A stretch of DNA of 34,897 nt. Source: Methanoregulaceae archaeon. GTDB taxonomy: Archaea; Halobacteriota; Methanomicrobia; Methanomicrobiales; Methanospirillaceae. Both the position numbers and the translations under genes were made by a program. The stretch is from positions 1-34,897 of the forward strand of contig JAHDSI010000062.1 in NCBI GenBank assembly GCA_018432765.1, read 5' to 3'. This document shows, one piece after another, positions 1 through 34,897 of this stretch (the stretch's first letter is position 1; the number at the start of each line of letters is the position of its first letter). The notes beneath the pieces are model-generated. The model did no database searches. It worked only from the letters and a program-made list of their open reading frames with translations, and was not told where the DNA came from.

Positions 1-77
1 AATTCTCCCTGTATCTCATCCAGCATCTTCAATAATTCAGCTTTTCCCGAAAAGCTGCTCTTTTCAACATCCTGCAT
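1..77 (-). CDS. N-terminal fragment of an unidentified protein (runs off the window edge)
   Basis: Reading leftward from an ATG at 77-75 there is an open frame to the window edge giving about 25 residues that begin MQDVEKSSFSGKAELLKM. The upstream in-frame codons reach a TAG with no other start, so ATG 77 is the only ATG start available. The peptide looks like a normal hydrophilic, helical N-terminus but is too short to assign to a family. It would be divergent from the glutaredoxin gene at 275, with both promoters sharing the 78-274 interval. I see no strong SD upstream. It could also be a chance open frame. Confidence 0.4.
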   Translation of the reverse strand, partial: MQDVEKSSFSGKAELLKMLDEIQGE

Positions 78-204
78 CTCTGAACACCGGTTTATTAGTC
101 TCTATCATCTCCCGGAGCGATAAAGGATTTCATCTACCAGGCAATTGAGCATGGGATCTCTTTCCCGGGGTTGTATCAGGGTATTTTTGTTTCACCATGC
201 GAGG

Positions 205-213
205 ATTAAATAG
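205..213 (+). promoter_or_regulatory. Possible TATA box for the glutaredoxin/FTR operon
   Basis: An AT-rich stretch (TTAAATA core) lies about 65 bases before the chosen start at 275. It would place transcription start near 235-240 and give a short leader. The longer open frame from ATG 197 would begin upstream of this box, which supports the later start. Weak evidence based only on sequence resemblance. Confidence 0.3.
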
Positions 214-274
214 GATATCCGGATATTCATTGAATGGAGATAAACGGTATAACAAAAAAAATTCTGGTGCTTGT

Positions 275-556
275 ATGATCGAGATGACGCATATTGATGG
301 AGAAGATAAAGGGAAGGTTGTGCTGTATGCATTGAGCACATGCGGCTGGTGCGCAAAGACAAAGGAGTTGCTGGCAGAACTGGGAGTCGAGCACAGTTAT
401 GTCTATGTCGATCTCCTGGAGCCTGATGAGATTGAAGAAGCGTTAACCGAAGTGGAACGCTATAACCCGAGTGGATCGTTTCCCACACTTGTCATCAACG
501 ATTCCCGGGTGATCGTCGGGTTCCGCGAACAGGAGATACGGGAGGCCCTCTCATGA
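275..556 (+). CDS. Glutaredoxin/NrdH-like thiol-disulfide protein
   Basis: A protein of 93 residues with a thioredoxin fold: beta strand KVVLYALST, then the redox motif CGWC (Cys23, Cys26), and the cis-proline segment SGSFPTLVIND before the last helix. It would carry reducing equivalents to target disulfides in the cytosol. The frame is open back to ATG 197, but the extra 26 residues are unlike the family, so I chose ATG 275 (a second Met is at 284). Its stop overlaps the next start (ATGA at 553-556), so it is translationally coupled to the ferredoxin:thioredoxin reductase gene. That suggests it is the substrate of that reductase, an inference from context. Confidence 0.85.
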   Translation: MIEMTHIDGEDKGKVVLYALSTCGWCAKTKELLAELGVEHSYVYVDLLEPDEIEEALTEVERYNPSGSFPTLVINDSRVIVGFREQEIREALS

Positions 557-1062
557 ATGATTCTGTTATTGGAAAAGAAGAGCTTGTGAAGAGATGCGAA
601 GAGGTTGCCAGGGATGCCGTGCAGGGAGGCTACTTCCTGAATCCCGACACGGACTTTACAAAAAACCTGGTCAGGGGGCTGATGGTCAACGAGCAGCGGT
701 ACGGATACCCTGCATGTCCCTGCCGGATCGCGTCGGGAAAGCGGGAGCAGGACCTCGATATCATCTGCCCATGTGATTACCGTGACACTGACCTGGAGGA
801 ATTCGGTGCATGTTACTGTGCCCTGTACGTATCGGGAGAGATCACGAGGGGTGAAAAGACCGTGGGCCCAATCCCTGAACGTCGTCCTCCACGAAGTATG
901 CGGAAGACCGTTTCGAAGGCCCCTTCCGGGAATGTGCCGCTGACTGTCTCCTTGCCTGTCTGGCGGTGCAGGGTCTGCGGTTATCTGTGTGCCCGCGAAT
1001 CCCCGCCACTGGTATGCCCGATATGCAAGGTTGCACAGGACCGTTTTGAACGGTTCCTCTGA
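553..1062 (+). CDS. Ferredoxin:thioredoxin reductase catalytic subunit fused to a rubredoxin-like domain
   Basis: A protein of 169 residues. Residues 5-95 match the catalytic beta subunit of ferredoxin:thioredoxin reductase: the three Cys pairs CPC (55,57), CPC (72,74) and CYC (87,89) supply the [4Fe-4S] ligands and the active-site disulfide. A linker rich in Arg and Pro (about 100-130) leads to a rubredoxin-like knuckle pair, CRVC (139,142) and CPIC (155,158), which should bind one iron. The family takes electrons from ferredoxin to reduce thioredoxins; the fused rubredoxin would add an electron-transfer module. No variable (alpha) subunit gene lies nearby, as is usual in non-plant members. 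It overlaps the glutaredoxin-like gene by 4 bases, making that protein the probable partner. Confidence 0.88.
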   Translation: MNDSVIGKEELVKRCEEVARDAVQGGYFLNPDTDFTKNLVRGLMVNEQRYGYPACPCRIASGKREQDLDIICPCDYRDTDLEEFGACYCALYVSGEITRGEKTVGPIPERRPPRSMRKTVSKAPSGNVPLTVSLPVWRCRVCGYLCARESPPLVCPICKVAQDRFERFL

Positions 1063-1068
1063 TTTTTT

Positions 1069-1105
1069 GGGGCCTTCACACGAGACTCCACAGCCCCGGC
1101 TTTTT
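1069..1105 (+). terminator. Possible terminator after the FTR gene
   Basis: GGGGC at 1069-1073 can pair with GCCCC at 1093-1097, and the stem is followed by a run of five T at 1101-1105. It lies 7 bases after the FTR stop. The stem is only five base pairs and the loop is 19 bases, so this is a weak call. Confidence 0.3.
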
Positions 1106-1165
1106 GAAAAGGTGAACGGAGTCCCGATCTGAATTTTCAAATAACAATCAGGGGCATATTCTATT

Positions 1166-1504
1166 ATGGAAGATGCGATTGAAGTTGAGATAGTCGGGAT
1201 GAAGGACTCGTCCTGTTCTCCGTTTCCCTGTGACATGACGCGCAGTTGCGGGCTGTATGACTGCCATCCGACGGGCAGGCTGGTGCCCGCGTTTGAAGCG
1301 CTATCGGAGGAGATACGGCAACAATATGGAGAGAGAGTCCGGATGAAGCTAACCCTCATCGATGACGAAGTCCCGGCGCATATCCAGAAGATCATCGAGA
1401 AACATTATCCACCGATCCCCATCATCCTGGTGAACCGGGAGCTGGTCCCGATGGGAAGAATATCGTTGCCCCAACTTCAAAAAGAGATTGAAAAAAGGCT
1501 CTGA
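1166..1504 (+). CDS. Cys-rich thioredoxin-fold protein, function unknown
   Basis: A protein of 112 residues. The N-terminus is a beta strand (EVEIVGM) followed by a Cys-rich segment, CSPFPC then CGLYDC, at about residues 17-34. Later come a helix and the segment PPIPIILVNRELVPMG, which resembles the cis-proline strand-turn of thioredoxin-like folds, and the helix QLQKEIEKRL. It therefore looks like a thiol protein related to thioredoxins but with five Cys in an unusual arrangement. I do not recognise a named family. It follows the glutaredoxin/FTR pair by about 100 bases on the same strand and may be part of the same redox unit. It is convergent with carbonic anhydrase, with a single base between the stops. 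Confidence 0.7.
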   Translation: MEDAIEVEIVGMKDSSCSPFPCDMTRSCGLYDCHPTGRLVPAFEALSEEIRQQYGERVRMKLTLIDDEVPAHIQKIIEKHYPPIPIILVNRELVPMGRISLPQLQKEIEKRL

Positions 1505-1505
1505 A

Positions 1506-2078
1506 TCAGGTGACCTTCGTGAGAACCCCTGTGGCAAGATCATAATACAGGCCATGGATCCCGATCCGATTCTCCTTGAGAGCAATTTTTACGATGGGAT
1601 AAGAATTGAGATGTTCGATCTGGAGGCGGATATTTTCAAGCTCTATCTCCCTTGAACGGACCTGGGGGGATTCAGGGTTTGGCATACGGGCATCAACCCT
1701 CTCCTTTGCCTCCCTGGCGTTGTTGAGCCAGAGCGGTATATACGAATCCGTGCTCGCCTTGTCCAGGGCCTTGATTGCCCCACAGTCCGAGTGACCGCAG
1801 ATCACGATGTCTGTGACCTTGAGATGTGCCACGGCATATTCAAGGACCGTCGCAAAGTTCCAGTCATGGATGGGAACGATATTTCCGATGTTTCGCTGGA
1901 TAAAGATCTCTCCAGGTTTTGATTCTGTAATCAGTTCAGGGTTGACTCTCGAATCGGAGCAGCCGATCCAGAGGACCTTCGGGCTCTGCCCGACTGTGAG
2001 CCGCTTGTAGAGTTCGATATTTTCATTGAATTCGGATTCCCGGAATTTCATGTTTCCAAGAAGCAGGTTGTCGATCAT
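1506..2078 (-). CDS. Beta-class carbonic anhydrase
   Basis: A protein of 190 residues that interconverts CO2 and bicarbonate. The zinc site of the beta class is complete: Cys40 with the Asp42-Arg44 dyad in the motif CSDSR, and His96 and Cys99 in GHSDCGA. The frame is open to a GTG at 2087, but that codon lies inside the SD sequence AAAAGGAGTG. The ATG at 2078 sits about 8 bases after the AGGAG and gives the family-typical N-terminus MIDNLLLGN, so I chose it. In methanogens such enzymes supply CO2 or bicarbonate for C1 fixation. It is monocistronic and divergent from the DUF1624 gene. Confidence 0.95.
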   Translation of the reverse strand: MIDNLLLGNMKFRESEFNENIELYKRLTVGQSPKVLWIGCSDSRVNPELITESKPGEIFIQRNIGNIVPIHDWNFATVLEYAVAHLKVTDIVICGHSDCGAIKALDKASTDSYIPLWLNNAREAKERVDARMPNPESPQVRSREIELENIRLQIEHLNSYPIVKIALKENRIGIHGLYYDLATGVLTKVT

Positions 2079-2150
2079 TCTAATCACTCCTTTTACAGCA
2101 TCAGGACATTCCGTGTTTCCTGTGAGATGCTCAAAAGATAGATGGAGAGG

Positions 2151-2161
2151 AGGTTTAATAA
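2151..2161 (-). promoter_or_regulatory. Candidate TATA box for carbonic anhydrase
   Basis: On the minus strand the sequence CTTTATTAAAC lies about 75-80 bases upstream of ATG 2078, predicting a start of transcription near 2130 and a leader of about 50 bases. The same AT-rich stretch read on the plus strand (TTTAATAA) could serve the divergent membrane-protein gene at 2279. Confidence 0.4.
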
Positions 2162-2278
2162 AGATTGATCTTTTACGTTTCCTGGTACAGCGAAAAGATC
2201 ACGCGTTCCAGATAATCCAATTCGATCGGTCGAAAAACCGCTGATTGCCGTTACGCGGGAAAATTTCCTTTATTTGAT

Positions 2279-3028
2279 ATGGTTGTGCCGATGAAGAGCC
2301 ATGTGACTGAAAGATACTGGGAGATCGATATCTTCCGGGGTATTGCAGTTGTCATGATGATCATATTCCATATCGTATTCGATCTCACCTATTTCGACAT
2401 AGCGGCAATCAATGTCAGTTCCGGATTCTGGAGGCTTTTTGCCGGTTTGACGGCATCCCTCTTCCTCTTCCTCGTCGGAATGTCTCTCACCATCAGCGGC
2501 GCCCGTGCAGCGGCCATACTCACGCGAAGGGAATATATCCTCAAATATATCCGCAGAGGTCTGTTTATCATGGGGCTTGGTGCTCTCATCACCATAATAA
2601 CGTGGCTTGCCGTGCCGGAGGCAACCATCATCTTTGGAATTCTCCACCTGATCGGCTTTTCCGTAATGCTCGCACCCATCTTCCTGCGTCTCTTCTGGGG
2701 AAATCTCCTGGCAGGCGTCGTGCTCATCGCCGCCGGTTTGAGCGGGCTATTCCAGGAAGGCCCGTATTGGCTTCTCTGGCTCGGTGTGCACCCCCCGGGT
2801 TTTACAAGCCTCGATTATACCCCGCTTGTTCCCTGGCTGGGTGTAGTGCTTCTCGGGATTTTTATGGGAAAAGTCCTCTACCCGGGAGGATTGAGGGGAT
2901 TCGGGATGGTTGATGCGAACTTTTCTGCCCGTCCCCTGATGGAATATCTCGGGAGGCATTCACTCCTCATATATCTCCTTCACCAGCCGGTTATCCTCCT
3001 TGCGCTGTATCCACTGATGCCTGCATGA
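2279..3028 (+). CDS. DUF1624-type integral membrane protein (acyltransferase-like)
   Basis: A protein of 249 residues with about six to seven hydrophobic helices. It opens with the signature YWEIDIFRGIAVVMMIIFH, typical of the DUF1624/heparan-alpha-glucosaminide N-acetyltransferase-like family, in which a Glu/Asp-Arg motif precedes the first membrane helix. The C-terminus contains LGRHSLLIYLLHQPV, a conserved His-containing last helix of the same family. These proteins are thought to transfer acyl groups across the membrane; the substrate in archaea is unknown. Two ATG codons (2279, 2291) are possible and neither has a clear SD. The gene is alone on its strand, convergent with the histidine kinase. 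Confidence 0.8.
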   Translation: MVVPMKSHVTERYWEIDIFRGIAVVMMIIFHIVFDLTYFDIAAINVSSGFWRLFAGLTASLFLFLVGMSLTISGARAAAILTRREYILKYIRRGLFIMGLGALITIITWLAVPEATIIFGILHLIGFSVMLAPIFLRLFWGNLLAGVVLIAAGLSGLFQEGPYWLLWLGVHPPGFTSLDYTPLVPWLGVVLLGIFMGKVLYPGGLRGFGMVDANFSARPLMEYLGRHSLLIYLLHQPVILLALYPLMPA

Positions 3029-3055
3029 GCCTGCCCCCTGGCGTGGGCTGCGTTA

Positions 3056-4891
3056 TCAGCAATAGGTACGCAGTGAAAATCTGAAGGCTATCCCTTCATG
3101 GGGTCTCTCTGTGTTCCGGTCTTCCACGATGATCCTCCCGCCGTATCGATCGATGAGGGTCTTGACGATATACAGCCCGAGACCCTTCCCGCCCCCACTG
3201 GTGCCGTTCTGCCTGAACCTGGTGAATATCACTTCTTTTACGGAATCCGGGATTCCAGGGCCGGTATCTTCGATCGAGACCGTCACCTCGTCATCTCCAC
3301 CTCTCTCGACAGTGATACTGACCGATACCCCCATGCCCCCGAACCTGACACTGTTGCCGATGAGGTTTGAGAAGACTACTCCCAGGAGATCGTCGGCGCA
3401 GACCTGCGCCCCGCTCTCCGTGAATCTGATATCTGTATCAGGAAAATGCGCGATCTCCTGCCTGATCACCCTGTCGAGGTCGATCTCGACCAATTCATCA
3501 TCTTTCTCCTCGATTCTTCGTATCGTCTCGAGCGATCGAATCACCTCGCTGCTTTTATGTATCCCGTCAATCACCCGTGAGGCCAGATCCTTTGATTCAC
3601 CTTCTACCATCTCTATGAGGAGATCCCCGTACCATAACGATGCCAGGTTCGCGTTGTTGATGTCATGCATCACGATATCGAGGTAGAGGTTTGCTTTTCG
3701 GTTCGCATCGACAAGATCCTCCGAGAGCTGGAGCTTGGTCACCGCGGTCCCGGTCTCTTTTGCGATGGACTCGAGAATCTTCTTCTCTTCGGAGGAATAC
3801 GTGCGTGGACTTCTGCCTGCAAAAAAGATCACGCCTGTCCGCCCGTCACTCCGCGGAACCGGGATGACGATACCTGAGTGGACGCTCTCCCCGATAGCAG
3901 CGGCAGAGAAGATGAAAGATTCTCCCCCATCGATGGCCCTCCTCCAACTGCTACTCTCCTTCGAACCGGATTCTTCGATCTCCCTCAAAATATCCATATC
4001 GCCGCTATGGAAGAACCGTGGGGGTGCGGAAGGATTCGACATAGGGATCTTTGCCCCCCCGTATTCGGCTTTCAGGAAATTTCGTGTATATTCCAGGCAT
4101 TTCTCGACCAGTTCCTGCACAGAGGACGATTCACTTCCCTGGCCGATGATATGGTTGATGGTTGAGAGGTGCAGGTTGATCTTTTGTATCTCCTCCTCTG
4201 CACGCTTGCGCTCTGATATATCAGTCAGGGTGATGACCAGCTTATTGGCCGGGAGCCTTGATGCGGAGATGAGAACCGGGATGCGGTTTCCCGCACTCGA
4301 GACTATCGTTGATTCGAAAGGCGGGACAAACCCGCTCTTCGTGAGCGCCTGGAAAAAAGAGACTCGCCCGGACTCATCCTTCCAGAACTCTGTGATTGGT
4401 CTTCCCACCAGGTCTTCGGGGAGGTTCCCGAGGGTCCTGGATCCCCTCGGGTTGGCCTCTTCTATCACCAGCCCGTCTGCCTCGTTCTGTGCAAGGAATA
4501 TCCCGGTCTCGGAGCGATCGAATATCTCCCGGTACCGGGCCTCCTTCTCCTTCAGATCCCCGGAAAGTGAAGAGATGACTACGGCAATGGCGACAAGAAT
4601 GTAAAAGCTGGCCGTTGAGACGGCATAGGTGAGCTGGGGAAGGTCGGGGTAGCTCGCGCTATAGATCAACAGGACCTGGATGATGCCCACGACGACTGCA
4701 AATATGACCCCTCTTCGCGGAAACCAGTAGGCTGCGAGGATAATCGGGATGTAAAAGAAGAGGGGTGTGAGCAGGGATACGCCGAAATAGATACCTGCAA
4801 TGTTTGCGATGAAAGCGATAGCCGTGATAACGATCAGGATGGCAAGATGCAGGTTCTTTGCACCCGTTCCAGAAGGATCTGTCCTGTTCAT
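3056..4891 (-). CDS. Membrane sensor histidine kinase with PAS and GAF domains
   Basis: A protein of 611 residues. Residues 15-110 form about four membrane helices with very short loops. A PAS domain follows at about 115-228 (ending in TLTDISERKR), then a GAF-like domain at about 250-390. The phospho-acceptor helix carries His409 in the motif MHDINN, typical of methanogen kinases that use HD[IL] rather than HE. The ATPase domain has an N box around Asn513, a G1 box DTGPGIP (542-548) and a G2 box GGGKGLGL (566-573), so it should be active. The ligand cannot be read from sequence. It lies 107 bases downstream of a REC-PAS-TPR protein on the same strand, its likely signalling partner. A hairpin overlaps its SD region (see 4901-4922). 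Confidence 0.9.
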   Translation of the reverse strand: MNRTDPSGTGAKNLHLAILIVITAIAFIANIAGIYFGVSLLTPLFFYIPIILAAYWFPRRGVIFAVVVGIIQVLLIYSASYPDLPQLTYAVSTASFYILVAIAVVISSLSGDLKEKEARYREIFDRSETGIFLAQNEADGLVIEEANPRGSRTLGNLPEDLVGRPITEFWKDESGRVSFFQALTKSGFVPPFESTIVSSAGNRIPVLISASRLPANKLVITLTDISERKRAEEEIQKINLHLSTINHIIGQGSESSSVQELVEKCLEYTRNFLKAEYGGAKIPMSNPSAPPRFFHSGDMDILREIEESGSKESSSWRRAIDGGESFIFSAAAIGESVHSGIVIPVPRSDGRTGVIFFAGRSPRTYSSEEKKILESIAKETGTAVTKLQLSEDLVDANRKANLYLDIVMHDINNANLASLWYGDLLIEMVEGESKDLASRVIDGIHKSSEVIRSLETIRRIEEKDDELVEIDLDRVIRQEIAHFPDTDIRFTESGAQVCADDLLGVVFSNLIGNSVRFGGMGVSVSITVERGGDDEVTVSIEDTGPGIPDSVKEVIFTRFRQNGTSGGGKGLGLYIVKTLIDRYGGRIIVEDRNTERPHEGIAFRFSLRTYC

Positions 4892-4900
4892 GAGATAGGT

Positions 4901-4922
4901 ACCCCTCGTTTCTCATAGGGGT
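4901..4922 (-). promoter_or_regulatory. Leader hairpin overlapping the SD of the histidine kinase
   Basis: ACCCCT (4901-4906) and AGGGGT (4917-4922) form a perfect 6-bp inverted repeat with a 10-base loop. On the minus strand the purine-rich arm GAGGGGT lies about 9 bases before the kinase ATG (4891), so the stem would hide the SD sequence. It may modulate translation or may be chance. Confidence 0.35.
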
Positions 4923-4998
4923 TTGTGAATGATGCACAATAAAGACATTGATAGGAATTTTTGGGGATTTTTCCCGGCATGTATGTGCCTTTTTCGTC

Positions 4999-6321
4999 TT
5001 ATCTCCTGGTTTTTCCGATGCGAAGGAGCATCTGTGCCTGGTCAAAGGACTTCCTGGCTTCCTCGTGGCGATGTAGTTCCTTTAAGCATACCCCCCTGTA
5101 ATTCCAGGCATTGACATTTTCAGGGTCATCCTGGAGGACTATGTCAAAACACCGAATTGCCTCTTCCAGGAGGGCAGAGTCACCACTGCTTTTCCCGAGT
5201 TTTTCGAGCGCTTCACCCCTGAAGTAGTAGGTGAGACGTTCTTTTGGGGTGAGAGCGATTGAACGGTCAAAGCACTGTATGGCCTCCTCGTACCGTCCAA
5301 GCTCCTTCAGGCAGATGCCTCTCTCCTTCCATGCCTTCATGTGCCGGGGGTCCATCTCGATCACGCGGTCGAAGCAGACGATCGCATCTGAAAATTTTCC
5401 CTGCTTGTAATACAGGTCGACCCCTTTCCTGTACCATGCATCAGCAGATTTTCCAAACATCCGATCAAAAAGACCAAATTCACGGTCTTTCTCTTCTTTC
5501 TTCTTTCTATCGTCCTCAATTTTCCTGATGTCGGTGATGTCCCGTACCGATTCGATTGCACCGATGACCCGGCCTTTTTCATCGCAAATCCGGGTAGCAC
5601 GGACCCACATCGTTGCCGGTTCGCCTTTCCTCATCGCGTTCCGTGTCTCAGCAACAACTGAAGGTTCCTCTTTTTTCACGTTTGCATATGCACATCTCTC
5701 GATCTCTTCGGCCGAATAGTTGAGAAGATCTACAAGGACCGGACGTCGCTTTCCGTAAAATGGTATTGCATATTCATAATCCCCCTTTCCGATCATCTGC
5801 CCGGCCCGTATTCCTGTGAACTCTTCCATCGCCCTGTTCCAGGATACGACAGTCCCTTCGCTGTCTATGGCGAACGTGGCATCGGGCAGGTGGTTGATGA
5901 TATCCACCATCCGCCGGTCGGCCGAATGCAACGATTCTTCTGCAATCTTTCTCTGCAGCCCCTGCCGTATCATCCCGTCGAGTTCTGCAAACTGTGATTT
6001 TGGATCGGAGCCTTTCTGGAGGTAAAAGTCGGCACGGTTGTTCAGTGCTTCCTTTGCGACATGTTCCCGTCCCTTTCCGGTGAAGATGATGAAGGGCGTA
6101 TTGTCTCCTTCCGCGCGGAGAATCTTTAAAAAGACGATTCCGTCCATCATCGGCATCTCGTAGTCAGAGACGATCACGTCATATGTATTTGATTTCAGTC
6201 TCTCCATTGCCTCCAGCGCGGACCTGCACGTATCGACCTTCATCTCCCCGGAGCGTTCGAGAAACAACCGGGTGATTTCCAGGAGGGCGGGTTCGTCGTC
6301 TACGAATAAAACGGAGATCAT
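4999..6321 (-). CDS. Response regulator with REC, PAS and TPR domains
   Basis: A protein of 440 residues. The receiver domain (1-120) has all key residues: Asp8, Asp9, phospho-acceptor Asp53 (SDYEMPMMDG), Thr81 and Lys103. A PAS domain follows at about 130-270 with the segment VVSWNRAMEEFTG and ends with SVRDITDIRK. After a short charged linker, residues about 292-430 form four TPR repeats (AWYRKGVDLYYKQGKFSDAI and similar). There is no DNA-binding or enzymatic output domain, so the output is probably protein contact through the TPRs. It precedes the membrane histidine kinase in the same direction. The start ATG 6321 follows an AGGAC sequence. Confidence 0.9.
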   Translation of the reverse strand: MISVLFVDDEPALLEITRLFLERSGEMKVDTCRSALEAMERLKSNTYDVIVSDYEMPMMDGIVFLKILRAEGDNTPFIIFTGKGREHVAKEALNNRADFYLQKGSDPKSQFAELDGMIRQGLQRKIAEESLHSADRRMVDIINHLPDATFAIDSEGTVVSWNRAMEEFTGIRAGQMIGKGDYEYAIPFYGKRRPVLVDLLNYSAEEIERCAYANVKKEEPSVVAETRNAMRKGEPATMWVRATRICDEKGRVIGAIESVRDITDIRKIEDDRKKKEEKDREFGLFDRMFGKSADAWYRKGVDLYYKQGKFSDAIVCFDRVIEMDPRHMKAWKERGICLKELGRYEEAIQCFDRSIALTPKERLTYYFRGEALEKLGKSSGDSALLEEAIRCFDIVLQDDPENVNAWNYRGVCLKELHRHEEARKSFDQAQMLLRIGKTRR

Positions 6322-6375
6322 GGGGGTGTCCTGAATTTTGGATAATTGGCTATTGATTCCTTTTTTATTGATAAT

Positions 6376-6387
6376 ACTTATAATTTA
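6376..6387 (-). promoter_or_regulatory. Candidate TATA box for the REC-PAS-TPR gene
   Basis: On the minus strand the stretch AAATTATAAGT is centred about 60 bases upstream of ATG 6321, which would give a leader of roughly 30 bases. The surrounding 50 bases are very AT-rich. Confidence 0.4.
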
Positions 6388-6634
6388 TTGGATAAGACCT
6401 GCTTCATGCTTTATTTATGCGATCTCTGAACACCCCGCCACCAGTTTATGAGATGTGCCCATGAACCTGTATTCTTTTTCCGATGAGGCGTATCCCTGTC
6501 CTGATACCAAAAATATTCCCATATATCCGATTAAAACGAAAAATAACGCTTTTTGTTGGTTTAATGCTATCACGCATTTAATCACATATTTTCCCGATCA
6601 AGATATGTATCAGCGATGAATTACCAAAAAAGAC

Positions 6635-6651
6635 CCAAATATTTTATATAT
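6635..6651 (+). promoter_or_regulatory. Strong archaeal promoter with no obvious gene
   Basis: CCCAAAT followed by ATTTTATATAT is one of the best TATA-box matches in the window, with a plausible BRE element just upstream. It points rightward and predicts transcription start near 6670-6673. No normal-sized gene follows on that strand. Confidence 0.55.
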
Positions 6652-6671
6652 TAGTAAATCGAACAAAAATA

Positions 6672-6807
6672 ATGGTGCACCGGTTCCCGGGGGCGACCTA
6701 TGCCTGTTAACTTCCAAAAGACGTATCAAGGTGGCATCATGAAGGAAGAACAGGATCGCGTTTGACGGGATGTTTCTCGGTACACCCCCTGAAAAATTTT
6801 CATTTTT
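6672..6807 (+). ncRNA. Candidate short transcript or small-protein unit
   Basis: A unit of about 135 bases bounded by the promoter at 6641-6651 and by the T-rich run TTTTCATTTTT near 6797-6807. It contains a leaderless-position ATG at 6672 (12 codons), an ATG at 6700 (21 residues beginning MPVNFQKTYQ) and an ATG at 6739 with a GGTGG sequence just before it (8 residues). It may be a small RNA, a tiny protein gene or the remnant of a lost gene. Its 3' end would touch the 3' end of the convergent adenine deaminase transcript. Confidence 0.25.
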
Positions 6808-8509
6808 ATGCCTTTTCTATTCCGCGTTTTTCTGCCAGGTCAGGTATGAACAGTGGCACGTCAGTGAAGGAGCCGACGTCAAAGAGCCCCCGATCGGTTA
6901 TCCGCAGGTGCGGGATAACCGTGAGTGCAAGAAAAGAGAGGTACATGAAGGGCTCCGGAATAGATCCCCATTTTCGTGCACAGGTGTTTAATGCGGAGAT
7001 CTTCTCACATACCGCTTCGTATGGAAGGTCCGACATGAGTCCTGCACATGCAAGGGGGAGCAATACCATCTCATCGCCATGCACGGCGACCATTCCGCCC
7101 TCATTCTGTATGATCGCATCGACCGCTCTTTTAATATCCAGGTCATCCACACCGACGGCGACGATATTGTGCGAATCATGTGACACGCTGCTGGCGATTG
7201 CGCCCTTCCGAAGGCCGAAACCATGGACGAGCCCGTTTCCGGATGATCCGTCTCTGTAACGACTGCATACGACCGCTTTTATGATATCCCTGCCAGGATC
7301 GGGTATATCCCTGGCGTCGATCTCGAAGTCCAGGCTCTCTGTCAGTATCTGGTTGGGAACGATTCCGATGACCCGGGCCGTGCCGGAACCGCTGATATCG
7401 AGTGCATCCGGGGGCAGGCGGGTGCATTTCATCGTGTGACGGATACCTGTTGCGGATCGCGGTTTCGGGCCCTGTGCGATTTTTCCGTTCTTAAACACCT
7501 TCTCTACCTCGAACCGGACTCCCGTCTTCAGTACGCAGAAATCGGCACGTCTCCCTGGAACAAGGGCCCCCCTGTCATTGAGGAGGAACCTCTCGCACGG
7601 AGAGAGTGTCGCCATCCTGATTGCCAGTTCGGGTTCAAGCCCGAATTCGACAGATTTCCTGATGCAGTCATCAATGTGGCCGTCATGTACCAGCATGTCG
7701 ACGTGCCTGTCATCGGTTGCAAAGGAGAACCGTGAACAGGTGCAGGGCGTGACAATCCGTATGATTTCAGACAGGTTCTTCTCCGTGGATCCTTCCCGTG
7801 CAAAGATATACATCCCAAGATCGAGTTTCTCGGCAGCTTCGTCTGCCGATACACATTCATGGTCGCTCTGTATCCCTGCTGCAACGTATGCATTCAGGTC
7901 CTTTCCGGATAGCAGCGGTGCATGGCCGTCTATGATGGGAGTGAGCGAGAGTTTCTCCCAGACAGACGGATCGAGGTTCAACACTCCGGGGACATTCATC
8001 ACCTCTGCGAGGCCAAGTATTCCGTCCTTTCCGATGAACAAAGAAAGGTCGCTGGCGGTAAGCTCTGCACCGCCCCTGTCAAGCGGTGTAGCCGGTACAC
8101 ACGAAGGGAGCATGAAGAATATATCGATTGGCAGGCCCTCTCTTTCAGCAAGCATAAAGGAGATTCCGTCCACACCGCACACGTTGGCGATCTCGTGGGG
8201 ATCGGCTACCACGGTGGTGGTCCCATGGGCCGAGACGAGTCGTGCATACTCTGACGGGACAAGGAGCGAGGATTCTATATGGACATGTGCATCGATCAGG
8301 CCGGGAACGACCCTCCTGCCCCTGAGATCGACTGACTCGTGGGCCCTGTAATCCCCTGTTCCGACTACGAAGCCTGATTTGACCGCAAAGCTCGAGATTG
8401 ACCATTCACAGGTGAACGGGTTGAAGATCTCGGCATTCTCGTACACCACATCAGAAGGAATCTCACCCCTTGATGCCTTTACCTGTGTATATATCGTGTT
8501 ATTTTTCAT
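6806..8509 (-). CDS. ade: Adenine deaminase
   Basis: A protein of 567 residues, the usual length for the amidohydrolase-superfamily adenine deaminase that converts adenine to hypoxanthine and ammonia in purine salvage. The metal-binding motif is intact: GLIDAHVHIESSL with His75 and His77. Further family segments are HGTTTVVADPHEIANV and, toward the middle, IQSDHECVSADEA and FSFATDDRHVDML with the catalytic His/Asp residues. The start ATG 8509 follows AGGTG at a spacing of about 7. A 7-bp hairpin lies in its leader (8546-8571). It is monocistronic. Confidence 0.95.
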   Translation of the reverse strand: MKNNTIYTQVKASRGEIPSDVVYENAEIFNPFTCEWSISSFAVKSGFVVGTGDYRAHESVDLRGRRVVPGLIDAHVHIESSLLVPSEYARLVSAHGTTTVVADPHEIANVCGVDGISFMLAEREGLPIDIFFMLPSCVPATPLDRGGAELTASDLSLFIGKDGILGLAEVMNVPGVLNLDPSVWEKLSLTPIIDGHAPLLSGKDLNAYVAAGIQSDHECVSADEAAEKLDLGMYIFAREGSTEKNLSEIIRIVTPCTCSRFSFATDDRHVDMLVHDGHIDDCIRKSVEFGLEPELAIRMATLSPCERFLLNDRGALVPGRRADFCVLKTGVRFEVEKVFKNGKIAQGPKPRSATGIRHTMKCTRLPPDALDISGSGTARVIGIVPNQILTESLDFEIDARDIPDPGRDIIKAVVCSRYRDGSSGNGLVHGFGLRKGAIASSVSHDSHNIVAVGVDDLDIKRAVDAIIQNEGGMVAVHGDEMVLLPLACAGLMSDLPYEAVCEKISALNTCARKWGSIPEPFMYLSFLALTVIPHLRITDRGLFDVGSFTDVPLFIPDLAEKRGIEKA

Positions 8510-8545
8510 TGCGCGACACCTGTGGGCAGGCAGACGGGAACTGGC

Positions 8546-8571
8546 CCTCCACCACTGTTCTTTCGTGGAGG
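8546..8571 (-). promoter_or_regulatory. Hairpin in the adenine deaminase leader
   Basis: CCTCCAC at 8546-8552 and GTGGAGG at 8565-8571 form a perfect 7-bp inverted repeat with a 12-base loop, about 37-62 bases upstream of the ade start. It may be a leader RNA structure controlling ade, or a protein-binding site between ade and the possible small gene at 8592. It does not match a riboswitch class that I recognise. Confidence 0.35.
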
Positions 8572-8591
8572 TATCTGTTCTTCAAGAAGAT

Positions 8592-8753
8592 ATGACTGTT
8601 GACACTCTCATGGAGAATGCACCGGCAGGAATAATGGAAAAATACGCACGGGAGTTGAATCCGCCATTCAACCTTCAGTTATTGCACGATCGGCGGTGCG
8701 GCATCCTGCAGACGTGTCCTATCCATGAAGCACAGGTGAACAAAAATACTTGA
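8592..8753 (+). CDS. Possible 53-residue protein, unidentified
   Basis: An open frame starting MTVDTLMENAPAG and ending IHEAQVNKNT. Composition is protein-like: acidic N-terminus, a helical stretch MEKYARELN, and a Cys/His pattern (CGILQTCPIH) that might bind a metal. The frame is open further upstream, but there it is antisense to ade and lacks a sensible start. There is no good SD before ATG 8592; the nearest GGAGG is 20 bases away inside a hairpin. It may be a real small gene divergent from ade or a chance frame. Confidence 0.35.
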   Translation: MTVDTLMENAPAGIMEKYARELNPPFNLQLLHDRRCGILQTCPIHEAQVNKNT

Positions 8754-8779
8754 TTATTGGAAAAAAGAATACGTATATA

Positions 8780-9088
8780 TTACCTTGACTCTTCCTTTGC
8801 CAGTGACTGTTGTGATGTCAGGACGTCCACAAGCAGGTCTTTCATCACTTTCTTCATCATATCCTGCCCTTCCTCTGACGCAAGGTACTCCTGGAAGAGT
8901 TCTTTGAATTGTCCCACATCGTTGTGATTGTCTATGAAGTATATTAATGCTTGGGTTATACAGTCAGATATGGTTGAAAATTTTTTCTCTTCATAGACCA
9001 GTTTATTCACTTTTTCATAGATATTTGGGGGCATTTTGTACGAAATGGCCACCCGTTCTCCACCCTGGTTCGAGGTTCTCTCGCCCAT
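8780..9088 (-). CDS. Ribbon-helix-helix (CopG/MetJ-type) transcriptional regulator
   Basis: A protein of 102 residues. Residues 12-56 have the ribbon-helix-helix pattern: a beta strand RVAISYKMP, helix NIYEKVNKLVYEEKK, then STISDCITQALIYFI. The remainder is a charged, helical tail that may serve dimer contacts or sense a signal. Such proteins bind palindromic operators as dimers. The TATA box at 9111-9120 lies only about 27 bases upstream of ATG 9088, so the mRNA is probably leaderless. The gene is divergent from a membrane-protein gene, and a perfect palindrome lies between them. Confidence 0.75.
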   Translation of the reverse strand: MGERTSNQGGERVAISYKMPPNIYEKVNKLVYEEKKFSTISDCITQALIYFIDNHNDVGQFKELFQEYLASEEGQDMMKKVMKDLLVDVLTSQQSLAKEESR

Positions 9089-9110
9089 TCTCTTAATAGT
9101 GAATTGTGAA

Positions 9111-9120
9111 ATTATATAAA
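9111..9120 (-). promoter_or_regulatory. TATA box of the ribbon-helix-helix regulator (leaderless promoter)
   Basis: TTTATATAAT on the minus strand is centred about 27 bases before the first base of ATG 9088. In archaea transcription starts 25-28 bases after the box centre, so the start codon should lie at or within a base or two of the mRNA 5' end. There is no SD sequence before this ATG, which agrees. Confidence 0.5.
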
Positions 9121-9137
9121 AACTCGCAAAATTGATT

Positions 9138-9184
9138 GTAATACTTAAAGAACACCATTTGACAAAGCATTACATATGTAATAC
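9138..9184. promoter_or_regulatory. Palindrome and repeated half-sites, candidate operator
   Basis: ATTACATATGTAAT at 9169-9182 is a perfect 14-bp palindrome. The sequence TGTAATAC occurs at 9177-9184, overlapping its right arm, and again at 9138-9145, 39 bases away. The palindrome lies about 12 bases upstream of the plus-strand TATA box at 9194, in the only gap between the ribbon-helix-helix regulator and the membrane protein. It is a likely binding site for that regulator, an inference from position and symmetry. Confidence 0.45.
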
Positions 9185-9193
9185 ATAAGAAAT

Positions 9194-9202
9194 ACTTTAA
9201 AT
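9194..9202 (+). promoter_or_regulatory. TATA box of the orphan membrane protein
   Basis: CTTTAAATA is centred about 44 bases upstream of ATG 9242, predicting a leader of about 17 bases that includes AAAGGATTG as a possible SD. Confidence 0.4.
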
Positions 9203-9241
9203 AAAGGTGCGTTCCAGTATGGTATAAAGGATTGATGCACA

Positions 9242-9721
9242 ATGGATGAGATATTTGCAGTCGGGCTTATTTTTGCAGGAATTCTCTCTGTTATGGTAAG
9301 CCTGGCCCTGGTGAAGATGGGAAAAGTGATCGATGCATTCTCCATCGGGGATGAACCGGAGAGGGACCGGAGTATGTGGAGTCCTCTTGAATTTACCAGG
9401 ATCATCGTGGCTCTCTTCTGGATCTTCTTCCTTCTGGCGGCATACATGATCTCGCTTGGTACACGGGTCATGCTTGTCGTAGGGATAGCCACAATAGCAG
9501 GGCTTGTCCTGTTTCTCGGGACTGCACTGGTCTTCTCGGTCGCAACCTTCAACCTCATGCGAAGCCGGGCGAAGGGTGACGGCGGCAAGTCCACGCTTCT
9601 CTCCTCGATGACGAAGCCAACAATCAACCCTGTGGCATTCATCCCTGATATGGGCAGAAAGTCGTATACTGGTGCCCGTCACACCAAAAATGCTGCTTCA
9701 GAAAGCGACAGCAAAAATTAG
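9242..9721 (+). CDS. Orphan membrane protein with three predicted helices
   Basis: A protein of 159 residues, not recognised. There are three hydrophobic helices: about 5-26 (FAVGLIFAGILSVMVSLALV), 52-72 and 77-105. A charged loop (SIGDEPERDR) follows the first helix, and a polar tail of about 50 residues follows the third. No catalytic motif is visible. It ends in TAG. It is divergent from the ribbon-helix-helix regulator, which may control it. It could be a stress or transport accessory protein, but the sequence does not say which. Confidence 0.65.
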   Translation: MDEIFAVGLIFAGILSVMVSLALVKMGKVIDAFSIGDEPERDRSMWSPLEFTRIIVALFWIFFLLAAYMISLGTRVMLVVGIATIAGLVLFLGTALVFSVATFNLMRSRAKGDGGKSTLLSSMTKPTINPVAFIPDMGRKSYTGARHTKNAASESDSKN

Positions 9722-9733
9722 CGAATAATCTGC

Positions 9734-9803
9734 GTGCCGGGAAGAGGGGAGAACTGACCTGCGCCACATACAGAAAGCCAATAATATGCGTGCTTTCCGG
9801 CAC
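9734..9803. terminator. Inverted and direct repeats between convergent genes
   Basis: GTGCCGGGAAG (9734-9744) can pair with CTTTCCGGCAC (9793-9803) with one G-U, leaving a loop of about 48 bases. The same interval has the near-identical direct repeats AATAATCTGCGTGC (9724-9737) and AATAATATGCGTGC (9780-9793). It lies in the 102-base gap where the membrane-protein gene and the atp-pgk operon converge, so a shared terminator is possible. Confidence 0.3.
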
Positions 9804-9823
9804 CAATCCCGGCACATAATTTT

Positions 9824-11038
9824 TCAACAGAATAACTCTTTTGAACGTTCCAGTGCATCGACAGCAGGGAGTTTCTTTCCGGTGAGAAACTCGATGCAGG
9901 CGCCACCACCCGTTGAGATGTGGGTGAAGTTCTTTTCAAGACCGATCTTTTCTGCAACGGCCGCGGTATGACCGCCGCCTATGACGGAGAACTCCACCGC
10001 GGATGCGGCCCGCAGGAGCTCGTAGGTTCCCGTCGCAAAGTCCTTCTCCTCGAAGAGCCCTGCGGGACCATTAAATACAACCGTTCCGGCATTCTTGATC
10101 TCGTTTGAGAATGATATGATCGAATCCATGCCGAGGTCGAGCACCGGGCAATCACCCGGGATCGCGTCAACCGCGTATTCCGCACGTTTCCCGCCCTCCT
10201 TGACCGCAACCCATTCAGGGACCATGATCTTTTCCGGATACGTGGCAAGAAGTGTTCGTGCATGCTCGATCTCGCCATCGTAGCCGAGCTGGGCGAGGAG
10301 TTGCGAAGAGGGTCTCCCGATGTCGCGTTCCATCGCCATCAAAAAGACGTTTGCCACAACCCCGGTGACGAGCACCCGGTCTGCGATCTTTTGGGAGAGC
10401 ATGTGCTATGCGACGTCCATCGAATCATCCACCTTGGTCCCCCCGAGCACCATGAAAACAGGCCCGGGTGCATCATCAAAGACCCTCGATAGCGTGGTCA
10501 CCTCCTTCTCCATGAGCAGTCCTGCAACCGATCGCATGGCGAGCGGAAGCCCGACCATCGTCGGCTGGGAGCGGTGGGCGGTTCCGAAGGCATCATTGAC
10601 AAAGAGGTCGCCCATCTGTGCAAGCTTCCTGACAAGGTGTGTCTTTACCGCATCTTCGGGCTTTAACTTCAGGTTCTCCTCGGCAGAAAAGCGGACGTTC
10701 TCAAGCATGAGAACATCACCGATACGCATAGCCCTGATTGCATCCCGGGCGCAATGGCCGAAGATATCGTCGACGTACGTGACCGGCCTCTGGATGAGCT
10801 GTGCCAGTTTCTCCGCATGTGCCTCTAGCGTCGTAAAATCTTTCTTACCCGGCCTGCTCTGGTGGGTGACGACGACCACCCGGCTCTTTTCGAGTGCCAG
10901 GATGGTCGGGATATGCTCCCTGAACCGTTTGTCGTCAAGAATAAGGTTTGTGGCCGGATCGATCGGGGAATTGAGATCCAGACGGAGGAGTACTGTCTTT
11001 CCCGCCGACTGAATCTGGTCCAACGTACCGATCGGCAT
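9824..11038 (-). pseudogene. pgk: Phosphoglycerate kinase interrupted by an in-frame TAG (codon 211 of 404)
   Basis: Joined, the frame encodes a normal-length archaeal phosphoglycerate kinase that interconverts 3-phosphoglycerate and 1,3-bisphosphoglycerate with ATP, needed for gluconeogenesis. The N-terminal half has LLRLDLNSPID, the substrate-binding segment THQSRPGKKD and LLMEKEV; the start is ATG 11038 after AAAGGT. The C-terminal domain has GGTKVDD, VTGVVANVF, VFNGPAGLFE and IGGGHTAA. TAG at 10408-10406 interrupts the helix just after GGTKVDDSMDVA, with no frameshift; the next codons are CAC ATG. Aligned with other kinases (VIENLL against VA*HML), the residue would be Glu, so GAG to TAG is one change. 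No other lesion is visible. Sequence error, fresh mutation, readthrough or a two-chain enzyme are all possible. The gene follows atpD by 13 bases. Confidence 0.85.
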
Positions 11039-11051
11039 ACCAGTACCTTTC

Positions 11052-11678
11052 TTATCCGGAGTGCGCTTTAATCTTTTTGAGCCTCGAGAGTTCGTCCCTT
11101 TCCATCTCGTCAAGCCGCATCTTGATGAAGTCGCGGGCTTCGGTGAGCTCGGGGATGACCTTGAACTCCAGGGCGTTCACCCGCCGTTTCGTCGACTCGA
11201 TCTCGTCGAGGAGCTTCTTCATCGTGCTCTCGATCTCGGCACTCTCGATTATGGCCTCCACAAGGTCCTCGAAGGCGGACGCAGTCTCATCGATCACCGA
11301 GGTCGTGCCCAAAAGCCCGTACCCACGGTCGATAAGACCTTTTTTCACCTTCGACGCCTCGATCTCGGGGACCACGACACCCATGATATTCTTGCTTGAA
11401 AGAGAGATGTCTGGGACTTCCTGGACGGAAAAAGCAGCGGTTTTTACACCGATGGCTCCTTCGACGGTGTTTGCAACTGCCATCATCTCCTGTGCCTTCT
11501 TGTACCGTTCTCCAAGCATCCCACGGCTGTCTTTAGCCTGTTCGAGTATCTTGAAAAATTCAATGATCAATCCATCGCGCTTCATCTTCAGGATCTTATA
11601 GCCCCGCTCCGAGAGAGCGATCCTCTTTTTCAGAGCGATCAGCTCGGATCTTGTTGGCTTTACATCTTTAAGCGCCAT
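11052..11678 (-). CDS. atpD: A-type ATP synthase subunit D (central rotor shaft)
   Basis: A protein of 208 residues forming the coiled-coil central stalk that turns inside the A3B3 ring. The N-terminus PTRSELIALKKRIALSERG and the C-terminal helix FKVIPELTEARDFIKMRLDE are diagnostic for the family. Residues 1-65 and 140-200 are long amphipathic helices that should pair as an antiparallel coiled coil. It starts 6 bases after the atpB stop and is followed at 13 bases by pgk in the same operon. Confidence 0.95.
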   Translation of the reverse strand: MALKDVKPTRSELIALKKRIALSERGYKILKMKRDGLIIEFFKILEQAKDSRGMLGERYKKAQEMMAVANTVEGAIGVKTAAFSVQEVPDISLSSKNIMGVVVPEIEASKVKKGLIDRGYGLLGTTSVIDETASAFEDLVEAIIESAEIESTMKKLLDEIESTKRRVNALEFKVIPELTEARDFIKMRLDEMERDELSRLKKIKAHSG

Positions 11679-11684
11679 GGATCG

Positions 11685-13076
11685 CTACTCCGCTGCCTTT
11701 GCGGCACCCCTGAACTGGGGATGGTACTTCTGGATCAGTTCCCTGTCGATACGCACCAGCTGCTCGACCGGCAGTGACGAGAGCAGTTTCCACCCGATGT
11801 CAAGAGTATCGGTGATACTCCTGTCTTCTTCGTATCCCTGCCTGACGAACTGGTCCTCGAAGAGATCTGCGAATTCGAGAAACATCCGGTCACGCTCGGA
11901 GAGAGCATCCTTTCCGACGATTGCCACCAGCCCACGAAGGTCGTTTCCTTCCGCGTAGGCGGCATAGAGCTGGTCAGAGACTTTTTTGTGGTCTTCGCGG
12001 GTGTGCTTCTCTCCTATCCCGAGGTTCATCAGCCGGGACAGGGAGGGCAGCACGTTGACTGGAGGGTAGATCCCTTTCCGGTGAAGCTCCCTGCTGACCA
12101 CGATCTGCCCTTCGGTGATATAGCCGGTCAGGTCGGGGATTGGGTGGGTGATATCGTCACCGGGCATCGTCAGGATGGGGAACTGTGTGATGGACCCCTT
12201 CTTGCCCTTGATGATCCCTGCCCTCTCGTAGATTCCTGCAAGGTCGGTATACATGTAACCGGGATATCCTCTCCGGCCGGGCACTTCCTCCCTGGCTGCT
12301 CCGATCTGGCGCAAGGCCTCACAGTAATTGGTCATGTCAGTCAGGATGACCAGCACGTGCATACCCAGCTCAAATGCAAGGTATTCGGCTGTGGTGAGCG
12401 CAAGCCGGGGAGTGATGATCCTCTCCACGGCAGGATCGTCTGCGAGATTCAGGAAGACGACGGCCCGTTCCAGTGCGCCCGTCCGCTCGAAGTCGTCCAT
12501 GAAGTGGTTGGCCTCTTCCTTGGTGATACCCATGGCAGCGAAGACCACCGCGAACTCTTCCTGGGACCCGAGCACCTTGGACTGTCTCGCGATCTGGAGG
12601 GCGATGTTGTTGTGGGGCAGGCCGGCTCCACTGAAGATCGGAAGCTTCTGTCCCCTGACAAGGGTGTTTGTTCCGTCGATGGTCGAGATCCCGGTCTGGA
12701 TGAACTCCTCGGGCGAGGCCCGTGCATAGGGGTTGATTGCCGCACCGGTGATATCGAGCCGCTTCTCCGGGACGATATCGGGCCCGCCGTCGATTGGCTT
12801 GCCTCCACCCGAGAGGATCCTGCCGAGCATTTCCTTGCCAACAGGCATCTTGATGGTCTCACCGAGGAACCGGACACCGCTGTCCCTCCCGATCCCGGCC
12901 GTCGTCTCAAAGACCTGGACCACGACAAGATCGTCGCTCGTATCGAGCACCTGGCCCCGCTTGACTGTGCCGTCATAGAGCGCGATGTTGACAAGTTCGT
13001 TGTATCCGACCGGCTCGGTCTTCTCGACAAAGACAAGCGGCCCTGCAATCTTGGTAATTGTCCTGTATTCTTTCAT
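11685..13076 (-). CDS. atpB: A-type ATP synthase regulatory subunit B
   Basis: A protein of 463 residues. This non-catalytic subunit alternates with subunit A in the A3B3 hexamer. Recognisable segments are [15 protein letters not shown] at the start, [21 protein letters not shown] at the position of the P-loop (without the GKT of a catalytic site), and [12 protein letters not shown] and [11 protein letters not shown] in the middle. The ATG overlaps the atpA stop (ATGA), and the gene ends in TAG six bases before atpD. Intact and full length. Confidence 0.97.
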
Positions 13077-14830
13077 ACTGAAGACCTCAGAGCATTGAAT
13101 TCCTTCTCCATCTCGCCCATGATGCGATCGAGTTCAGGCTTGTAATCCTTGATGAACTTGATCTGGGGGAGATCGTTCTTGGCCTTTGTACTGAGGATCT
13201 GCTGCGGCGTGACACCTGCGGCCTGGGCGGTATATGCAAGATCCGAAAATGCCTTGATCGTCTTCATCATGTCGTACTGCTTGGACATGTCGCAGAAGGT
13301 GTCGACTGCGTCATAGGCATTCTGCTGGAGGAAGATCTCCCTGATCATCCGGGCGACCTCGATGGTCAGCTGTTCTGCTTCCGGAAGGGCATCCGAGCCG
13401 ACGAGCTGGACGATCTCCTGGAGCTCGGCCTCTTTCTGGAGGACTTCCATTGCCCAGGACCGGAGCACGTTCCACTCAGGCGAGACTTCCCGGTCATACC
13501 AGTCATTGAGTGACTCCAGGTAGAGGGAGTACGAGTTCAACCAGTTGATAGCAGGGAAGTGCCGGCGTTGTGACAGTTTTGCGTCCAGTGCCCAGAAGAC
13601 CTTGACGATACGGAGTGTGTTCTGGGTTACCGGCTCGCTGAAGTCACCCCCGGGCGGCGAGACGGCCCCGATGACCGAGACCGATCCCGATGACCCGTTC
13701 AGCGTCTCGACAAGACCTGCACGTTCGTAGAACTCGGAGAGGCGTGCCGCGAGGTACGCAGGGTACCCTTCTTCACCGGGCATCTCTTCGAGACGCGAGG
13801 AGATCTCTCGCATCGCTTCGGCCCAGCGTGAAGTTGAGTCCGCCATCAGCGATACGTCATATCCCATGTCACGGAAATATTCTGCGATGGTGATTCCCGT
13901 GTACACGGAGGCCTCTCTTGCAGCCACCGGCATATTACTGGTGTTCGCGATGAGGACCGTCCTCTCCATCAGCGGCTTTCCGGTCTTCGGGTCCTCGAGT
14001 TCGGGAAATTCAGTCAGCACTTCCGTCATCTCGTTGCCCCGCTCACCACAGCCTATGTATACGACAATCTCGGCGTCACTCCACTTGGCCAGCTGCTGCT
14101 GGGTGACGGTCTTTCCGCTGCCGAATGGACCGGGAATAGCGGCCGTTCCTCCTTTCGCAATCGGGAAAAGTCCATCCAGGATACGCTGACCGGTAATCAG
14201 CGGGATATCCGGGTTCATCTTCTCTGTAACAGGACGCGGGACCCGCACCGGCCACTTGTGCATCATGGTCAGTTCGGTCCCGTTGTCGAGCGTACACACC
14301 ACGTCATCAACGGTGAATGATCCCGACTTTATGCTCCTGACTGTCGCGGGCTCCGCATTGGGAGGAACAAGGACCCTGTGGACGATATTCGTCTCCTGGA
14401 CCTGCCCTATGATGGATCCCGGTTTGACCGCGTCTCCTTCCCTTACCAGCGGTTCGAAATTCCACTTCTTTGCATGATCAAGACCCGGGGCGGACACACC
14501 GCGTTCGATGAAATCCCCCATCTTATCCACGAGCACCGCGAGCGGACGCTGAATACCGTCATAAATACTGGTCAGCAGGCCCGGCCCCAGTTCGACGGCC
14601 AGCGACAGCCCGGTGTTCTCGACGGGTTCACCCGGCCTGATACCGGAGGTGTCCTCGTAGACCTGGATGATTATCTCTTCACCCTGGATCTTGATGACCT
14701 CTCCCATGAGTTCCTCATGCCCGACCTTGACCACGTCGTACATGTGGGCGTTGACGCCCACTGCGGCAACCACAGGCCCGGCAATTCTTTTCAGGACTCC
14801 TTTATCCCCTTGCTTTTGATTCTCTTTCAT
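13073..14830 (-). CDS. atpA: A-type ATP synthase catalytic subunit A
   Basis: A protein of 585 residues that hydrolyses or makes ATP. The P-loop is GPFGSGKT at about residues 234-241; other landmarks are [27 protein letters not shown] and the insertion domain around 120-190 ([11 protein letters not shown]) that distinguishes A/V-type A subunits from F-type beta. A GTG in frame at 14836 would add two residues, but ATG 14830 overlaps the atpF stop as ATGA with GTGGA just before it, so I use ATG. It is coupled on both sides. Confidence 0.97.
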
Positions 14831-15129
14831 TTCCACAGATCAACACCCACTGAACGCTTAATTCTCTCTCTCAATGACATACCTCCTTCCTCGGCTCCGA
14901 TTGCGATAACAGTCGGTTTCACGGAATTTTCAAGCGTAGCCTGAAGTCGCAGCGGGACCCTGTTCATATCCCTGCTCTCAAGGACGAGTATACCAGTGAC
15001 GCCGTCATCAAGGACTCTCGTGATGATGTTTACGAGATCCTCCTCAGTCACGGCGGTATAGGTATTCCTGATACCCGCAAGCCTGAAACCGAGGATGAAT
15101 TCACTTGATCCGATTACTGATATCTCCAT
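14827..15129 (-). CDS. atpF: A-type ATP synthase subunit F
   Basis: A protein of 100 residues that sits on the central stalk and regulates ATP hydrolysis. It has the family start [18 protein letters not shown] and the small Rossmann-like fold pattern with [14 protein letters not shown] in the centre. Its start overlaps the atpC stop (TAATG) and its stop overlaps atpA (ATGA). The usual length is 100-110 residues. Confidence 0.95.
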
Positions 15130-16184
15130 TATATCACCAGGAATCCCCTGATTCGCTCTGTCGGAAGGTTAGATTCTTTTCCCCTTGCCAGGGCACGGAG
15201 GTTGATAATCTCATACTTCTTCTTTTCCAGGTAGGTGAGGATGGGATGTATTGAGAAGGGATTTCGCTTCGACATGGACTCCATCTCCTGGATCTGGAAT
15301 TTGATGAGTTCAATCTCAGTTTCACGCAGTGACTTCTCCTGCCTGAGGGTCTCGAGCATATCGAGGAGGGGACGGAGCTTGATCCGGCTCTTGACCGCAT
15401 CGATAAATTCGTTGTGGTCCTCCCTGTTGACCAGGCGCTGGAATTCATCCACGCCAAAGGTACCTCCCGGAATCGCCATCTCCCTGGCATCCTGCTGGAT
15501 CCTGTCGGCCCGGAGCCTGAACATGTTCCGGATATTGATCATGTCGATCTCCAGCCTGATGTAATCAAGGTAATTGCGGCCCCCTTTGAACCCGCTCATC
15601 GCCTCCTCGATCAGGTCGCTGTAGAATTGCCGGTAGAGTGCATTCTCCATGTGGGCAAATGAACCCTCGGCAATGGCGCTTTCAAGCCACTTCGAGAGGA
15701 CGGGGTACATGGAGTATCCCTTCAGGGCCTCCACGACCCGTTCGGGGCTCTCTTCCTTCAGGAGGCGGTCCAGGATAACCCTGTCGAGTTCGCCTGCAGG
15801 GATGAGGATCTCCTTGATCTTTCCGGACTTAATTTTCTGTGCCTTTCCGCGAAGGATCGTGAGGACATTCTGTATGTCCCACCTTCGAAGGTAAGACTGG
15901 GTGAATCTCTTCAGATCTCCGGGGGCGATCTTCTGGATGTTCTGGTATTCCTTGGCCAGGTTCCAGCTGAGTGCGATCTCCAGGAGATCGATGCCCGAAA
16001 AAGATGTCCCGAGTTCATCGATCTCTTTTTTATACTGGGTCTCTTCGATAAACCGGGTTATCTCCGGAATACTCATGTTGAGCATCCTGAGATAGTCCTC
16101 GCGGGCGAGCAGTTTCGACTTCCTGACCCGCAATCGCGTGCAGACGTACTCGTACGGCACCAGACCGGTTCGTTTTTCCGCCAC
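15129..16184 (-). CDS. atpC: A-type ATP synthase subunit C (V-type d-like)
   Basis: A protein of 351 residues that links the central stalk to the membrane c-ring. It is highly helical, with family features near [16 protein letters not shown] at the start, the middle segment [19 protein letters not shown], and the end segment [23 protein letters not shown]. It follows atpE by 12 bases and overlaps atpF. Confidence 0.95.
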
Positions 16185-16196
16185 CCTTACATCACC

Positions 16197-16775
16197 TCAT
16201 CCGAATAAGATCGCGGACGCATCCTTCAGTCCCGTCTCCCATACCTGTTCAAGGAACGTGGCGTAACTGTAGTCAAGCTGCAGTTCGCCGTCCCGGCTCT
16301 CAACGATGATGCCACCCTCGATCTCCAGCGCTTTTCCCGGGGAATATCCCCGAAATGCCGGATCCTTCGTGAGCAGCTCTTTCAGGACGGGCAGGTCACG
16401 CTCCCTGCAATGCACGATTCCATCGGGTATCTCTTTTGATGCCCTTTCCAGGAGTTCTTTCATTGCAGCACGGTGGAAGTCTGCAGGCAGCCCCGATATC
16501 GATGCAAGTGCTGCCTGGCATACCCTGTCAAGGAGCTCCTTCTGGGTGTTGAGGAGCTGCCTCTTGACCTTCAGGTTGGCTGCCGAGACCTCCTGGTTGT
16601 GAATGTGCGCTATCTGCTTCTCCACTTTACCATCAGCATCCAGCTTGATCTTTTCCGCTCTCTCCTGAGCGGATTTCAGGATCTGCATCGCTTCCTGCTG
16701 GCCTTCCTGCCGTATCAGCTCCGCTTCCCTCTGCCCTTTCGCCCTGATCTCTTCAATGACCACTTCTAGTCCCAT
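16197..16775 (-). CDS. atpE: A-type ATP synthase subunit E (peripheral stalk)
   Basis: A protein of 192 residues. The first half is a long charged helix (RQEGQQEAMQILKSAQERAE and onward) that should pair with subunit H in the peripheral stalk. The second half is the alpha/beta head that contacts subunit B. Its usual length is 185-205 residues. It lies 11 bases after atpK. Confidence 0.94.
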   Translation of the reverse strand: MGLEVVIEEIRAKGQREAELIRQEGQQEAMQILKSAQERAEKIKLDADGKVEKQIAHIHNQEVSAANLKVKRQLLNTQKELLDRVCQAALASISGLPADFHRAAMKELLERASKEIPDGIVHCRERDLPVLKELLTKDPAFRGYSPGKALEIEGGIIVESRDGELQLDYSYATFLEQVWETGLKDASAILFG

Positions 16776-16786
16776 GGTCTGCTCCG

Positions 16787-17029
16787 TCAGAACAGCAGAA
16801 GCAGGGCAACCACAAGACCGAAAATGACGATTGTTTCAGGAATTACGACAAACAGCAGGGCAAGACCGAAAATGTCCTTGTTTTCAGCCGTCGCCCCCAC
16901 TGCTGCAGAACCGATCGACATCTCTGCAATTCCTGTTGCGATTCCCGTAGCTCCAACTGCAATAGCTGCGCCGAGCGCCTTCATTCCGGCCTGCGATGCC
17001 TGTACCATTTCAAGAGTCATATCTGCCAT
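16787..17029 (-). CDS. atpK: A-type ATP synthase subunit K (c-ring proteolipid)
   Basis: A protein of 80 residues with two membrane helices (about 18-46 and 53-79), a single-hairpin proteolipid. The ion-binding carboxylate is Glu65 in VVIPETIVIFG of the second helix. The first helix is Gly/Ala-rich (VGATGIATGIAEMSIG) as needed for tight ring packing. There is one carboxylate per hairpin, so each ring subunit carries one ion. Whether the ion is Na+ or H+ cannot be settled here. The 3-base gap after the atpI stop region shows operon packing. Confidence 0.95.
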   Translation of the reverse strand: MADMTLEMVQASQAGMKALGAAIAVGATGIATGIAEMSIGSAAVGATAENKDIFGLALLFVVIPETIVIFGLVVALLLLF

Positions 17030-17032
17030 TTT

Positions 17033-19003
17033 TTAATCCTCCGAAAATTTTTTGATCATACCAAATGGATCGTATTTCTTTCCTCCACCCTTGTAGAACT
17101 TGGTGAAGAATTCAACATAGTGCAACCTCATGGACTGCAGCCCTCCTCCCAGCATCCCAAGAATTGTATTGAGAATGTGGCCAATAACGAAGACAACAGC
17201 GCCAACGATGATTATAACGACACCGAGTGCCGTCAGATGTTCCAACTGCGGTTCAATAAGCATACCGATAGCGATTAAATTCACCACTCCGGCAATAGCA
17301 ACTGATGATAATCCCACACCCACGATACGGGCGTAGGAGAGTACATGAGAGAGAATCGTGGGAAGCTCCACGATTTCGAGCGCGGAATCCCTCACGATGA
17401 ACAATACCCCAAGAATGAGCATGCCAAGGCCGATAAATGCCGGCATTGTCAGGCCAGCCACTACCGCAGGCCAGCCCGTCAGATCGGGCATGAGCGGCAG
17501 GGCGAACATGGAGAGAATCGCGATGAGGATACCGTACATGACCAGGAGCCACCCCACGTTTGCCAGCACGGCGAGAGTCCGGTGTTTCCCGTGATCCTGC
17601 CGGGCATGGTTCACAATCCCGAATATCCGCCCAAGCGTGATATGAAGAATACCTATCCAGACCGTCATCATCATCAGTTCCGGCACAGCGGGACCATGCC
17701 CGCCTGCGTGACCGATAGACAGGTGTCTGTTCGGGAGCAGGGGTTCGATTCCGGGTATGCCGAATCCCAGGAACTCGCTGAATAAGAACCCGAAGATGAT
17801 GCTTGATATACCCGCATTGCGAAGAATCTTCAGGAGCATCTGTCCTTCATCGCCCGTAATCACCTTCCGCAGGCCCAGGGCGAGAGCCAGGACTAAAAGA
17901 CCATAGGCCACATCCCCGAGGATCAGCCCGAAGAAGATCGGAAATATGATCGAGACCGTCAGGGTAGGATCAATCTCCGTGTATCTCGGACGCGAATAGA
18001 TGTCCATCAAAAATTCGGTCGGTTTTGCAAAGCTGGCATTGTCATATTCGACTGGGATTACATCTTTTTCCATGTCGATCGCCAGCTCGGTCGCAAAGGC
18101 CCGTCCTCCGGTTGCGACGGACATCCCCTCGATAAATGTGTGGACATCTTTCTTTGGAATCCAGCCTTCCGCAAGAAATGCATTCTCTGTTGTCGCAAAA
18201 CGAAGAGGTGCTTCCGCCATCTCGGCTTCGGTGCTCAGCAGCTCGTCACATGCCACCAGGAATCCCTGGTGCTTTTCCTTGAGACTGTCGAGAGCATGGT
18301 TCACTCCCTCTATCTCCTTCTCGACATCTGACAATTTGCCTTTGTAATAGTGGATCCGATCCTGCGCCATCCCCGACTCATCAGGGATTGGGACAGCCTG
18401 GAACTGTGCATCGAGAAGAGCCCTCTCCGCTTCATTCCGATATCCGGCAGAAATCCATAAAATAAGGAGATTGCCACCCTTGGACGATGCGGTCAACACT
18501 TCGTGCGGGATGTCAAGGTCCGGTTTTGCATTGATATAGCCGGTTAACACTGCAAGGTTGTCATACCCGCGCAGCAGATCGAGATCGACGGCTACGTTTG
18601 CAAACGGCGAAAGCGTCTCGATAACCTGCTCGATCTCCTTTGCCTCGGCGTCGAGTCTCGAACGTCTGTTGAGCAGTGATTCCACTTCTCCCTCGACAGA
18701 GGGTAAATCCTGCTCGATCAGGGATTTCAGGCGGGACGATGCGATCCGCTCTTTCGGGCTCACATCATCCGCCTGGACGGCGATCGCATTCGTGACTGCC
18801 CGAAGTTTCAGGAGTTCCCTGGAGGTATCGCTGCCATGGGGCAGTGGCATGCCGATCCTGTATCCTTCGTATCCTTCCTCTTCCTGCTCCACGTAGTCTT
18901 CGATGTGAAAAAGGTTCAAGGAATAAAGTTTTTTTACGACGGCATCAATCTGGTCTTTGGGTGCTACGACAAGCACCTTGCTCATATCCTCAGGCTTGAA
19001 CAT
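17033..19003 (-). CDS. atpI: A-type ATP synthase subunit I (membrane stator)
   Basis: A protein of 656 residues. The N-terminal half (to about 340) is soluble with coiled-coil arms that contact the peripheral stalks. The C-terminal half has about seven to eight membrane helices, and the helix LSYARIVGVGLSS carries the conserved Arg facing the c-ring Glu. The frame is open to 19030, but ATG 19003 has AAGGAG seven bases upstream and gives MFKPEDMSKVLVV, the family-typical start. It overlaps the end of atpH by 14 bases. Confidence 0.95.
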   Translation of the reverse strand: MFKPEDMSKVLVVAPKDQIDAVVKKLYSLNLFHIEDYVEQEEEGYEGYRIGMPLPHGSDTSRELLKLRAVTNAIAVQADDVSPKERIASSRLKSLIEQDLPSVEGEVESLLNRRSRLDAEAKEIEQVIETLSPFANVAVDLDLLRGYDNLAVLTGYINAKPDLDIPHEVLTASSKGGNLLILWISAGYRNEAERALLDAQFQAVPIPDESGMAQDRIHYYKGKLSDVEKEIEGVNHALDSLKEKHQGFLVACDELLSTEAEMAEAPLRFATTENAFLAEGWIPKKDVHTFIEGMSVATGGRAFATELAIDMEKDVIPVEYDNASFAKPTEFLMDIYSRPRYTEIDPTLTVSIIFPIFFGLILGDVAYGLLVLALALGLRKVITGDEGQMLLKILRNAGISSIIFGFLFSEFLGFGIPGIEPLLPNRHLSIGHAGGHGPAVPELMMMTVWIGILHITLGRIFGIVNHARQDHGKHRTLAVLANVGWLLVMYGILIAILSMFALPLMPDLTGWPAVVAGLTMPAFIGLGMLILGVLFIVRDSALEIVELPTILSHVLSYARIVGVGLSSVAIAGVVNLIAIGMLIEPQLEHLTALGVVIIIVGAVVFVIGHILNTILGMLGGGLQSMRLHYVEFFTKFYKGGGKKYDPFGMIKKFSED

Positions 19004-19319
19004 GCAGTTGCTCCTTGAAACGGGAAACAAGCAGTTTTACGGCTTCATCGAGTCTTTTACTGCCTGCATCCTTCAATTCTGCAGCTCGCTGTTCTCCTTT
19101 GCCTGCAATTTCAGCATGCTTTGATTCAGCCTGCTGCCGTGCATCTGCAAGCCTTTTTTTCGTGTAGTCCTCGGCGGTACTGGTCGCTTTCATGATCAGG
19201 TTATCGGCTTCCAACTCGGCATCCGCAATGGTGCGTTTTTTGTCGGCCATAGCCGTGTTGATCATGGAGCGGTACTCGTCTTCAGTTGCTTTGATGTTCT
19301 TTAAGACATCCGTCTTCAT
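18990..19319 (-). CDS. atpH: A-type ATP synthase subunit H (peripheral stalk)
   Basis: A protein of 109 residues, almost wholly a charged helix (residues 5-95, rich in Ala, Glu, Lys), which forms the peripheral-stalk coiled coil with subunit E. It is the first gene of the operon, with a strong SD (GAGGAGGG) before ATG 19319. The overlap with atpI suggests coupled translation. Confidence 0.9.
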   Translation of the reverse strand: MKTDVLKNIKATEDEYRSMINTAMADKKRTIADAELEADNLIMKATSTAEDYTKKRLADARQQAESKHAEIAGKGEQRAAELKDAGSKRLDEAVKLLVSRFKEQLHVQA

Positions 19320-19361
19320 CCAACCCTCCTCTCACGGCATTCAAATATTTGACGGGAATTG

Positions 19362-19371
19362 TTCTTATATC
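19362..19371 (-). promoter_or_regulatory. Candidate promoter of the atp-pgk operon
   Basis: AGATATAAGA on the minus strand is centred about 47 bases upstream of ATG 19319 and predicts a leader near 20 bases that contains the GAGGAGGG SD. A second AT-rich box (GATTTAAAG) lies further upstream near 19450 and could be an alternative start. Confidence 0.45.
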
Positions 19372-19518
19372 TGTTGTTATTGATTTGGAGGCAAAACAAC
19401 CCCTGGTACGTGCTTTTCGCCTCTGGACCCGGTATCGATGAGGATTTCCCTTTAAATCCGGAATAATTGAGATACTATCACAGCCGGGAGACGGGGGTGA
19501 TGGAATACCCGTAATTTT

Positions 19519-20010
19519 TCAGGGAAAAGCAATAATATCGCCTGGAAAAACGGTTTCGACGGTTATATCTGGTAAAAGACCCGCCATCTCCACTCCCCCG
19601 GGTATCCCGGTGAGAACGATTCCCCCCAGTTCCTCGGATGAACAGAGGAGGTGCTGCTCGGGATGTGTCCCTCTCACAATCGTGCAGTCAAGGCGGATCT
19701 CTTTGCCGGCAGACACGACATATCTCAATCGTCTCGATCCGGGATGGTCACGCGGGAGAACGACAAGCGGCATGTGGTGCGACCTGACAATCTCCATGAG
19801 CATACCCGCTGCCCGGGTGGACCCGCCTTCCGGGGCCGAGACCGCGATGATGTCGTCCTCTTCAATTGTCTGGCAGTATTCCGAATCCGCGGTCAGTATA
19901 CTGAGAGGGAATCTCTTTCCAGCTTTTCCAGCGAGGAGGAACGACCGATCTCCCTTTATAATCAATATCCTGTCTCCTTTCAGCTCTACGACCCGCTTAT
20001 TCACACTCAT
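19519..20010 (-). CDS. Unidentified soluble protein, probably conserved
   Basis: A protein of 163 residues that I cannot place in a family. It is predicted mostly beta: ELKGDRILIIKGDRSFLLAG at the start, IIAVSAPEGGSTRAAGMLM with an SAPEGGSTR loop, then LVVLPRDHPGSRRLRYVVSA, LDCTIVRGTHPEQHLL and IVLTGIPGGVEMAGLLPD. The regular spacing of Gly-Pro turns and the lack of membrane helices suggest a compact cytosolic fold. It follows the secretion F gene by 63 bases on the same strand and precedes the ATP synthase operon by 200 bases. A role with either neighbour is unproven. Confidence 0.65.
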   Translation of the reverse strand: MSVNKRVVELKGDRILIIKGDRSFLLAGKAGKRFPLSILTADSEYCQTIEEDDIIAVSAPEGGSTRAAGMLMEIVRSHHMPLVVLPRDHPGSRRLRYVVSAGKEIRLDCTIVRGTHPEQHLLCSSEELGGIVLTGIPGGVEMAGLLPDITVETVFPGDIIAFP

Positions 20011-20073
20011 GGTATTACACTCTGCGGTTCCGGTTATATGTTACATGCGATAGCTAGCCGGGATAATGCCTGC

Positions 20074-22005
20074 TCAAACGAAGAGGTTGAACACGAACAG
20101 TGTGATGACGAGCATGATGCAGGCATGTTTTATCCCGGCACGGACGGATCCTTCTCCCATCTGTCCGGCGATCAATCCGGAAAATACCGCCTGTGCCACC
20201 ACCCCGTGGTACATCAGCCGCTCTGTTGCATAGAGGGAGACTGCTGAAAATCCCGACAATGCCGTTCCCGTAGGAATCCCCTCGGTATTGATCTCGGAGA
20301 GAATGGGCATGAACTGGTTGGTGATCACCCCGACGACGAAGAGGAAGACGAAGAATGCAAGATAGATGATGGCGGTGTAGATGAACATGTCAGACAGCCT
20401 CTCCCTCTTGAGGATATCGGACATCTTGGCATCGCTCGCAGAAATGGACAGTACATCGCCGATAGATCCGCTCATCTGGCTTGCCTTCGTGATCAGCGTG
20501 ACCGTGCGGGCGATGAGCGGTGTCCTCACCCTGTTCTCGAACCGCATCAGGGCATCCGAAAAACTGCCTCCCCAGTCGATATCCCTCTTGATGCGCCGGA
20601 TCTCGTACGAGAGGAGCCCGAGGTTCGTATTCACCATGATCCCTATGGCCTGCGCGATCGTGAGCCCGACCTGGTTTATTCCGGCCATCCGCTCGAGGAA
20701 ATCCGGGATGAGGGATTCCATGCCCAGGATGTTCCTTCTCCAGAGCTCGTAGAAGACCGCGTAGGGCACAAGGACGATCAGGAGAGCGATCATGATGTGA
20801 TCGTCGACCACGTCGATGTAGATCTCGGTATTCGTGTAGCTTGGGACCTGCAAGAAGAGTGCGATCAAATACAGGACAGCAAGCGGGATGGTGAAATAGA
20901 GTGTGAGGGAGTAGTTGCGGATAAACGCCCTGATCGGGTGCCGCAGGAATTCCCTGAGATTTCTGAACCTGTCATACTGCACGAGTTTTGCAAAAAATTT
21001 CTCCTCCCCAGGTTTTTTTACTATCCTGACGTCGCTGTATTCATGCAACCATCGTGCACGGACATAGCGCTCGACGGTCTCGGTCTTTATCGAGATGATA
21101 TCGATGAGGATGATAAAGATGGCAGATCCGATGGGGATTAATGCATACACAACGGCGGAGAGTTGGAGCAGGGCGACTCCGCCCATCATGCCCATCACCA
21201 CCATGATGATTATGAGAAAGAGTGGACCTGCAACGAAGAGCGTCACGTAGGACTCTGCAACGAGGGATAGGAAGCTTAAATACTGCTTCTGCTCGAACCG
21301 GGCCTCATCCTGGTACAGCTTGACCCTCCCTGCCAGAAACGTGGTAAGGTCGCCGCCACTCTCGATGACCGATATCATGTCCTCCAGGAACTCTTTTAGT
21401 TTCTCGGAAGGAGTCGTTGTCATGAGATGCCTGATGGCTGTAACGACATCGTACCCGAAGAAGTCGCAGTCCCTCACGACCTGCCGGAACTCCAGGGCGA
21501 TCTCGCCATAGACTTTTGCATTGTCTGACAGTGACCGGAATATCGGCATGAGCTGGGCACCGCCCTTCCGCATGGCATACATGTACGCGACCGCGTTATG
21601 CAGGGTGAGGTTTATCTTGGTACGCCGGTTGCCCTTCTGGAGAGAGGGAAATTTCAGGATTAAATAAAAAACAACAACCGATCCGAGGAGGAATGCCACC
21701 AGGCCAACAGCGATCTGGAACCCGAGCATGTGCCGGGTTACCATGCCGGGTTCAGGTACTGGCACGTTGAATATATTGTACAATCCGGTGTATCCTTGCG
21801 TTGACGGACCGTATATGATGAACCCTGAGATCCAGAAAGAGAAGAGGGCCAGGAGAAGCCCGGCGATTATCGAGATCTTTATCGCCGTCTCCAGGTAATG
21901 TGCAAGCGTCATTCCCATGCGGGACGAGATGAGATCAGAATAGACCTGCTGGTGACGCAGGGGATCACGCCGAATATAGTTCCGGATCAGGGTATTGAAT
22001 CTCAT
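20074..22005 (-). CDS. Type II secretion/archaellum-like membrane platform protein (GspF/FlaJ/TadC family)
   Basis: A protein of 643 residues with two T2SSF domains. Hydrophobic helices occur near residues 45-65 and 105-130, around 260-310, around 375-430 and in the C-terminal 130 residues. Helical cytoplasmic segments with the F-domain pattern (YMYAMRKGGAQLMPIFRSLS; ERMAGINQVGLTIAQAIGIM) lie between them. It is the inner-membrane partner of the secretion ATPase encoded just upstream, with overlap ATGA at 22005-22002. Together they would assemble a pilus or secretion fibre. No pilin or prepilin peptidase gene is in the window. Confidence 0.88.
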   Translation of the reverse strand: MRFNTLIRNYIRRDPLRHQQVYSDLISSRMGMTLAHYLETAIKISIIAGLLLALFSFWISGFIIYGPSTQGYTGLYNIFNVPVPEPGMVTRHMLGFQIAVGLVAFLLGSVVVFYLILKFPSLQKGNRRTKINLTLHNAVAYMYAMRKGGAQLMPIFRSLSDNAKVYGEIALEFRQVVRDCDFFGYDVVTAIRHLMTTTPSEKLKEFLEDMISVIESGGDLTTFLAGRVKLYQDEARFEQKQYLSFLSLVAESYVTLFVAGPLFLIIIMVVMGMMGGVALLQLSAVVYALIPIGSAIFIILIDIISIKTETVERYVRARWLHEYSDVRIVKKPGEEKFFAKLVQYDRFRNLREFLRHPIRAFIRNYSLTLYFTIPLAVLYLIALFLQVPSYTNTEIYIDVVDDHIMIALLIVLVPYAVFYELWRRNILGMESLIPDFLERMAGINQVGLTIAQAIGIMVNTNLGLLSYEIRRIKRDIDWGGSFSDALMRFENRVRTPLIARTVTLITKASQMSGSIGDVLSISASDAKMSDILKRERLSDMFIYTAIIYLAFFVFLFVVGVITNQFMPILSEINTEGIPTGTALSGFSAVSLYATERLMYHGVVAQAVFSGLIAGQMGEGSVRAGIKHACIMLVITLFVFNLFV

Positions 22006-23753
22006 TTCAGGAGTGGGGTGAGATCATCGATTGCTGCGATGACACGGGCGGGATCGATACTGTATGTCTGGAATATCTTTGAGACCGAGATGTAGTCGAT
22101 GATCTTCTGTCGCTGCATCGCTTCAAGGATCCTCCTCCTCACGGAGATCTCGTTCTCGAGGTCATCCTTGCTCCATCCCCGCCGGGCTGCGATGTCAGCA
22201 TAGACCTGTGACCTGCCATGATAGGTGAACCTGTCCTTCACGGGGTCGTAATCAAAGACCGTGTTTACCCGCAGGTTTCCGGTCGATGGATCGATCCCAG
22301 CAATCTCGACTATCTCAAGAGATCTCCGCACCCGTTCGGTTCCAAGGTAGACCAGTGCCTGGACACTCACGACGTTTAACGCGGTGATCATGTTTCTCGG
22401 GACATTCAACGGTTCACTCTCGAGCCGGTGAATTGCTGCATCGATGCTTCCCGCATGCATCGTCGAGAATGTCGTGTGCCCCGTGTTCATCGCCTGGAAG
22501 AGTGTCTGCGCTTCAGCACCCCTCACCTCTCCGACGAGGATGTATTCGGGCCGCTGTCTCATGGCCGCCTTCAGGAGGTCGAACATGTTGATCACGCTTG
22601 CCCCTTCCGCGATCAGCTCGCGGGTCACGCTGGCGATCCAGTTCTCATGGTAGAGGGTAATCTCCCTGGTATCCTCGATGCTGACCACTTTTGCCATGGG
22701 GGGGATAAAGAGGGAGACGGCGTTTAAGGAAGTGGTCTTTCCGGATGCGGTTCCCCCGATGAAGAGAAGGCTCTTGTTGTTCTCGATCGCCATCCAGAAG
22801 TAAACCAGCTGCTCGGCATTGAAGGTGTGGTACTCGATCAGTTCTATCGGCGAGAACGGGTCCTCGCGGAACTTCCTGATGGTGAACGATGTCCCCCGTG
22901 TGGTGACCTCGGTCCCGAGTGTCAGCTGCAGCCTTGAGCCGTCAGGGAGTGTTGCATCGAGAATCGGGTTTCCCGTGGATATGTGCTTTCCAGAGCGCTG
23001 TGCCAGTGAAATTGCAAGTGAATTGAGAACATCCTCCTCGAAGAGGATATTCGTCTTCACGTTCCGGTATCTCCGGTGATAGAGAAAGACCGGGATCATG
23101 ATCCCGTCACATGAGATATCCTCGAGGAAGTGATCCTTCATGAGTGGATCCAGCCTGCCCCAGCCGAGGAAGTTCCTGATGAGGTAGTACTGGAGCTTGA
23201 AATAACTCTCCTCCTCGAGCTTAACTCCGTATTCGGCCAGAAGCTCCTGCATCTTCTCTATCAGGAGACGCTGCCGGTCCTTTCCCATCTCTTCATCCGT
23301 GAGGATCAGGGCCGAACGCAGATCTTCATGGATACGCTCCAGCAGCTCGTACTCAAACTCTGAAAGTTTCGGCTCGAAGAGGAGGTACTCATCCTGGTTG
23401 GTCTGGAGATTGTGTGCGACGATGACCAGGGTCCGCCCGGGTTCAACCCAGTACTCCTCTATCTCCCTGTAGCCTTCGGGCAATTCGCCGCCGACGAGTG
23501 GTCCGTGTTCCTCGTAGTTGTATTCAATAATAGCGTGGACGGCCTTTTTCTTCCCGAAGAGGTGTGGTACTGAGAATCCTGGCTTTTTGACAGAAACCAC
23601 CTCTTTTATCTCTTCCTGCTGGATATCGTGGACGGCTTTTTTCCTCCCGAAGAGGTGTGGGAGTGAAAACCCCGGCTTTGTTACGGAGAACTCCTCTTTT
23701 ATCTCTTCCTGCTGGATATCCTGCACAATTTCGTCTATTTCCGAAGACAGCAT
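22002..23753 (-). CDS. Type II secretion/archaellum-like assembly ATPase (GspE/FlaI/TadA family)
   Basis: A protein of 583 residues that powers pilus or archaellum-type fibre assembly. The Walker A motif is GGTASGKT (about 333-340). The Asp box (SIEDTREITLYHENW), Walker B (YILVGEVRGAEAQ) and His box (MNTGHTTFSTMHA) are all intact. The N-terminal domain before residue 180 contains an unusual tandem repeat of 31 residues (10-40 and 41-71). The start is ATG 23753 with GGGAGGTACC upstream. It is coupled to the F-type membrane protein. It differs from archaellum FlaI operons in lacking flagellin and FlaF/G genes nearby. Confidence 0.92.
   Translation of the reverse strand: MLSSEIDEIVQDIQQEEIKEEFSVTKPGFSLPHLFGRKKAVHDIQQEEIKEVVSVKKPGFSVPHLFGKKKAVHAIIEYNYEEHGPLVGGELPEGYREIEEYWVEPGRTLVIVAHNLQTNQDEYLLFEPKLSEFEYELLERIHEDLRSALILTDEEMGKDRQRLLIEKMQELLAEYGVKLEEESYFKLQYYLIRNFLGWGRLDPLMKDHFLEDISCDGIMIPVFLYHRRYRNVKTNILFEEDVLNSLAISLAQRSGKHISTGNPILDATLPDGSRLQLTLGTEVTTRGTSFTIRKFREDPFSPIELIEYHTFNAEQLVYFWMAIENNKSLLFIGGTASGKTTSLNAVSLFIPPMAKVVSIEDTREITLYHENWIASVTRELIAEGASVINMFDLLKAAMRQRPEYILVGEVRGAEAQTLFQAMNTGHTTFSTMHAGSIDAAIHRLESEPLNVPRNMITALNVVSVQALVYLGTERVRRSLEIVEIAGIDPSTGNLRVNTVFDYDPVKDRFTYHGRSQVYADIAARRGWSKDDLENEISVRRRILEAMQRQKIIDYISVSKIFQTYSIDPARVIAAIDDLTPLLK
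23541..23726 (-). repeat. 93-base tandem duplication inside the secretion ATPase gene
   Basis: Two in-frame copies, 23634-23726 and 23541-23633, encode 31-residue units that both contain DIQQEEIKE, KPGFS, PHLFG and KKA. They differ at a few positions (EEFSVT against EVVSVK; GRKK against GKKK), so the duplication is not brand new. It lies before the conserved ATPase domains. Confidence 0.85.
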
Positions 23754-24200
23754 GAGAAACAGGTACCTCCCGGCGTTGCTGCCATAAATCCCTGAATGGG
23801 TTTATATTTGGGAGGAATGGTATAAAGGTATATCCCGGGCATGTCAGCGTTCGCCCCGGGAAAATCCCGGTCAGATACGTGATTTTTGGAACAAGGTCCT
23901 TTGCTATCTGTTGCGGATACAATTGATGAACCGGGAACGGGTTGTATCCTGCTGCAAGGCATCATGCATGCAATGCCGGATCGGCAGCCCAATGGTGGCC
24001 TTTACCAGTGCGAGACAATGGTTTTTGGAATAAACAGTCGTTTTGCGAGCGTTGACCGGAGTGATTGAAGACCGGTACGCAGGTATCGACCCGGATTCTT
24101 CGTTCCCGAAAAACAGGGGAGGTCGAAAATTTGGCCCGGCCGCCATAAAATGAGGGAAAAATAGAAGTGCTTTCGGCAGTTACCAGTAATCAGGCAGATC
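23754..24200. other. Intergenic region of 447 bases between divergent operons
   Basis: It holds the secretion-operon promoter (23801-23810) on the left and a possible plus-strand TATA box (CATAAAATGA near 24145-24154) on the right. An 8-bp perfect inverted repeat, GGATACAA (23915-23922) and TTGTATCC (23942-23949), lies between them. A 60-residue open frame at 23886-24068 is present but has no SD and no recognisable sequence, so I do not call it. Nothing else is visible. Confidence 0.5.
23801..23810 (-). promoter_or_regulatory. TATA box of the secretion E/F operon
   Basis: AAATATAAAC on the minus strand is centred about 52 bases upstream of ATG 23753, predicting a leader near 25 bases that includes the GGGAGG SD. 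Confidence 0.45.
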
Positions 24201-25025
24201 ATGCAGGAGCCGGACATTCCCCCGATGCCCACCGGAATCACCTCGCTGGACCCGGTACTGGAAGGTGGGATGCCCCCCGGCTCCGTCGTCCTTCTTCTCG
24301 GGGAGACCGGATCCGGGAACAGGGAGTTTGTATACAGTTCCATCCTCTCGCTCGCAGCATCGAAGATAGAGAAGAGGGAGGACGTCGCCGTTCTTCCCGA
24401 AGATATCTGCTATATCTCGTTTACCAAGACCCGTGAAGATATCCTGGGGGAATTATCCCTCTCATTTCATCCAGACCTCGTGTCCTCAGCATCGCAGATA
24501 CAGTTCGAAGACCTCTCCCAGCTCTATTTTGATGCAAGCGTGGTCCCCGTTGAATGGTACTCGGGTGCCGATTTCCTCACCCGTATACAGAAGAAGACAC
24601 CGACCACGAACATCATGGTGCAGCTGGCCTCGACCATGGAGAAGCTGGCGCCCCACAGCCTCATCGTTCTCGATTCCCTGACAGATCTCGCCACGCAATA
24701 CTCAAAGACAGAGCAGTGGAACGACTTTTCAGCCTTTCTGAAGGGTCTCCAGAGAATAACAAAAAAATGGAACACGACGATATACCTCCCTCTTACAGGC
24801 GGCATTCTCGACAGGGGCAGGGAGACCGAGATTGCGGATGCGGTTGACGCGGTCCTGCTCTTCCGCTGGGAGGAGACGCCCGGTGCGAGGAGACAGAGGG
24901 TTATGCATTTCGAGAAGTTCAGGGGTCTCATGCCGCATCTGGAAGAACGCGACCTTGTCAAGTTTGCCGTGCGGATCACGTCCAGCGGCGGATTCGAAGT
25001 GAGCAATATCAGGGTGGTCATATGA
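24201..25025 (+). CDS. KaiC-like RecA-family protein with degenerate nucleotide site
   Basis: A protein of 274 residues with the KaiC/RadA core: PTGITSLDPVLEGGMPPGS precedes the P-loop position, and SLIVLDSLTDLA is the Walker B strand. The Walker A motif reads GETGSGNR (34-41), with Asn where the phosphate-binding Lys should be and Arg for Ser/Thr. The KaiC catalytic Glu pair is replaced as well (YISFTKTRED, near 71-80). It is therefore probably a regulatory, non-hydrolysing partner. It overlaps the next gene (ATGA at 25022-25025), which encodes an intact homologue, so the two probably form a mixed complex. Confidence 0.8.
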   Translation: MQEPDIPPMPTGITSLDPVLEGGMPPGSVVLLLGETGSGNREFVYSSILSLAASKIEKREDVAVLPEDICYISFTKTREDILGELSLSFHPDLVSSASQIQFEDLSQLYFDASVVPVEWYSGADFLTRIQKKTPTTNIMVQLASTMEKLAPHSLIVLDSLTDLATQYSKTEQWNDFSAFLKGLQRITKKWNTTIYLPLTGGILDRGRETEIADAVDAVLLFRWEETPGARRQRVMHFEKFRGLMPHLEERDLVKFAVRITSSGGFEVSNIRVVI

Positions 25026-25720
25026 ACGATGAACGGGTGAGGATCGGGATCGAGGGGCTTGACCAGATGATGGGCGGGGGTCTTCTCCCGGGAAGCATCT
25101 GTGCCATCATCGGGACCTATGGTACCGGGAAGACCACCTTTGCCCTTCATTTCATCTGGGAGGGGCTTGTTTCGGGTGAAAATGTCATTTACATCAGCCT
25201 GGAAGAGAGAGAGGACCGGATTCAACGGTACATGGATCAGAAGGGCTGGGATGTCTCGCCATATATCGGAAAGACATTCACGGTCTTGAAGCTCGATCCG
25301 CTTGACTTCAACCTGGCGATCAACAGCCTGAAGAACGAACTTCCACAGCTCGTCAGGAAACTGGATGCAAAACGTGTGGTCATCGACCCCGTTTCGCTGT
25401 TTGAAGACCTCTTCGAGAAAGATTACGAGCGGAGGAGGGAGATGTTCCGGTTTGTCGACGGACTGCGCGACCAGAAGTGCACGATCCTTCTGACGAGCGA
25501 GACCGACAGGCATGACAGTTTCGCAAGCAGGCACGGACTGCTGGAATACCTTGCCGACAGCGTGATAGTGCTCAGGTATGTGCGCCCGTCAGACCTGACC
25601 AGTGTCCACCTCGCCCTCGAGGTGGTCAAGATGCGCCTCTCCGCCCATTCGCGTGAGATCAAGCCCTACGAGATCCAGGAGGGCCAGGTGCTGGTCTACA
25701 CGGAAGCGAACGTCTTTTAG
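25022..25720 (+). CDS. KaiC-like RecA-family ATPase with intact active site
   Basis: A protein of 232 residues, a single KaiC domain. Walker A is GTYGTGKT (31-38), the catalytic Glu pair lies in YISLEERED (Glu61, Glu62), and Walker B is VVIDPVSLF. The C-terminal part has the KaiC-type ending ILLTSETDRHDSF then VVKMRLSAHSREIKPYEI. Single-domain KaiC-like ATPases in archaea act in signalling, and one (FlaH) works with the archaellum E/F pair. This one is coupled to the degenerate homologue and lies opposite a secretion E/F pair. It ends in TAG, overlapping the convergent BofA-like stop. Confidence 0.85.
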   Translation: MNDERVRIGIEGLDQMMGGGLLPGSICAIIGTYGTGKTTFALHFIWEGLVSGENVIYISLEEREDRIQRYMDQKGWDVSPYIGKTFTVLKLDPLDFNLAINSLKNELPQLVRKLDAKRVVIDPVSLFEDLFEKDYERRREMFRFVDGLRDQKCTILLTSETDRHDSFASRHGLLEYLADSVIVLRYVRPSDLTSVHLALEVVKMRLSAHSREIKPYEIQEGQVLVYTEANVF

Positions 25721-25983
25721 ATGCCACCGATACCGAGCAGGTGCAGGACAACGATGAGCAGTGCGCCGGGAATACCCCCGAGGGCGCAGAAGAGCACGGT
25801 AACCAGGTTCAGCTCGATATCCGGCCGGCCAAGCATGGGCATGATGTGGAAAAAATTGACACAGAAGATGAGTAACAGCCCCAGTACAGAATTGATTATC
25901 AGTTTCGTGATATTTTTCAGGATCAGGAAGAGGACAACGGCAATCAGGATGCCTGCCACGAGAAGCGCCAGATCTATCGACAT
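25717..25983 (-). CDS. BofA-like small membrane protein
   Basis: A protein of 88 residues with about three hydrophobic helices. The segment ILKNITKLIINSVLGLLLIF matches the core of the BofA family (named for a Bacillus sigma-K processing inhibitor), which is widespread in archaea with unknown role. It ends GALLIVVLHLLGIGGI, a typical BofA C-terminus. Its stop overlaps that of the KaiC-like gene by three bases. It follows pmbA on the plus-strand map but is read in the same direction as pmbA and may share its transcription unit. Confidence 0.65.
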   Translation of the reverse strand: MSIDLALLVAGILIAVVLFLILKNITKLIINSVLGLLLIFCVNFFHIMPMLGRPDIELNLVTVLFCALGGIPGALLIVVLHLLGIGGI

Positions 25984-25985
25984 CT

Positions 25986-27269
25986 CTATACACCTATAAT
26001 ATTCTGGCGCAATAGTCTGATTTTTGGCAATATCATCCTTCCGGTGACACGTTTTTTGGATCCAACCCCGCCGGTCTCCTTGAGCATCGTAAAGATGTTG
26101 CCAGACATCATGGCTTTCCGCACGGGCCGTACGAATTCGCCTCCTTCGACGAGGTAGGCATTTGAGAGTTCCACAGAAAAATCCCCCGACAGGGGATTTG
26201 CGGTATGGGCTCCAACGACATCATGGACATAGAGTGCCGGCTCGTCCATGATCCCCGATTCCTTTCCGTCGAGTACCAGGTTATGGACTCCGATGGCTGG
26301 GCCGCCTCCGGATCCGGAACGGACCGCACTCCCGGTGCTGGACTTTCCGTACCGGTAAGCTGTCTTCAGGTCGTAGGCAAATGCCATTAAAACGCCATTT
26401 TTGATGAAATCCAGTCGTCGTGCGGGACTCCCCTCTGCGTCCCACCGTGTCGAAGAGAGTCCGCGCCCGTCGAAGGGATCGTCGTACAGGGAGAGGCTGC
26501 TGTCGATGACAACCTCGCCCATGCTCTCTGCAAGCCGGGATCGTCCGGCATGGACATTCCGGCCGGAGAGTGCGGGGACAAAGACCGCTCCCAGGAACTG
26601 TGAGAGAGCTATCTGGGAGAGTACCACGTCATACCGGCCGCTCCTGATATCGTCTCCCCCCGCAGATGTATGGGCAAGCCGGGCCGCTTCTTCCCCGACC
26701 CCGACCGGGTCGATATCCAGCCTGTACGAACTGTCGAATTCATACCCGGTTGACTGGCCGCTGATACAATCGAGCGAGACGCCGACAGACGTTTTCGGGC
26801 TGCTGTACAACACACCGGACGAGTTTGCCACCGTGGAGAACTGCCGGGAGACGTGGGCTGACCCTGACGTCACCTCCACGGGGTACCGGGAGGCTCCCTC
26901 CAGGAGTTCTTCACAAAAGCGTTCCAGCAGAGCCGGATCCATCGTGATCTCCGGGTCACAGGCGAGCGGGGAGGGATCGAGGTCGACCGGTCCGGGCAAC
27001 CCGCCCCATTCCTGGGGCGTGGCAAGCTCGCCGCTGGCAATTGCGGCCGACAGGCATTCCTGCCACCGTTCGGGATCGTTTGTGCTGGATACCCCGATCT
27101 TTCCATCCCGGATGGTCCTGATCGCCATCCCCGTGCTCCGTGAGATCGCGGCCTCACTGATCTCTCTCTTTCGCAGGGACGCGGAGAGGGACTCGCCCTT
27201 CACGAAGAAGACCTCGACCTCGTCCGCAATTTTTGATCCTTCCTTGAGGACGGACTCAATCGGTTCCAC
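25986..27269 (-). CDS. pmbA: PmbA/TldE-like subunit of the TldD-TldE protease
   Basis: A protein of about 427 residues, the partner of TldD without its own HExxH. Family segments are ISEAAISRSTGMAIRTIRDGKIGVSSTND (read here in pieces), DRGLSSTRWDAEGSPARR and LVLDGKESG. The open frame reaches ATG 27302, but its first residues (MSCFVLRWW) are only the tldD end in another frame. GTG codons at 27275 and 27269 follow GGTGG, and GTG 27269 gives a family-like start, so I use it with modest certainty. It ends in TAG. It overlaps tldD by 14 bases. In bacteria the pair degrades unfolded peptides and matures microcins. Confidence 0.88.
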   Translation of the reverse strand: MEPIESVLKEGSKIADEVEVFFVKGESLSASLRKREISEAAISRSTGMAIRTIRDGKIGVSSTNDPERWQECLSAAIASGELATPQEWGGLPGPVDLDPSPLACDPEITMDPALLERFCEELLEGASRYPVEVTSGSAHVSRQFSTVANSSGVLYSSPKTSVGVSLDCISGQSTGYEFDSSYRLDIDPVGVGEEAARLAHTSAGGDDIRSGRYDVVLSQIALSQFLGAVFVPALSGRNVHAGRSRLAESMGEVVIDSSLSLYDDPFDGRGLSSTRWDAEGSPARRLDFIKNGVLMAFAYDLKTAYRYGKSSTGSAVRSGSGGGPAIGVHNLVLDGKESGIMDEPALYVHDVVGAHTANPLSGDFSVELSNAYLVEGGEFVRPVRKAMMSGNIFTMLKETGGVGSKKRVTGRMILPKIRLLRQNIIGV

Positions 27270-28587
27270 TGCCACCCACCACCGCAGAACGAAGCAGGAC
27301 ATGAGGGGATCCGTCGCTCACCGGAACGCTCTGACCCCCTTTCCCGCAATAGCCCTGGTGCATCAGGAGATCATTGCCGCAGAGTTCGATCGAATGGAGC
27401 GTGGAGAGGATCTCGCCTGTCAGGGACACATCCCTGACCATGCCTGCGACCTCGCCACCTTCGACGAGATAGCCGTATTCGGCATTGAACTGGAATACGC
27501 CCCTGCCGGGGTCAACCTGGCCGCCCCTCGATCCCTTGAGAAGTATTCCGTCCCGGCAGGTCTCGAGCATCTCTTCAAGTGAGCTGTCCCCGTTTTCGAT
27601 ATAGGTATTACTCATCCGGACAAGCGGCGGCTCACCGGGCATCGCCCTGGCGTTGCCGGCAGCACCGTGCCCGATTGCCGCCAGGGTCTCCCGGCTGTGG
27701 AGATATGTATTCACTCTGCCCCTGCGGATGATCTCGGTTCGCCCGACGGCGGAGCCTTCGGCATCCACGGGTTCAAAGCCGAATTCGGGAAGGGAGGGGT
27801 CATCGACAATCGTCAGGATATTGTTCCCGATCTTTTCGCCGATCTTTCCGGAGAGAACGGAATTGCCCTCTTTTACGAGGTCACCCTCGCTGGCATGCCC
27901 GACAGCTTCGTGGGCAAAGACCCCTGCAAGTTCCTGGTCAAGTATCGCATTCATAATCCCTCCTTTTGCAGCCTTCGCGTCCAGCAGTTCGATCGCCCGC
28001 CGGGCGGCTGCAGCCCCTATATCCTGTTTATGTCGGATGGGAAGGCCGCTGATCGAATGGAGCCTCTCGTATCCCATCTGGACGACCCCGTTCCTCGACG
28101 CCACGGCCATTATGCCAAACCCGCATCGACAGATGGAATAGGTGTGCTCGTTCCCGCTGCTGTCCTCGAAGGTGACTGTGTCGTGTCTCTCCGAGTAGTT
28201 TGCCCGGGAACTGGAGATGCCTCCAAGTCGGGCGCTCTTCTCGATGCCTGCAAGAATCGATGTCTTCTCCTCGATACTCACATCCCGGGGGTCCTCCCGC
28301 ATCGCCGGGACGTCCAGGACACCTCTGTTGGCATCCGCGACCTCCACTTCCTCTCCGGTGATGGATGCGACTCCGAGCACCGAATTGATCATATCCGAAA
28401 ACCTGTCCCCCCGTGGACGCTGGTAATTGTCGACGGTCATGATGCCCCAGCCCCGCGGTCCGAGCACCCGTACTACTGCCTGGTCAAAAAAAGATGTGCC
28501 TGCAGACTCGATGACCGAATTGTCGATATCGATATGGGTAACCTCGCCTGCGACGTGGCGGATGTCATAGTACCGTATCCTGTCCAT
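27256..28587 (-). CDS. tldD: TldD-like metalloprotease subunit
   Basis: A protein of 443 residues carrying the zinc motif HEAVGH near residue 225 (AGVFAHEAVGHASEGDLVKEG in two pieces), the catalytic site of the TldD-TldE heterodimer. Other family segments are LTIVDDPSLPEFGFEPVD and GAAGNARAMPGEPPLVRM. The frame is open to a TTG at 28593, but ATG 28587 is the natural start. It lies 6 bases after the LonB stop and overlaps pmbA, forming a proteolysis operon lonB-tldD-pmbA. Confidence 0.92.
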   Translation of the reverse strand: MDRIRYYDIRHVAGEVTHIDIDNSVIESAGTSFFDQAVVRVLGPRGWGIMTVDNYQRPRGDRFSDMINSVLGVASITGEEVEVADANRGVLDVPAMREDPRDVSIEEKTSILAGIEKSARLGGISSSRANYSERHDTVTFEDSSGNEHTYSICRCGFGIMAVASRNGVVQMGYERLHSISGLPIRHKQDIGAAAARRAIELLDAKAAKGGIMNAILDQELAGVFAHEAVGHASEGDLVKEGNSVLSGKIGEKIGNNILTIVDDPSLPEFGFEPVDAEGSAVGRTEIIRRGRVNTYLHSRETLAAIGHGAAGNARAMPGEPPLVRMSNTYIENGDSSLEEMLETCRDGILLKGSRGGQVDPGRGVFQFNAEYGYLVEGGEVAGMVRDVSLTGEILSTLHSIELCGNDLLMHQGYCGKGGQSVPVSDGSPHVLLRSAVVGGSGTD

Positions 28588-28593
28588 GGCCAA

Positions 28594-30504
28594 TCAGATT
28601 GCAGACGGCTTGATTCCGGAACTGTCCATTATCTTCTTCGATGTGGCCATCTTCCGGAGCTTGTCAAGGAAGCCTTCGTTGTTATCCGGGAGGAGCGCGA
28701 TCTTCAGGACATCCTCGATATGGTCGACGGGAATGATGGTGACCATGGGCTGGTAACGCTCTTCTATCAGGACGTCGTCGATGTTCGCCCTCGGTATGAG
28801 GACGGTCTTTATCCCTGCCTTGGCCGCCGCCTCGATCTTGTAGGTGACTCCCCCGACGGGGAGCACGTCCCCGCGGACCGAGAGTGATCCCGTCATTCCG
28901 ATGTCCTGCCTGACCGGGATATTCTCGATGGCGCTGATGACTGCGGTTGCCACACTTATCGAGGCTGAATCGCCCTCGACGCCGCCGTACGTCCCGATGA
29001 ACTGGATGTGGATATCCATGTTCCTGATGTCCTTGCCGGTGAACTTCTTCAGGATGGCGCTCACGTTCTTGATCGATTCCTGGGCGATCTCTTTTAACAG
29101 GCCGGTGGCGACGACCGTGCCGCTGGCCCCCTGGGCAGGCGTCACCTCTGCCATGATGGGGAGGACGGATCCCGAATCGCTGCCCATCACGGCGAGGCCG
29201 TTGACCCGTCCCACCCGGGTGCCGTCTATCATGGTGAGTTCATACTCCCTGCTCCGGGTGATGTATTCGTCAGAGACCTGGTCCTCGATCGAACGTGCGG
29301 TCTTCTTTGCCGCAATCACGTGTTCAGCGGTGGTCATCTCCGATCCCGCCTGCCTGGCGAGATCTCCTGCAACCCTGATAAGGCCGCCCATGTCGCGGAG
29401 CTTCAGGGTGAGGTGGCCTTTCCGGTTGGACCGCCGCCGCCCTTCCCTGATGACCTCCTCCAGTGCCCCGCGGTCGAAGTGGGGGATCTTTCCGTCGTTC
29501 TGTATCTCCTGCGCAATGAAACGGACGAATTTTTCCCTGTTTTCCGGTGTGTCGGGCATGCTCTCGCCCATGTAGACTTCATACCCGTACCCCCTGATAC
29601 GGGACCTTAACGCAGGGTGCATCCCCTGGATCGCATCGAGGTTTCCTGCCGCTATCATGATGAACTTGCAGGGGACCGGTTCGGTTCGCACCATCGCCCC
29701 GCTGGAACGCTCGCTCTGACCGGTGATGGGAAACTCGCCCTCCTGCAGTGCGGTGAGCAGGTTCTGCTGCGAGTGGGGTGTAAGCGTGTTGATCTCGTCG
29801 ATGAAGAGCACGCCCTTGTGTGCCCGGTGGATGGCCCCTGCCTCGACACGGTCATGGCTCGGTGTCTCCAGTCCGCCGCTCTGGAACGGATCATGCCTCA
29901 CATCTCCGAGGAGGGCGCCCGCATGCGAACCGGTGGCGTCAACAAACGGTGCAACTGTTGTGGTGTCGTTTGACACAAGCAGCTTGGGGACCATCGAATC
30001 CTCGCGGGGGGTTGCGTATCGCAACGCCATGAATATGAACGCTGCGGCGATTATCCCCATCAGCCACTGGTAAGTGATGAACGCATACCCGATGATGCCT
30101 ATCATGAGAAGCATCATGAGGGTGTTTCGCAGCTGTATCTTCTTGCGTGCTTCGGCCTTGTGTGCGGTCACTATCTGTTTTCCTCTCCCTGCGGGGACCG
30201 TCCTCACCACAGGATTGTTGGAGTCGTCAGAGTTTGGATATACCAGGATGTCCTGCATCTCTTCCTTTGGCAGGAGCTCCGACATGGCCTTGGCCAGCAT
30301 CGATTTGCCGGTGCCGGGGCTGCCGATCATCATCACGTGCCGTCTCTGGATGGCGGCTTTCTTTATGACCTCGACTGCGTGTTCCTGGCCTATCACCTGG
30401 TCGATGAGTTTTTTCGGAACCTCGATCTCACTCGATGAATCAGGGGATGATTCAGGCGATATGGGCTCTTGGGGAACGTTTTCGGTCGGATTATCGGTTT
30501 CCAT
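28594..30504 (-). CDS. lonB: Archaeal membrane-anchored Lon protease (LonB)
   Basis: A protein of 636 residues. The AAA+ module has Walker A GSPGTGKS (about 61-68) and Walker [12 protein letters not shown]. Two membrane helices ([15 protein letters not shown] and [11 protein letters not shown]) are inserted between Walker A and B as in archaeal LonB. The protease domain has catalytic Ser in [10 protein letters not shown] and Lys in [14 protein letters not shown]. The frame extends to ATG 30552, but those 16 extra residues (MNKLCYYLC) overlap the promoter region, and ATG 30504 gives a more usual acidic N-terminus. It is divergent from prs. LonB removes membrane and misfolded proteins. Confidence 0.94.
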
Positions 30505-30539
30505 GCTTGGATTGTCCTGCTGCACGCATAGGTAGTAAC

Positions 30540-30566
30540 ATAATTTATTCATGGTAGTTTAAGTAC
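30540..30566. promoter_or_regulatory. Overlapping divergent promoters of lonB and prs
   Basis: On the plus strand ATAATTTATT (30540-30549) is centred about 44 bases before the prs start. On the minus strand ACTTAAACT (30556-30564) is centred about 56 bases before ATG 30504 of lonB. The two boxes are about 7 bases apart, so the two transcription complexes should compete. The second box lies beside the palindrome AAGTACTT (30561-30568). Confidence 0.4.
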
Positions 30567-30588
30567 TTTCAGCATGAGGTAGGATGAA

Positions 30589-31446
30589 ATGAAGGTAATC
30601 AGCACGGAATCCTCACAGATCCTTGCAGCCCGGGTTGCACGGGAGGCGGGGATCGATATCGTCGATGTCCGGTTCTCACGGTTCCCGGACGGTGAACTGT
30701 ATCTCCGGACAGGCCCCATCGACGATGAGATGGTCATCATCGGGAGCACAGCCGACAGCGACGCACTTGTGCAGCTCCTGCTCCTCGTCGACGCCTGCGA
30801 ACGCTCAACGAACGTGCTAGTCCTGCCGTACATGGGATATGCCCGCCAGGACAAACAGTTCAACCCCGGGGAACCATTGAGTGCCCGGGCGGTCGCAAGG
30901 GCTCTCTCGGCGGGTGTCTCCCGTGTCCTGACCGTCAACATCCATGACGAGAACGTCCTCGCGCATTTCAGAGTCCCGGCAGCAAGTATCTCGCTTGCAG
31001 GGGAGATTGGGGCGTATCTCAGAACCATGGATCTCTCCCGTCCGCTCATTCTTGCACCGGACGAAGGGGCGGCGAAGTTCGGGGAGATGGTGGCATCGGC
31101 GGCAGCCGGCTGGGACTCGGACCACCTGCAAAAGACCCGTCTCTCGGGAGAAGAGGTCAGGATGGAGCCCCGCAACCTGGAGGCGAAATCGCGTGACGTC
31201 GTTATCGTGGACGACATCATATCGACGGGGGGGACGCTTGCGAAAGCCACCCAGATGCTGTATGAACAGGGTGCACGGAACGTGTATGCGATGTGCGTCC
31301 ACGGGGTAATGACCGGGGGTGCCCACACGCATCTCCTCGCGGCCGGCATACGCGACGTGGTCTGCAGCGACACGATCGAGCGGGGCTGCTCGCGGTACAG
31401 CGCCGCACGCGAGATCGTCTCAGGGATAGGCGATGCTCGAAGTTGA
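30589..31446 (+). CDS. prs: Ribose-phosphate pyrophosphokinase
   Basis: A protein of 285 residues that makes PRPP from ribose 5-phosphate and ATP, the entry point to nucleotide and histidine synthesis. Diagnostic segments are FSRFPDGELYLR near the start, LPYMGYARQDKQFNPGEP and the PRPP-binding loop VVIVDDIISTGGT. Its length is the usual 280-290 residues of archaeal enzymes. The start ATG 30589 has AGGATG just upstream. It overlaps rtcA by 14 bases, so the two are coupled. Confidence 0.95.
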   Translation: MKVISTESSQILAARVAREAGIDIVDVRFSRFPDGELYLRTGPIDDEMVIIGSTADSDALVQLLLLVDACERSTNVLVLPYMGYARQDKQFNPGEPLSARAVARALSAGVSRVLTVNIHDENVLAHFRVPAASISLAGEIGAYLRTMDLSRPLILAPDEGAAKFGEMVASAAAGWDSDHLQKTRLSGEEVRMEPRNLEAKSRDVVIVDDIISTGGTLAKATQMLYEQGARNVYAMCVHGVMTGGAHTHLLAAGIRDVVCSDTIERGCSRYSAAREIVSGIGDARS

Positions 31447-32425
31447 CGGGTCCGTCCTCGAGGGTGGCGGCCAGATTGTCAGGTCGGCAGTTGCCCTTTC
31501 AGCCATCACGGGTATCCCTGTCCGGGTCAGGAACATACGCGCAGGACGGGACCGGCCGGGCCTGCGATACCAGCACTGTGCAGCCGTCCGTTCCGTTGCC
31601 TCGGTCTGCAACGCACGCGTGGATGGATGCGATGTCGGGGGAGATACGCTCACGTTCAGCCCGGAGAAGATCGAGAAGAGGAGTATTTCGGTGGATATCG
31701 GGACTGCGGGAAGCATCCCGATGGTCCTGCAGGCGTGGCTCCCCGTAGTCCTGGATTGTGGCGGGGAGATTGTAGCACAGGGGGGTACCGAGGTCCCGTT
31801 GAGCCCGACAATCGATTATTTCGAGCATGTCACCGGACAGGTGATCCGTTCACATGGGGGAAATTTTTCCACAACCATCGTGCAGAGAGGGTATTATCCG
31901 CGTGGCGGCGGCATCGTGCGGGTGGTTGTAGAACCGTCATGCATGCGTCCGATCTCCTTCGGCGGCCCTGCTGAGGGATGCGGTATCGTCTCCTGTTCTT
32001 CCGGTCTGCCTGATCACGTTGCGACACGGCAGGCCTCATCAGCCGTCTCCCTCCTTGCAGGGGAGGGAATAGACGGAGTCCCGGTTGAGTATGACCGGAG
32101 GGACGGCCCGGGGACAGGCAGCTCCATCACGGTGTGGTTCGGATGCAGGGGAGCATGCGCCCTGGGAAGACGCGGGGTTCCCGCGGAACTGGTGGGGAGT
32201 TCGGCTGCGAGAGGCCTCGTCGACGAGCTCTATCTGCAGGGGGATGTAGACCGGTATCTTGGTGACCAGCTCCTCATCTACCTTGCGCGATACGGAGGGC
32301 GGTATTCCTGTACAGAATACACGCTCCATGCACGGACCATGGTCTGGCTTCTGGAACAGTTTGGGTTTTTTGTCGATGTCCGTGAAGGGCACCCGGTGGA
32401 GTTTGCCTGTGAGAGCGGTTCTTGA
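31433..32425 (+). CDS. rtcA: RNA 3'-terminal phosphate cyclase
   Basis: A protein of 330 residues that converts an RNA 3'-phosphate to a 2',3'-cyclic phosphate through an enzyme-AMP intermediate. The N-terminal signature VLEGGGQIVRSAVALSAIT and the segment IRAGRDRPGLRYQH carry the conserved Glu and Arg residues. The nucleophilic His is probably the one in YTLHARTMVWLLEQF near the C-terminus. The family segment YLGDQLLIYLA is also present. It overlaps both prs and nob1. Confidence 0.92.
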   Translation: MLEVDGSVLEGGGQIVRSAVALSAITGIPVRVRNIRAGRDRPGLRYQHCAAVRSVASVCNARVDGCDVGGDTLTFSPEKIEKRSISVDIGTAGSIPMVLQAWLPVVLDCGGEIVAQGGTEVPLSPTIDYFEHVTGQVIRSHGGNFSTTIVQRGYYPRGGGIVRVVVEPSCMRPISFGGPAEGCGIVSCSSGLPDHVATRQASSAVSLLAGEGIDGVPVEYDRRDGPGTGSSITVWFGCRGACALGRRGVPAELVGSSAARGLVDELYLQGDVDRYLGDQLLIYLARYGGRYSCTEYTLHARTMVWLLEQFGFFVDVREGHPVEFACESGS

Positions 32426-32864
32426 TTCCACGGTATTCTTCTGCGATCTCCCGGTCACCGGAGAACTATTTGTGCCGTCTTCGGTCATCTCCGAACTCCG
32501 GGACATTCGTGCAAAGAGCCGCTTTGACACGCTTTGTGTGCACGGACTCCAGGTGAAGGAGCCCGGTAAAGAATCCCGTGCCCGGTCAGAGGATGCAGCC
32601 CGGCGAACCGGCGATCTCCCGGTCCTGTCGGCGACCGATCTCGACATACTCGCACTTGCACTCGAAGAGGGCTGTGCGATCATGACCGATGATTTCGCGG
32701 TCCAGAATGTCGCCCTCGAACTGAAGATTGCAGTTATTCCCATCCAGCAGAGACCTGCGAGGAGGATCAAGTGGCGTTTCCGGTGTGTTGGGTGCGGCAG
32801 GTATTACGAAGAGGAGGGCGAGTGTCCTGTCTGCGGCTCGCGTGTAAAACGAAAACTTAAATAG
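32409..32864 (+). CDS. nob1: Nob1-type endoribonuclease (PIN domain and zinc ribbon)
   Basis: A protein of 151 residues that trims the 3' end of 16S rRNA precursor. The PIN domain carries the acidic residues Asp6 (LDSTVFF), Glu29 (VISELRD), Asp77/Asp79 ([11 protein letters not shown]) and Asp94/Asp95 ([10 protein letters not shown]). A zinc ribbon follows with Cys 126, 129, 139 and 142 (RCVGCG and CPVCG). The open frame starts far upstream inside rtcA, but GTG 32409 has GGTGGAG seven bases before it and gives the family start VRAVLDST, so I chose it. It overlaps rtcA by 17 bases and ends in TAG. Confidence 0.9.
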
Positions 32865-32884
32865 ATGGGTGTAAACTTTTCACC

Positions 32885-33499
32885 ATGTCATCGCTCGATG
32901 ACCTGATACAGAAGGCACAGATGCTTCTCTCTGAAGGGCACAGTCCCGGGCAGATCGCAGACGAGCTGTCTCTCTCCATGGAGACTGTCACCTGGCTTTT
33001 AACCCAGCAGAAGGGTATGGAAATACCAAAGGATGTCCATATCGACTGGACTGCCGTGAGCGGGCACGCACCGCTGCTCGACGAAATTGCGATGATGATG
33101 CTGAAGAGGTATTACATTGCGCTCGATGAGAAGGATGAGACCTCCCCGGAGAAGTTCCCGACCGTGATCGTCGGCATTGCGATCTCTGGGATCCCGCTCG
33201 CAACGCTCATTGCCGTGGAGGAGGATGTAAAGATCGCCATTTATCACCCCGCAAAGCACAGCACCCAGGATCCGCCCGTGGGATCAGTTTCCGGTAACTT
33301 TGCAACGATTGCCGGTGAGCGGTGTATTATCGTCGATGATGTCATCACCTCGGGCAACACGATGCATGAAGTTGTGCGTTATCTCCGGAGGCATGGTTCG
33401 GTGCCGGTGGCCGTCTGGGTGATGTTTGACAAGCGCGGTCTTCGCGATGTTGATGGCGTTCCTGTCTTCTCTCTCTTCCAGATATCCCGCATCGACTGA
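32885..33499 (+). CDS. gfcR: GfcR-like HTH-phosphoribosyltransferase transcriptional regulator
   Basis: A protein of 204 residues. Residues 1-45 form a helix-turn-helix ([20 protein letters not shown]). Residues 60-200 form an orotate-phosphoribosyltransferase-like domain with the PRPP loop [13 protein letters not shown]. GfcR in haloarchaea regulates sugar-catabolism genes; in methanogens the same architecture is conserved but the ligand is not established. It may sense PRPP or a nucleotide, which would fit its place after prs in the same direction. It follows nob1 by 20 bases. A GC-rich hairpin overlaps its stop. Confidence 0.85.
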
Positions 33500-33524
33500 G
33501 GAGGGGGTCTCCACCCCCCACTCA
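33497..33524 (+). terminator. Hairpin at the end of gfcR
   Basis: GGGGGT (33503-33508) pairs with ACCCCC (33513-33518) around the loop CTCC, and TGAG (33497-33500) pairs with CTCA (33521-33524) across a 2-base mismatch. The outer arm includes the gfcR stop codon TGA. An AT-rich stretch follows. It would separate the prs-gfcR unit from the thermosome gene. Confidence 0.5.
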
Positions 33525-33535
33525 ATATAGATTAA

Positions 33536-33544
33536 TTTATATAG
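33536..33544 (+). promoter_or_regulatory. TATA box of the thermosome gene
   Basis: TTTATATAG is centred about 46 bases before ATG 33586 and predicts a leader near 20 bases that contains the SD TGGAGGA (33571-33577). It is a strong match in both sequence and spacing. Confidence 0.6.
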
Positions 33545-33585
33545 AAGTTCAATTCCATCTTTTACAACATTGGAGGATAAATACC

Positions 33586-34897
33586 ATGCTTGGAGGACAA
33601 CCAATCATTATTCTTAAAGAAAATGTTGAGCGTAACAGGGGCCTTGAGGCCCAGCGCTCCAACATCGCCGCGGCGAAGGCCATTGCCAGTGCAGTACGGA
33701 CAACCCTCGGACCGCGTGGTATGGACAAGATGCTCGTGGGTGGCACGGGAGACGTGACGATCAGCAACGACGGCGCGACAATTCTTCACGAGATTGCAGT
33801 CCAGCACCCTGGTGCCAAGATGGTCATCGAGGTGGCCGAAGCCCAGGACGACGAGGTCGGAGACGGCACGACCACCGCAGTCATCCTTGTCGGTTCGCTC
33901 ATGGAGAAGGCAGAGGATATGATCGAGAAGAAGATCCACCCGACGATCATCGGCAAGGGATACCAGCTGGGCATGGAGAAGGCCCTCGAGATTCTGAACG
34001 AACTGGCGATTGATATCAAGCCCGATGACCGGGAGATGCTCATCCGGATCGCGGATACTGCAATGACGGGCAAGTCCATCGAGTCGGTGAAGGAGAAACT
34101 GAACGAGATCGTGGTCGATTCGGTGATGATAGTCGCCGAACGCGAGGGCAAAAAGGTGAGCATCGACCAGGACAACGTGATGATCAAGAAGCAGGCTGGC
34201 GATACCATGGACGACGCGGAGCTTGTCAGGGGTATTGTCATCGACAAGACACGACTCAGCGAAGATATGCCCCACAAGGTGAAGTCGGCGAAGATCGCAC
34301 TTGTCACAAGTCCCCTGGAGATCAAGAAGACCCAGACGAAGGCCAAGATCAGGATCAGCTCGAGCGACCAGGTGAATGCGTTCGGTGTCCAGGAACGCGA
34401 GGCACTGAAGAAATATGCCGATGCGGTTATCGCGAGCGGCGCAAACGTTCTCCTGTGCCAGAAGGGAATAGCCGAGGCGGTTGGGTTTTACCTGGCCAAG
34501 GGCGGCGTACTGGCCGTTGAAGATGTCCCCGAAAAGGATATGAAATTCGCGGCAAAGGCGCTCAATGCAGAGATGGTGAGCAAGCCTGATGAACTCACTC
34601 CAGAACTGCTCGGGACGGCAAAGTTAGTCGAGCAAGTAGAGGATGCAGAACTCATCAAGATCTCCGGGTGCGAGAACCCGAAGGCTGTCACTATCCTCCT
34701 TCGGGGTTCCACAAATTACCTCCTTGACGAGCTTGAGAGAGCGGTGGTCGACGGGACCCGGGTGGTCATGGACGTGATGGAGGACGGCAAGATGCTTGCA
34801 GGCGGCGGTTCGGTGGAGACCGAGCTCCTCCTGAGGATTCGCGATTATGCGTCAACCGTCGGCGGGCGTGCCCAGCTTGCAATCGAGAAGTATGCCG
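33586..34897 (+). CDS. thsA: Thermosome (group II chaperonin) subunit, 3' end outside the window
   Basis: About 437 residues of an expected 540-560 are present. This is the ATP-driven double-ring folding chaperone. The nucleotide site is intact: [11 protein letters not shown], the conserved Asp in [10 protein letters not shown], and [12 protein letters not shown]. The apical segment [15 protein letters not shown] and the helical-protrusion region [10 protein letters not shown] are typical. The last part visible, [20 protein letters not shown], is the return of the equatorial domain. The start ATG 33586 has an ideal SD eight bases upstream. Which paralogue this is cannot be decided, so the symbol is generic. 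Confidence 0.95.

Follow-up and report, generated by a model that had tools for sequence, protein, structure and literature searches.

An in-frame TAG in an archaeal phosphoglycerate kinase gene is most simply explained as one wrong base of a draft genome

Results

The phosphoglycerate kinase gene and its interruption

The window, a stretch of 34,897 nucleotides, encodes on its minus strand (9824..11038) a phosphoglycerate kinase (PGK) gene, pgk, of 404 codons followed by TGA, with one interruption: an in-frame TAG at 10406..10408 (minus strand) that occupies codon 211 of 404 and whose first base is base 631 of the gene. The minus-strand codons around the site read GTC GCA TAG CAC ATG CTC, with the TAG at 10408-10406 and the ATG at 10402-10400, and the frame is open from 11038 to 10409 and again from 10405 to 9827, where the TGA follows. 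When read through, the product comprises 404 residues and in a profile search matches PF00162, the Pfam PGK family, over positions 1-379 with 380 bits and one internal TAG; the match is thus full length, with both the N- and the C-terminal domain, although the frame is not uninterrupted. The part upstream of the TAG (10409..11038, minus strand) encodes the N-terminal domain and the first strand of the C-terminal domain, including the GGTKV motif, and matches PF00162 positions 1-199 with 217.9 bits. From the ancestral Met at codon 213 onwards, the gene (9827..10402, minus strand) encodes the remaining nucleotide-binding domain and matches positions 205-379 with 148.5 bits. The codons, the open frames and both partial matches agree with an earlier note on this DNA, which described a frame intact on both sides of the amber codon with CAC ATG next; its placing of the break past GGTKV, within the C-terminal domain, also holds.

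Comparison with relatives

The window belongs to a metagenome-assembled genome, G000 (1.86 Mb in 236 contigs, 86.1% complete), which is a fragmented draft bin, and was compared with two relatives of the same genus, G001 and G002; in public genomes the corresponding loci carry the labels Methanolinea sp. UBA477 and Methanolinea sp. SDB. Both congeners keep the neighbourhood of pgk, with ~93.5% identity to the window over the shared stretch. Alignment with pgk of close relatives, a check that the earlier note had proposed, revealed that codon 211 is GAG, one base from TAG, in G001 and G002 alike. The pgk genes of the window and G002 are 96% identical, and within bases 422-680 (259 bases) the G/T at base 631 is the sole difference between them. 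A pgk was found in 60 of 61 genomes, comprising G000 and 60 relatives from its family and order (59 of the 60 relatives), and among the ~60 family and order genomes searched an internal stop in PGK occurs only in the copy in the window. These data show a one-base change that, among the assemblies compared, is confined to this one, in surroundings that are the same as those of the closest relative.

The CAC ATG that follows the site is common to G002. As the ATG is shared with a 96%-identical gene it predates the TAG, and the alignment identifies it as an ancestral Met codon, not a new start; the closeness of the two codons is a coincidence. The ATG two codons on from the amber codon, named in the heading of the earlier note, is present as described.

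Two further differences from the congeners were seen in the window. The gap at 9722-9823, which separates pgk from the gene at 9242-9721, differs in length among the three congeneric genomes, and in the window it contains stretches of 22-32 bases absent from both relatives. In addition, at 6806-6845 (minus strand) an adenine deaminase-like gene lacks one base near 6843 that is present in both congeners; this shifts the frame at the extreme end, such that the protein is about ten residues longer (DLAEKRGIEKA), while those of the relatives end in DVPLFIP.

In an alignment with the solved enzyme 2cun, residue 211 falls on Glu209, just past the GGxKVxDS motif. Across 115 related loci, among which some genomes appear twice and a better scoring second type of PGK is represented, residue 211 is Glu (44 loci), Arg (27), Gly (12), Ala (10) or Asp (8), with Lys, Ser, Gln, Leu, Cys and His also represented; a TAG occurs at the site in none of the 115. 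The expectation that the residue should be Glu thus holds within the genus, where both congeners carry GAG, but not across the Methanomicrobiales, where Glu (44/115) alternates with other residues such as Arg (27/115). This variation indicates that substitution at position 211 is tolerated and that a readthrough product would probably work. The second PGK type has a much higher score (~450-500 versus ~390 bits) and is carried by some ten of the 60 relatives (L002-L011); it is perhaps a bacterial-type copy, and the genus of the window yielded none.

Selection, decay and second copies

Codon changes on the G000 lineage, polarised by G001 and G002, comprise 14 synonymous and 3 nonsynonymous changes downstream of the TAG, and 2 synonymous and 4 nonsynonymous changes upstream. 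The downstream pattern points to ordinary purifying selection on the part after the TAG in this lineage, indicating that pgk either still functions or ceased to do so only very recently. Comparison with G001 and G002 disclosed no further stop or frameshift in the gene, and an old pseudogene was rejected on this lack of additional damage together with the 14:3 ratio.

A profile search of the assembled part of the 86%-complete genome returned no second pgk, and the 31 bases preceding the site were present in G000 as a single copy, that of the window itself. The intact second pgk that the earlier note would have taken as the mark of a plain pseudogene was therefore not found in the 86% of the genome available. 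Archaeal GAPDH, which catalyses the adjoining pathway step, is present and intact in G000. No match to archaeal FBPase (PF01950) was obtained in G000, a result that says little as the search covered that FBPase type alone. Methanogens use PGK in the gluconeogenic route that supplies triose and pentose phosphates, and Methanococcus maripaludis displays no sugar uptake (PMC4902934); on these grounds a dead PGK would be costly.

Reading of TAG in the genome

Among 110 conserved G000 genes with an identified stop, 69 end in TGA, 27 in TAA and 14 in TAG, consistent with the earlier view that amber is a normal stop here, and aRF1 is present and intact. Genome-wide reassignment of TAG was rejected because it terminates 14 conserved genes and because no further real gene in the sample contained an internal TAG. 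The best PylS score in the 86%-complete G000 was 22.9 bits against a cut-off of 178, and such sub-threshold cross-matches were discarded as far under the cut-off; PylD gave no match in G000. None of 40 relatives exceeded either cut-off, while one named control genome passed in each search.

No CUA anticodon was found among the 27 typed of the 28 tRNA genes detected, a set that is incomplete. The 28th gene (L152:1501-1611), which was not reported by ARAGORN, contains an insertion after an anticodon that reads CAT by eye, and is probably an elongator tRNA-Met with an intron. No hairpin was found near the TAG, and local RNA folding was no better than that of shuffled sequences (z -0.8 and +1.6).

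Error load of the assembly

Internal stops were screened in ~285 kb of G000 (~250 kb of contigs plus the window) against proteins called from 800 kb of the near-complete relative G022. The screen yielded 113 aligned genes (~113 kb), some of which are shadow frames, and pgk was the sole real gene with an internal stop. Most other apparent internal stops were rejected as lying in wrong-strand shadow frames, such as L176:2255-3852, which is antisense to frames resembling ribosomal proteins and NusG; others were upstream of the likely real start (an RNA polymerase subunit in L177, and cases in L165 and L174), and the remainder were natural gene ends. Lineage-specific substitutions displayed no excess of G-to-T changes (12 of 208). 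The sampled G000 sequence thus exhibits neither mass recoding nor mass error.

Discussion

The simplest account of the TAG is one wrong base in a draft metagenome bin, and the next is a true recent nonsense mutation; both options had been named in the earlier note, which chose neither, and both fit everything seen here. We favour the former: the TAG is likely to be an isolated GAG-to-TAG consensus error, arising in sequencing or assembly, or a base contributed by a minor strain. In this scheme a wrong consensus base replaced GAG with TAG in the metagenome-assembled sequence, and in the cells the product of pgk would most likely be a functional PGK of full length whose residue 211 is Glu or some other tolerated one. 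This is consistent with the GAG of both congeners, the stop-free PGK of the other genomes searched, purifying selection after the TAG, the finding of no other pgk in the genome, an intact GAPDH and the cost of a dead PGK, as well as with the source of the sequence, a fragmented draft bin of 236 contigs that is 86.1% complete. Against an error, no sign of an unusual error rate was seen in the assembly, with this lone internal stop in a real gene over ~113 kb, and G-to-T changes are not in excess (12/208). The preference for an error over a true allele is a judgement that derives from the need for the enzyme and the draft state of the bin.

A very recent nonsense mutation that is truly present in this strain is possible, if clearly less probable; PGK would then be absent, or produced in small amounts through background misreading of the TAG. 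Such an allele is a single step from GAG, the sampled genome has few errors elsewhere, and the position is one at which relatives carry E, R, G, A, D, K, S, Q, L, C or H. However, a hydrogenotrophic methanogen is expected to need PGK, no second pgk was found, selection downstream of the TAG looks normal, and no other conserved gene in the sample is decayed.

Programmed or suppressor-driven readthrough, in which an ordinary amino acid at the TAG would complete a full-length PGK, is improbable. The conserved downstream frame and the tolerance of position 211 would suit it, and the missing part of the tRNA set could hold a suppressor tRNA. Conversely, the single base that differs in 259 nt from the GAG-containing relative indicates that no new local recoding signal has evolved, folding at the site does not surpass that of shuffles (z -0.8, +1.6), none of the 28 tRNA genes found has a CUA anticodon, TAG terminates 14 of 110 conserved genes and aRF1 is intact; the readthrough entertained in the earlier note is therefore unsupported. 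The more specific proposition that a hydrogenotrophic methanogen lacking pyrrolysine makes its essential gluconeogenic PGK only through readthrough of a real TAG, at a permissive position, appears very improbable.

Termination at the TAG with reinitiation at the ATG 3 nt downstream, generating two chains that associate, is more doubtful still. The in-frame ATG lies immediately after the TAG, but this Met codon is ancestral, neither a normally spaced GGAG-like motif nor a clear ribosome-binding site was seen close upstream of it, and the split would fall inside the nucleotide-binding domain, parting GGTKV from the rest and leaving the second chain without the motif. These data oppose the two-chain option of the earlier note. 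Pyrrolysine insertion, for which an in-frame amber codon in a methanogen is the attraction, is extremely unlikely, as PylS above the cut-off and PylD were not found in G000 or 40 relatives, one named control genome passed each cut-off, and TAG is an ordinary stop here. Recoding, pyrrolysine and a functional split gene are thus unsupported.

If the base is an error, the consequence is an annotation note and nothing more. If the TAG is real, the only known pgk of an autotrophic methanogen contains a stop codon, and the organism would require a suppressor, readthrough at a useful level or a second enzyme, none of which was seen in this analysis.

The gene in the window is an ordinary archaeal-type phosphoglycerate kinase: it matches the family (PF00162; nearest solved chain by sequence, 2cun_A) over its full length on both sides of the TAG and shares its gene neighbourhood with both congeneric genomes, differing in the one in-frame TAG at the residue aligned with Glu209 of 2cun. 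PMC8037382 names selenocysteine, pyrrolysine and a -1 frameshifted α-L-fucosidase as the sole unequivocal cases of recoding in Archaea. The pgk of the window resembles these genes in being archaeal and having its reading frame interrupted, but differs in that no pyrrolysine machinery, conservation of the interruption in relatives or local signal was found, and it adds no case to firmly shown archaeal recoding. With point nonsense mutations and wrong consensus bases in draft metagenome-assembled genomes, by contrast, it shares every feature seen, namely a change of one base, in one genome, with the relatives intact.
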